This document shows, one piece after another, positions 1 through 45,783 of a DNA stretch of 45,783 nucleotides. The notes beneath the pieces are model-generated. The model was not told where the DNA came from and did not search any database. It was given only the letters and a program-made list of their open reading frames with translations. The stretch's first letter is position 1; every line of letters begins with the position of its first letter. The stretch is from positions 1 through 45,783 of the forward strand of contig JASJDO010000003.1 of NCBI GenBank assembly GCA_030065115.1, read 5' to 3'. A program made the translations under genes and the position numbers. Origin of the DNA: Rhizobiaceae bacterium. GTDB lineage: Bacteria; Pseudomonadota; Alphaproteobacteria; Rhizobiales; Rhizobiaceae.

Positions 1-1309
1 CTCCACACCGATCCTGACCGCTTCGTCACCGGAAGGAGCGCGTGACTTTCTGGTGCCCAGCCGCATTCATCCCGGCAAGTTCTACGCTCTGCCGCAGGCG
101 CCGCAGCAGTATAAGCAGCTGATCATGATGTCCGGGTTTGACACCTACTTTCAGATTGCACCGTGTTTCCGTGACGAAGACCCAAGAGCCGATCGCCTAC
201 CAGGCGAGTTTTACCAACTCGATCTGGAAATGAGTTTTGTCGAACAGGATGATATTCTGACAACCATGGAACCTGTTTTGCGGGGTGTGTTTGAAGACTT
301 TGCAGAAGGTCAGCCGGTCACTCAGGAGTTCCGCCGAATTCCTTACGATGAAGCAATCCGCAAATATGGCTCTGATAAGCCTGATCTACGCAACCCGATC
401 GAGATGCAGGACGTGTCTGAACATTTCCGTGGTTCAGGTTTTAAAGTCTTTGCCGGTATTCTGGATGCGGAGGAAAAAAATCAGGTCTGGGCGATTCCTG
501 TAAAGGGCGCAGGTAGCCGCAAAGCTTGCGACCGGATGAATTCCTGGGCACAGCAAAATGGTCAGCCAGGCATGGGGTACATTTTCTGGCGCGAACTTGA
601 AGGCAAATTTGACGCTGCAGGCCCGATTGCCAAGAACATCGGAGAAGAACGCACCGAAGCAATTCGTCAGCAGCTTGGTATGGAACTTGGCGATGCCGTG
701 TTCTTTGCAGCCGGTGATCCGGCGAAGTTTGCTTCTTTTGCAGGTGATGCACGGCAAAAAGCAGGTGAGGACAATGGCCTGATTGATGAGGGCCGTTTTG
801 AACTCTGCTGGATTGTCGATTTTCCATTCTACGAATGGGACGAAGACAACAAGAAAGTTGATTTCGCGCACAACCCGTTTTCAATGCCGCAAGGGGGTAT
901 GGAGGCGCTTGAGGCTGCAGATACTGACGATAAAAAGCTGGCACTCAAGGCTTATCAATATGATCTGGTTTGTAACGGCTTTGAAATTGCTTCTGGTGGT
1001 ATTCGCAACCACTTGCCTGATACGATGGTCAAGGCATTCGAGGGTGCCGGGCTTTCAAAGCAAACCGTTGAAGAACGTTTCGGTGGTCTTTATCGCGCAT
1101 TCCAATACGGTGCTCCGCCGCATGGCGGCATGGCTGCCGGTGTTGACCGTGTGGTGATGTTGCTTTGTGGTGCGAAGAACCTGCGCGAAATCACCATGTT
1201 CCCGATGAACCAGCAAGCAGTTGATTTGCTGATGGGTGCGCCGGGAGAGGTAGATTCAAGCCAATTGACTGAGCTTGGTATTCGCTTGATGCCGAAACAG
1301 GAAGACTAA
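1..1309 (+). CDS. aspS: Aspartyl-tRNA synthetase, C-terminal part (5' end outside window)
   Basis: This is the C-terminal ~435 residues of a class II aspartyl-tRNA synthetase, which charges tRNA-Asp (and often tRNA-Asn in alphaproteobacteria) in the cytoplasm. Reading frame 2 is open from the window edge and begins [20 protein letters not shown], the standard core of bacterial AspRS. It is followed by motif 2 ([11 protein letters not shown]), the bacterial GAD insertion domain (about residues 120-260 of the fragment), the HNPFSMP and GIRNHLP segments, and class II motif 3 as GVDRVVMLL, where GLDR is more usual. The GTG at 53 is inside the conserved core and is not a start. The stop is followed closely by a strong terminator, so aspS ends its transcription unit here. 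Identification is secure; only the N-terminal anticodon-binding part is missing because of the window edge. Confidence 0.97.
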
Positions 1310-1345
1310 GTACTTTCTCCTGAAAAATGCACAATTGATGCACAG

Positions 1346-1374
1346 GCCCGTCAGAGTTTCTGGCGGGCTTTTTT
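1346..1374 (+). terminator. Rho-independent terminator after aspS
   Basis: A 10-bp stem (1346-1355 pairs with 1359-1368, one G-U pair) with a 3-nt loop is followed directly by six T residues. It lies 37 bp after the aspS stop and before creD, so it separates the two transcription units. Confidence 0.9.
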
Positions 1375-1415
1375 GTATTTGCAGACATGATGTTCAAACA
1401 GGAGAAGGAAAAATC

Positions 1416-2870
1416 ATGTCATCCTCAAATGAAAGCGGGAATGCTGATAGTGATGCAGCAGCACCAACCAATCCATGGTCATCAAAAGGCAATGTCGGCG
1501 ATGCGGGAAAAATAGCGGGATTTATGGCCTCGCCAGGTGTCAAATTCATCCTGACGGGATTTATCACACTCGCCTTGCTCATTCCCACAATGCTGGTATG
1601 GGGATTGGTTGAAGAACGCTCACGACGGGCTGACGATGTCGCTGCATCAATTGCACAAGGGTGGGGTGCCAATCAGACAATCAATGGGCCTTATCTGGTT
1701 TTGCCTTACATGGTTTCAGAAAAGGTCGACAAACACTTCAAACAAGTAAAACGGCATGCAATCATCTCACCGTCGACACTCAGCATTGATGGCAATATCA
1801 ATGTCGAAGAGCGCAAGAAGTCCATCTACAAGACCCAACTTTATCACGTGAAGTCGAAACTGACCGGCACATTTGATGCGGTTGATCTGGCAAAAATCCG
1901 TGAGATTGGCGGAGCGCCACTTCCGTCTCAAGCATTTTTGGCGATGGGCGTGTCTGACATGACCGGAATTCGCTCCGATATCTCGATCAAATTGAGTGAT
2001 GCAGGTAACCGTAAATTTTCGCCGGGACTCAATCGGATTCAGGCGCCGCATATTGTTTCGCCAGTTTACAGCAGAAATGCATATCCAAAACATGCCGACC
2101 TTCGTTCTGGTGGCGTCCATCTGCCACTTGCGGATGTAGACATCAAAGAGAGCATGGCGTTCGAAATGAGTTTTGCGCTTAATGGTTCAAAAGACATCAC
2201 ATTTGTTCCCGCGGGAAGCTCGACAGCGCTTGAGTTGAATTCCAACTGGCCACATCCCGGTTTCGACGGACGCTTCCTTCCCGAAAATCGGGAAATCAGC
2301 GCAGAAGGATTTTCCGCAGTCTGGACTGTGCCAAGCCTTGCGCGCGGCATCGATGCTGTGAGTTTCTCGAACAGTTTGCCGACGGCGAACGCAGCGATCA
2401 AAGTCAATTTTGTCGAGCCATTGAAATTCTATCAGATCACTGCAAGAACGCTCAAATATGCAATCGCGTTTTTCTCCCTGATTTTTCTGGCAATGTTCAT
2501 TCTTGAACTGACGGGCAGAAATGCAATTCATTGGGTGCAATACGTATTGGTCGGATTTGCGATGGTGGTTTTCTACGTGATGCTCTTGGCATTTGCAGAG
2601 CAAGTGGGATTCAATATCGCTTACGCTATTTCCTCGGTTGCAACCACTGCCTTGGTTGCCTGGTATGTGGGTAATTCTCTTGGGAAGAAGCATGGTTCGG
2701 CAATCATGGCCGCCATATTGGGTATCACCTATCTCGTGATGTACTTGATCTTGAACGAAGAGGATTATGCACTTCTGGTCGGATCGATCATTGCCTTTGG
2801 AGCAATCGCGGCAACGATGGCGGTGACGCGGGACGTTGATTGGTCAAGCCGTCAAGTTGCAACCAGCTAA
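1416..2870 (+). CDS. creD: CreD-family inner membrane protein
   Basis: A 484-residue inner membrane protein of the CreD family (cell envelope integrity; in enterobacteria a CreBC target whose overexpression gives colicin resistance). The start chosen is the ATG at 1416, with AGGAGAAGG just upstream; an in-frame start further 5' would run through the aspS terminator. After a ~40-residue Ser/Asn/Pro-rich cytoplasmic tail there is one membrane segment (FILTGFITLALLIPTMLVWG). A large periplasmic region follows, with a GPYLVLPY motif typical of the family. The C-terminal part has about six membrane helices containing HWVQYVLVGFA, the EEDYALLVGS motif and a final TRDVDW. There is no creBC pair here, so the gene is an orphan copy and its regulation is unknown. 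A perfect hairpin follows the stop. Confidence 0.88.
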   Translation: MSSSNESGNADSDAAAPTNPWSSKGNVGDAGKIAGFMASPGVKFILTGFITLALLIPTMLVWGLVEERSRRADDVAASIAQGWGANQTINGPYLVLPYMVSEKVDKHFKQVKRHAIISPSTLSIDGNINVEERKKSIYKTQLYHVKSKLTGTFDAVDLAKIREIGGAPLPSQAFLAMGVSDMTGIRSDISIKLSDAGNRKFSPGLNRIQAPHIVSPVYSRNAYPKHADLRSGGVHLPLADVDIKESMAFEMSFALNGSKDITFVPAGSSTALELNSNWPHPGFDGRFLPENREISAEGFSAVWTVPSLARGIDAVSFSNSLPTANAAIKVNFVEPLKFYQITARTLKYAIAFFSLIFLAMFILELTGRNAIHWVQYVLVGFAMVVFYVMLLAFAEQVGFNIAYAISSVATTALVAWYVGNSLGKKHGSAIMAAILGITYLVMYLILNEEDYALLVGSIIAFGAIAATMAVTRDVDWSSRQVATS

Positions 2871-2897
2871 CTATCCACGATTTTGCTTAATGAATCG

Positions 2898-2930
2898 CCC
2901 TGGCAAGAAATCTTGCCAGGGTGTTGTTTT
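2898..2930 (+). terminator. Terminator between convergent creD and unknown secreted-protein gene
   Basis: A perfect 11-bp inverted repeat (2898-2908 with 2911-2921) is followed by a T-rich tract on the plus strand. It sits between two convergent genes. The minus-strand side lacks a good T run, so it probably serves mainly creD. Confidence 0.8.
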
Positions 2931-2954
2931 GATTCAGGAATGTCAGAAAATGCG

Positions 2955-4562
2955 TTACTCAGCGGTAACTTTCAGGTTTAATCGGTTTACGACTTCTGAG
3001 GGTGCAGTAGATCCGGCCTGTACACCCGAACTAAGCGCAATGATCTCGGTAAGCGCCAAACCACCCTGCGGTTCAATGGATGCAGAAATCGTCTTGTTTC
3101 CTTGCATGAAAATACCGAGTGCCGCAGAGAGCGAAGAAGCAAGTTCTGGCAACTGCAAGGGAGCAAGCATGATGCCAGCCATTGGGGGAATGACTGCGGC
3201 AAGTTCTTCTGCGTTTCTGTTGTTTCTTCTTGCCTGCACGTCCAATACCTTGCCCAGCAATGAGGCATCTGTGACTTCAAGCTCAAGTTTCTGCAGGCTG
3301 AGTGGTGCGAACATTGCCATCAGTTGAAGCATTTGAGCCTGCTGCGCCTGCGGATTGTCTGCATCTGTCTGCAGTTTTGAAGCGGTTGTCGCAATACTTT
3401 TGGCAACCTGCTCAGTATACCCGGACACGTTTAATTTAACGTTGAATGAGCCAGCATTCAGGAAATCATATTTCATCTCTGCAATATCCAGAATCCCGCT
3501 TTTGAGATCAGCACTTGCATCAACTGAAATATTTAAAGTGAGCTTCTCATACCCCAGATCTTTGACCTGCTCATAACCTTGAGATGCCTTTGCATCATCA
3601 GGCAAAGCAGAAAGATCGATGGAAATATTCTTGAACTGACCAGTGCTTTTGGAAGTGAGTTCGGCTGCGTCATTGATCGCAACAGCCTCACTTTGGTCCA
3701 TACTAATGAAGGTTTTTCCACCCAATGTGACGTCAATGGGCTTTATTTTAACTCTTGTATCTCCGTCCGGAATCAATGGTCGGTTCGGATCAGAGCCATC
3801 CCATGCATAGTAATTTTCTAGCTCCACACCTTCCATCGACACATTAACAGGTCCATCATCGACAACCGTATCAATCGTCATGGATCCAAGGTTCACACTG
3901 CCAATATCCAATCCAAACAGGCCGAAATATTCAAATTCGTTTACTGACGCGCCGGAAAAATTGATGTCGACCGGCTCTCCTTCGTCGCCAAATACTCTGC
4001 CCTGAAACGGAGCGATTTTGGCCTCTTGCAGTTTGAAATTGCGCGTTGAGGTGCGCACAAAGCCTTTTGCAGATATTGAGGGGATGGTGAGACTGCCTTT
4101 GCTCGAATCTCCATCGCGCGAGAATGTAGTATTGGTCAGAACCAAACTATCCACCTTCTCAGGAAGTGGATCACTGTCAGGAGATTCTGCGAATTCCAGC
4201 CCCGTCGAGGCCAGTGTCTCAATCTCGAGTTTGCTGTCATTCTTGCCAGTGTGCACGATCGTCTGAGCTTCAAGGCCGTCGTAGCTGAAACCGCCATTCC
4301 CGTTTTGGGCGGGATTTGTAAAGGTCAGTTTGCTGATTGCCGATTTGCTTTCAGTCTTGTCGTTTTCAATGACAAAATTGTTGATGGTCAGGGTTTCGCC
4401 ATTTTGCTCGACTGCCCCGTAAGTGACTTCTGCGCCATCGGACTCAATAAGCGTCTCCAACTGTTTGACAAACCCATTGCTGTCAAACGCATGTGCAGAA
4501 TGTGTGAGTGCAAGCGGTGAGACAGAGAGTGCTGCTACAAAAACTAATCGGGAAAGGCGCAT
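2955..4562 (-). CDS. Secreted protein of unknown function, 535 residues
   Basis: I do not recognise this family. The ATG at 4562 is chosen because the TTG 18 bp upstream overlaps the GAGG that would serve as ribosome-binding site. The product begins with a clear Sec signal peptide (MRLSRLVFVAALSVSPLALT, then HSAHA before FDSNGF), so it should be periplasmic or outer-membrane associated. The mature protein has no further membrane segment. It is rich in Ser, Thr, Asn and Asp and consists largely of alternating beta-strand-like stretches with repeated 'L..E.L.L.N..' wording (for example ETLTINNFVIEN, KVDSLVLTNTTF, FNVKLNVSGYTE), suggesting a beta-rich, possibly repeat-built fold. A Gln/Met-rich segment lies near residues 405-420. 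It is transcribed alone, divergent from the esterase gene. No function is assigned. Confidence 0.75.
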   Translation of the reverse strand: MRLSRLVFVAALSVSPLALTHSAHAFDSNGFVKQLETLIESDGAEVTYGAVEQNGETLTINNFVIENDKTESKSAISKLTFTNPAQNGNGGFSYDGLEAQTIVHTGKNDSKLEIETLASTGLEFAESPDSDPLPEKVDSLVLTNTTFSRDGDSSKGSLTIPSISAKGFVRTSTRNFKLQEAKIAPFQGRVFGDEGEPVDINFSGASVNEFEYFGLFGLDIGSVNLGSMTIDTVVDDGPVNVSMEGVELENYYAWDGSDPNRPLIPDGDTRVKIKPIDVTLGGKTFISMDQSEAVAINDAAELTSKSTGQFKNISIDLSALPDDAKASQGYEQVKDLGYEKLTLNISVDASADLKSGILDIAEMKYDFLNAGSFNVKLNVSGYTEQVAKSIATTASKLQTDADNPQAQQAQMLQLMAMFAPLSLQKLELEVTDASLLGKVLDVQARRNNRNAEELAAVIPPMAGIMLAPLQLPELASSLSAALGIFMQGNKTISASIEPQGGLALTEIIALSSGVQAGSTAPSEVVNRLNLKVTAE

Positions 4563-4786
4563 GTCAGAAAATTTCCTCAATCTAAAAAGTGTTGGTCGAT
4601 ATTAAAGTTCAAATCATGTCAGAAATATAGACCTGCTGAATTATTTTGAAATGGTGCGTTACGATGAAGTTACTTCTCTGCGACCGGTAGTGAAAATGAC
4701 TTGATTGTGACCATTGTTACTTGAAAATCGAAAGAATCTTTGAAACAAATCGACCTATCGAAGCAAAAGGGGCTTTGAGGGCTGAT

Positions 4787-5659
4787 ATGATCGGATTGCG
4801 TGCTGCGCTGATAGCATTGGTGGCGCTTTTTCTGAATTTTCCACTAACGACGCATGCTCAACAGAGTGCGGATCAGAAACCAACCAGAATTGTGACCAAA
4901 GCTGTATCTGTAGGTGGAGGCTTGCGGCTGGATATCCACGCGCCTGCTACCGTTAAACGGCAAGGATTTTTCAAACCTGGAAAAAAAGCCCCGGTGCTGA
5001 TTTACGTACATGGCGGCGGGTGGATCAAGGGAACTCGCGAGAAGATATACAACCTGGATACATTCGCGACAAAACGCGGATGGATGTTGGTTTCTGTTCA
5101 ATATACGCCTGTTCCACGCACCAATATTGATGGACAGGTCAGAGACATTGTCCGTCAGATCAATTGGGTCAGAAACAACATATCCCGCTACGGTGGAGAC
5201 AAGCGAAAAATCGTGATTATGGGGCATTCTGCTGGTTCGCATTTGGTGTCTCTGATTGCAGCAAAGAGACTTGGCGGTCCATTGCGCGGCGTGATCGCCA
5301 ATGATGTGCAGGCCTATGACATGGTTGCCTATGGTGGGATGAGAGGTAGTTTGCCTTACGTTTATGCAGCGGCGTTCGGTTCAAACTTGAGCAATTGGAT
5401 TAAATGGTCTCCGGTCACCTATGTCAGAAATGGACCGTCCGGCGGGCTTCCACCCTTCATGATCATGTATTCGGGTTCCAACTATGAACGTCGCAAAACA
5501 CTGGCGCGCGGGTTTGCTGGAGATTTACGCTCGAAGGGCTCTCGAGTGACATTGTTTGATGGGCGTCGTTACAGTCACGGTTCCATAGCCAGAGGGATTG
5601 GAAAAAGCCCGGAGGTGACACGGGCGGTTGAGCGCTTCCTGCGCAGGGCTTTCCGCTAA
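4787..5659 (+). CDS. Secreted alpha/beta-hydrolase (carboxylesterase-like)
   Basis: A 290-residue alpha/beta-hydrolase of the esterase/lipase (HSL-like) type, predicted to be exported. The ATG at 4787 has GAGG six bases upstream and opens directly into a signal peptide (MIGLRAALIALVALFLNF, ending near THA-QQ). The oxyanion-hole motif HGGGW lies at residues 75-79 and the nucleophile elbow GHSAGSH at 146-152, with Ser148 as the likely nucleophile. A C-terminal His in YSHGS is the likely catalytic base. The usual Asp after the sixth strand is not obvious: the region reads YSGSNYERR, with Ser/Asn at the expected place. Substrate is unknown. The gene is preceded by a ~220-bp divergent intergenic region and is probably monocistronic. 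Confidence 0.85.
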   Translation: MIGLRAALIALVALFLNFPLTTHAQQSADQKPTRIVTKAVSVGGGLRLDIHAPATVKRQGFFKPGKKAPVLIYVHGGGWIKGTREKIYNLDTFATKRGWMLVSVQYTPVPRTNIDGQVRDIVRQINWVRNNISRYGGDKRKIVIMGHSAGSHLVSLIAAKRLGGPLRGVIANDVQAYDMVAYGGMRGSLPYVYAAAFGSNLSNWIKWSPVTYVRNGPSGGLPPFMIMYSGSNYERRKTLARGFAGDLRSKGSRVTLFDGRRYSHGSIARGIGKSPEVTRAVERFLRRAFR

Positions 5660-5734
5660 CCATATCCCCAAGCTTGTTGCGAATCGTAATAAGCGATACC
5701 GTTGCGCAAGGCATTTTAATCAGGGATTTCTTCA

Positions 5735-6295
5735 ATGGATATTATCGGACTAGTCATTTTGCTGGCGCTCGGCGGTTACGCTGTCGTGGTTTACAATGGT
5801 CTTGTTAAAGCACGCCAAATGGTGCGTGAAGCCTGGAGTGGCATCGATGTACAGTTGAAGCGCCGGGCTGATTTGATCCCAAATCTTATCGAGACGGTTA
5901 AAGGATATGCATCGCATGAAAAGGACACTCTTACTGAGGTGATTGAAATGCGGAACCGAGCGCAAGCGGTTCCAAGCGGCGATATCGCTGGCAGAGCACA
6001 AGCAGAGGGCATGCTTGGCATGGCGCTTGGAAAACTGTTTGCTTTGGCTGAGGATTATCCTGATCTAAAAGCCAATGAGAATTTTGGTGAACTGCAGGAA
6101 ACTTTAGAGGAACTCGAAACCGAAATTCAGATGTCGCGTCGATACTATAATGGCGCGGCTCGAGATTTGAACATCCGTGTCGAGAGTTTCCCGTCAAATC
6201 TTGTCGCCAACACATTTAAGTTTGAACAAGCCGATTATTTCGAGATTGAAAATGCTGCAGATCGTGCGGTTCCAAAAGTGGATTTTGGAAGCTGA
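5735..6295 (+). CDS. lemA: LemA family protein
   Basis: A 186-residue LemA protein: one N-terminal membrane helix (MDIIGLVILLALGGYAVVVY) followed by a helical domain with the family signature REAWSGIDVQLKRRADLIPNL and the C-terminal RVESFPSN-VA motif. LemA proteins are membrane-anchored helical-bundle proteins of uncertain function that are very often encoded beside a membrane protein with a Gly-rich tail. That is the case here: the next gene starts 3 bp after the lemA stop, so the two form an operon. Identification of the family is secure; function is not known. Confidence 0.93.
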   Translation: MDIIGLVILLALGGYAVVVYNGLVKARQMVREAWSGIDVQLKRRADLIPNLIETVKGYASHEKDTLTEVIEMRNRAQAVPSGDIAGRAQAEGMLGMALGKLFALAEDYPDLKANENFGELQETLEELETEIQMSRRYYNGAARDLNIRVESFPSNLVANTFKFEQADYFEIENAADRAVPKVDFGS

Positions 6296-6298
6296 TCC

Positions 6299-8254
6299 AT
6301 GAAACGGTTCATGAGCACGATTGCCCGCCTTGTGTTTGCAAGCGCAGTCATTTTTGTTTCACTCACGCTTTCCGCATTTTCACAGGAGGTTATCCGAAGC
6401 TTCGACAGCCTGGTGCAGGTTAACAAGGACGGCAGCTTCCTGGTTACAGAAACGATTATCGTTAAAGCCGAGGGGCGGCAGATCAGGCGCGGCATTTATC
6501 GCGACTTTCCACTCTATAGCGAAGATGCGGAGGGCAATCGGCAAAAGGTAGGCTTCGAACTCATTTCCGTGAAGCGGGATGACGAGCTTGAAAACACACG
6601 GATAGAAAAAATCCGCAATGGAATACGCATCTACATTGGGCACAAGGACTATTTCCTTCCCACTGGCGTCTATACTTACATCATCACCTATAAGACAGAT
6701 CGCCAGTTGCGGTATTTTGAGACGCACGATGAAGTTTACTGGAATGCAACCGGTAACTTTTGGAACTTCCCGATCGAAAAAGTTTTGGCTCAGATAGCGC
6801 TTCCGGAGGGTGCAAGTGCTTCTGATTGGGACGTTTTTACCGGGCGCATAGGATCAACCCAAAAGGATGCAACCATTGGCAAAATAGCGGGCAAACGGGT
6901 GATCAAGTATCGCACGACCCGTGTTCTCCAGCCAGGAGAGGGCATCACGGTCCTGGCGAAAGTACCAAAGGGCTTTATTGATCCCCCAAGTGACGCCCAG
7001 AGAAGCGCATGGTTTTGGGAAGACAATAAGCGCATCATTTATGCATCAATATTGTTGCTGCTGATTACAGCATACTATTTTATTGTTTGGTGGAGGGTAG
7101 GCCGCGATCCGCCAAAAGGGGCAATAGTTCCACGATGGGAGGTGTCGCAAGATTTGTCGCCTGCTCTGGTAAATTATATTTACAAGAAAGGGTTGGCCGG
7201 AAAGGGGTTTGATGCGATTTCAGCAGCTGTGCTCAGCTTGGCTGTTAAAGGCTATGTGAGTTTGCAGAAACCTCATGGTGACATGGAAATTCAGGCTACT
7301 GGGAAAGCTGGTGAGCATTCTTTGCCTGTCGGCGAGCGTGCTATATTGAGAACGGTGCAAGCAACACCGTCTGAATTGCTGAGGGTTGCCAAAGACAATG
7401 GTTCAAAGGTCAAGCTGCTACAATCGAAGTTTGCGTCATCCATGGAGAGAGAACATCGTGGTGTGTTCTATAAGCACAATTTGGGCTGGGTTGTTCTCGG
7501 CATCATCACATCAATCATTGGTCTGATTGGCATTGTTGCCTTCGGGGGGCTATCTGATACAGCCATTGGTGCATTGATTGGCTCGGGTGTTTCAACAGCT
7601 GTCGTGTCGGCAGTTATCATCAATTTTGTGAAATCATTCATGCATTCACGGTCTTTGTTCAGCAAGATTGTTGGTGTTGTCTTCGCTGGGTTCTTTGCGT
7701 TCACCTTTTTATCGACTGGTTTCAGAGCATTTTTCTCAAGTATGGATTGGTTTTTTGGTGAGCAGACCTTCTTTACCATTCTGATCGGCATTATTGTTCT
7801 GAATGTTCTTTTTTACATTCTTCTGGGAGCCCCAACACCGCTTGGCCGGAAACGCATGGACGAAATTGAAGGCCTGAAAACCTATCTCACATTGGCCGAA
7901 AAAGAACGCATGAACCTCGCAGGTGCGCCAGATTTTTCTACGGTTCATTATGAGAAGTTGCTGCCCTATGCCGTTGCCCTGGGAGTTGAAAAACCCTGGT
8001 CCAATGCATTTGATGCGTGGTTGGCGACCGCGGTTGCAGCAGGTGCTGTTGCTGCCTCATACTCTCCATCCTGGTATGGGGGCAGAGATTTTAATTCCGG
8101 TGATTTGTCAGACACGATGGGCGACTTTACCAATTCAATGCAATCCGGCTTTGCAGACGCGATGCCTGTGCCCAAGTCTTCATCTTCCGGATTTTCAGGT
8201 GGTGGTGGTTTTTCCGGCGGCGGTGGTGGCGGCGGAGGTGGGGGAGGCTGGTGA
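6299..8254 (+). CDS. DUF2207 membrane protein with Gly-rich tail
   Basis: A 651-residue exported membrane protein of the DUF2207 type, starting 3 bp after lemA. It has a signal peptide (residues 1-29, ending SAFSQ). An N-terminal extracytoplasmic beta-domain of about 200 residues carries family features (FDSLVQVNKDGSFLVTETI, IRRGIYRDFP, ETHDEVYWNATGNFW). A membrane helix follows near residue 250, then a cytoplasmic stretch, a cluster of three membrane helices (about 395-515) and a C-terminal region. The last ~30 residues are Ser/Gly-rich and end in an uninterrupted glycine run before a final Trp, a common ending in LemA partners. The family function is unresolved. The pair probably acts together at the cell envelope. 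Confidence 0.9.
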   Translation: MKRFMSTIARLVFASAVIFVSLTLSAFSQEVIRSFDSLVQVNKDGSFLVTETIIVKAEGRQIRRGIYRDFPLYSEDAEGNRQKVGFELISVKRDDELENTRIEKIRNGIRIYIGHKDYFLPTGVYTYIITYKTDRQLRYFETHDEVYWNATGNFWNFPIEKVLAQIALPEGASASDWDVFTGRIGSTQKDATIGKIAGKRVIKYRTTRVLQPGEGITVLAKVPKGFIDPPSDAQRSAWFWEDNKRIIYASILLLLITAYYFIVWWRVGRDPPKGAIVPRWEVSQDLSPALVNYIYKKGLAGKGFDAISAAVLSLAVKGYVSLQKPHGDMEIQATGKAGEHSLPVGERAILRTVQATPSELLRVAKDNGSKVKLLQSKFASSMEREHRGVFYKHNLGWVVLGIITSIIGLIGIVAFGGLSDTAIGALIGSGVSTAVVSAVIINFVKSFMHSRSLFSKIVGVVFAGFFAFTFLSTGFRAFFSSMDWFFGEQTFFTILIGIIVLNVLFYILLGAPTPLGRKRMDEIEGLKTYLTLAEKERMNLAGAPDFSTVHYEKLLPYAVALGVEKPWSNAFDAWLATAVAAGAVAASYSPSWYGGRDFNSGDLSDTMGDFTNSMQSGFADAMPVPKSSSSGFSGGGGFSGGGGGGGGGGGW

Positions 8255-8276
8255 GCAGCTTCAGCTACCCACCAGC

Positions 8277-8312
8277 AGATTGCCTTGTTTGGGAGGAGGA
8301 GTTAGGCAATCT
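8277..8312. repeat. 9-bp inverted repeat between convergent genes
   Basis: AGATTGCCT (8277-8285) and AGGCAATCT (8304-8312) are exact inverted copies separated by 18 bases. The right arm overlaps the stop of the minus-strand gene. It may form a transcription-ending hairpin between the convergent genes, but neither side has a good T run, so this is tentative. Confidence 0.4.
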
Positions 8313-8589
8313 CAATCTGATCTTGTTTAGACTTTGCGATCAACAACTTGCTGATGCCGTAGAGACTGATTGTGATCCAGGAAATCTGGATCAAAAGCGA
8401 TGGGAAGTTGAAGTTCTCAAATAGTGAAATCAATACAAAGCTGGCAGCGAGAAAATTAAGTGTAGGGTAAGCAAAACCCTTCGCATCGATCATGTCAAAT
8501 TGCAGCGCCGCGTATGATCCCAAATAAAAAGCAACGCCTGTAAGTCCTAGCGCTTCGTATAATGTAGTATCAATTAAATCTTCGAACAT
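8302..8589 (-). CDS. Small membrane protein, CBU_0592-like family
   Basis: A 95-residue protein with about three membrane helices. The ATG at 8589 is chosen because GGAGGA lies at ideal distance upstream. The pattern (MFEDL..., GVAFYLGSYAALQ, YPTLNFLAASFVLISLF, FNFPSLLIQISWITISLYG) matches the small CBU_0592-type proteins, which have a conserved 'Y..lN..ga.l.l.SL...fN.psf..e..W..is..g' layout. The function of this family is unknown. The gene is monocistronic, convergent with the DUF2207 gene and divergent from parC. Confidence 0.75.
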   Translation of the reverse strand: MFEDLIDTTLYEALGLTGVAFYLGSYAALQFDMIDAKGFAYPTLNFLAASFVLISLFENFNFPSLLIQISWITISLYGISKLLIAKSKQDQIEIA

Positions 8590-8738
8590 GAAATCCTCCA
8601 AAAGAATGTTCGTAACCCCTGCAAGGATAAGTATCTGAAACATTTAGAAAAGAATGTGCCTTTACGCACATGGTGATAAGCATCGGGCAAAAGGTTCAAG
8701 CGCTTGCCACGAATCATCGCTTTGGGTAATCGGTTTCT

Positions 8739-11003
8739 ATGGGAAATGATTTGATTCAACCGGGCAACGGTGACGATGAGGGTATTGAGGGCGTAGACCT
8801 CAAAAGCGCGCTTGAAGAGCGCTATCTAGCCTATGCCTTGTCAACAATCATGGGGCGGGCTCTGCCCGATGTTCGAGACGGTTTGAAGCCGGTTCATCGA
8901 CGCATCCTGCATGCGATGCGCATTCTCAAACTTGATCCGAATACAGGGTTTAAAAAATGCGCCCGCATCGTCGGTGATGTCATCGGTAAGTTTCACCCTC
9001 ATGGCGATCAGGCAGTCTATGACGCATTGGTGAGGCTGGCTCAGGATTTTGCTCAACGTTATCCGCTGATCGATGGACAGGGGAACTTCGGCAATATTGA
9101 TGGCGATAATGCTGCTGCTTATCGTTATACCGAAGCGCGCATGACCGAAGTTGCCACGTTGCTGCTTGAAGGCATCGACGAGGATGCAGTTGATTTCCGG
9201 CTAACCTATAACGAGGAAGACAAAGAACCAATCGTTCTTCCTGGTGCATTCCCGAATCTGCTCGCCAATGGCTCCTCTGGCATCGCAGTGGGCATGGCGA
9301 CCAATATTCCCCCGCACAACGCAGCGGAATTGTGCGATGCAGCCATTCACCTCATCAAGTTTCCGAACGCGGGTATCGACAAGCTGGTTAGCTTTGTCAA
9401 AGGGCCGGATTTTCCAACCGGCGGTGTAATTGTTGAAGATGAAGCGTCGATCCTGGAAGCCTATAAAACCGGGAAGGGCGGCTTCCGGGTTCGTGCACGC
9501 TGGGAGAAAGAAGAAACCGGTCGCGGCGGCTATCAGATTGTTGTCACTGAAATTCCCTATCAGGTTCAAAAATCTCGCTTGATCGAAAAGGTTGCCGAAC
9601 TCCTGTTCAATCGCAAACTACCTCTATTGGGCGATATCCGTGATGAATCTGCAGAAGATGTACGCATTGTGCTGGAGCCGAAGTCGCGTGCGGTTGATCC
9701 CGATATTTTGATGGAATCACTTTTCAAACTCACTGAGTTTGAGAGCCGGATTTCGTTGAACATGAACGTGCTTTCGGGCGGCAAAGTTCCGAAGGTCATG
9801 TCGCTCAAAGACGTGCTCAAAGAATGGCTGGAACATCGTCGCGATGTGCTGCAACGCCGATCTCGCTACCGTTTGGCTCAGATTGAGCGCCGCCTTGAAA
9901 TTCTTGGCGGCTTGCTTGTCGCTTACCTCAACATTGACGAAGTCATTCGCATCATTCGGTTTGAAGACGAGCCAAAACAAAAGCTGATTGCCCGATTTGA
10001 CCTGACCGATTTGCAGGCTGAATCTATACTCAACATGCGTTTGCGGTCTCTCGCCAAGTTGGAAGAGATCGAAATCAGAAACGAACATGACAAGCTTTCT
10101 GAAGAAAAGGCGCAGATAGAAGCCTTGCTGGGTTCCGAAGAGCAACAATGGGCTGTGCTTCGCCACGATATTGGTGAGGTGAAAAGGAAATTCGGACCAG
10201 ATACAGAACTTGGAAGGCGCCGTAGTACATTTGGCGTTGCAGCCGAAATCGATCTGGAAGCGGTTCAGCAAGCCATGATCGAAAAAGAACCGGTCACGGT
10301 TGTGCTTTCAAAGAAGGGCTGGATCCGCGCAATGAAAGGTCATGTGCCAGATTTTGCTTCTCTTACGTTTAAAGAAGGGGATGGCTTGCTGACCGCCTTC
10401 CACGCAGAGACTACTGACAAAGTTATTTTGTTTAATACAGGTGGTAAGTTCTTCACCCTCGGCGCAGACAAATTACCTGGTGGCCGGGGACATGGTGAAC
10501 CGGTTCGCGTGATGGTTGACATGGAGAACGACACCGATCTTGTGGCAGCATTCAAGCATGATCCGAAGCAGAAATTGTTGGTGTCGTCGAAAATTGGCAA
10601 CGGGTTTGTTGTCCCCGAAGCGGAAGTGATTGCCAACACACGTAAAGGCAAGCAGGTGCTGAATGTCAAACTACCGGACGAAGCTGCGATCTGTATGCCT
10701 GCGATCGGTGATCACATTGCGGTAGTCGGCGACAATCGAAAATTGCTTATCTTTCCGCTCGATCAGGTGTCAGAATTGACGCGAGGCAAGGGTGTTCGGT
10801 TGCAGAAATATAAAGATGCCAGCACGGATAATGGTGTTCTGGATATTCGCGTTTTCAGTGCGGAAGATGGATTGACATGGGAAGATTCAGCAGGCCGTGT
10901 TCACACACGCACACTCGATGAACTCAAGGAATATGTCGGTGACCGTGCGCAAGCGGGCCGGGTTGTTCCCAAGGGTTTCCCAAAGAGCGGTCGTTTCTCC
11001 TGA
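8739..11003 (+). CDS. parC: DNA topoisomerase IV subunit A
   Basis: A 754-residue ParC, the DNA-cleaving subunit that with ParE decatenates daughter chromosomes. The N-terminal region carries the type IIA signature [14 protein letters not shown] and the FHPHGD motif. Catalytic Tyr130 lies in RYTEARM. The C-terminal half is a coiled-coil/tower region followed by a short set of beta-pinwheel blades ([31 protein letters not shown]), short like other ParC and unlike GyrA. The position equivalent to E. coli ParC Ser80 is Gln91 and that of Glu84 is Asp95. The ribosome-binding site is weak. A hairpin (8654-8671) and a 10-bp palindrome (8697-8706) lie in the upstream gap with unknown role. Confidence 0.96.
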
Positions 11004-11140
11004 CCACCCCGAAAACATCGTGTTCGCAGACCGATTCCAGAGCGTTGCTTTGATGCTGTGAGATTTTGCACATCCAAGATAATTCTGACATGGCATGATG
11101 ATTAAGCCTTGAAACAAAGGTAAACAAATTGTAAATGCCG

Positions 11141-11187
11141 TAACGTAAAGTGGCGTACATAACGTTACGTGATAACAGGGTAAGGTT
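11141..11187 (+). promoter_or_regulatory. Palindromic leader with ribosome-binding site before a miniprotein
   Basis: The repeated element TAACGT occurs at 11141 and again inside the 8-bp palindrome TAACGTTA (11160-11167); ACGTAA and TTACGT are inverted across about 16 bases. This is followed by AGGGTAAGG and an ATG at 11188. It could be an operator or a leader hairpin; nothing here identifies a regulator. Confidence 0.35.
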
Positions 11188-11340
11188 ATGAATACGAAAT
11201 CGACTTCAATCGAAACACAACAGAACGACTATTTGGTTGATTCAAGCGTGAATGACGCGCGCTGGCTTTTTGGCTTTGTGATGTTTAGCGGTGTGGCGGT
11301 ATTCGCTGCCGGATTGATTGCTTCAATATTCGCTGGTTAG
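11188..11340 (+). CDS. 50-residue single-pass membrane miniprotein, unknown
   Basis: A short open frame of 51 codons starting at ATG 11188 with a good ribosome-binding site (TAAGG two bases upstream, AGGG before it). The N-terminal half is polar (MNTKSTSIETQQNDYLVDSS). It is followed by NDARWLFG and one hydrophobic helix (FVMFSGVAVFAAGLIASIFA) that reaches the C-terminus. The arrangement fits a small bitopic membrane protein. It lies between parC and the convergent exporter gene (14 bp away), so it is not simply a leader. I recognise no family. The ribosome-binding site, the sharp polar/hydrophobic division and the palindromic upstream region argue that it is real, but conservation has not been tested. 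Confidence 0.6.
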   Translation: MNTKSTSIETQQNDYLVDSSVNDARWLFGFVMFSGVAVFAAGLIASIFAG

Positions 11341-11354
11341 AACGACGGGCCCGT

Positions 11355-12218
11355 TTATTGCTCCGATCTTCGGATTTGCACTGCACTGTGAACCGTAATC
11401 GCCATCAACACAATCGCACCACCAATCAGACTTCGCTCACTGGGCGTTTCTGCGAACACAAGCCATACCCAAATTGGTGCTAGTATGGTTTCCAGCAAAA
11501 AGAACATCGCAACTTGAGGCGCCGGAATATAGCGGGGTGCGAGCGACAATGCGAAGGCGCCCGCAGGTGCCATTATCAATGCATTCAGCAATACCCATTC
11601 CATTGCATTGGGCATTTCCCCGGACAACAAAACCATTGGCAGGGCAAACAAGCCCGCGACCATGCCCCCCAATGTTCCCGCGAGTGACATGTCCTTTCCC
11701 GATTGACGGGTTTTTACGATAGAGAGGCCCAGAACAATCGCGGTCAAAAGAGCCAAAATATTGCCAAACGTATTTCCTGTTTCAACACCATCCGACACTA
11801 TTACGCCAACTCCAAATATGGTCAGGGCGATTGCGATCCACGTGACGGCTCCAGGTTTTTCCCCAATCAGCCACCATGAAAAAAGTGCTGCTACCAATGG
11901 ATTGAATGCCAGTATGAACACCAGATTTGCGGTCGAAGTGGTAAAGACCGCAGTTGTGAAAAGAATGCTGCTCGCGCCGTACAGGATGCCGACAGTGACA
12001 AAATCTGCATCATGAAACGGACGTTCTGGAGTGTCAGTGAGGTTGCGTCCAAGAAGGAGGATGAGACCCAAAACCAAGGACATGCCAAATCCGCGAAACA
12101 CGATGAACGCCCAGGGTGCACCGTCGCCAAGCCGGATAACCGGAATATCCAATGAGATTATGAGGCCGCCAATCAGCGCAAGCAGGATTCCTGTTACAGG
12201 TTTTCGCTGTATCTGCAC
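11355..12218 (-). CDS. DMT-superfamily (EamA) transporter
   Basis: A 287-residue inner-membrane protein with ten predicted membrane helices in two EamA repeats (about residues 8-140 and 150-283). The first starts GILLALIGGLIISLDIPVIRLGDGAPW; the second ends with APIWVWLVFAETPSERSLIGGAIVLMAI, typical of drug/metabolite exporters. Members usually export amino acids or small metabolites; the substrate cannot be told from sequence. It is followed 86 bp upstream on the same strand by bpt, so the two might share a transcript, although the gap allows a separate promoter. Confidence 0.9.
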   Translation of the reverse strand: MQIQRKPVTGILLALIGGLIISLDIPVIRLGDGAPWAFIVFRGFGMSLVLGLILLLGRNLTDTPERPFHDADFVTVGILYGASSILFTTAVFTTSTANLVFILAFNPLVAALFSWWLIGEKPGAVTWIAIALTIFGVGVIVSDGVETGNTFGNILALLTAIVLGLSIVKTRQSGKDMSLAGTLGGMVAGLFALPMVLLSGEMPNAMEWVLLNALIMAPAGAFALSLAPRYIPAPQVAMFFLLETILAPIWVWLVFAETPSERSLIGGAIVLMAITVHSAVQIRRSEQ

Positions 12219-12305
12219 AATGTTCTCCGACCCACATTACAGCCTAACATTGCAGTTTTTGGTGGCGTGTCAATCAGCGAAATTTATTGAGGTGCTGCTA
12301 TTTAC

Positions 12306-13052
12306 TTAGTCGACCCTGGCCCAACCTGAAACGGTAAGATGCTCCTGCGGAGAGAACCGTTTCTTGTATTCCATTTTCTGTGACCCTTCGACCCAATATC
12401 CGAGATATACATAGGGCAATCCCATCTTGCGGGCCATGCGGATGTGATCAAGTATGAGATAGGTTCCCAGACTTTTACGATCAGCTTCCGTATCGAAGAA
12501 GCTGTATACCATGGACAATCCGTTTGCGAGAACATCGGTCAGCGCAACGGCAATCAACGGGCCTTCACCTCGATCCGTAAGAGCAGTGTCGATTCCTCTA
12601 AGACGGTACTCGACCAGCATGGTGTTTACATGCGTGTCTTCCACCATCATCGCATAGTCCAGTGACGTCATCTCAGCCATGCCACCATCTGTATGGCGAT
12701 CATCGAGATATTTTCTGAACAGCGAAAACTGCTCAGTAGTTGGCGATGGTGGCATTTGGGAAGCCACCAGATCATTATTGCTTTTGACAATCCTGCTGAG
12801 AGATTTGCTTGGCTTGAATTCATCGACCAAGACGCGCACCGAAACGCATGCTTTGCAGCCTTCGCAGGCAGGTCTGTAAGCAATGTTCTGTGAACGCCGG
12901 AAACCGCCTTGGCTGAGCATGTCATTGACCTGCACTGCGCGTTCACCCACCAGATGCGTAAACACCTTGCGTTCTTCCTTGCCTTCAAGATAGGGGCACG
13001 GGGAAGGCGCGGTTAGATAAAACTGCGGTGTGTCAAGCGAGTGTCTGGTCAT
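12306..13052 (-). CDS. bpt: Aspartate/glutamate leucyltransferase (N-end rule)
   Basis: A 248-residue Bpt, which transfers leucine from Leu-tRNA onto N-terminal Asp or Glu of proteins and marks them for ClpS/ClpAP degradation. It shows the ATE N-terminal pattern ([24 protein letters not shown]), the Cys motif [14 protein letters not shown], and the GNAT-like C-terminal half ending [18 protein letters not shown]. The ATG at 13052 ([13 protein letters not shown]) fits the family's normal N-terminus; an ATG 36 bp upstream is also in frame, and neither has a clear ribosome-binding site. In many Rhizobiales bpt is close to hemB (known synteny, from memory). Here an ~8.7-kb accessory block separates them. 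Confidence 0.93.
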
Positions 13053-13194
13053 TGCGGCGATGCTAAACCAGAATCTGAAAAATGCCAAAACTAATTGCGT
13101 TCATAGTAAACTTTCTCTCAGGTATTTCTGTAGCCAAGATCACAAAATTGTAATCAGGAGTTACATCCCTGGTGATTTTCCCCTTAACCAGTGT

Positions 13195-13222
13195 TTGATA
13201 TGACCCTTTCAGGGTTTATCAA
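13195..13222 (+). promoter_or_regulatory. Hairpin/inverted repeat upstream of the cytochrome P460 gene
   Basis: TTGATA (13195-13200) and TATCAA (13217-13222) flank a perfect small hairpin ACCCT-TTC-AGGGT (13203-13215). Together they form an almost continuous stem just before GGGAG and the ATG at 13238. The TTGAT/ATCAA ends recall FNR/DNR half-sites but are too far apart (23 bp centre to centre) for the standard spacing. It may be an operator or a 5' UTR hairpin. Confidence 0.4.
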
Positions 13223-13237
13223 TTCTGGGAGAATTAT

Positions 13238-13825
13238 ATGAAAAAGTCCGCATTGAAGTTTGCTGTAGCAACAGCAGCGTTTTTTGTTTCAAGTGCTGCC
13301 TATGCGGCATGTACTGCACCAGCAGCGAAAGACGACCTTACCGACGAGCAAATTGTTGAAGTATATGAGTGTATCAAGGCCGACCTTCGCGCCGGGTATG
13401 CGAAAAGCGACAACCCGTGGGCGAGCGACTATGTAAACTGGGGCGCAACAGCAACACGCCCAGCTGCACCTGGTCCACACGGCAACCGTTTCCTCATGAC
13501 GTGGGTTAATGAAGTAGGCCTCGAAGAATACAACAAATATTCTGACGAGCGCGAAGATAATCCGATGCCAGTTGGTACTGTGATTGCCAAAGAGGTTTTC
13601 AACGTCAACAAGAAGAATGAGGTCAAAAAAGGCCAACTGTTTTTCATGGAAAAAGTTGCTGCCGGTAATGCTGATGAGTTCGGCAACTGGATTTACTCAG
13701 CGATCAAGTCCAATGGTGATCCGATGAAGATTTCCCAGAAGTTCTGTCACGATTGCCACGGTGCATTCTCTGATCAGGATGCTCTTGGTTATCCCGATGA
13801 AGACGTTCGTCTGACTTCGAACTAA
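13238..13825 (+). CDS. Cytochrome P460 family c-type haem protein
   Basis: A 195-residue periplasmic haem protein. A signal peptide (MKKSALKFAVATAAFFVSSA, cleaved near AYA) precedes a cytochrome P460 fold: Trp-rich N-terminal segment, PGPHGNRFLMTWVNEVGLEEY, MPVGTVIAKEVF, GQLFFMEK, FGNWIYSAI. It ends with a single haem c motif C170-H-D-C173-H174 near the C-terminus, where P460-type proteins carry it. P460 family members include hydroxylamine or nitric oxide oxidising enzymes and NO-binding cytochrome c'-beta. Which lysine, if any, cross-links to the haem cannot be settled by eye; several Lys surround residues 128-145. GGGAG lies 8 bp before the ATG. A terminator follows, so the gene is monocistronic and convergent with the next one. 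Confidence 0.85.
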   Translation: MKKSALKFAVATAAFFVSSAAYAACTAPAAKDDLTDEQIVEVYECIKADLRAGYAKSDNPWASDYVNWGATATRPAAPGPHGNRFLMTWVNEVGLEEYNKYSDEREDNPMPVGTVIAKEVFNVNKKNEVKKGQLFFMEKVAAGNADEFGNWIYSAIKSNGDPMKISQKFCHDCHGAFSDQDALGYPDEDVRLTSN

Positions 13826-13847
13826 GAATTCTGAATTTCAAATAGGA

Positions 13848-13876
13848 AAGGCAGGTCATGCGACCTACCTTTTTTG
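13848..13876 (+). terminator. Terminator after the cytochrome P460 gene
   Basis: A stem of 9 bp with one C/A mismatch (13848-13857 with 13862-13871) and a 4-base loop is followed by a run of Ts to 13876. It lies 23 bp past the stop and separates two convergent genes. Confidence 0.85.
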
Positions 13877-13889
13877 ATTTTGGTATCCG

Positions 13890-14426
13890 CTATTTTTCAT
13901 GCCGCCAGTGATGAACGCCAGCCACAATAAGCCCGAACACCATGTGTCCCCAAAGTGCAACCCAAGTGATGCTACCCCATCCGAGAAACGGCGGATTGCC
14001 AGCAACAAGGTGTGCCATAATGTACAAGGCAAAGACGAAGAGTGCCACGCCATAGACTGCACCTGTTCCCCACCACGGCAAGAACGGTGTAACCTTTTTT
14101 GAGATTGGGCGTGCGATGAGCATATACCCGAGAGGATATAGAATAAGTCCTGTCAGCAAGTGTATCCCGTGACCAATCCCATATTGTGAAATCAGTTTGC
14201 TGCCTAACCCGGTGATAATGCCGAGTGATTGGTTGGCGAGTGCAACTGGTGCCAGTTTTGCACCCAGATACGGGGCAAACAAATCTTTCAGCAATGGGCT
14301 GATGGTTTGCCCGAACAGATCAAATCCGAGTGTTGCAAATGCTCCTGCAAGAACGGCGGTTGTCAAAAGCTTGGAATTGATAGTGGGTGTTTCGAACGTT
14401 TGGGCTTGTGCCGACATATCGGTCAT
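13890..14426 (-). CDS. Multi-pass membrane protein of unknown function
   Basis: A 178-residue protein with about four to five membrane helices after a ~20-residue polar N-terminus: LTTAVLAGAFATLGFDLFGQ, a helix containing GIITGLGSKLI, GHGIHLLTGLILYPLGYML, GTGAVYGVALFVFALYIMAHLVAG and ITWVALWGHMVFGLIVAGVHHW. Several membrane-embedded His residues (GHGIHLL, AHL, GHMVFG, HHW) could bind haem or metal, but this is only suggestive. The layout loosely resembles DUF6789-type membrane proteins; I am not certain of that link. It is convergent with the P460 gene and divergent from the benzoate-CoA ligase gene, sharing a ~200-bp regulatory gap that holds a CRP-type palindrome. Confidence 0.7.
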   Translation of the reverse strand: MTDMSAQAQTFETPTINSKLLTTAVLAGAFATLGFDLFGQTISPLLKDLFAPYLGAKLAPVALANQSLGIITGLGSKLISQYGIGHGIHLLTGLILYPLGYMLIARPISKKVTPFLPWWGTGAVYGVALFVFALYIMAHLVAGNPPFLGWGSITWVALWGHMVFGLIVAGVHHWRHEK

Positions 14427-14536
14427 GTGTGTCTCCTGTTAAACAAAGGCGCGTATGCGCTTGTGTGAGACGTGAGGCGAGGGGGACTTAAAAACAATGA
14501 TTTTGACGCGCCCGTTACCGCCTGTGAACGCTGGCA

Positions 14537-14552
14537 TGTGACGGATATCACA
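14537..14552. promoter_or_regulatory. Perfect CRP-type palindrome TGTGA-N6-TCACA
   Basis: TGTGA (14537-14541) and TCACA (14548-14552) are exact inverted half-sites with the 6-base spacer of the CRP consensus. The site lies in the divergent gap, about 79 bp before the ligase ATG (14631) and 111 bp before the membrane-protein ATG. A CRP/FNR-superfamily regulator is the natural candidate; which one is not known. Confidence 0.6.
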
Positions 14553-14564
14553 TTTGTCTATCCT

Positions 14565-14592
14565 GTTGACTTGCAAACTATTCCCGGTCAAC
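14565..14592. promoter_or_regulatory. Inverted repeat GTTGAC-N16-GTCAAC upstream of the benzoate-CoA ligase gene
   Basis: Exact 6-base inverted half-sites at 14565-14570 and 14587-14592. The left arm also gives a -35-like TTGACT; no convincing -10 is seen at the right spacing. This could be a second operator or part of the promoter of the ligase gene. Confidence 0.4.
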
Positions 14593-14630
14593 TTTCTGGC
14601 ACATAGACTGATGCTAGGGAGGGCATTGGG

Positions 14631-16169
14631 ATGCAGAACGAAAATTCCGCGATATATTTTGTCGATAGACATTTGCAGGAAGGTCGCGGAGAAAAGGTAG
14701 CGTTTCGCGAGGCTGCAGGCAGTGAGCGCGCCATTACATATGGACAACTCTCCGCAAGATCGGCGTTGGTCGCGGGTGCATTTGAAAAAGCAGGAATAAA
14801 GCGCGAAAGCAGGATCGCCTGCTTGCTGCTTGATCAGATTGAATATGTCGAGGTTTTTTGGGGTGCTCTCAAGGCAGGCGTAATTCCGGTAGCGCTGAAC
14901 ACGCTGCTTTCAACGTCAGTCTATGATATCATTTTGCGCGATAGCCGTGCGAACTGCTTGATAGTGTCCGTGGAACTTTGGCCGGTCATAGAGACAATAG
15001 TCGGCGATAACCCGTATCTGGAGACCATCATTGTCGTGGGTGATAAGACGCCTCCAGGAACACTGTCCTATGAAGAGTTTATGTCAGGAGCGGAAGAAAT
15101 CTCTCCGGTTGCGGTCAGTGGTGATGAATGTGCTTTCTGGCTTTATTCCTCCGGTTCTACTGGCCAGCCGAAGGGCGTGCGTCATGTCCACAGTTCGATG
15201 AAGGCAACAGCAGATACGTTTGGACGGGAAGTTCTCGGAATTGAAGAAAAGGACATTGTCTATTCCGCTGCCAAGATATTTTTCGCATATGGGTTGGGTA
15301 ACACGTTCTCTTTCCCAATGTCGGTGGGCGCAACCTCTATTCTGTTCAATGGGCGTCCGACACCCGACGTGGTGGCACAGATTATTGAAACGCATGAACC
15401 CACCATCTTTTGCGGCGTGCCGACGCTCTATGCTGCCATGCTTGCTTTTTTGGAGCAGCATAGTGTGCCTGCAAACAAATTGCGGCTCTGTGTATCCGCC
15501 GGTGAGGCCTTGCCGGCCGACATTGGCAACACCTGGCACAAACTATGGGACGTTGACATCATTGATGGCGTTGGCTCAACGGAGATGCTGCATATCTTTC
15601 TGTCCAACCGTCCGGACAATCTTGAATACGGAACATCAGGTCTTGCGGTTCCCGGATATGAATTGCGATGCGTCAACGAAGACGGGTCGCCAATACAAAA
15701 AGGCGAAATCGGCGAGTTGTTGGTGAAGGGTGCCTCAGCTGCGGATGGATATTGGAACCAGCGCCACAAGAGCCGAACCACCTTTGAAGGAGAATGGACG
15801 CGAACAGGAGACAAATATGAGATCTCCGAGAGTGGACGCTTCATCTATTGCGGGCGTACGGACGACATGTTCAAAGTATCTGGCATTTGGGTCAGTCCGT
15901 TTGAAGTCGAGCAGGCATTGATTGAACATGCGTCTGTTCTGGAAGCCGCCGTTGTTCCGGCCCGCGATGATAAAGATCTCGAGAAGCCAAAGGCATTCGT
16001 TGTTTTACAGGAAAGCGCAAACCCGACCGGCATCGATGAGACACTCAAAGAGTTTGTCAAAGAAAAGATCGGCAAATGGAAATATCCCCGCTGGATTGAA
16101 GTGGTCGATGACCTTCCCAAAACCGCGACTGGCAAGATCCAGCGCTTCAAACTGAGAGATGCAACATGA
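14631..16169 (+). CDS. bclA: Benzoate-CoA ligase
   Basis: A 512-residue adenylate-forming enzyme that activates benzoate with ATP and CoA to benzoyl-CoA, the first step of the aerobic CoA-dependent 'box' pathway. It has the AMP-binding motif YSSGSTGQPKG at residues 172-182 and family-typical stretches NTLLSTSVYDIILRDSRA, KIFFAYGLGNTFSFPMSVGAT and CVSAGEALP. The catalytic lysine of the C-terminal domain is Lys502 in KTATGKIQRFK. These features match the benzoate-CoA ligase subfamily better than generic acyl-CoA synthetases. GGGAGGG lies 7 bp before the ATG. The last codon overlaps the next start (ATGA), so ligase and hydrolase are co-translated. Substituted benzoates cannot be excluded as substrates. 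Confidence 0.92.
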   Translation: MQNENSAIYFVDRHLQEGRGEKVAFREAAGSERAITYGQLSARSALVAGAFEKAGIKRESRIACLLLDQIEYVEVFWGALKAGVIPVALNTLLSTSVYDIILRDSRANCLIVSVELWPVIETIVGDNPYLETIIVVGDKTPPGTLSYEEFMSGAEEISPVAVSGDECAFWLYSSGSTGQPKGVRHVHSSMKATADTFGREVLGIEEKDIVYSAAKIFFAYGLGNTFSFPMSVGATSILFNGRPTPDVVAQIIETHEPTIFCGVPTLYAAMLAFLEQHSVPANKLRLCVSAGEALPADIGNTWHKLWDVDIIDGVGSTEMLHIFLSNRPDNLEYGTSGLAVPGYELRCVNEDGSPIQKGEIGELLVKGASAADGYWNQRHKSRTTFEGEWTRTGDKYEISESGRFIYCGRTDDMFKVSGIWVSPFEVEQALIEHASVLEAAVVPARDDKDLEKPKAFVVLQESANPTGIDETLKEFVKEKIGKWKYPRWIEVVDDLPKTATGKIQRFKLRDAT

Positions 16170-16993
16170 CGGGCTTTCAATGGTCAGATGGCGGTGACGG
16201 GTTTTTGGTGATTGGTGATAAGAAACTTGAATACCAATCCTGGGGCCCGTCTCCTGAGCAAGCTCCAACCTTGATCATGCTGCATGAGGGTTTGGGATGT
16301 GTGGAATTGTGGCGTGACTTTCCACAAAAGCTGGCATCTGAAACGGGCTTTGGCGTATTCGTCTATTCCCGGGCTGGATATGGTAAGTCGGATAGTTGCG
16401 AACTGCCCCGGCCTGTAGATTATATGAGTGTGGAAGCTGAGCAAATACTGCCACAGGTTCTCGATCAGATCGGGTTTCAGCGTGGGGTTCTTTTGGGTCA
16501 TTCCGATGGTGCAAGCATTGCCTCAATTTATACCGGTTTCAGGCAAGACCATCGGGTGCGCGGGCTTATTCTCATTGCCCCACATTTTTTTACTGAAGAT
16601 ACAGGGCTCGAAGAAATCGCACAGATCAGGGATGAATATGAAACAACCGATTTAAGAGCGCGTATGGGAAAATACCATCGCGATCCTGACAATGCGTTCA
16701 GGGGTTGGAATGATGCGTGGCTTGATCCTGAGTTCAAGGAATGGAACATTGCCGATGCAATTGACTATTTCCGAATTCCTGTATTGGCGATTCAGGGCAC
16801 GAACGATCCCTATGGAACATTGGCTCAGATCGAGGAAATCGAACAGCGCATCTATTCTCCACTTGATACAGAGATCATCGATGGCTGCGAACATGCCCCG
16901 CACATCGAAGAACCGGCTCGAACACTTTCATCGATAGCGAGCTATCTGGAACGACTTCAGCAAATTGAAGCTGGTAAACCCCTGGTTGCTTGA
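16166..16993 (+). CDS. Alpha/beta-hydrolase of the benzoate cluster
   Basis: A 275-residue cytoplasmic alpha/beta-hydrolase overlapping the ligase gene by 4 bp. The likely triad is Ser113 in GHSDGAS, Asp214 in GTNDPYG and His243 in CEHAPH, all at normal family spacing; the oxyanion region is MLHEGLGC. There is no signal peptide. Related hydrolases occur in other box clusters (from memory), but their role is not established. From context it could act as a thioesterase that recovers CoA from stalled benzoyl-CoA intermediates, or hydrolyse a lactone or ester by-product. It is not BoxD, which is an aldehyde dehydrogenase. A ~200-bp gap with a new promoter region follows before boxC. Confidence 0.85.
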   Translation: MTGFQWSDGGDGFLVIGDKKLEYQSWGPSPEQAPTLIMLHEGLGCVELWRDFPQKLASETGFGVFVYSRAGYGKSDSCELPRPVDYMSVEAEQILPQVLDQIGFQRGVLLGHSDGASIASIYTGFRQDHRVRGLILIAPHFFTEDTGLEEIAQIRDEYETTDLRARMGKYHRDPDNAFRGWNDAWLDPEFKEWNIADAIDYFRIPVLAIQGTNDPYGTLAQIEEIEQRIYSPLDTEIIDGCEHAPHIEEPARTLSSIASYLERLQQIEAGKPLVA

Positions 16994-17123
16994 ACTGTAT
17001 GCTTTCAGAAGCAATCCAAATCCGGACGAGCGCGCGTTACTACCGCCCCACACTCGATGATTAGTCAAAAATTGAACTAACTGTAAGCCACTCCGATGAG
17101 GCCTATTTCTCAATCAGTAATTA

Positions 17124-17170
17124 TGCATTATAATGCATATTTAAAGTTTTGAGATATGCATTATAATACC
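17124..17170 (+). promoter_or_regulatory. Candidate BoxR operators overlapping the boxC promoter
   Basis: Two near-identical boxes lie 33 bp apart, about three helical turns. Box 1 is TGCA-TTATAA-TGCA (17124-17137), a perfect 14-bp palindrome. Box 2 is TGCA-TTATAA-TACC (17157-17170). Each contains an exact TATAAT (17129-17134 and 17162-17167) that can serve as a -10 element. BzdR/BoxR repressors are known to bind TGCA-containing operators that cover the promoter. The site is 23 bp before boxC, whose ribosome-binding site GGAG lies at 17181. The regulator gene boxR is the last gene of this operon, which fits autoregulated repression. Confidence 0.7.
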
Positions 17171-17192
17171 AATTCAGAACGGAGATGCATTC

Positions 17193-18854
17193 ATGACAAA
17201 AATGATCGATTTTCAGACAAACCCGTCTGAGTATCGCCACTGGCGCGTTGAATATGAAGGTCCGGTGGCAAATCTGATTATGGATGTTGATGAGGATGGC
17301 GGGCTCTTTGAAGGATATCAGCTAAAGCTGAATTCTTATGACCTAGGCGTCGACATTGAGCTCGCTGACATTGTCCAGAGAATGCGGTTCGAACACCCAG
17401 AAGTCAAAGTTGTCGTAATGCAATCGGGCAAGGATCGTGTGTTTTGCGCTGGTGCAAACATTCGGATGTTGGGCGGTGCAGCACACAGCCATAAAGTCAA
17501 TTTCTGCAAATTCACAAATGAAACTCGCAATACCTATGAGGCAGCCGAAGCGGATTCGGGGCAAAAATACATTGCAGCCGTCAAGGGATCGTGTGCAGGC
17601 GGCGGTTATGAATTGGCACTGGCGTGCAACCACATCATGTTGACGGATGACAGCACATCATCGGTTGCGCTGCCTGAAGTGCCATTGCTTGCAGTTCTGC
17701 CTGGAACCGGTGGGCTCACTCGGGTAACCGACAAGCGCAAGGTGCGTCGCGATCTGGCGGATATTTTCTGCTCTGTCGAAGAAGGCATCCGTGGCAAGCG
17801 GGCGAAAGAGTGGAGACTCGTAGATGAAGTAATCTCTAACTCAAAATTCGACGAGACTGTCGTTCAGCGTGCTCAGGAATTTGCGGCGCAATCAACCAAG
17901 CCAGACGTTGCGAAAGGCATAGAACTGGGTCCGATCGTAAGACGGTTCGGGGACGATGGCTCAGTCACCTATTCTACAGTGGAAGTGTCGGTAGATCGTG
18001 TTGCGCGAAAGGCGACTATCTTGATCAAAGGGCCAACCGAAGATGCGCCTTCTGATATGGCTGAATTCACTGAACAGGGAGATCAGGCATATTTGTTGCG
18101 TCTGGCACGCGAACTTGATGATGCCATCCTGCATCTTCGTCTCAATGAAATGGAAGCTGGTCTTTTGGTATTCACAAGCCAGGGTGATCCTTCTCTCTTG
18201 GCGGGTCACGAACAAGTCTTGCTACGGGATGCAGAACACTGGCTGTCGAAAGAAGTGATGGCCTATTGGAAACGCATTCTGAAGCGCATTGATGTGACGT
18301 CTAGATCCATGGTGGCGCTGGTCGAGCATGGTTCTTGTTTTACTGGTGTGCTTGCTGAAATTCTCTGGGCGGTCGATCGTTCCTACATGATGGAAGACGA
18401 ATTTGAAGGGGACAATCGACACATCGCCAGCGTATTGCTGACACCATCCAATTTTGGGAGTTTTCCCATGGCGAATGGCCTGACCAGGCTTCAGACACGG
18501 TTTCTACATGACGAGGATGCAGTAGCCGCAGCTCAAGAAACCATCGGCAATGCCCTTGAGGCGTCAGATGCGGATGAGTTGGGTTTGGTAACCATCATTC
18601 TCGACGAAATCGATTGGGATGATGAAATCAGAATATTTATGGAAGAACGCGCGTCCTTCTCTCCCGATGCTATGACAGGCATGGAGGCTAACCTCAGGTT
18701 TTCTGGACCTGAGACTATGGAAACGCGGATATTTGGCCGCCTCACAGCATGGCAGAACTGGATATTCAATCGACCAAACGCAGTGGGAGAAGCAGGAGCG
18801 CTACAGCGCTATGGCACCGGCTTGCGTGGCGAATTTGATATGGAACGCGTGTAA
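17193..18854 (+). CDS. boxC: 2,3-epoxybenzoyl-CoA dihydrolase (BoxC)
   Basis: A 553-residue BoxC, an enoyl-CoA hydratase/isomerase-superfamily enzyme that hydrolytically opens the ring of 2,3-epoxybenzoyl-CoA to 3,4-dehydroadipyl-CoA semialdehyde and formate. The N-terminal half has the crotonase core with the oxyanion-hole segments DRVFCAGANIRML and KGSCAGGGYELALAC. It continues with ALPEVPLLAVLPGTGGL and the long C-terminal domain that distinguishes BoxC from ordinary crotonases. The length is normal for the family (about 550). ATG 17193 has GGAG 8 bp upstream; a second Met three codons later is possible. It is the first gene of boxC-boxB-flavodoxin-boxR and follows the two TGCA operator boxes. 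Confidence 0.95.
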   Translation: MTKMIDFQTNPSEYRHWRVEYEGPVANLIMDVDEDGGLFEGYQLKLNSYDLGVDIELADIVQRMRFEHPEVKVVVMQSGKDRVFCAGANIRMLGGAAHSHKVNFCKFTNETRNTYEAAEADSGQKYIAAVKGSCAGGGYELALACNHIMLTDDSTSSVALPEVPLLAVLPGTGGLTRVTDKRKVRRDLADIFCSVEEGIRGKRAKEWRLVDEVISNSKFDETVVQRAQEFAAQSTKPDVAKGIELGPIVRRFGDDGSVTYSTVEVSVDRVARKATILIKGPTEDAPSDMAEFTEQGDQAYLLRLARELDDAILHLRLNEMEAGLLVFTSQGDPSLLAGHEQVLLRDAEHWLSKEVMAYWKRILKRIDVTSRSMVALVEHGSCFTGVLAEILWAVDRSYMMEDEFEGDNRHIASVLLTPSNFGSFPMANGLTRLQTRFLHDEDAVAAAQETIGNALEASDADELGLVTIILDEIDWDDEIRIFMEERASFSPDAMTGMEANLRFSGPETMETRIFGRLTAWQNWIFNRPNAVGEAGALQRYGTGLRGEFDMERV

Positions 18855-18922
18855 CGCAGGAAGAAATCAGCACGGAACCTCTGCTTTCGTGCCTGGCAGG
18901 ATAAAAAGACCCGGAGAGAAAA

Positions 18923-20374
18923 ATGCAAGGTTTGATGAACGTTGAATATGATACACTAATTCCGAACAATGTTGGACTGTCGCAAGACAAGCGCGTTCAA
19001 AAGGCCTTGGAAAAATGGCATCCCGGATACATCAACTGGTGGAATGATCTTATTCCAAAAGAGTTTCAGGAAAGCCTTGTATATCTGCGAACTGCAGTGA
19101 GTGTAGATCCGAAGGGATGGGCAAAATTCGACTATGTCAAAATGCCTGAATACCGCTGGGGTATTTTGCTCGCACCACAGATCGAGGATCGTATGATCCC
19201 GTGCGGGGAACATGTCGGAGAACCTGCCTGGCAAGAAGTTCCCGGTGAATATCGTGCCATGTTACAAAGACTGATTGTGATCCAGGGAGATACAGAACCG
19301 GGTTCGGTTGAGCAGCAACGTTTCTTGGGTCTCACTGCACCATCGCTTTATGACATGCGCAACCTGTTTCAGGTGAATGTGGAAGAAGGGCGTCACCTTT
19401 GGGCCATGGTCTACTTGCTGCAAAAATATTTTGGCAAAAATGGACGCGAAGAAGCTGATGACCTGTTGATCCGATCATCTGGATCAGATGAGGCTCCGCG
19501 AATGCTGGGTGCTTTCAACGAGGAAACTCCCGACTGGCTTTCATTTTTCATGTTTACATACTTCACAGACCGTGACGGAAAGATGCAGCTTGAATCCCTT
19601 GCCCAATCTGGCTTCGATCCTTTGTCCCGGACCTGCCGCTTCATGTTGACTGAAGAGGCCCACCACATGTTTGTTGGTGAAACCGGTGTAACGCGTGTGG
19701 TGCAGCGCACATGCGAAGCAATGAAGGAAGCCGGGATCGATGACCCTTACGACATCAATAAAATTCGTGATCTTGGCGTCATCGATCTGCCGACAATCCA
19801 GAAAAAGTTGAACATGCACTACACACTTTCTCTGGACTTGTTTGGACAGGAAGTTTCAACGAACGCGGCCAATGCGTTTAACGCAGGCGTTAAAGGTCGC
19901 TTCATGGAGCACAGAATTGAAGATGATCACAAACTACAGGATGCCACATACCCGGTCGTTCAGTTTGAAGATGGTGAAATCAGATTGAAAGACGTGCCCG
20001 CGCTCACAGCGATCAACATGCGATTGCGTGATGACTACAAGAAAGATGCCTCAGGTGGCTTGCGTCGTTGGAACAAATTGATTGAGAAATCAGGTGTTGA
20101 GTTTGAACTGAAACTTCCTCACGAAGGCTTTAACCGGGCCATTGGTATTTTTGCTGGCAAGCCAATCGATCCCGATGGCAATCTTCTGTCACAAAGTGAC
20201 TATGACGCCCGCAAGAATGATTGGTTGCCCACTTCTTCCGATGGTGAGTTCATCCAATCCCTGATGGTTCCCTGCTACGAAGCTGGCCAATACGCGGGTT
20301 GGATTGCACCACCAAAAGTCGGCATCAACAACCAGCCGGGTGATTTCGAATACGTGCAACTGCACATGGCATGA
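18923..20374 (+). CDS. boxB: Benzoyl-CoA 2,3-epoxidase component B (BoxB)
   Basis: A 483-residue class I diiron monooxygenase that epoxidises benzoyl-CoA with O2. All six iron ligands described for Azoarcus evansii BoxB are present with a constant +5 offset: Glu125, Glu155, His158 (EEGRH), Asp216 and Glu245/His248 (EEAHH). The CoA/substrate region around QGDTEPGSVEQQRFLG is intact. The length is standard. GGAGAG precedes the ATG. In characterised systems BoxB receives electrons from the FAD/iron-sulfur reductase BoxA, but no boxA gene is in this window. The next gene, 19 bp downstream, is a flavodoxin. Confidence 0.96.
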   Translation: MQGLMNVEYDTLIPNNVGLSQDKRVQKALEKWHPGYINWWNDLIPKEFQESLVYLRTAVSVDPKGWAKFDYVKMPEYRWGILLAPQIEDRMIPCGEHVGEPAWQEVPGEYRAMLQRLIVIQGDTEPGSVEQQRFLGLTAPSLYDMRNLFQVNVEEGRHLWAMVYLLQKYFGKNGREEADDLLIRSSGSDEAPRMLGAFNEETPDWLSFFMFTYFTDRDGKMQLESLAQSGFDPLSRTCRFMLTEEAHHMFVGETGVTRVVQRTCEAMKEAGIDDPYDINKIRDLGVIDLPTIQKKLNMHYTLSLDLFGQEVSTNAANAFNAGVKGRFMEHRIEDDHKLQDATYPVVQFEDGEIRLKDVPALTAINMRLRDDYKKDASGGLRRWNKLIEKSGVEFELKLPHEGFNRAIGIFAGKPIDPDGNLLSQSDYDARKNDWLPTSSDGEFIQSLMVPCYEAGQYAGWIAPPKVGINNQPGDFEYVQLHMA

Positions 20375-20393
20375 TCAGTTTGGAGATATCTCA

Positions 20394-20852
20394 ATGAAAA
20401 TCGGCTTGTTATATGGAACCGAAACTGGAAATTCCGAATTGCTGTGTGATGATATCATTGACAAAATTGGCGATGATTATGAGTGCAGCATCGCCAATTT
20501 GGGAGAAACGAATCCGTCTGACCTCGATCCACAGATATTCTATATATTCGTGACCTCCACTTACGGGAATGGTGATCTGCCTTCCGGGGCAGCGGAATTT
20601 TATGACAAACTGGAGAGCCAGAAAACCGATCTTCGTGGATTGCGTTTTGCCATTTTTGGACTGGGAGACATGGTTTTCGAATATACCTTCGCGCAGGGTT
20701 CGGAGAAACTCATGGAATTGCTGAAGGCATCCAATGCAAAGATGGTCGGTGAGCGCGGTATACACGATGCTTCATGCGGTGAGATGCCCGAAGATGTTGG
20801 TTTGCCATGGCTTGATGGAATTCTTTCGGAAATCGCACTTGAGTTGGCTTAA
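20394..20852 (+). CDS. Stand-alone flavodoxin in the box operon
   Basis: A 152-residue short-chain flavodoxin. The FMN phosphate loop is TETGNS (residues 9-14) after strand MKIGLLYG. The first isoalloxazine loop is TSTYGNGD (54-61) and the second is around FGLGDMVFEYTF (89-99). The TSTYGNGD wording is closer to the FMN domains of diflavin reductases (cytochrome P450 reductase, CysJ) and MioC than to classical nitrogen-fixation flavodoxins. The start at 20394 is the first Met of the domain, with GGAG about 8 bp upstream. It sits between boxB and boxR, spaced 19 and 30 bp, so it belongs to the benzoate operon. Its most likely job is electron delivery to BoxB from an NAD(P)H reductase encoded elsewhere. 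This is inference from context. Confidence 0.88.
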   Translation: MKIGLLYGTETGNSELLCDDIIDKIGDDYECSIANLGETNPSDLDPQIFYIFVTSTYGNGDLPSGAAEFYDKLESQKTDLRGLRFAIFGLGDMVFEYTFAQGSEKLMELLKASNAKMVGERGIHDASCGEMPEDVGLPWLDGILSEIALELA

Positions 20853-20882
20853 GAAAACACCCAAACCAATGTTGTTGGTTCA

Positions 20883-21788
20883 ATGTCTGACCCTTTGATA
20901 CAACAAGAACCTGGGCATGCCTCTGTGCCAGAGGCAATTCCTGATTTGCTGCGGCATGTTGGTGAACGCATCCGCGCAGTGCGCGAATCGAAATCTATTT
21001 CCCGTCAAAAGCTTTCTGCCATATCCAATGTTTCGCCCCGCTATCTGGCACAAATTGAGGCGGGGGAAGGGAACCTGTCGATTGCCGTTTTGAAGCGAAT
21101 ATCGTTGGCTCTGGATTGCCCAATGACCGGCTTGCTCTGTGATGACGCTGAACTGGATGCTGCTTCGCTTGCAGCCGCAGACCTTTTTAACAGGGCAGAT
21201 GCATCAACACGTAAGGCGGTGATGGAGCTTCTCGCGCCTTCGCCACAAAAACTTGAACGCGCCAACCGCATATGTCTCATCGGATTGCGGGGAGCCGGCA
21301 AGTCCACACTTGGAAAAATGCTTGCTGAAGAAACCGGTGCAGCATTTATTGAACTCAATCGTGAAATTGAAGACATGGTGGGTATGCCGATTGCGGAGAT
21401 CATGGCGTTGTATGGCCAGGAGGGATTTCGAAAGTTTGAGGCGATCACCCTGAACCGAATTGCCGAAAGAAAAGATCGCATCGTATTGGAAGCAGCTGGT
21501 GGCGTTGTGAGTGAATCTGCTACGTTTGCGAATCTGTTGGCGCGGTTTCACACGATCTGGATCAAGGCGAGCCCCCAGGAACATATGGAACGGGTGCTGG
21601 CGCAAGGCGATACAAGGCCCATGGCCGGAAACCCCGAAGCCATGGCTCAATTGAAACTGCTTTTGAAGGATCGCGAGCCTTTGTATGCACAGGCACTTGT
21701 ACATCTGGATACATCAAGCAAGCCGCCTGAGAAATCACTGACTCAATTGTCAAAGCTCGTCCGTGAGCACAATTTTCTGGACAATTGA
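20883..21788 (+). CDS. boxR: Transcriptional regulator BoxR (XRE HTH + shikimate kinase-like domain)
   Basis: A 301-residue BoxR/BzdR-type regulator of benzoate genes. Residues ~23-85 form an XRE helix-turn-helix (RQKLSAISNVSPRYLAQIEAG). A linker leads to a shikimate-kinase-like domain with the P-loop GLRGAGKST (134-142), a Walker-B-like region and the AGGVVS segment. In BzdR and BoxR this domain binds benzoyl-CoA, which releases the repressor from DNA (known for the family). It is the last gene of boxC-boxB-flavodoxin-boxR, 30 bp after the flavodoxin, without an evident promoter of its own, so expression is probably autoregulated through the TGCA boxes upstream of boxC. No terminator is visible before the convergent hemB. 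Confidence 0.93.
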   Translation: MSDPLIQQEPGHASVPEAIPDLLRHVGERIRAVRESKSISRQKLSAISNVSPRYLAQIEAGEGNLSIAVLKRISLALDCPMTGLLCDDAELDAASLAAADLFNRADASTRKAVMELLAPSPQKLERANRICLIGLRGAGKSTLGKMLAEETGAAFIELNREIEDMVGMPIAEIMALYGQEGFRKFEAITLNRIAERKDRIVLEAAGGVVSESATFANLLARFHTIWIKASPQEHMERVLAQGDTRPMAGNPEAMAQLKLLLKDREPLYAQALVHLDTSSKPPEKSLTQLSKLVREHNFLDN

Positions 21789-21834
21789 AGCTGGGGAAGA
21801 GCGCTGCAGAAGCCTTTGCCAATTGTTCGAGAAT

Positions 21835-22836
21835 TTACCCGTTCAACATCTCCGCCACCCTGGGTGCAAAATAGGTCAGTACTGCGTCCGCACCAGCGCG
21901 TTTGAAGCACAATAGGCTTTCTAGGATCACGCGCTCTTCTTCCAAATACCCCTTTTCCGCGGCGGCCATGATCATCGAGTATTCACCAGACACTTGATAG
22001 GCAAGAGTCGGGACTTGGAACTCGTCTTTAAGTCGGCGGATGATATCCAGATAAGGCATGCCCGGTTTGACCATGATCATGTCAGCACCTTCTGAAATAT
22101 CCAGATAAGCCTCATGGATTGCTTCGTCAGAGTTAGCCGGGTCCATAAAGTATGTACGCTTGTCGCCCTTCAGGAGGTCTTCTGTGCCGACAGCCTCTCG
22201 ATAGGGGCCATAAAATCCGGATGCATATTTTGCCGTATAGGCGAGGGTACCTGTCATCTCATACCCGGCAGAGTTAAGCGCATCGCGGATTGCACCCATC
22301 CGGCCATCCATCATTTCCGAAGCAGATACGATATCCGCGCCTGCTTCCGCCTGAAGAACGGAGGCTTCTGCTAACCGCTCAACCGTTTCATCGTTCACAA
22401 TAATCCCGTCACGGTAAATGCCATCATGGCCGTGATCTGTGAACAGATCGAGGGCCACATCGGTGATCACACCCACATCGGGCGCGGCATCTTTGATGGC
22501 TTTGGTAGCCTGATTAATGATGTTGTCAGGATTGAGAACTTCAGAGCCTGTTTGATCCCGTTTCTCCAGAGCAACATTGGCAAAAGTTGCGATGGCGGGA
22601 ATACCAAGGTTTTGAGCCATCTTTGCCTGTTCGCCAATCCTGTCGACAGAATAACGGTGGACGCCTGGAAGTTTTTCCAATGGCTCTTCTACATTGGTTC
22701 CCTCGCATAAAAAGACCGGCCAGATTAGATCATCCGTTGAGAGTACGTTTTCCCGCATTAACCGCCGATTCCACTCAAATCGGCGGTTGCGGCGCATTCT
22801 GCGATTGCCGGTGATTTCATCCACACTGCGTTTCAT
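21835..22836 (-). CDS. hemB: Delta-aminolevulinic acid dehydratase (porphobilinogen synthase)
   Basis: A 333-residue HemB that condenses two 5-aminolevulinate molecules into porphobilinogen for haem synthesis. The active-site lysines are in YTAKYASGFYGPYREA and MIMVKPGMPYLDI; GEYSMI is also conserved. The metal-binding region reads DVALDLFTDHGHDGI, lacking the Cys triad of zinc enzymes, as in the Mg/K-dependent alphaproteobacterial type. An AAGGG lies upstream of the ATG at 22836. The gene is convergent with boxR and divergent from the DUF6163 gene. Confidence 0.96.
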   Translation of the reverse strand: MKRSVDEITGNRRMRRNRRFEWNRRLMRENVLSTDDLIWPVFLCEGTNVEEPLEKLPGVHRYSVDRIGEQAKMAQNLGIPAIATFANVALEKRDQTGSEVLNPDNIINQATKAIKDAAPDVGVITDVALDLFTDHGHDGIYRDGIIVNDETVERLAEASVLQAEAGADIVSASEMMDGRMGAIRDALNSAGYEMTGTLAYTAKYASGFYGPYREAVGTEDLLKGDKRTYFMDPANSDEAIHEAYLDISEGADMIMVKPGMPYLDIIRRLKDEFQVPTLAYQVSGEYSMIMAAAEKGYLEEERVILESLLCFKRAGADAVLTYFAPRVAEMLNG

Positions 22837-22946
22837 CTGGCATTTCCCTTTGATGTACCAAGTATTTTTCTATAATTGGTATTAGCACCATAGCCAAGAA
22901 AATTGGCCATATCGAACCAAAATTCAGACGAATAGAGTTGTCCAAC

Positions 22947-23363
22947 ATGCGTGACGCAACATTGGAAAAGCGCAATAGATTTGATCTGGCTCCGGTTTTT
23001 GAGGGTTTCCTCAAACTGGTTTCGCTATTTTTCATTGCTTTTACCTTGCGCCATTGGCTTCTGATCATCGGTTATATGGATCCAGAAACGCGCTTTGATA
23101 CGCTGTCGACAGAATGGCAGACTGCTGTTTCCATTCTTTCGGTCACACAGCCTGTGGTTGCCGTTGGCCTGTGGGGTGCAGTCAGTTGGGGCTATGTGGT
23201 CTGGGCCATAGCTGTGGCAGTTGAAGTTATCATGTATGTTTTCTTGGAAAACACTTTTGGGATGTTTTGGCCATTGATCTACTTTCACGCGTCCGTTGCA
23301 TCAGTCATGCTGCTGTACTTGTTGATTGAGAGTTTGAGGGCGCGCAGGTCGGGCTTTTCGTAA
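22947..23363 (+). CDS. DUF6163 family membrane protein
   Basis: A 138-residue protein with four predicted membrane helices: LVSLFFIAFTLRHWLLIIGY, AVSILSVTQPVVAVGLWGAVSWG, VVWAIAVAVEVIMYVFLENTFG, and HASVASVMLLYLLIESLRARR. The ATG at 22947 (MRDATLEKRNRFDL) is preferred to the TTG 9 bp earlier; ribosome-binding sites are weak for both. It matches the small DUF6163 membrane proteins found next to ldtR in Rhizobiales, which supports a cell-envelope role, but the function is unknown. Confidence 0.78.
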   Translation: MRDATLEKRNRFDLAPVFEGFLKLVSLFFIAFTLRHWLLIIGYMDPETRFDTLSTEWQTAVSILSVTQPVVAVGLWGAVSWGYVVWAIAVAVEVIMYVFLENTFGMFWPLIYFHASVASVMLLYLLIESLRARRSGFS

Positions 23364-23393
23364 TTCCTGGCCCTTAAAATTCTAGCTAGCGCG

Positions 23394-23414
23394 TTTGCAA
23401 ATTTTTAACGATGG
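23394..23414 (+). promoter_or_regulatory. Candidate LdtR operator upstream of ldtR
   Basis: A 21-base element beginning TTTGCAAATTTTTAAC matches 17 of 21 positions with the element at 24209-24229 upstream of ldtP. It lies 128 bp before the ldtR ATG. Sharing between a MarR-type regulator gene and its presumed target suggests an operator; the assignment to LdtR is inference. Confidence 0.45.
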
Positions 23415-23496
23415 AAGCGTTTTGCCGTTGGTAACGGGATATTAATGCTAAGCTTTAATTCGAATTTTATACGATTGCCTTAGAAATGGTTTCATA

Positions 23497-23516
23497 GCGA
23501 GGAGCAATAACCTCGC
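23497..23516. promoter_or_regulatory. Inverted repeat in the ldtR leader
   Basis: GCGAGG (23497-23502) and CCTCGC (23511-23516) form a perfect 6-bp stem with an 8-base loop, ending 25 bp before the ldtR start. It could be a MarR-type operator or a hairpin in the untranslated leader. Confidence 0.4.
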
Positions 23517-23541
23517 AATAGATAAAACAGTGAGGCAGAAC

Positions 23542-24054
23542 ATGAGCAACGCACCGGAAATGGTGGGCAAGGCGATAACGCCTGCTTTTGAAGGGGATGT
23601 AAAATCCCTCTACTTGGATTCTCTAACCATGGTCGAGCGTCTACACCGCCGACTTTTGGATGTGATCAAGGACGAGTTTGATCGCAATGGGCGCAGCGAC
23701 ATCAACCCAGTTCAGGCACTATTGCTTTTCAACATTGGCAACACAGAACTGACAGCCGGCGAACTTCGTACACGTGGCTATTACCTTGGTTCAAACGTTT
23801 CCTATAATCTGAAAAAGCTTGTTGATCAGGGATATATCAACCATCAGAAATCACGCGTTGACCGCCGCTCAGTCCGCGTAAGCCTGACAGAAAAGGGCAA
23901 GGCAGTTGCCGATATTGTCGATGGTCTATACGAACGCCATGTTGCATCAATAGAGCAGATCGGCGGTATCGGTGGCGAAGAATTTAGCGCGATGAACAAA
24001 TCCTTGAAAAGACTTGAGCGTTTCTGGACAGATCAAATTCTCTATAGGCTGTGA
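23542..24054 (+). CDS. ldtR: MarR-family regulator LdtR
   Basis: A 170-residue winged-helix MarR-type regulator. LdtR controls the L,D-transpeptidase gene ldtP and osmotic/cell-wall stress tolerance in Liberibacter and Sinorhizobium. The winged helix spans about residues 45-115 (NPVQALLLFNIGNTELTAGELRTRGYYLGSN... with recognition helix YNLKKLVDQGYI and wing KSRVDRRSVRVSLTEKG). The start ATG 23542 has GAGG six bases upstream; the GTG 12 bp earlier overlaps it. The downstream neighbour encodes an L,D-transpeptidase, which supports the name. A terminator separates the two genes. Confidence 0.9.
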   Translation: MSNAPEMVGKAITPAFEGDVKSLYLDSLTMVERLHRRLLDVIKDEFDRNGRSDINPVQALLLFNIGNTELTAGELRTRGYYLGSNVSYNLKKLVDQGYINHQKSRVDRRSVRVSLTEKGKAVADIVDGLYERHVASIEQIGGIGGEEFSAMNKSLKRLERFWTDQILYRL

Positions 24055-24088
24055 TCTGGTTCGGTTATCACGACTTTTTTATCGAAAG

Positions 24089-24114
24089 ACCCGCCCATTT
24101 GTGGCGGGTTTTTT
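24089..24114 (+). terminator. Terminator after ldtR
   Basis: ACCCGCC (24089-24095) pairs with GGCGGGT (24103-24109) around a 7-base loop and runs into TTTTTT. It lies 35 bp after the ldtR stop and forces ldtP to have its own promoter. Confidence 0.9.
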
Positions 24115-24137
24115 GATTGTGGCTTGATTTTTCCCAT

Positions 24138-24147
24138 AATGGCCATT
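24138..24147. promoter_or_regulatory. 10-bp palindrome in the ldtP upstream region
   Basis: AATGGCCATT is a perfect palindrome situated between the ldtR terminator and ldtP. It is a possible operator; no other copy was noticed in the window. Confidence 0.25.
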
Positions 24148-24208
24148 TTTTGGTGTATTAAGACTTGTAACAGGCGTTCGACTCATTACGTTGCGTAAGT
24201 GTGTGGGT

Positions 24209-24256
24209 TTTGCAACTTGTTAACCATGTTTTTGGTAGGCATGAATTGCAACTAGT
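24209..24256 (+). promoter_or_regulatory. Candidate LdtR operators upstream of ldtP
   Basis: The 21-base element at 24209-24229 (starting TTTGCAACTTGTTAAC) matches 17 of 21 positions with the one upstream of ldtR. In addition TTGCAACTTGT (24210-24220) is repeated as TTGCAACTAGT (24246-24256), 36 bp further on. The repeats end about 40 bp before the ldtP ATG. Direct repeats plus a copy upstream of the regulator gene are what an LdtR-controlled promoter could look like. Confidence 0.45.
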
Positions 24257-24297
24257 GCGCTAGGCATTTTGACTGTTTGGTAGATCGGGATACAGAC

Positions 24298-25551
24298 ATG
24301 AAAAGACGGCAGTTTTTATCTGGCCTTGCGGCTGCAGGAGGCGCTTCACTTGCAAGCCCTGCATTGGCCGAAAACCCTATTGCTGCTATTATCAATTCCT
24401 CTCGACGTGATAGCTGGGAAGATCAATTTGATGCGCGCCGAGGTGATGCAAAACTATCTTCAACCAAAATCCCGATTTTTTCTCCGCAAACACCGGTGTT
24501 TGTCGAGCGCGCAATCAATGAATATCGCCAGTTGGCATCAGCTGGTGGATGGCCGGTAGTCCCGGCAAACAAAAAGCTGAGTCTTGGCGCGCAATCTCGC
24601 AATGTAAGCTTGCTGCGCAAGCGGTTGATCGCTTCCAAAGACCTAGATCCAAGTGCCGGTCAAAATTCTGATGTGTTTGACACTTGGGTCGATGGTGGCA
24701 TTAAGCGCTTTCAGGCACGTCATGGCCTTCCAGCAGACGGCGTTGTCGGCAAATATACATATGCAGCCATGAATATCCCGGCGCATATTCGTCTTGGCCA
24801 ACTGGAGACTAACCTCGTTCGGTTGCGTTCAATGTCAGGCTTCCTTGGTGAGCGCTATGTCATGGTAAATATTCCTGCAGCACAAATTGAGGCTGTTCGG
24901 AACGGCAGGGTGGAATCACGACACACTGCGATTGTCGGCAAGACAGATCGTCAATCTCCAATCATTGCATCCAAAATCCATGAGCTGAATCTCAATCCCT
25001 ATTGGACATCACCCGTTTCCATCATCAAGAAGGACCTGATTCCTTTGATGCAAAAGGATGCGACCTATCTGACGCGGAACAAAATCAGGATTTTTGACTG
25101 GAACACGAAAGAGGAGATCGCACCGGAGAGTGTTGATTGGAATTCTGACGAGGCAGTTCAATACATGTTCCGTCAGGACCCCGGCAAGATCAATGCCATG
25201 GGATCGGTGAAGATCAACTTCCCGAACCCGCATGCGGTCTATATGCATGACACGCCTCAACAAAGCCTGTTCTCACGCTTGTTGAGATTTGAGTCATCCG
25301 GTTGTGTTCGCGTTCAAAACGTGCGCGACCTGATCACCTGGTTGGCTAATGAGACGCCGGGTTGGGGTCGCAGGCAGATTGAGCGCACGATTGAATCCGG
25401 TGATCGGGTAGATGTGCAGCTGGCCAAGCCTGTTCCCATTTACTGGAACTATATAACTGCATGGTCTACACAAAACGGTGTTGTTCAATTCCGCGACGAT
25501 ATTTACAGCCGGGATGGTGCGGAAATTCTGGCTTCCAGCAATTGGAACTAG
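24298..25551 (+). CDS. ldtP: L,D-transpeptidase (YkuD domain) with Tat-like signal
   Basis: A 417-residue periplasmic L,D-transpeptidase that forms 3-3 peptidoglycan cross-links or attaches proteins to the wall. The N-terminus MKRRQFLSGLAAAGGASLAS carries a twin-arginine pattern (RRQFL). A peptidoglycan-binding helical domain lies at about residues 110-165 (VDGGIKRFQARHGLPADGVVGKYTYAAMN). The YkuD catalytic domain follows, with the MHDTP motif and nucleophile Cys336 in SSGCVRV. The usual SHGC is SSGC here, as in the YcbB-like long subfamily. The ATG at 24298 is preferred to the upstream TTG because it gives the signal sequence directly. It is preceded by ldtR and by repeated candidate operators, and followed by a strong terminator. 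Confidence 0.9.
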   Translation: MKRRQFLSGLAAAGGASLASPALAENPIAAIINSSRRDSWEDQFDARRGDAKLSSTKIPIFSPQTPVFVERAINEYRQLASAGGWPVVPANKKLSLGAQSRNVSLLRKRLIASKDLDPSAGQNSDVFDTWVDGGIKRFQARHGLPADGVVGKYTYAAMNIPAHIRLGQLETNLVRLRSMSGFLGERYVMVNIPAAQIEAVRNGRVESRHTAIVGKTDRQSPIIASKIHELNLNPYWTSPVSIIKKDLIPLMQKDATYLTRNKIRIFDWNTKEEIAPESVDWNSDEAVQYMFRQDPGKINAMGSVKINFPNPHAVYMHDTPQQSLFSRLLRFESSGCVRVQNVRDLITWLANETPGWGRRQIERTIESGDRVDVQLAKPVPIYWNYITAWSTQNGVVQFRDDIYSRDGAEILASSNWN

Positions 25552-25572
25552 CTTGTTCTTCGTTCATTCGAT

Positions 25573-25613
25573 CGGGGTGCGCGGTTTTGCCCATTGCGCA
25601 CCCCGTCTTTTTT
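25573..25613 (+). terminator. Terminator after ldtP
   Basis: A 10-bp GC-rich stem (25573-25582 with 25596-25605) with a 13-base loop is followed by TCTTTTTT. It ends the ldtP transcript before glyA. Confidence 0.9.
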
Positions 25614-25703
25614 CTGCATTCGCATTCTTCTACTTTAGTTAGCTGATCAATCGAAACTGATTGGCATCAGCTCAGGGATTTCAGTAATTTTGGAGGGGTT
25701 GCT

Positions 25704-26999
25704 ATGTCTGCCGCAAGTCTTGATAGTTTTTTCAATGCACCACTGAGTGAAATCGATCCTCAAATTCATGAAGCCATTCAACAGGAGTTGGGTCGTCAGC
25801 GCCATGAGATCGAGTTGATTGCATCGGAAAACGTGGTTTCTCGAGCGGTTTTGGAAGCACAAGGCTCCATCATGACCAATAAGTACGCGGAAGGGTATCC
25901 TGGCAAACGCTATTATGGCGGCTGTCAATTCGTAGATGTGGCTGAGAATCTCGCGATTGAGCGAGCTAAAGAATTGTTTGGCTGCCAGTTTGTAAACGTT
26001 CAGCCAAATTCAGGCTCCCAGATGAACCAGGCCGTATTTCTGGCTTTGTTGCAACCCGGTGATACATTCATGGGGCTGGACCTCAACTCCGGCGGTCACC
26101 TTACGCATGGCTCGCCGGTGAACATGTCTGGCAAATGGTTTAATGTTGTTTCTTACGGTGTGAGCGAAGACACGCATCAGATCGATATCAACGAAGTTGA
26201 AAAAGCGGCCCTCGAGCACAAGCCGAAGATCATCATAGCAGGCGGTACAGCTTATTCCCGCGAATGGGATTGGGCAGCTTTCCGCCGTATCGCTGATAGC
26301 ATTGATGCATATCTCATGGTCGACATGTCTCACATCGCAGGTCTTGTTGCAGCTGGCGTTCATGAATCGCCAATCCCGCACGCGCATGTGGTTACAACCA
26401 CCACACACAAATCCCTGCGTGGCCCCCGCGGCGGCATGATCATGTCCAATGATGAGGCGATCGCCAAGAAGATGAATTCTGCTGTATTCCCGGGCTTGCA
26501 GGGCGGACCGCTGATGCACGTAATCGCAGCCAAAGCAGTTGCTTTTGGTGAAGCATTGCAGGCAGACTTCAAAGAGTATCAGCAGCGCGTCAAAGACAAT
26601 GCTCACGCATTGGCATCGAGCCTGATGGACAACGGTTTGGATATTGTTTCCGGCGGTACAGAAAACCACTCAATGCTGGTCGACCTGCGTCCCAAGAAAG
26701 CGACTGGGAAGCGCGCTGAAGCGGCTCTTGGCCGCGCAAATATCACTTGCAACAAGAACGGTATTCCATTCGATCCTGAAAAACCATTTGTAACGTCCGG
26801 CATCCGCCTTGGTTCACCAGCTGGAACCACCCGTGGGTTTGGTGAAGACGAGTTCCGTGAAATTGGCAACTTTATCACTGAAGTACTGGATGGATTGATG
26901 GTGGCCAATGATGACGACGCCAACCAGGCCGTTGAAGCCGCAGTTCAGGCAAAAGTGGTGGAAATGACCGATCGTTTCCCAATGTATTCGTACATGTAA
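25704..26999 (+). CDS. glyA: Serine hydroxymethyltransferase
   Basis: A 431-residue PLP enzyme that interconverts serine and glycine while charging tetrahydrofolate with a one-carbon unit. It has the SHMT hallmarks [35 protein letters not shown], the PLP lysine in [16 protein letters not shown] and VFPGLQGGP. The length is normal. TGGAGG lies upstream of the ATG. It heads the glyA-nrdR-rib block found in many Rhizobiales. A strong terminator lies just after the stop and runs directly into the nrdR start. Confidence 0.97.
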
Positions 27000-27028
27000 T
27001 CTGGTCAGCAGGAATTGCTGATGTTAAA

Positions 27029-27057
27029 AGCCTCTCAACCAAATTGAGAGGCTTTTT
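27029..27057 (+). terminator. Terminator after glyA, overlapping the nrdR translation start region
   Basis: AGCCTCTCAA (27029-27038) pairs perfectly with TTGAGAGGCT (27044-27053) around a 5-base loop, followed by TTTTTC. The right arm contains GAGAGG, the only ribosome-binding sequence available to nrdR, whose TTG start is at 27060. Confidence 0.88.
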
Positions 27058-27059
27058 CT

Positions 27060-27515
27060 TTGCGCTGTCCCTACTGCACCAATGACGATACACAAGTAAA
27101 AGACTCCCGTTCGACCGAAGATGGCAGTTCCATTCGACGGCGGAGAATTTGTTCGGCCTGCGGCGGACGCTTCACGACATTTGAGCGTGTTCAATTGCGC
27201 GAGCTCCGAGTAGCGAAGAAGTCAGGCAAGAAAGTCCTGTTTGATCGTGACAAGCTTGCCAAATCCATCGATACGGCAACCAGAAAGCGTGATGTTGATC
27301 CCGAAAAGCTTGAACGGATGATTTCTGGAATTGTACGTCAGTTGGAAAGCAAGGGTGAGGGTGACATCAAGTCCGATGAAATCGGTAAACTGGTGATGGA
27401 CGGTTTGAAACAGATTGATGAAGTAGCGTATGTCCGCTTCGCATCCGTGTATCAGGATTTTCAGGAGGCAAAAGACTTCGAAGGCTTCCTGAGCAAGATG
27501 GAAGAGGATGAGTAA
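27060..27515 (+). CDS. nrdR: Transcriptional repressor NrdR
   Basis: A 151-residue NrdR, the Zn-finger/ATP-cone repressor that senses ATP/dATP and represses ribonucleotide reductase genes. The zinc ribbon uses Cys3, Cys6, Cys31 and Cys34 (RCPYC... CSACG) and is followed by the ATP-cone ([20 protein letters not shown]...). The start must be the TTG at 27060: the family begins MRCP(F/Y)C and an in-frame TGA lies 15 bp upstream. The only ribosome-binding site, GAGAGG, is inside the stem of the glyA terminator. The stop overlaps the next start (TAATG). Together this suggests that nrdR is weakly or conditionally translated, perhaps mainly from readthrough transcripts. Confidence 0.94.
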
Positions 27516-27880
27516 TGCCCTGGAAACGTATGGTCATGGAACTGGGCATGGGAACGGATATCCGTGGGTCTGATTATACAAAAGCGGCGACCCGTGCAGT
27601 CCACAATGCTTTGCGGCAAAACTCATTAGTGGTTGCAGATGCCTTCGGAAAACCGCGTGAAGAAATGCGAGTGGATATTCATATCGGCGTTCAAAACCCG
27701 GACGCAGTCGACAAACAGGCCGTTGCTGCCATGCTGCCCTATGGCAATGGCTCTGTGGAAGTGGTCAAAGGTGGGATGGATACGCCCAAAGACGATGGAA
27801 CGGTCGGAACCATAATGGCGAATGCGGCATTGATTGTGTATCTCGATTTGCTGGACGGTAAAGACTGGATCGCCTCATGA
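27515..27880 (+). CDS. Lin0512 family protein, copy 1
   Basis: A 121-residue protein of the Lin0512 family (conserved, function unknown). It starts WKRMVMELGMGTDIRGSDYTKAATRAVHNAL, the signature region with 'E.G.G.D..G.DYTKAA.RAV..A'. It continues with an alternating beta pattern, LPYGNGSVEVVKGGM and a C-terminal hydrophobic strand (ANAALIVYLDL). There is no signal peptide or membrane helix, so it is cytoplasmic. Its ATG overlaps the nrdR stop (TAATG) and its own stop overlaps the next start (ATGA), so nrdR and both paralogues are translationally coupled. The overlap makes the start certain. Confidence 0.85.
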   Translation: MPWKRMVMELGMGTDIRGSDYTKAATRAVHNALRQNSLVVADAFGKPREEMRVDIHIGVQNPDAVDKQAVAAMLPYGNGSVEVVKGGMDTPKDDGTVGTIMANAALIVYLDLLDGKDWIAS

Positions 27881-28218
27881 GCACGTTCAAGCGCATCATC
27901 CTTGAAATGGGAACCGGCAATGACCTTTACGGCGAAGATTATACCAAGGCAGCAAAGCGTGCTGTTCAGGATGCTATCCATCATTCTTCTCTAACCTTGT
28001 TTAAAAGTCTGGAAATCGATCCATCTGTTATGCAGATTGAATTGAACATTGCGGCACAGGAACCGGATAAGGTGGACTTGGAAGAAGTGGCGAAGGAGCT
28101 TCCTTATGGCCAGGTATATCCAAAGGCAGTTCACGGTGGTCTCAACATTCATGATGAAGTTACAAATCGCACCAGCGTAATCGTAAACGCAGGAATTATT
28201 GTGCGTTTGCCGATGTAG
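27877..28218 (+). CDS. Lin0512 family protein, copy 2 (paralogue of the preceding gene)
   Basis: A 113-residue second Lin0512-family protein, clearly related to its neighbour. Both share FKR/WKR...E.G.G.D..G.DYTKAA.RAV.(D/N)A at the N-terminus, a central helix/strand region, LPYG followed by a GG turn, and a final hydrophobic strand (VNAGIIVRLP). Identity is modest, so the duplication is old and the two copies have probably specialised, perhaps as two subunits of one complex. The start overlaps the preceding stop by 4 bp. A 151-bp gap without visible features follows before ribD. Confidence 0.85.
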   Translation: MSTFKRIILEMGTGNDLYGEDYTKAAKRAVQDAIHHSSLTLFKSLEIDPSVMQIELNIAAQEPDKVDLEEVAKELPYGQVYPKAVHGGLNIHDEVTNRTSVIVNAGIIVRLPM

Positions 28219-28369
28219 GACGACAAACTTTCTCCAAATTTAGGAAATAACTCAGCGTTTGTAACGGCTTATGTGAAATGCCGGAATCATTTTGGCAAAG
28301 CCTTCTGATCGCAAGTGATTTTTGCAATTCAAGCTAAATTCGCTTTTCCAAACTCCAAAAGTGCGGCAT

Positions 28370-29512
28370 ATGACTTCCATGAATACTGCGGGTGACACTC
28401 AAGCTCATGATAAGCGTTTTCTGGACGCAGCATTGCGTCTGGCGCGCAAGCATCAGGGCTTGACCGGCACCAATCCTTCTGTTGCCTGTCTACTGGTAAA
28501 AGACTTGGGTCATGGGCCTGTCGTTGTCGGATCAGCAGTCACAGCCCTGGGCGGGCGTCCACATGCTGAACCGCCAGCTCTGGATGAAGCTGGCGTGCAT
28601 GCAAAGAACGCCACTGCCTATGTTACTCTTGAACCCTGTGCCCACCACGGAAAAACGCCGCCCTGTGCGCAAACCCTGATCGATGCCGGCATATCCCGTA
28701 TAGTCACGGCTATTGCGGACCCTGATGAGAGGGTCAATGGGAAGGGTCATCAAATGATGGCCGATGCGGGCATTGAGATTTGCCAGATTGATGGTGGAGC
28801 TGCGGCCCGTCGTGTGATGGCAGGTTACCTTGCTGCCCGCTCCGAAAAGCGTCCGTTCGTTACGCTGAAACTGGCAATCACACCAGATGGCATTATCGGT
28901 TCGCGAAATCGGGGGAACATGAAAATTTCCTGCACGGCTTCTAACCGGCAAACGCATCTTTCACGTGCTCGCCATGATGCGATCCTTGTGGGTTCAGGAA
29001 CTGCAATTGCAGATGACCCTAATCTGACTTGCCGTTTGCCAGGTATGGAAACCCGGTCTCCCTTAAGGGTTGTTCTTGATCTCAAGGCTCGTTTGACCCG
29101 GGAACATCAACTGATCTCGCAAGCTATCCAGTTTCCTACCCTGATCGCGGGAAGCGCAGACGCACCAGCAGAATGGCAGGCTATGCTTAGGATGAGTGGT
29201 GTTCAGTTTCTTGCCTGTGAAACCCAGGATGGTCAGGTTGCATTGCCGGAATTGTTGGACGATCTTTACGCGCGCGGTATTCAATCCGTAATGGTTGAAG
29301 GCGGTGCAGCGGTTGCCAAGAGTTTTTTGGACGAGGACCTTGTGGATGAGATCATTGTTCATGTGGGTGGTGATCCGGAGTATCCCGAGACAGACATTTG
29401 CGCGGTCAAGTCTCCGCTTTCAATGCAAAATCTCCCTGCAAATTTCGAACTGTGTCAAACCCTTCAGTTTGGTGTCGATCAATCCCTTCGTCTTCAAAGG
29501 AAAAAGAACTGA
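28370..29512 (+). CDS. ribD: Bifunctional riboflavin deaminase/reductase
   Basis: A 380-residue RibD that deaminates and then reduces the pyrimidine intermediate of riboflavin synthesis. The deaminase half has the zinc site HAE (65-67) and PCAHHGKTPPC (Cys90, Cys99); the reductase half spans about residues 160-375 (FVTLKLAITPDG, DAILVGSGTAIADDP, VMVEGGAAVAKSF). The ATG at 28370 was chosen as the first Met ahead of the deaminase domain; the next Met three codons later is an alternative and no strong ribosome-binding site distinguishes them. The stop overlaps the ribE start (TGATG). I saw no FMN riboswitch consensus in the upstream gap. Confidence 0.95.
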   Translation: MTSMNTAGDTQAHDKRFLDAALRLARKHQGLTGTNPSVACLLVKDLGHGPVVVGSAVTALGGRPHAEPPALDEAGVHAKNATAYVTLEPCAHHGKTPPCAQTLIDAGISRIVTAIADPDERVNGKGHQMMADAGIEICQIDGGAAARRVMAGYLAARSEKRPFVTLKLAITPDGIIGSRNRGNMKISCTASNRQTHLSRARHDAILVGSGTAIADDPNLTCRLPGMETRSPLRVVLDLKARLTREHQLISQAIQFPTLIAGSADAPAEWQAMLRMSGVQFLACETQDGQVALPELLDDLYARGIQSVMVEGGAAVAKSFLDEDLVDEIIVHVGGDPEYPETDICAVKSPLSMQNLPANFELCQTLQFGVDQSLRLQRKKN

Positions 29513-30102
29513 TGTTTACAGGAATTGTAACGGATATAGGCGAAATCTCTTCAACATCAGAACTTCCTGAGGGAAAACGGTTTCGTGTTTCGTCTGGTTA
29601 TGACACGAACACCATCGATATTGGTGCATCCATTTCGCATGCAGGCGTGTGTTTGACTGTGGTCGAAAAAGGTGAAGATTGGTACGATGTTGAGGCATGG
29701 GAGGAAGCTCTTCGCCTGACAACGCTCGGAGCTTTAGGTGTCGGCGACAAGGTCAATCTGGAGCGCTCTCTAAAAATTGGCGATGAACTCGGCGGCCATC
29801 TTGTATCCGGTCACATTGATGGAAAAGCTCAGATTATCAAGATTGTGGAAGAGGGGGATGCCACAAGGTTTGTAATGAAAGCGTCTAATGATTTGGCGAA
29901 ATTTATTGCAGCAAAAGGGTCAATTGCACTCGATGGCACATCTCTTACTGTAAACGGTGTGAAGGGTAGCGAATTTGACGTGCTGCTAATCAAGCACAGT
30001 CTGGAAGTCACAACCTGGCAGTACCGAAAAGTGGGTGATGCACTGAACCTCGAAGTGGACCAGATGGCCCGATATGCTGCCAGATTGGCAGAATATATTT
30101 GA
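29512..30102 (+). CDS. ribE: Riboflavin synthase alpha chain
   Basis: A 196-residue riboflavin synthase that dismutates two 6,7-dimethyl-8-ribityllumazine molecules into riboflavin. It has two lumazine-binding repeats: MFTGIVTDIGEI ... CLTVVE ... GDKVNLERS, then GGHLVSGHIDG ... SIALDGTSLTVN ... GDALNLEVD. The ATG at 29512 overlaps the ribD stop and has AAAGGA upstream, so the two are translationally coupled. Known as ribC or ribE depending on nomenclature. Confidence 0.96.
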   Translation: MFTGIVTDIGEISSTSELPEGKRFRVSSGYDTNTIDIGASISHAGVCLTVVEKGEDWYDVEAWEEALRLTTLGALGVGDKVNLERSLKIGDELGGHLVSGHIDGKAQIIKIVEEGDATRFVMKASNDLAKFIAAKGSIALDGTSLTVNGVKGSEFDVLLIKHSLEVTTWQYRKVGDALNLEVDQMARYAARLAEYI

Positions 30103-30217
30103 AATGGTAACTCGTAGTATGTGAGGTCTTTCGCCAAACATTAACCAAAATGTGTAACTAAGACAGCACTACTGCTGTTACAGTGGGCATATTGGACGAG
30201 TCATTGGCTGGATTTTG

Positions 30218-31081
30218 ATGAAAAGTCTTTTGAAAATCGGTGCAGTATTGGCAACCGCTTTGGTTACGGCCTGTACGACCGCCAGCAATGAGGACGTGCT
30301 CACAAGTGCAATTGGCACGACTGATTCACAAACTGTTGGAACACCACAGCAAAATTCGATTTATCAGCAAGCTGGCGCGCCAGAGCCTCTAATCTATTCA
30401 GGTGTCAGACCAGAAACCCAACCGACACTTGGTCCTTCCATTGCGAGGCAGCCGGTTCCAGAAAATGCTTCCAGCAATGTGCCGCGTATCAGATCTGCAT
30501 TCACCTCCGAAAATCGTGCCTTTGGTCAACCTGCAATTGGACCGCGAGCAAACAAAACATACCTGATCAACGGCCTTGCGAGTAACATTGGCAATATCGG
30601 TATTGGGTTCACCAAACTATCGAGAAAAATTCCAGGATCCGTCTTGCACAACTACGCTTCCTTCGTTGAAAGCTCGACTGTAATCCGGTCAAGGGTGACC
30701 AAGGAGTTGAAAGCTGCTTATCGACGTAATCCTAATGTTGAAATAAACCTGATCGGCATCAGCTTTGGTGCGAACATTGTTACAATCATCGCTAATGATC
30801 TAAACCGTTCGAAAATTCCGGTGAACTATCTTGCGACGCTGGATGGCCCTGCCATGTTGCCGATTCCAAAAAATGTCCGGATTACCGATAATTTCACCTG
30901 CACCAACATCGACTGCTTTAGAACCAATACGAGACTTGGCTGGGGGAACAAGAAAACTGTCAAGGAATCGTTTCGCCTGAAAACGAGCCATATCCCGCTT
31001 GCAAGCCATCCGCAGGTACATACGCGCATCCTTCAGCAAATCCAATCACCACCGCCGTTTACAAACACGACATTCCAGTAA
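30218..31081 (+). CDS. Lipoprotein with hydrolase-like GxSxG motif, unknown
   Basis: A 287-residue predicted lipoprotein. The signal peptide ends in the lipobox VTAC with Cys19 as the lipidated residue. A ~90-residue low-complexity linker rich in Pro, Thr, Gln and Ser follows. The C-terminal domain looks like an alpha/beta-hydrolase fragment: strand KTYLINGLASN, then INLIGISFGANIVTII with Ser182 in a GxSxG elbow and ATLDGPAMLP. Two Cys (TCTNIDC) may form a disulfide. The last part has a His in HPQVH that could act as base. It resembles putative lipoprotein lipases/esterases of Rhizobiales, but I cannot assign substrate or activity. It lies between ribE and ribH with a 115-bp upstream gap of its own. 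Confidence 0.72.
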   Translation: MKSLLKIGAVLATALVTACTTASNEDVLTSAIGTTDSQTVGTPQQNSIYQQAGAPEPLIYSGVRPETQPTLGPSIARQPVPENASSNVPRIRSAFTSENRAFGQPAIGPRANKTYLINGLASNIGNIGIGFTKLSRKIPGSVLHNYASFVESSTVIRSRVTKELKAAYRRNPNVEINLIGISFGANIVTIIANDLNRSKIPVNYLATLDGPAMLPIPKNVRITDNFTCTNIDCFRTNTRLGWGNKKTVKESFRLKTSHIPLASHPQVHTRILQQIQSPPPFTNTTFQ

Positions 31082-31144
31082 ATTCTTTTCTTGTTTTCTG
31101 GTTCCAGCCGTGTTTTTACAACCCCTCACAGAAAGGGGTCAAAG

Positions 31145-31582
31145 ATGCCCGATAACGCTCATTTGCTCATCATCGATGCACCATATTATTCCGAAATCTC
31201 TGCCAGCCTGATGGATGGAGTAAAAGAGATATTGGATCATGCAGGCGCAACATTTGACTATGTAGCGGTTCCGGGCGTTTTGGAGATTCCAGCCGCCGTT
31301 GCAATGGCGGAAGCATCAGAAAAAAACTATGACGGCTACATTGTGATCGGCTGCGTGATCCGCGGTGAGACAACCCACTATGACATCGTAGCCAATGAAT
31401 CGGCTCGTGCTCTGATGGATCTGACGGTAGAAAAGAACCTAGCTCTTGGAAATGGGATCCAGACAGTCGAGAATGAGGCACAGGCCTGGGCCCGCGCAAA
31501 GAAGTCTGAAAAGAATAAGGGTGGCGGAGCGGCGCAAGCTGCACTGGCAATGATTTCACTCAAGCAGGAATTTTTATCTTGA
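31145..31582 (+). CDS. ribH: 6,7-dimethyl-8-ribityllumazine synthase
   Basis: A 145-residue lumazine synthase, the penultimate enzyme of riboflavin synthesis. Family motifs: [47 protein letters not shown] (catalytic His) and [12 protein letters not shown]. The ATG at 31145 has AAAGGGG upstream; an earlier in-frame start would add an unrelated 18-residue extension. The stop overlaps the nusB start by 4 bp. Confidence 0.95.
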
Positions 31583-32052
31583 GTGAACCAGCCACAGCCA
31601 ATAAACGCGGTGCTGCGCGCCTTTCTGCCGTTCAAGCGCTCTATCAGATGGATATTTCCGGCGCAGGGATATCAGAGACCGTATCTGAATATGAGCAACT
31701 GAGGATTGGGCAGGAAGTCGACGGAGAAGAATATCTCGAAGCTGACCTGGCCTGGTTCAGGGGAATTGTGGCCGGCGTCGTCAATGAGCAAACAACGCTG
31801 GACCCGCTGATCCACGAAAAGCTGCCGGATGATTGGCCCCTGTCACGGATAGATATGCTTTTGCGATCCGTTTTGCGTTGTGGTGTATTTGAACTCATGA
31901 ACCGGAAAGATGTTCCTGCGCGTGTTGTGATCGCTGAGTATCTGGAAGTGGCCAAGGCTTTCTTCGATGCGGAGGAGCCACGACTGGTCAATGCGGTACT
32001 GGACAGCATCGGTCGCGATGTCCGCAGTGAGGATATGAAGCCGAAGAAATAG
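31579..32052 (+). CDS. nusB: Transcription antitermination protein NusB
   Basis: A 157-residue NusB, the helical protein that with NusE binds boxA RNA in rRNA antitermination. It begins [25 protein letters not shown], the normal NusB N-terminus with the Arg-rich segment, and ends with [18 protein letters not shown]. The start is a TTG that overlaps the ribH stop (TTGA); no ATG or GTG is available upstream of the conserved region, and AGGA lies about 10 bases before it. The ribH-nusB pair is conserved widely in alphaproteobacteria. Confidence 0.94.
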
Positions 32053-32105
32053 ATATTCTTAAAGCTGTGCAGCGTGGTTGACTTTGCCATGGCATTGGAC
32101 GAGGG

Positions 32106-33371
32106 TTGGCGCTTTCAAAACTATCCCGGATTTTTCCTGTGACCGTTAATGCCCAGCTTCTCTCTGATGAAGAAGAAAATGCGATTGCCCGCAAAAATGT
32201 CCTTCTTTACCTGATGTGCCAGGCACTTGGCGCAGCGTCTGCACCAATCAACATCGCGCTTGGTGGGCTTGTTGGGCACAATTTGCTGGGCGAAGACAAG
32301 TCACTCGCAACTTTGCCAATCACCGCCTACAATATCGGGGTTGCGATCGGTGCGATAATTGCCAACGCCATCATGCGGCAAATAGGTCGGAAGCTTGGCT
32401 TCATGACCGGATGTGCCATTGGGTTGGCAGGCACCATATTTACAGGACTTGCGATCACGGCAGAAAGTTTCTGGCTTTTTTGCTCCGCATTATGTGTAAA
32501 TGGCATGTCCAGCGGTTTTGTTCAGCAATACCGGTTTGCGGCGGCAGACCGTGGAACCGCAGATTATAAACCAAAAGCCATTTCCACCATCTTGCTCGGT
32601 GGCGTCGCCGCTGCAATCATCGGGCCTCAATTGGTGATCTATGCAACGGATCTTGCAGCTCCTGTGCCCTTTGCCGGTGCATTTTATGCAGCAAGCATTC
32701 TGTTTGTTCTGAGCTTTTTCGCGCTGACGTTTCTGAATCCATCAAACCTTCAGATGAAGCCGCAAGAGGTTGAAACGACAAAGTCCTCGCGAAGCCTCGC
32801 GGAAATCGCTAGTCAGCCGAAATTTGCAATAGCTGTTCTATGCGGCACCGCGACCTACGCCCTGATGGCGTTTGTGATGACCGCTGCACCTTTGGCAATG
32901 GTTGGTCATGGTCACTCGCATGATCATTCCACGCTGGGCATTCAATGGCATGTGATGGCCATGTTTGCTCCAAGCATCTTTACCGGATCCTTGATTTCCA
33001 GGTTTGGCAAGGAGACCATTGTAGCGACCGGATTGTTGATTCTGGTCGTTTGCGGATTTGTTGCACTCGCAGGTTACGACCTGATGCATTTCTGGGGGTC
33101 ACTTATTCTGCTCGGGATCGGCTGGAACTTCGGCTTTATCGGGGCAACTGCCATGGTGACAGAGACATACGAGCCGCATGAAAAGAACAAAGCCCAAGGG
33201 TTGAATGATTTCATTCTGTTTGGTTCTGTGGCCGTCGCGTCCTTTATGTCCGGTCTGACACTCAATGCCTATGGCTGGGAACTCGTGAACTGGATCATCT
33301 TCCCTGTTGTGGCGATGTGTTTTGTTGGCCTAGGCTGGTTGCGGTATGCAGATCGGTCTCAGCATACTTGA
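32106..33371 (+). CDS. MFS transporter with His-rich loop
   Basis: A ~421-residue major facilitator with about 12 membrane helices. The N-terminal part shows LGGLVGHNLLGEDKSLATLPITAYNIGVAIGA; the motif-A-like loop is MRQIGRKLGF and the helix-5 region GGVAAAIIGPQLV. A loop between helices 7 and 8 carries HGHSHDHS, a metal-binding-like cluster that I recall in a subgroup of proteobacterial MFS proteins. The start is uncertain: the TTG at 32106 is adjacent to GAGGG with almost no spacing, and a GTG at 32139 is the other option. The substrate is unknown; the His cluster hints at a metal or pH response but may be structural. It follows nusB by 53 bp. Confidence 0.87.
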   Translation: MALSKLSRIFPVTVNAQLLSDEEENAIARKNVLLYLMCQALGAASAPINIALGGLVGHNLLGEDKSLATLPITAYNIGVAIGAIIANAIMRQIGRKLGFMTGCAIGLAGTIFTGLAITAESFWLFCSALCVNGMSSGFVQQYRFAAADRGTADYKPKAISTILLGGVAAAIIGPQLVIYATDLAAPVPFAGAFYAASILFVLSFFALTFLNPSNLQMKPQEVETTKSSRSLAEIASQPKFAIAVLCGTATYALMAFVMTAAPLAMVGHGHSHDHSTLGIQWHVMAMFAPSIFTGSLISRFGKETIVATGLLILVVCGFVALAGYDLMHFWGSLILLGIGWNFGFIGATAMVTETYEPHEKNKAQGLNDFILFGSVAVASFMSGLTLNAYGWELVNWIIFPVVAMCFVGLGWLRYADRSQHT

Positions 33372-33431
33372 GTTTCACAAGCCACGCGTCAGAAATTATT
33401 GTGGTTTGTCTAGCGTTGGATTTACGATCTC

Positions 33432-33962
33432 ATGAAACGGGTAATGATCATCGGTGGGTCTGGATCGGGTAAGACCACACTCGCCAGAGAATTGGGTGCA
33501 ATCACCGGATTGCCTGTAGTTCATTGTGACAAATTTCAGTTTAGGGAAGATTGGATCAGGGTGCCCAACGAACAGCGTGATGCGGCTCTGAATACCGCAG
33601 CTCAAGCGGATGAATGGATCATTGAGGGCAATTATTCCGACACTTGGCCACTAAGGTCGTCGCGTGCAGATACGATTGTTTTTGTGGACACACCTCGGTA
33701 TCTCCGGATATGGCGTGTTGTTTCGAGGACCATCCGATTTTATGGCAAGAACAGGCCGGATCTACCTGCAGGATGCGAGGAAAGGTTTGATTTAGCATTT
33801 CTCAAATGGACCTGGAGCTTTGATAAGAACAGGCGCCCAAATGCCTTGAAATTGATCCATGAAGCTCGCTCGGATCAGGTCGCAAAGATCTTCAAAAACA
33901 TTCGCGATTCAGAGGAATGGCTTGCAGAACTCAAGGGAAAGGGCGCTGGACTAAGCCCTTAG
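33432..33962 (+). CDS. P-loop kinase-like ATPase (FlaR/adenylate-kinase-like)
   Basis: A 176-residue small P-loop protein. The Walker A motif is GGSGSGKTTLA (residues 8-18), followed by LPVVHCDKFQFREDWIRVP, ADEWIIEGNYSDTWPLR and IVFVDTPRYLRIWRVVSR. This layout is that of the adenylate-kinase-related proteins often labelled 'DNA topology modulation protein FlaR'. The true substrate of these proteins is not known. The gene stands alone between the MFS gene and hppA. An inverted repeat GACTAAG-CC-CTTAGTC (33949-33964) overlaps its stop and may act as a weak terminator. Confidence 0.83.
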   Translation: MKRVMIIGGSGSGKTTLARELGAITGLPVVHCDKFQFREDWIRVPNEQRDAALNTAAQADEWIIEGNYSDTWPLRSSRADTIVFVDTPRYLRIWRVVSRTIRFYGKNRPDLPAGCEERFDLAFLKWTWSFDKNRRPNALKLIHEARSDQVAKIFKNIRDSEEWLAELKGKGAGLSP

Positions 33963-34137
33963 TCTCATTTCTGGTGCGAAGTGTGAACAATTTCTTGACG
34001 TTTGGCCCATTCTGACTAGTCTGCGCGGCGGTTGAGTAGGTTTTTTGACCTGCTTGAGGAGTTTGTCAAAGGCGTGGATTTCTGAGGGGATTGTCCAAAC
34101 AGCCGCGCCCTCAAATAAAAATAGGGAAATAGGAAAA

Positions 34138-36270
34138 ATGGATCCTTTAATTCTGGCCATTCTTGCCGGATTGTTGTCCATCGCTTATGGCGTTTGGGCA
34201 TCAATGTCGGTGATGAATGCTGATGCGGGTACTGATCGCATGCAGCAAATTGCTGGTTATGTTCAGGAGGGCGCGCAAGCCTATCTGACACGCCAGTATA
34301 TGACGATTGCCATGGTTGGCGTTGTTGTATTTATCGCCGTTGGCATCCTGCTTGGTTGGCTTGTGGCAATTGGTTTCTTGATCGGTGCGGTTCTTTCAGG
34401 TGTTGCAGGCTTTATCGGCATGCTCGTGTCAGTTCGCGCAAACGTTCGAACAGCGCAGGCATCAAGCCAAAGCCTGGGCGCAGGTCTTGATATTGCTTTT
34501 AAGGCGGGTGCGATTACCGGCCTTCTGGTGGCAGGTCTGGCACTTCTTGGTGTTGCGGCGTACCTTTGGTATTTGCTGAATGGCGCTGGTTACGGCATTG
34601 AAGATCGTGTGGTGATCGATGCACTGGTTGCCCTTGGTTTCGGTGCTTCCCTGATTTCCATTTTTGCGCGTCTCGGCGGCGGTATCTTCACAAAAGGTGC
34701 TGACGTGGGCGGTGACCTTGTTGGTAAGGTTGAAGCGGGTATTCCTGAAGATGATCCACGTAACCCTGCGACAATCGCTGACAACGTAGGCGACAATGTT
34801 GGTGACTGTGCCGGCATGGCAGCTGACTTGTTTGAGACCTATGCGGTAACAATTGTTGCGACTATGGTTCTTGCTTCAATCTTCTTCGATGGTGCGCAGG
34901 CAACAACCTTGATGATGTTCCCGTTGATGATCGGCGCGATGTGCGTGGTTACTTCAATCGTTGGCACTTTCTTCGTAAAGCTTGGTTCCAACAACTCCAT
35001 CATGGGAGCGCTCTACAAAGGTTTCATTGCAACTGCAGTTCTTTCCGCAGTCGGATTGATTGCAATTGTCTACGGTTGGCTTGGTACCGGTGAAACATAC
35101 ACTGCAGCTGGCGCCAGCTTTGATGGTCGTCATCTGATGTATTGTGGTTTGATCGGTCTTGCGATCACTGGCCTCATCATTTGGGTAACCGAATACTACA
35201 CTGGCGTTGAATACCGTCCGGTGCGTTCGATTTCACAAGCCTCTGTAACGGGCCACGGTACTAACGTGATCCAGGGTCTTGCTGTTTCTCTTGAGGCAAC
35301 GGCAATCCCTGCAATTATCATCATCGCTGGTATCATTGTTACCTTCCAGCTTGCTGGCCTGTTTGGTATTGCGATTGCAGTTTCCTCCATGCTTGCTCTG
35401 GCGGGCTTTGTTGTTGCGCTGGACGCGTTTGGTCCTGTGACTGACAACGCTGGTGGTATCGCTGAAATGGCTGAAATGCCGGATGAAGTTCGTAGCACAA
35501 CTGACGCTTTGGACGCTGTTGGCAACACCACGAAAGCTGTGACCAAGGGTTACGCGATCGGTTCAGCCGGTCTTGGTGCGTTGGTGCTGTTTGCGGCTTA
35601 CACAGAAGATTTGAAATTCTTTGCTTCCAATGCCGAAGCAGGATCATTCTTCGAAGGTGTTTCTGTAGACTTCGCATTGTCCAACCCATATGTGGTTGTT
35701 GGTCTGCTCTTCGGCGGTCTGTTGCCATACCTCTTCGGTGGTATGTCCATGACAGCTGTTGGTCGTGCTGGTGGTGCCGTGGTTGAAGAAGTTCGCCGTC
35801 AGTTCAAGGCAGATCCAGGAATCATGGAAGGTACTTCCAAACCAAACTACGGTCGTGCTGTGGACATGCTGACACGTGCTGCGATCAAGGAAATGATCGT
35901 ACCGTCATTGATGCCGGTTTTGTCTCCAATCATCTGCTTCTACGCAATTTACTGGATCACAGGTGACAAGTCGCAAGGCTTTGCTGCACTGGGCGCGATG
36001 CTCCTTGGTGTGATTGTGACAGGCTTCTTTGTTGCTGTTTCCATGACCGCTGGCGGTGGTGCTTGGGACAATGCGAAGAAATCCTTTGAGGATGGCTTTG
36101 TCGACAAAGATGGTGTGAAGCATGAAAAAGGTGGTGAAGCCCACAAAGCTTCTGTAACTGGCGACACCGTTGGTGACCCATACAAGGATACTGCTGGTCC
36201 AGCGGTGAACCCAATGATCAAAATCACGAACATTGTGGCTCTACTACTGCTTGCAGTCCTCGCACACTAA
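34138..36270 (+). CDS. hppA: Proton-translocating pyrophosphatase, K+-insensitive
   Basis: A 710-residue membrane pyrophosphatase that uses PPi hydrolysis to pump H+ across the inner membrane. About 16 membrane helices and the signature motifs are present: [44 protein letters not shown] (substrate site with the Asp cluster) and, near the C-terminus, [15 protein letters not shown] and [19 protein letters not shown]. Lys466 in [10 protein letters not shown] marks the K+-independent subfamily (Ala in K+-dependent enzymes). The ATG at 34138 has TAGGA upstream; earlier in-frame starts lie outside the conserved protein. Codon use appears biased to a few codons, as expected for an abundant protein. 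A strong terminator follows. Confidence 0.96.
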
Positions 36271-36294
36271 ACAGATCTGAATTGATCAAAAGAA

Positions 36295-36322
36295 AACCCC
36301 GCAACTTGGTTGCGGGGTTTTT
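36295..36322 (+). terminator. Terminator after hppA
   Basis: A 10-bp stem (36295-36304 with 36310-36319) containing CCCCGC/GCGGGG, a 5-base loop and a run of five Ts. It lies between convergent hppA and bamE; the A-rich 5' flank may let it work on the minus strand as well. Confidence 0.92.
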
Positions 36323-36368
36323 GTTTTCTGAAGCAGAGCATTTGCGGCAGGGCAGAAACAAGTGCTTG

Positions 36369-36860
36369 CTAGAACGGCTGCCCGCCGCCTTGTTGTTGGC
36401 CTGCTAGAATGGAGGATGGGCTTGCCCGTCCGGTCAACACCTGACGCAAGAATGTAAAATCTTCACCGGTTGTCGGGGTGGTTCTGGAAATGAAGTCAAA
36501 TACCTTGCCGTCCTGCAGGCCATAATTGGCAATTCTGGTGACGGTCTTTTCTTCGTCAAAATAGACCGACAGCACACGCTGGTCGATCAGCTTCAACTTT
36601 TCAAATTCGTAGGTTTTGGAGCGCTTTTGCGAAATATAATAGAAGACCTCGCTGTCAAACTGCCCACGGGAAGAAGGAGACCCGAGCGCCAACAGAACCT
36701 GGTCCTGACTTGATCCAACGGGTACCAGATCCAGTTGGTCCTGGGTGATCACGGGACCATTGTTAAATACGCGTTCTTCCACACAGCCCGCCAGCAAAGG
36801 CAGAGCAAGCATGGCCGCAGCAATTTTTGCGGTGATTTTCCGCTTGTTCTTGTTATGCAT
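36369..36860 (-). CDS. bamE: Outer membrane assembly lipoprotein BamE (SmpA/OmlA)
   Basis: A 163-residue lipoprotein of the BAM complex that inserts beta-barrel proteins into the outer membrane. The signal peptide ends in the lipobox LLAGC. The BamE domain begins with QLDLVPVGSSQDQVLLALGSPS, the conserved 'G.s..qV...lG.P' pattern, and continues FDSEVFYYISQKRSKTYEFEK...V.YFDE. A Gln/Gly-rich tail ends the protein. GGAG precedes the ATG at 36860. It is divergent from the cytochrome chaperone gene, an arrangement found in many Rhizobiales. Confidence 0.92.
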   Translation of the reverse strand: MHNKNKRKITAKIAAAMLALPLLAGCVEERVFNNGPVITQDQLDLVPVGSSQDQVLLALGSPSSRGQFDSEVFYYISQKRSKTYEFEKLKLIDQRVLSVYFDEEKTVTRIANYGLQDGKVFDFISRTTPTTGEDFTFLRQVLTGRASPSSILAGQQQGGGQPF

Positions 36861-36995
36861 CTTAACTCCACCCCATCTTTGGAATGCATCACGTCATGCG
36901 TCATTAACGCAGTCAGCTAGCAATATCAACAGATTGAACCCCAAGCTATTTGCCTATATTACCGTGGAGTTTCTGTTTCAGGTATCCAGCAGACC

Positions 36996-37526
36996 ATGCT
37001 CTCGTTTTTGTTTAAGAAATCAAAGTCCGAAACCATACCTCAACAGCTTTATGGCAGCCTTATGGCGCAGGCCAGGGAGCCGTTTCTCTATGCAGATTTT
37101 GGCGTTCCCGATTCTGTGATGGGTCGTTTCGACATGCTTGCACTGCATGTCTATTTGTTCGCGAGACGTCTGCGAAGCGTTGATTCGGAGGTTTCAATCG
37201 CTTTAAGTCAGGACGTGTTTGACTTGTTTGTCGCCGATGTTGAGCGTGCTCTTCGTGAGTTGGGGATCGGGGATACAACTGTTCCCAAGCGCAAGAAGAA
37301 GATGGTGCGCAGCTTTTATGGTCAGATTGAAGATTTTGACAAGCCATTGGAAGAAGGCGACAGTGCTGTTTTGTCAGAACGCGTGAACACGCGCTATCTG
37401 GCTGAATCTCAAAACCCGGACGCGGAAGCGCTGGCAAATTACATGTTTGAAAGTGCGAAATCTCTTGCTGAACAACCGTTTGAGAACATGTTAAAAGGCA
37501 ACTTGGCCTTTCTTGAGCAGCAATAA
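36996..37526 (+). CDS. Ubiquinol-cytochrome c chaperone family protein
   Basis: A 176-residue protein of the CBP3/UQCC family, which in mitochondria assists assembly of cytochrome b in the bc1 complex; the bacterial members are presumed to do the same. Features: IPQQLYGSLMAQAREPFLYADFGVPDSVMGRFDMLALHVYLFARRL, VFDLFVADVERALRELGIGDTTVPKRKKKMVRSFYGQ, which are the characteristic helical segments. No signal peptide. It is 37 bp upstream of the DUF177 gene and probably heads the operon chaperone-DUF177-plsX-fabH-ihfA-merR. Confidence 0.9.
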   Translation: MLSFLFKKSKSETIPQQLYGSLMAQAREPFLYADFGVPDSVMGRFDMLALHVYLFARRLRSVDSEVSIALSQDVFDLFVADVERALRELGIGDTTVPKRKKKMVRSFYGQIEDFDKPLEEGDSAVLSERVNTRYLAESQNPDAEALANYMFESAKSLAEQPFENMLKGNLAFLEQQ

Positions 37527-37563
37527 GCCAGTCTAGTGTTTCCCGAACATCGAACGGACATTC

Positions 37564-38130
37564 ATGAATTCCCTACCTGATCTCTCAGTACCGGTTTCCA
37601 AACTGCCGAATTCCGGCCGACACATCATTTTTGATGCTGACGCAGCGGACTTGCAGGAAATATCATCAGAGATCGGTGTTGAAAAAGTCTCTGAATTTGC
37701 TGCCAAACTTCTGGCACGACCGTGGAACAAGGGTGGCATGGCTCTGAAAGGGGAACTTGTGGTCAATCTGGAGCAGGCCTGTGTTGTCACTTCCGAACCA
37801 GTTCCAGCAACGCTGAACGTAAACATCGACAGAAAATATCTGCCTGTGGGTAAAACCATTCGCCGGGAGAAAACAAATGAAGACGGTGAGTTGGTGATTG
37901 ATCCTGATGCATCAGACCTTCCAGACGAGTTTTCAGGTGACACAATCAATTTATGGGAGGCAATTCTGGAAGAAATCGTGCTGGAACTCGACCCGTTTCC
38001 TCGCACGCCAAATGCTGAAATAAGTGTTGAATACCTACCTGAAGATGACGCAAATTCTGCTGCCGAACAAACTCATAGTCCGTTTGCCGAACTCAATGCG
38101 TTGATAAACAAAAAAAACTCGGAAAACTGA
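37564..38130 (+). CDS. DUF177 (YceD) family protein
   Basis: A 188-residue DUF177/YceD protein. The family is linked to 23S rRNA accumulation and in many bacteria lies before rpmF-plsX. Recognisable segments are LPNSGRHIIFDADAADLQEISSEIGVEKV, GELVVNLEQACVVTSEPVPATLN (with the single Cys of the usual motif) and INLWEAILEEIVLELDPFPRTPN. The acidic C-terminus is typical. rpmF is not present between it and plsX here, as usual in alphaproteobacteria. Confidence 0.85.
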   Translation: MNSLPDLSVPVSKLPNSGRHIIFDADAADLQEISSEIGVEKVSEFAAKLLARPWNKGGMALKGELVVNLEQACVVTSEPVPATLNVNIDRKYLPVGKTIRREKTNEDGELVIDPDASDLPDEFSGDTINLWEAILEEIVLELDPFPRTPNAEISVEYLPEDDANSAAEQTHSPFAELNALINKKNSEN

Positions 38131-38185
38131 GCTGAAACATCTTATATAGGATAGTTGAATGGCTTGGAGGCTGTTGTAAAAACTT

Positions 38186-39241
38186 ATGCCGGATACGTTG
38201 ACAGTTTCACTCGATGTGATGGGCGGTGACAATGGCCCGGAAACCGTATTGCACGGTGCTGATATTGCGCTGCTCCGCAATCCGTCACTTCGATTTGAAC
38301 TGTTTGGCGAAGAAGAAGCTATCTTTCCAGTGTTGGATCGCTTTCCCAAATTGAAAGCGAAAAGTGAATTCCACGCGTGTGAAGTCTCTATTTCCATGGA
38401 TGACAAACCAAGTGCCGCACTTCGTCGAGGACGCTACAAGTCGGGAATGTGGCAGGCTATCGAAGCGGTTAAGTCAGGCGCAGCGGACGTTTGTATCTCA
38501 GCGGGCAACACTGGCGCCCTTATGGCCATGTCCAAGTTCTGCCTGCGTACGCAACCTGGAATCACAAGACCTGCCATGGCTGCAATTTGGCCTACAGCAT
38601 CTGGTGAGAGCATTGTTCTGGATGTTGGCGCCAATGTCGGTGCTGACGCAGATCAGCTTGTCGAGTTTTCCGTAATGGGCGCTGCCATGGCCCGGGCACT
38701 TTTCGACTTTGATCGTCCTTCGGTTGGCCTGCTCAATATTGGTGTGGAAGAGGTCAAGGGTGTGGAAGCGGTGCGTGAAGCGGGCGCTTTGTTGAAAGAA
38801 GCGAGCCTTGAAACCATGAAGTATCATGGGTTTGTTGAAGGGGATGACCTCGGACAAGGCACAGTTGATGTGGTGGTAACCGAGGGGTTTGCGGGCAATA
38901 TCGCACTAAAAACTGCTGAAGGCACTGCAAAACAAATCGGCGGATATTTGCGCGCTGCCATGAACCGCACCTGGCTTGCAAAACTTGGCTACGTTCTTGC
39001 AAGAGGTGCTTTTGAGCAATTGCGTGAGAAGATGGACCCAAGAAAGGTCAATGGTGCCGTTTTGCTTGGATTGAACGGTGTGGTCATAAAAAGCCACGGT
39101 GGAACGGACGGCGAGGGCTTCGCTGCCGCAATTCAATTGGGGCACGATATGGCAAAAAATCAGCTTCTCAAGAAGATTGATACGGATTTGCAGGATTTTG
39201 CAGAAGTCAGAATTCAGCTGGAAAAAATTGTAGAAATTTAG
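38186..39241 (+). CDS. plsX: Phosphate acyltransferase PlsX
   Basis: A 351-residue PlsX that converts acyl-ACP to acyl-phosphate for phospholipid synthesis. Motifs: [72 protein letters not shown] and the C-terminal [19 protein letters not shown]. The ATG at 38186 is the only sensible start because an in-frame TAA lies 9 bp upstream; the nearest GGAGG is unusually far (about 16 bp). It is followed 12 bp later by fabH. Confidence 0.96.
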
Positions 39242-39253
39242 GGGCGAATTTGA

Positions 39254-40225
39254 ATGAAACGATCAGTGATCATAGGCTGCGGGTCTTATCTGCCTGAAAA
39301 GGCGATGAAAAACGCGGAATTTGAGGAGTTCATTGATACATCTGACGAATGGATCGTTCAACGGACGGGCATTCAGCAACGCCATATAGCTGCTAAAGGT
39401 GAGACCACAGCTGATTTGGCTGAAGCTGCGGCACGGCGAGCGCTGGATGCTGCAAATGTAACGCCCGATGACTTGGATCTGATCATTCTTGCGACCTCCA
39501 CACCTAATAACACATTCCCGGCCACCGCCGTTGAAGTGCAACACCGATTGGGCATGCGTCATGGTGCTGCGTTTGACACGCAGGCAGTTTGTTCCGGATT
39601 TGTTTTTGCACTCACAACTGCAGATCAATACATCCGCTCGGGCCAATCAAAACGTGTGCTGGTAATTGGCGCTGAAACATTCTCCCGGATTCTCGATTGG
39701 GAAGATCGCACGACATGTGTTTTGTTTGGTGATGGAGCCGGTGCAGTGGTGCTTGAAGCGCAAGATGGCATAGGAGAAGCTTCTGATCGGGGTATATTAA
39801 CGTGCCATCTTCGTTCTGACGGATGTCACAAAGAAAAACTGTATGTCGATGGGGGGCCTTCTTCCACTCAAACGGTTGGATTCTTGAGGATGGAAGGTAA
39901 GGAAGTCTTTCGTCATGCGGTAGGCATGATCACCGACGTGATTGAAGATGCCTATTCGGCAACCGGGAAGGGATCAGAAGACCTTGACTGGTTTGTCCCG
40001 CATCAGGCCAACAAGCGCATTATTGATGCTTCCGCAAAGAAATTGAAGATTGATCCGTCAAAAGTGGTAACCACAGTTCACCTCCACGGGAACACATCTG
40101 CTGCTTCTATCCCCCTCGCACTGGATACGGCGGTCAAAGACGGGCGTATTAAACCAGGACACTTGGTAATGTTCGAAGCCATGGGTGGTGGTTTCACCTG
40201 GGGGTCTGTTTTGGTCCGCATGTAG
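39254..40225 (+). CDS. fabH: Beta-ketoacyl-ACP synthase III
   Basis: A 323-residue FabH that starts fatty acid synthesis by condensing acetyl-CoA with malonyl-ACP. The catalytic triad positions are visible: Cys in [13 protein letters not shown], His in PHQANKRI and Asn in [23 protein letters not shown] lies before the ATG. It forms a pair with plsX. A ~200-bp AT-rich gap without recognisable features follows before ihfA, so ihfA may have its own promoter there. Confidence 0.97.
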
Positions 40226-40423
40226 CCAACCTATGACATTTGCTTCATTATTTAAGAAGCTTCGTGGAACCTGGAATTTCGAAATGGTTCAAATTTGGTC
40301 TTGTTGTGCTTAAGAATTTACCTTATCTTTTAATTAATGGGACTCGTGAAACATGTCGATTATTCATTTGTTTTGTCTTGTTTAGGGGGCTATTTCGTTA
40401 ATTTTTAATGGCGGTTACATGAT

Positions 40424-40732
40424 ATGAGTCAGAAAACAGTTACAAGAACCGATCTTAGTGAAGCAGTTTACAAAGAGCTGGGACTTTCACGCATTGAATC
40501 GGCGGAACTTGTGGAGACCTTCCTGGATATTATCAGCGAGAGGATTGTTCAGGGCGAATCGGTTAAGCTATCCTCATTCGGGTCGTTTCTGGTGCGCAGC
40601 AAAAATGAACGTATTGGACGCAATCCGAAAACCGGAGAAGAGGTCCCAATCACTCCACGACGTGTCATGGTGTTTAAACCATCAAACATACTGAAGCAGG
40701 CAGTATTGGAAGGACACACGGGAAAGCGTTGA
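40424..40732 (+). CDS. ihfA: Integration host factor subunit alpha
   Basis: A 102-residue HU/IHF-family protein. It has the IHF-alpha pattern [35 protein letters not shown], the beta-arm motif [24 protein letters not shown] and a basic C-terminus. IHF bends DNA at specific sites as an alpha/beta heterodimer. Upstream is a 198-bp AT-rich gap likely to hold the promoter. The neighbouring MerR gene is a conserved partner in alphaproteobacteria. Confidence 0.95.
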
Positions 40733-40797
40733 ACCAAAGCCTTTATTCTTCGGAAATCTGAACCACAATTGGGTGTTCTTCGGGCGGAGATGTATCG

Positions 40798-41337
40798 GTG
40801 AGTAAAAATCCAGACGCATTCAAAACCATATCTGAAGTGGCGGATGAGCTTGAGCTCCCTCAGCATGTACTCAGGTTTTGGGAAACGCGGTTTAACCAGA
40901 TCAAGCCGATGAAGCGCGGCGGCGGTCGCAGGTACTATCGCCCTGATGATGTCGACCTTCTACGCGGTATCAAGTCTCTTCTTTATGATGAAGGATATAC
41001 CATCCGGGGTGTCCAGAGATTGCTTAAAGAACAAGGCAATCGGCTCGCGGTGGATTTTGGAAAAGGACAAGCGCCAGCGGGCATCATCAATACCGAACCG
41101 CAAATGATGGGCTTGCAGGAAGAAGAGGGCGAAAGTCCTGCTGTAAGCATCTCAGATATTGGCGGCTCGAAAAGCAAAAAGAGCAAGGGCCTGCTCGGTC
41201 GATTGACCGGTAAATCCGAGGATGATGATCAGCAAAGCGGTGCAGCAATCGCAGGTACGGATTTGAAAACGCTGCAGTCTACGCTGCGAGAGCTGCTTGA
41301 ATGCAAAAGACTGTTGGATCAAACCCGTCAAGGTTAG
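40798..41337 (+). CDS. MerR-family transcriptional regulator
   Basis: A 179-residue MerR-type regulator with an N-terminal winged helix ([55 protein letters not shown]) and a Lys/Gly/Ser-rich unstructured middle ([13 protein letters not shown]). There is a short C-terminal helix ([20 protein letters not shown]) instead of a ligand domain. The start is GTG at 40798 with GGAG nine bases upstream. It follows ihfA by 65 bp and precedes tRNA-Pro, the usual order in this group. The effector and targets are not known. Confidence 0.9.
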
Positions 41338-41413
41338 CGCATTTCCACCAACATTGAATTTTGAAAATATCAATTGACGCTGGAAGTGGCAAACGTATAT
41401 CTGTTCGCTTAGT

Positions 41414-41490
41414 CGGAGCGTGGCGCAGCCTGGTAGCGCACTTGCATGGGGTGCAAGGGGTCGGAGGTTCAAATCCTCTCGCTCCGACCA
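41414..41490 (+). tRNA. tRNA-Pro (anticodon GGG)
   Basis: A 77-base cloverleaf: acceptor stem CGGAGCG/CGCTCCG, D arm with AGCCTGGTA, anticodon stem CTTGC/GCAAG with loop ATGGGGT (anticodon GGG, reading CCC and CCU), T arm GGAGG-TTCAAAT-CCTCT and encoded CCA. A short T run follows, before the convergent O-antigen ligase gene. Confidence 0.97.
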
Positions 41491-41525
41491 TTTTTCCAAA
41501 CTTAAATTAGAATATGCGTCAGTTA

Positions 41526-42764
41526 CTAGGCGATTTGAATTTTGCCCTGCTTATGCATTTTCTCCAGCAGCATACAGCCCCACAGGATCCCGATGATCAA
41601 ATAAACATGGCGCCAATGGTCAATGTCAATCACCCAACCGACCAACAGATGGCCGAAAAAAACAACATAGGCGATTTGGAAATAAGGCTGCCAAGGACGC
41701 TTCGCAAAAAGAAGTTTAAATCCGGCGATCAGTGGCCAAAGTACGATTGCAAGCCATGACACAAAACCAAGCCAGCCGTAACTCAGCAGGCTTCTCAAAT
41801 AGACGTTGTGTTCATCTTCGCCGTAGATCTGGCCAAACTCAAGATTGCCAATCCCAAGCGGTTTGCTCAATGCAAGTTCAAAACCAATGGCATGTCTGGC
41901 AAAACGGCCAATCCTTGCGCCGTCATATTCCTGAACCACTTTTGCCCGTTGGCTGATGATTTCCCAAACCGCGTCAACCTGCAAGGCACCGATGGTTGCA
42001 ACAATCAGAGAAGCAAGACCGAAAACCCCCATAAGGATATATTTCGCACGAACCTTTGCTTGGGGTTCGTTCATCAGCAACACAGCATAAAACAAGCCGG
42101 CTGTGAGCACAGTAAGCCCCCAACCGGCCCGCGAACCTGCCAGCAGTTCACCCAAAAGAAGAATGCTCAACAGACCCAGCCGAACAGGCAAAAGCGTGGC
42201 AGAACGGTTCATCACACCATACATCAGATAGAGGATTGGAACGATCAGGAACGGTGCAAACACATTGGGGTCTGCAAATGCACCTTGCGCACGATCATAA
42301 CGGGTGAAAAGATCAAATCCCGGCAGTCCGAAATAACCCAGAATACCGAGGGTCGATGTCGCGACAGCCGCGAGAACATAGGCACGAAAGATGAGGCGTA
42401 TTCGCCCCATGTCCTGTTTGATCAACAGGGCAAAAAACACACTGGTCATGCCGAGAAAGAACGTGACGGCGTTGTAAATCAATCCGCGCTGATAATCATC
42501 AATCATGAAGGACGAGATCAGCCCGCCAATTGTAAAGGTCGTGACCGGTATCAAAAGAGGCATGATTTCTTTAGGCACCCGCAATCCAAGAAGAAAGAAG
42601 ATCGCAAGCAAACCCGCCAGAAGCAATTCATAAGGCGCTGGTTCAAAGATGACAAAACCACCACTGAACACAGCAAGCGCTAATGCTGCATTCGCCAACC
42701 GATCAAACCGGATACCGGTTTGCAGGCTTGCTTGTGCATAGGGAAGGGTAGTTGAAATACTCAT
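41526..42764 (-). CDS. O-antigen ligase / polysaccharide polymerase family membrane protein
   Basis: A 412-residue inner-membrane protein with about 11-12 helices and the Wzy/WaaL-type long periplasmic loop near the C-terminal third (about residues 260-315). The loop contains [25 protein letters not shown] and [19 protein letters not shown], the conserved 'G.G...F......HN..L......G..G' pattern. An earlier segment, [10 protein letters not shown], is also typical. It should polymerise or ligate surface polysaccharide made by the adjacent genes. It lies 30 bp downstream of the sugar-transferase gene on the same strand, so they form one transcript that ends just short of tRNA-Pro. Confidence 0.88.
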
Positions 42765-42794
42765 TACAGTAACCAGAGAACACAGTTTAAGACG

Positions 42795-44336
42795 CTAATA
42801 AGCGTTTTCTGTGTTCAAAAGGCGGAACGGTGTGATTGCGAGTATGTAGAAGTCAAACATCAGCGACCAGTTCTCAATGTAGTAGAGATCTGCGTCCACG
42901 CGCCCCTTGAGCTTTTCTTCATTGTCGACTTCACCACGCCATCCGGTGACTTGAGCCCACCCTGTCACGCCGGGTTTGACCTTGTGACGCGCGATGTAGG
43001 AATCCACCACTTCAGTCCAGAGGCGGTTGCCTGTTTGCGCATTGGGAACATGTGGGCGCGGTCCAACCAGTGAAAGAGTACCCTGCAACACGTTGAATAA
43101 TTGTGGCAGTTCGTCAATTGATGTCTTGCGAATGATTTTTCCAACTCGGGTAACGCGGTTGTCGCCTTTCTTGACGACATTAACGCCACTTGAATCCCCA
43201 AGGTCTGTGTAAAGGGAACGGAACTTGTAAACCTCGATGGGTTCGTTGTTGAAGCCTTCGCGCATCTGCTTGAAGATGATTGGTCCTTTGCTGTCCAGCC
43301 TCACGGCCAATGCTGTGAGTAGCATAAGCGGGCTAAGCAAAACGATTGCAGCGGAAGCTACAATGACGTCGAATATGCGTTTTGTGATCGCGTCCCAGTC
43401 CGCGATCGGCTTGTCAAAAACATCAACAAGCGGAACTGAGCCCTCATAAGTGTAGCTGCGTGCACGGAAATGCAGTTTGTTACTGTGTGCCGAAAGCCGG
43501 ATATCGACGGGCAAAACCCATAAACGTTTGAGAAGCTGTAACAACCGTTTCTCTGCGGTCAGGGGCAAGGTTACGATCAGCATGTTGACATGCGCTTTTC
43601 TGGCAAACTCAACCAGTTCCGAAACCGTGCCGAGTTTGGGATATCCCACGATGATCTCCGGCGATCGGTCGTCAGTGCGGTCGTCAAACACGCCGCAAAT
43701 CTGAATGTCCTGATCGCGTGAATTCTCGAGGCCACGGATCACCTCAGCCGCTCCCTCGCCACCGCCAACGATAACCGCACGGCGGTCGAGACGGCCAGCA
43801 TTGGCCATGCGAGAGATGATGATTGCTTCAATCAAGCGCACCACAACCAGTGAGCAAGTGGCGTACCCAAACCACGACAACAACCATTCCAAAGGAAAGT
43901 TCTCAATGCCCCGCATAATGTAAATAAAGGCGCTTAAGATAACTGTCGCAAGTGCCAATGCAGTTATTGCTTTGCTGATCGACAGGCCAACCCTCTTTAG
44001 GCTGGATACGAGATAGCCATCGATCCCCTGAAGGAAACTGACGGTCAAAATAGCGCCAAGGAACGACGAGTAAACATAGCCGCTGGCAATCCCAGCATCG
44101 GGCCACATCGTTGTGAAGAATAATACCAGACCTGCACTGATCAAAACCAGAAATTCGCAGAGGCGAACCACACCCATCAGGACGAGCGGCCTTACTGTGT
44201 TGGAGGCAAATTGCTCGGCAATGTTGTTTGCAAGCTCATTCAGCTGTACTGAATTTTCTTTTTGCGTCTTTTCATCGGCAAGGGCCCTTTTCAGGCCTTC
44301 TTTTGAAAATCCGGAGTTTGCCGTTTTATCCAGCAT
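42795..44336 (-). CDS. Undecaprenyl-phosphate glucose phosphotransferase (polyprenyl glycosylphosphotransferase)
   Basis: A 513-residue initiating sugar transferase of the WcaJ/PssY type. An N-terminal block of four to five membrane helices (about 50-170) is followed by a Rossmann-like CoA-binding domain (RAVIVGGGEGAAEVIRGLENS, ICGVFDDR). The C-terminal catalytic domain begins KRIFDVIVASAAIVLLSPLMLLTALAVRLDSKGPIIFKQ and continues YKFRSL, TRVGKIIRKTSIDELPQLFNVLQG, LVGPRPH and KPGVTGWAQV. It transfers a sugar-1-phosphate (usually glucose or galactose) to undecaprenyl phosphate to start exopolysaccharide repeats. It is 30 bp upstream of the polymerase/ligase gene, with a ~157-bp gap to the GT4 gene. 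Confidence 0.93.
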   Translation of the reverse strand: MLDKTANSGFSKEGLKRALADEKTQKENSVQLNELANNIAEQFASNTVRPLVLMGVVRLCEFLVLISAGLVLFFTTMWPDAGIASGYVYSSFLGAILTVSFLQGIDGYLVSSLKRVGLSISKAITALALATVILSAFIYIMRGIENFPLEWLLSWFGYATCSLVVVRLIEAIIISRMANAGRLDRRAVIVGGGEGAAEVIRGLENSRDQDIQICGVFDDRTDDRSPEIIVGYPKLGTVSELVEFARKAHVNMLIVTLPLTAEKRLLQLLKRLWVLPVDIRLSAHSNKLHFRARSYTYEGSVPLVDVFDKPIADWDAITKRIFDVIVASAAIVLLSPLMLLTALAVRLDSKGPIIFKQMREGFNNEPIEVYKFRSLYTDLGDSSGVNVVKKGDNRVTRVGKIIRKTSIDELPQLFNVLQGTLSLVGPRPHVPNAQTGNRLWTEVVDSYIARHKVKPGVTGWAQVTGWRGEVDNEEKLKGRVDADLYYIENWSLMFDFYILAITPFRLLNTENAY

Positions 44337-44493
44337 TGTATCCTACCACCAAATTCTTCCATTAAATGGACCAACCTGCACACGAGATTAGGAGGTAATT
44401 CCCTAAGAATTTAATGAAATTTGGAATGCTGGATTGGAATCATTGGCAGTATGCCTAAGGCAAAGTTAATGAAATAATTCGAGTTTTAACCAG

Positions 44494-45603
44494 CTACCGG
44501 ATATATACTGCTTCAATCCCTTTTGCCATTGCGTCTACAGAAAACCGGTCTTTCAGCCGCTCTGAAAATTCTGTAGCTTCTTTCTTTCGATTTTTATTTT
44601 TGCGCATTGCAATCATGGCCTCTGCGAGCGCTGTGGGATTATCAGGTTCTACCAGTTGATCCCGAGCGTCATCAAAAATCTCATGAATGCCGCCGACATC
44701 GGTTGAAACAATGGGCTTCCTGGCCGCAATGGCTTCAAGAACCAGATAGGGAAGGGACTCTGCGCGGGACGGAACCACTACTGTATCAGCCAGAGCGAAT
44801 GCTTCACGAGCCGGCATTGCGTCATGAACTGAGATTTTGCTTTGCAAACCCAGCTCAACAATTCTGTCAATGTATTTGGGCTTGTCGGCGCCATCACCCA
44901 CAAACACAGCAGTCAGATCTTCTCCGGTCTGAAGCCTGGCAATGTTAAACGCTTCAATAAATACATCCGGCCCCTTAAGATCGCGCATCATGCCGATATA
45001 CAGAAAATCTGCACTGTCTTTTGCCAATGGAACAGGTTCGAACTCCGGCTCGGACAGGCCATTGTAAACGATTGCTTGTGAGCAGGTTGGCTTTCCAACC
45101 TTGTCTTCATAAGCAGCCTGTTCATAGCCACTTACAAAAATCAGACTGTCAGTATACCGCTCCAAAAAACGTTCAGCAGCAAAGAATACTCTTCCCTTGA
45201 TTGAGGCTTTGTCATAGTGCATCGCGCCGCCGTGCGGGCAGTAGAACGCTTTAGCTGACTTACCTCGTGAAGTGGCAAGCTTGGCAGCCATTCGTCCGTA
45301 GACCCCACCTTTGGCGCTGTGGGAATGCACGATGTCCGGTCCAATCTGACGGATAATTCTCGCAACTTTCAGCAATGTGAACGGGTCTTTGGGAGAAATG
45401 GAACGTGCCATCGGTATACGATGCAGCCCGAGTGCGAGATTGTCTTTAATGCCTTCGAACAGATTGTCTTCATAGTCGCCGCCGGTAGAGGAGTCGCAAA
45501 TGAAGCCGACCTCATATCCGGACTTAACCTGCTCCTTTAGAAGATCACGCACATGTCTAAAAATGCCGCCAACAGGTGAACGGAAACAATGGACAATCTT
45601 CAT
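44494..45603 (-). CDS. GT4-family glycosyltransferase
   Basis: A 369-residue GT-B glycosyltransferase, family 4 type. The N-terminal Rossmann domain starts MKIVHCFRSPVGGIFRHVRDL with the GG loop and includes PDIVHSHSAKGGVYGRMAA. The C-terminal domain has FLYIGMMRDLKGPDVFIEAF and the E-x7-E-like segment around PSRAESLPYLVLEAIAARKPIVSTDVGGIHEI. It probably adds a sugar to the lipid-linked repeat in the cytoplasm. It begins 15 bp after the polysaccharide export gene. A ~157-bp gap without recognisable features follows downstream. Confidence 0.92.
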   Translation of the reverse strand: MKIVHCFRSPVGGIFRHVRDLLKEQVKSGYEVGFICDSSTGGDYEDNLFEGIKDNLALGLHRIPMARSISPKDPFTLLKVARIIRQIGPDIVHSHSAKGGVYGRMAAKLATSRGKSAKAFYCPHGGAMHYDKASIKGRVFFAAERFLERYTDSLIFVSGYEQAAYEDKVGKPTCSQAIVYNGLSEPEFEPVPLAKDSADFLYIGMMRDLKGPDVFIEAFNIARLQTGEDLTAVFVGDGADKPKYIDRIVELGLQSKISVHDAMPAREAFALADTVVVPSRAESLPYLVLEAIAARKPIVSTDVGGIHEIFDDARDQLVEPDNPTALAEAMIAMRKNKNRKKEATEFSERLKDRFSVDAMAKGIEAVYIR

Positions 45604-45618
45604 GGGACTATACCGGGG

Positions 45619-45783
45619 CTAAAACAATCTTTCACGAACGAAGATTGTATCACCAGGAAGTATCGGATCGCTTAACGGCACACGACCAGTGATGACTTCG
45701 CCATTGATTGCACGGGTAATGTCAGCATCTTCCTGCTCGGCGCGTGGTGAAAAACCACCTGCAATAGCGATTGCGTTTTGTGC
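45619..45783 (-). CDS. Polysaccharide biosynthesis/export protein, C-terminal fragment
   Basis: The last 54 codons of a gene entering from the right edge, ending at a TAG at 45621-45619. The sequence AIAIAGGFSPRAEQEDADIT, then NGEVITGRVPLSDPILPGDTIFVRERLF, matches the SLBB-domain C-terminus of Wza/ExoF-type outer-membrane polysaccharide exporters, with the conserved 'A.AGGF..rA' and 'D..I.PGD.I.V.ER.F' blocks. It is 15 bp upstream of the GT4 gene and therefore probably in the same operon. Confidence 0.82.
   Translation of the reverse strand, partial: AQNAIAIAGGFSPRAEQEDADITRAINGEVITGRVPLSDPILPGDTIFVRERLF

Follow-up and report, generated by a model that had tools for sequence, protein, structure and literature searches.

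A flavodoxin gene at the boxA position of a Rhizobiaceae box cluster and its proposed role as electron carrier for BoxB

In the box cluster of a Rhizobiaceae bacterium, the gene for the benzoyl-CoA 2,3-epoxidase BoxB is followed by a gene for a stand-alone flavodoxin, at the position that boxA holds in relatives. We propose that this flavodoxin is a dedicated electron carrier for BoxB that replaces BoxA and is reduced by a separate reductase, most likely an Fpr-type protein, and we put the probability of this reading at about 0.72. A split chain from a reductase via the flavodoxin to BoxB, in place of BoxA, had been suggested by an initial annotation of the same DNA and is supported here by comparison, through the exchange of genes in place, the lack of BoxA and the presence of Fpr in the genomes that share the arrangement. 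The electron transfer and the identity of the reductase are inferred, as is FMN binding, and there are no biochemical, expression or redox-potential data.

Box cluster and flavodoxin of the source genome

The window, by which we mean the whole stretch of 45,783 nucleotides that was analyzed (GCA_030065115.1, contig JASJDO010000003.1), contains a box cluster in the order ligase, hydrolase, boxC, boxB, flavodoxin and boxR (Table 1). Only 19 bases separate boxB from the flavodoxin gene and 30 bases the latter from boxR; a porphobilinogen synthase gene lies 3' of boxR on the opposite strand. The hydrolase (Hyd) represents a family that is found again in many box clusters. Just upstream of the cluster are the genes for a cytochrome P460-domain protein and for a small protein without family match. 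A boxD-type aldehyde dehydrogenase, present in several BoxA-type clusters, is absent from the window cluster itself (14631-21788).

Table 1. Coordinates of the box genes in the window and of other features mentioned in the text.
Feature	Location	Coordinates	Strand	Match or remark
Benzoate-CoA ligase	window	14631..16169	+	TIGR02262, 719 bits (cut-off 375)
Alpha/beta hydrolase (Hyd)	window	16166..16993	+	Abhydrolase_1; no assigned function
boxC	window	17193..18854	+	TIGR03222, 949 bits (cut-off 712)
boxB, benzoyl-CoA 2,3-epoxidase	window	18923..20374	+	483 aa; TIGR03225, 899 bits (cut-off 499)
Flavodoxin at boxA position	window	20394..20852	+	152 aa; Flavodoxin_1, 72 bits (cut-off 25)
boxR-type regulator	window	20883..21788	+	helix-turn-helix and shikimate-kinase-like domain; PRK08154, 352 bits (cut-off 204)
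Cytochrome P460-domain protein	window	13238-13825
Protein without family match	window	13890-14426		178 residues
P450-reductase fusion (by eye)	L002 (source genome, contig C178)	1405-3504		best match to the BoxA model
Sister-clade flavodoxin divergent to PaaA-like protein	L198	9655-11041
Sister-clade flavodoxin divergent to PaaA-like protein	L200	10042-11475
Sister-clade flavodoxin divergent to PaaA-like protein	L138	1561-2907
Sister-clade flavodoxin divergent to PaaA-like protein	L199	9689-10981
Sister-clade flavodoxin divergent to PaaA-like protein	L136	8208-9500
Reductase 3' of boxB	L083	10915-11880		321 residues; FAD, NAD and [2Fe-2S] domains (scanned)
Reductase 3' of boxB	L101	8107-9072		321 residues; judged by family

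The BoxB of the window meets the curated TIGR03225 cut-off and aligns with the solved BoxB 3per at 672 bits. The diiron ligands of Azoarcus evansii BoxB are Glu120, Glu150, His153, Asp211, Glu240 and His243 (PMC5489048). These align with E125, E155, H158, D216, E245 and H248, so that the diiron set is complete, as had been stated in the initial annotation, and membership as BoxB is met on both counts.

That annotation had also placed a 152-residue flavodoxin directly after boxB, which is correct: the protein passes the Pfam gathering score of Flavodoxin_1 and its predicted structure (mean pLDDT 94.8) matches the fold. Its assignment to the diflavin-reductase/MioC type stands only as a likeness, as the NCBIfam MioC model gives 79.6 bits, below the cut-off of 158, and membership is not met. 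The closest solved structure is instead cindoxin (4oxx; TM 0.87, 35% identity), which is also the top profile match. At positions T11, G12, Y57, G58, G91 and D92, which belong to the FMN-holding loops of flavodoxins, both flavodoxin alignments show little or no variation; FMN binding by the window protein is inferred. A false open reading frame could be ruled out, because the model is confident and 24 other genomes have the gene at this position, with 51-73% identity.

Lack of BoxA and exchange at its position

No protein in the whole source assembly exceeds the cut-off of the BoxA model (TIGR03224, 459 bits). The best match reaches 85 bits and corresponds to the reductase end of a long open frame on another contig. 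Inspected by eye, this frame is a P450-reductase fusion resembling CYP102, with P450-type and flavodoxin-type stretches (Table 1). The lack of a BoxA with this boxB, noted at first for the window, is thus borne out across the assembly, and a complete boxA elsewhere in it was not obtained above cut-off. Membership in the two-component BoxAB system is accordingly not met by the window. With a completeness of 94.1% in 191 contigs (3.18 Mb), the absence of BoxA from the source genome alone is not proof.

In a sample of 199 genomes of the same order, BoxB was found in 45 (source genome included) and BoxA in 33 of the 45. Of 41 newly found BoxB genomes, 40 loci were fetched, one genome (G393, two fragments) being left out; in these genomes flavodoxins were judged at the loci and not genome-wide. 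boxA directly follows boxB in 30/40 fetched loci, and one locus of the order (L152) has boxB, flavodoxin and boxR as in the window. A public scan with the flavodoxin profile gave 371 relatives, of which the best 80 were kept. Among these best 80, the order boxC, boxB, flavodoxin occurs in 23, with boxR within a few genes downstream in 22/23 (the remaining locus ends early). The nearest of the 23 is a Rhizobiaceae-group assembly with a flavodoxin 73% identical to that of the window; the other 22 are titled as Rhodobacterales or members of this group, e.g. Tateyamaria, Roseicyclus and Pacificoceanicola, lineages having been checked for two of the public genomes and the rest taken from titles. 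Tateyamaria omphalii KCTC 12333 (L218) is a cultured strain with the in-place cluster. The other loci of the best 80 have an FprA-like gene directly 5' of the flavodoxin (42), a flavodoxin divergent from boxR (7), or are of other kinds or uncalled (8). Gene labels at the loci are BLAST clusters, not curated models, and in L268 the flavodoxin was not called by the gene finder. Recurrence in 23 public contigs and in L152 indicates that the gene order is more than chance. Together with the source genome these make 25 genomes with the flavodoxin in place, none of which has a BoxA over cut-off (23 of them stem from the best 80 of 371 relatives, and their completeness is not given).

The in-place BoxBs nest among BoxA-partnered BoxBs, 15 being found with 12 in one starred set. 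For the large BoxB tree, sequences of <400 residues were dropped, plus 10 near-copies of the 148 kept. A near-clade tree of only 30 BoxBs joins 13 in-place with 12 BoxA-partnered sequences at a support of 99/95. This nesting makes BoxA the older partner, and on the basis of synteny and trees boxA seems to have been replaced in place by the flavodoxin gene. The BoxB tree needs four changes and a single in-place clade is not rejected (p-AU 0.113), so that one swap cannot be told apart from several. BoxA is described as specific for NADPH and FAD and as carrying two [4Fe-4S] clusters; it is needed only in minor amounts and its interaction is suggested to be transient (PMC4498308), which would make an exchange of the partner easier.

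In the flavodoxin tree (33 of 129 sequences dropped, midpoint root), the in-place flavodoxins cluster in a starred set that includes one sequence of a different kind; they group with FprA-linked flavodoxins and are apart from those encoded divergently from boxR. A place of the window flavodoxin in the boxR-divergent clade was considered and rejected, since its position in the tree is among the FprA-linked flavodoxins, within a set marked 96*; this rests on that branch and on the midpoint root. To the extent permitted by a single supported branch and such a root, the two recruitments of flavodoxins to BoxB appear separate.

A sister flavodoxin clade is encoded divergently to PaaA-like diiron proteins (PF05138) at 5 loci (Table 1). 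On the PaaA model, for which the cut-off is 280, these proteins reach only 54-78 bits, and their clusters include enoyl-CoA hydratase-like genes and, by eye, thioesterase genes. At 5 other loci of the sister clade, enoyl-CoA hydratase-like neighbors are present and no PaaA-like gene was noted.

Reductases and alternative partners

In the proposed chain, the FMN of the flavodoxin would be reduced by an NADPH reductase that contains FAD and whose gene lies outside the cluster; the most likely candidate is the Fpr-type protein encoded on contig C166. The reduced flavodoxin would then dock on BoxB and hand over two electrons singly. With these, the diiron site would become diferrous before O2 binds; benzoyl-CoA could then be epoxidized and the ring opened by BoxC. 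The two jobs of BoxA would thereby be split over two proteins, with FMN replacing the iron-sulfur carrier.

A search of the source genome for ferredoxin/flavodoxin-NADP reductases yielded four proteins in which an FNR-type NAD domain is present. One is PaaE-like (390 bits, just under the cut-off of 421), two are fusions (the P450-type one and a flavohemoprotein-like one), and the fourth is the Fpr-type protein of 272 residues. The latter aligns with the solved reductase 2bgi at 440 bits, though it reaches only 127 of the 390 bits required by the NCBIfam Fpr model. Reductases were counted in 80 chosen genomes. Of the 37 genomes without either partner, only 12 are among these 80; 32 of the 80 have the other, boxR-divergent flavodoxin type, and three of the 32 also carry BoxA. 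Fpr is present in 25/25 in-place genomes (23 of these from the best 80 of 371 relatives), 8/32 with the other flavodoxin type, 5/11 with BoxA alone and 2/12 with neither; the adrenodoxin-type FprA is found in 0/25 (same 23 of the best 80 of 371), 27/32, 3/11 and 5/12, respectively. Fpr and/or FprA occurs in 30/32 genomes of the other type, and an FprA gene lies <=5 genes from boxB in 8/22 of their loci. The two flavodoxin types therefore seem to live with different reductases. As the in-place genomes are clustered relatives and Fpr may be a core gene, 25/25 represents a prerequisite that is met, not an association.

The flavodoxin might feed BoxB and yet be reduced by PaaE, the P450-fusion reductase or another flavoprotein. 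The box cluster has no reductase gene of its own and the source genome offers these other candidates; we nevertheless judge this reading unlikely in view of the occurrence of Fpr-type proteins throughout the in-place genomes and of the similarity of the source protein to 2bgi, and PaaE, which includes a [2Fe-2S] domain itself, supplies PaaA (PMC4498308).

Whether BoxB requires either partner can be viewed against a class sample of 385 genomes, in which BoxB was found in 81, source genome included. BoxA is present in 14/81 (in one of the 14 it is cut by a contig end and falls under the cut-off). Flavodoxins of the box type, both kinds taken together, occur in 33/81 BoxB genomes versus 6/304 without BoxB (Fisher p 1e-19, uncorrected for kinship); related genomes are non-independent counts. 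The profile used (A1) was made from 21 flavodoxins of box clusters, so that its scores favor these; the border of at least 186 bits was set at a gap in the scores (186 to 167) and gave 39 genomes. A single-protein search, which includes the sister clade, found 39/80 BoxB genomes at E 1e-10. Flavodoxin is present in 30/67 BoxB genomes that lack BoxA and in 3/14 with BoxA, which is not significantly rarer (Fisher p 0.14), and a test of flavodoxin/BoxA pairs on the tree had too few pairs to decide. Neither partner was found in 37/81. Hence a flavodoxin cannot be inferred from the lack of BoxA alone, the idea that the two always go together is rejected, and BoxB, if active in the 37 genomes, can do without both.

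A motif scan of the neighbors at 46 loci with neither partner nearby detected a [2Fe-2S] reductase in 2 and FprA in 1; such a scan can miss, since the control [4Fe-4S] motifs were seen in 39/43 BoxA loci. At L083 and L101 a 321-residue reductase lies 3' of boxB and would be a further, third type of candidate donor (Table 1). Five large genomes of one family (L049, L164, L166, L169 and L174) have ligase, hydrolase, boxC and boxB, no BoxA in the genome and no flavodoxin nearby. At L059, L079, L097 and L117, boxB and one small gene are followed by FprA and two genes that by eye resemble 2-oxoacid:ferredoxin oxidoreductase subunits.

The many genomes with neither partner leave room for another carrier, such as a stand-alone ferredoxin that with Fpr would feed BoxB, the flavodoxin then being a back-up, e.g. 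under iron limitation. Elsewhere in the source genome, short stretches do match the ferredoxin portion of BoxA. We regard this as rather improbable, because the flavodoxin gene is placed inside the operon immediately behind boxB and keeps this place in 25 genomes (23 from the best 80 of 371 relatives), and a back-up carrier would have no need of the position of BoxA.

The other flavodoxin type has a different neighborhood. In the 22 fetched class loci with boxB and flavodoxin, the window apart, the flavodoxin is directly divergent from boxR in 22/22, and in 7 further genomes it is divergent from boxR at a separate place. With the window counted (same strand, 5' of boxR), it is beside boxR in 30/33; among the remaining 3, two adjoin the hydrolase and one adjoins a ligase gene close to the end of its contig. 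Six genomes have a flavodoxin in which BoxB was not found: in four it is beside Hyd (L190, L191, L192 and L193, two of the stretches being nearly identical) and in two it is near transport genes and an FprA-like gene (L194 and L195). These flavodoxins are perhaps relics, or the partner of another oxygenase.

The adjacency to boxR in this second type and the pairing with Hyd in four genomes where BoxB was not found could mean that the flavodoxin has some other pathway or regulatory task and adjoins boxB merely as a member of the operon, which we consider very improbable since the exchange of boxA, the PaaA-like neighbors of the sister clade and the Rieske-linked relatives (see below) all point to oxygenases, and to our knowledge nothing known of the hydrolases or BoxR requires electrons. 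A dedicated flavodoxin, reduced by Fpr and replacing BoxA, remains the preferred reading.

Comparison with known systems

Searches of the open-licence literature for BoxB or phenylacetyl-CoA epoxidase with a flavodoxin, for a diiron oxygenase with a flavodoxin and for a missing boxA did not retrieve this pairing, and the portions available of PMC9765128, PMC8632152, PMC12008989, PMC9873259 and PMC12521323 contain nothing on a BoxB-flavodoxin pair; we found no description of flavodoxin-driven diiron arene epoxidases in the open-licence papers searched. In a genome survey, box clusters that lack boxA are counted as incomplete, and the absence was read as an impediment in the case of one Paraburkholderia cluster (PMC10803450). 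With BoxA in so few of the BoxB genomes of the class, a rule that requires boxA would set most of them aside.

More broadly, we lean, at little better than even odds, towards the view that diiron epoxidases of the BoxB/PaaA type have an exchangeable donor slot, into which flavodoxins were recruited at least twice (replacing BoxA, and beside boxR with FprA) and perhaps a third time beside PaaA-like proteins, with a [2Fe-2S] reductase taken up in one lineage. If the proposed chain is correct, it would represent a new redox partnership for diiron oxygenases and provide a simple two-protein donor for laboratory use of BoxB; the power supply of a family of oxygen-using enzymes that open benzoate would be exchangeable, which raises the question of how a single diiron surface can accommodate both kinds of donor, [4Fe-4S] and FMN, in turn. 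That the exchange brings any gain is only inferred; that an iron-free flavodoxin might help marine bacteria is speculation.

The window shares BoxB with its diiron site, BoxC, the ligase and BoxR with the BoxAB system of A. evansii, as well as NADPH as the source of electrons in our proposal (PMC5489048; PMC4498308). It differs in the lack of BoxA, with a gene for an FMN-type flavodoxin at the place of boxA in relatives and the reductase elsewhere in the genome. In the P450cin system electrons pass from NADPH through cindoxin reductase and cindoxin to the P450, and E. coli flavodoxin reductase can substitute for the FAD reductase of cindoxin (PMC9687028). There, too, a stand-alone flavodoxin is the redox partner of an oxygenase and depends on a separate FAD reductase, but the oxygenase is a haem P450 and not a diiron enzyme. 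PaaABCE contains a related diiron epoxidase of CoA esters, and PaaA-like proteins are the neighbors of the sister flavodoxin clade; unlike the arrangement in the window, PaaE is an FAD/[2Fe-2S] reductase and PaaA acts in a multi-subunit complex (PMC4498308).

Among the best 80 of 371 relatives, the flavodoxins encoded directly after an FprA-like gene are 41-55% identical to that of the window (best segments). On three plasmids, a pair of FAD-dependent oxidoreductase and flavodoxin is located in clusters with Rieske or ring-hydroxylating oxygenases, and on a fourth the same pair is present without such an oxygenase in the stretch examined; the chromosomal FprA-flavodoxin loci were grouped with these Rieske-linked pairs by like gene order only and were not each checked. 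In contrast to such pairs, FprA is missing from the in-place BoxB genomes. NrdI of the class Ib ribonucleotide reductase is likewise a flavodoxin with a diiron protein as its partner. NrdI acts in assembly or upkeep of the cofactor of a reductase rather than in the turnover of an arene epoxidase, and shows that a flavodoxin serving a diiron protein, as proposed here for BoxB, is not without precedent.
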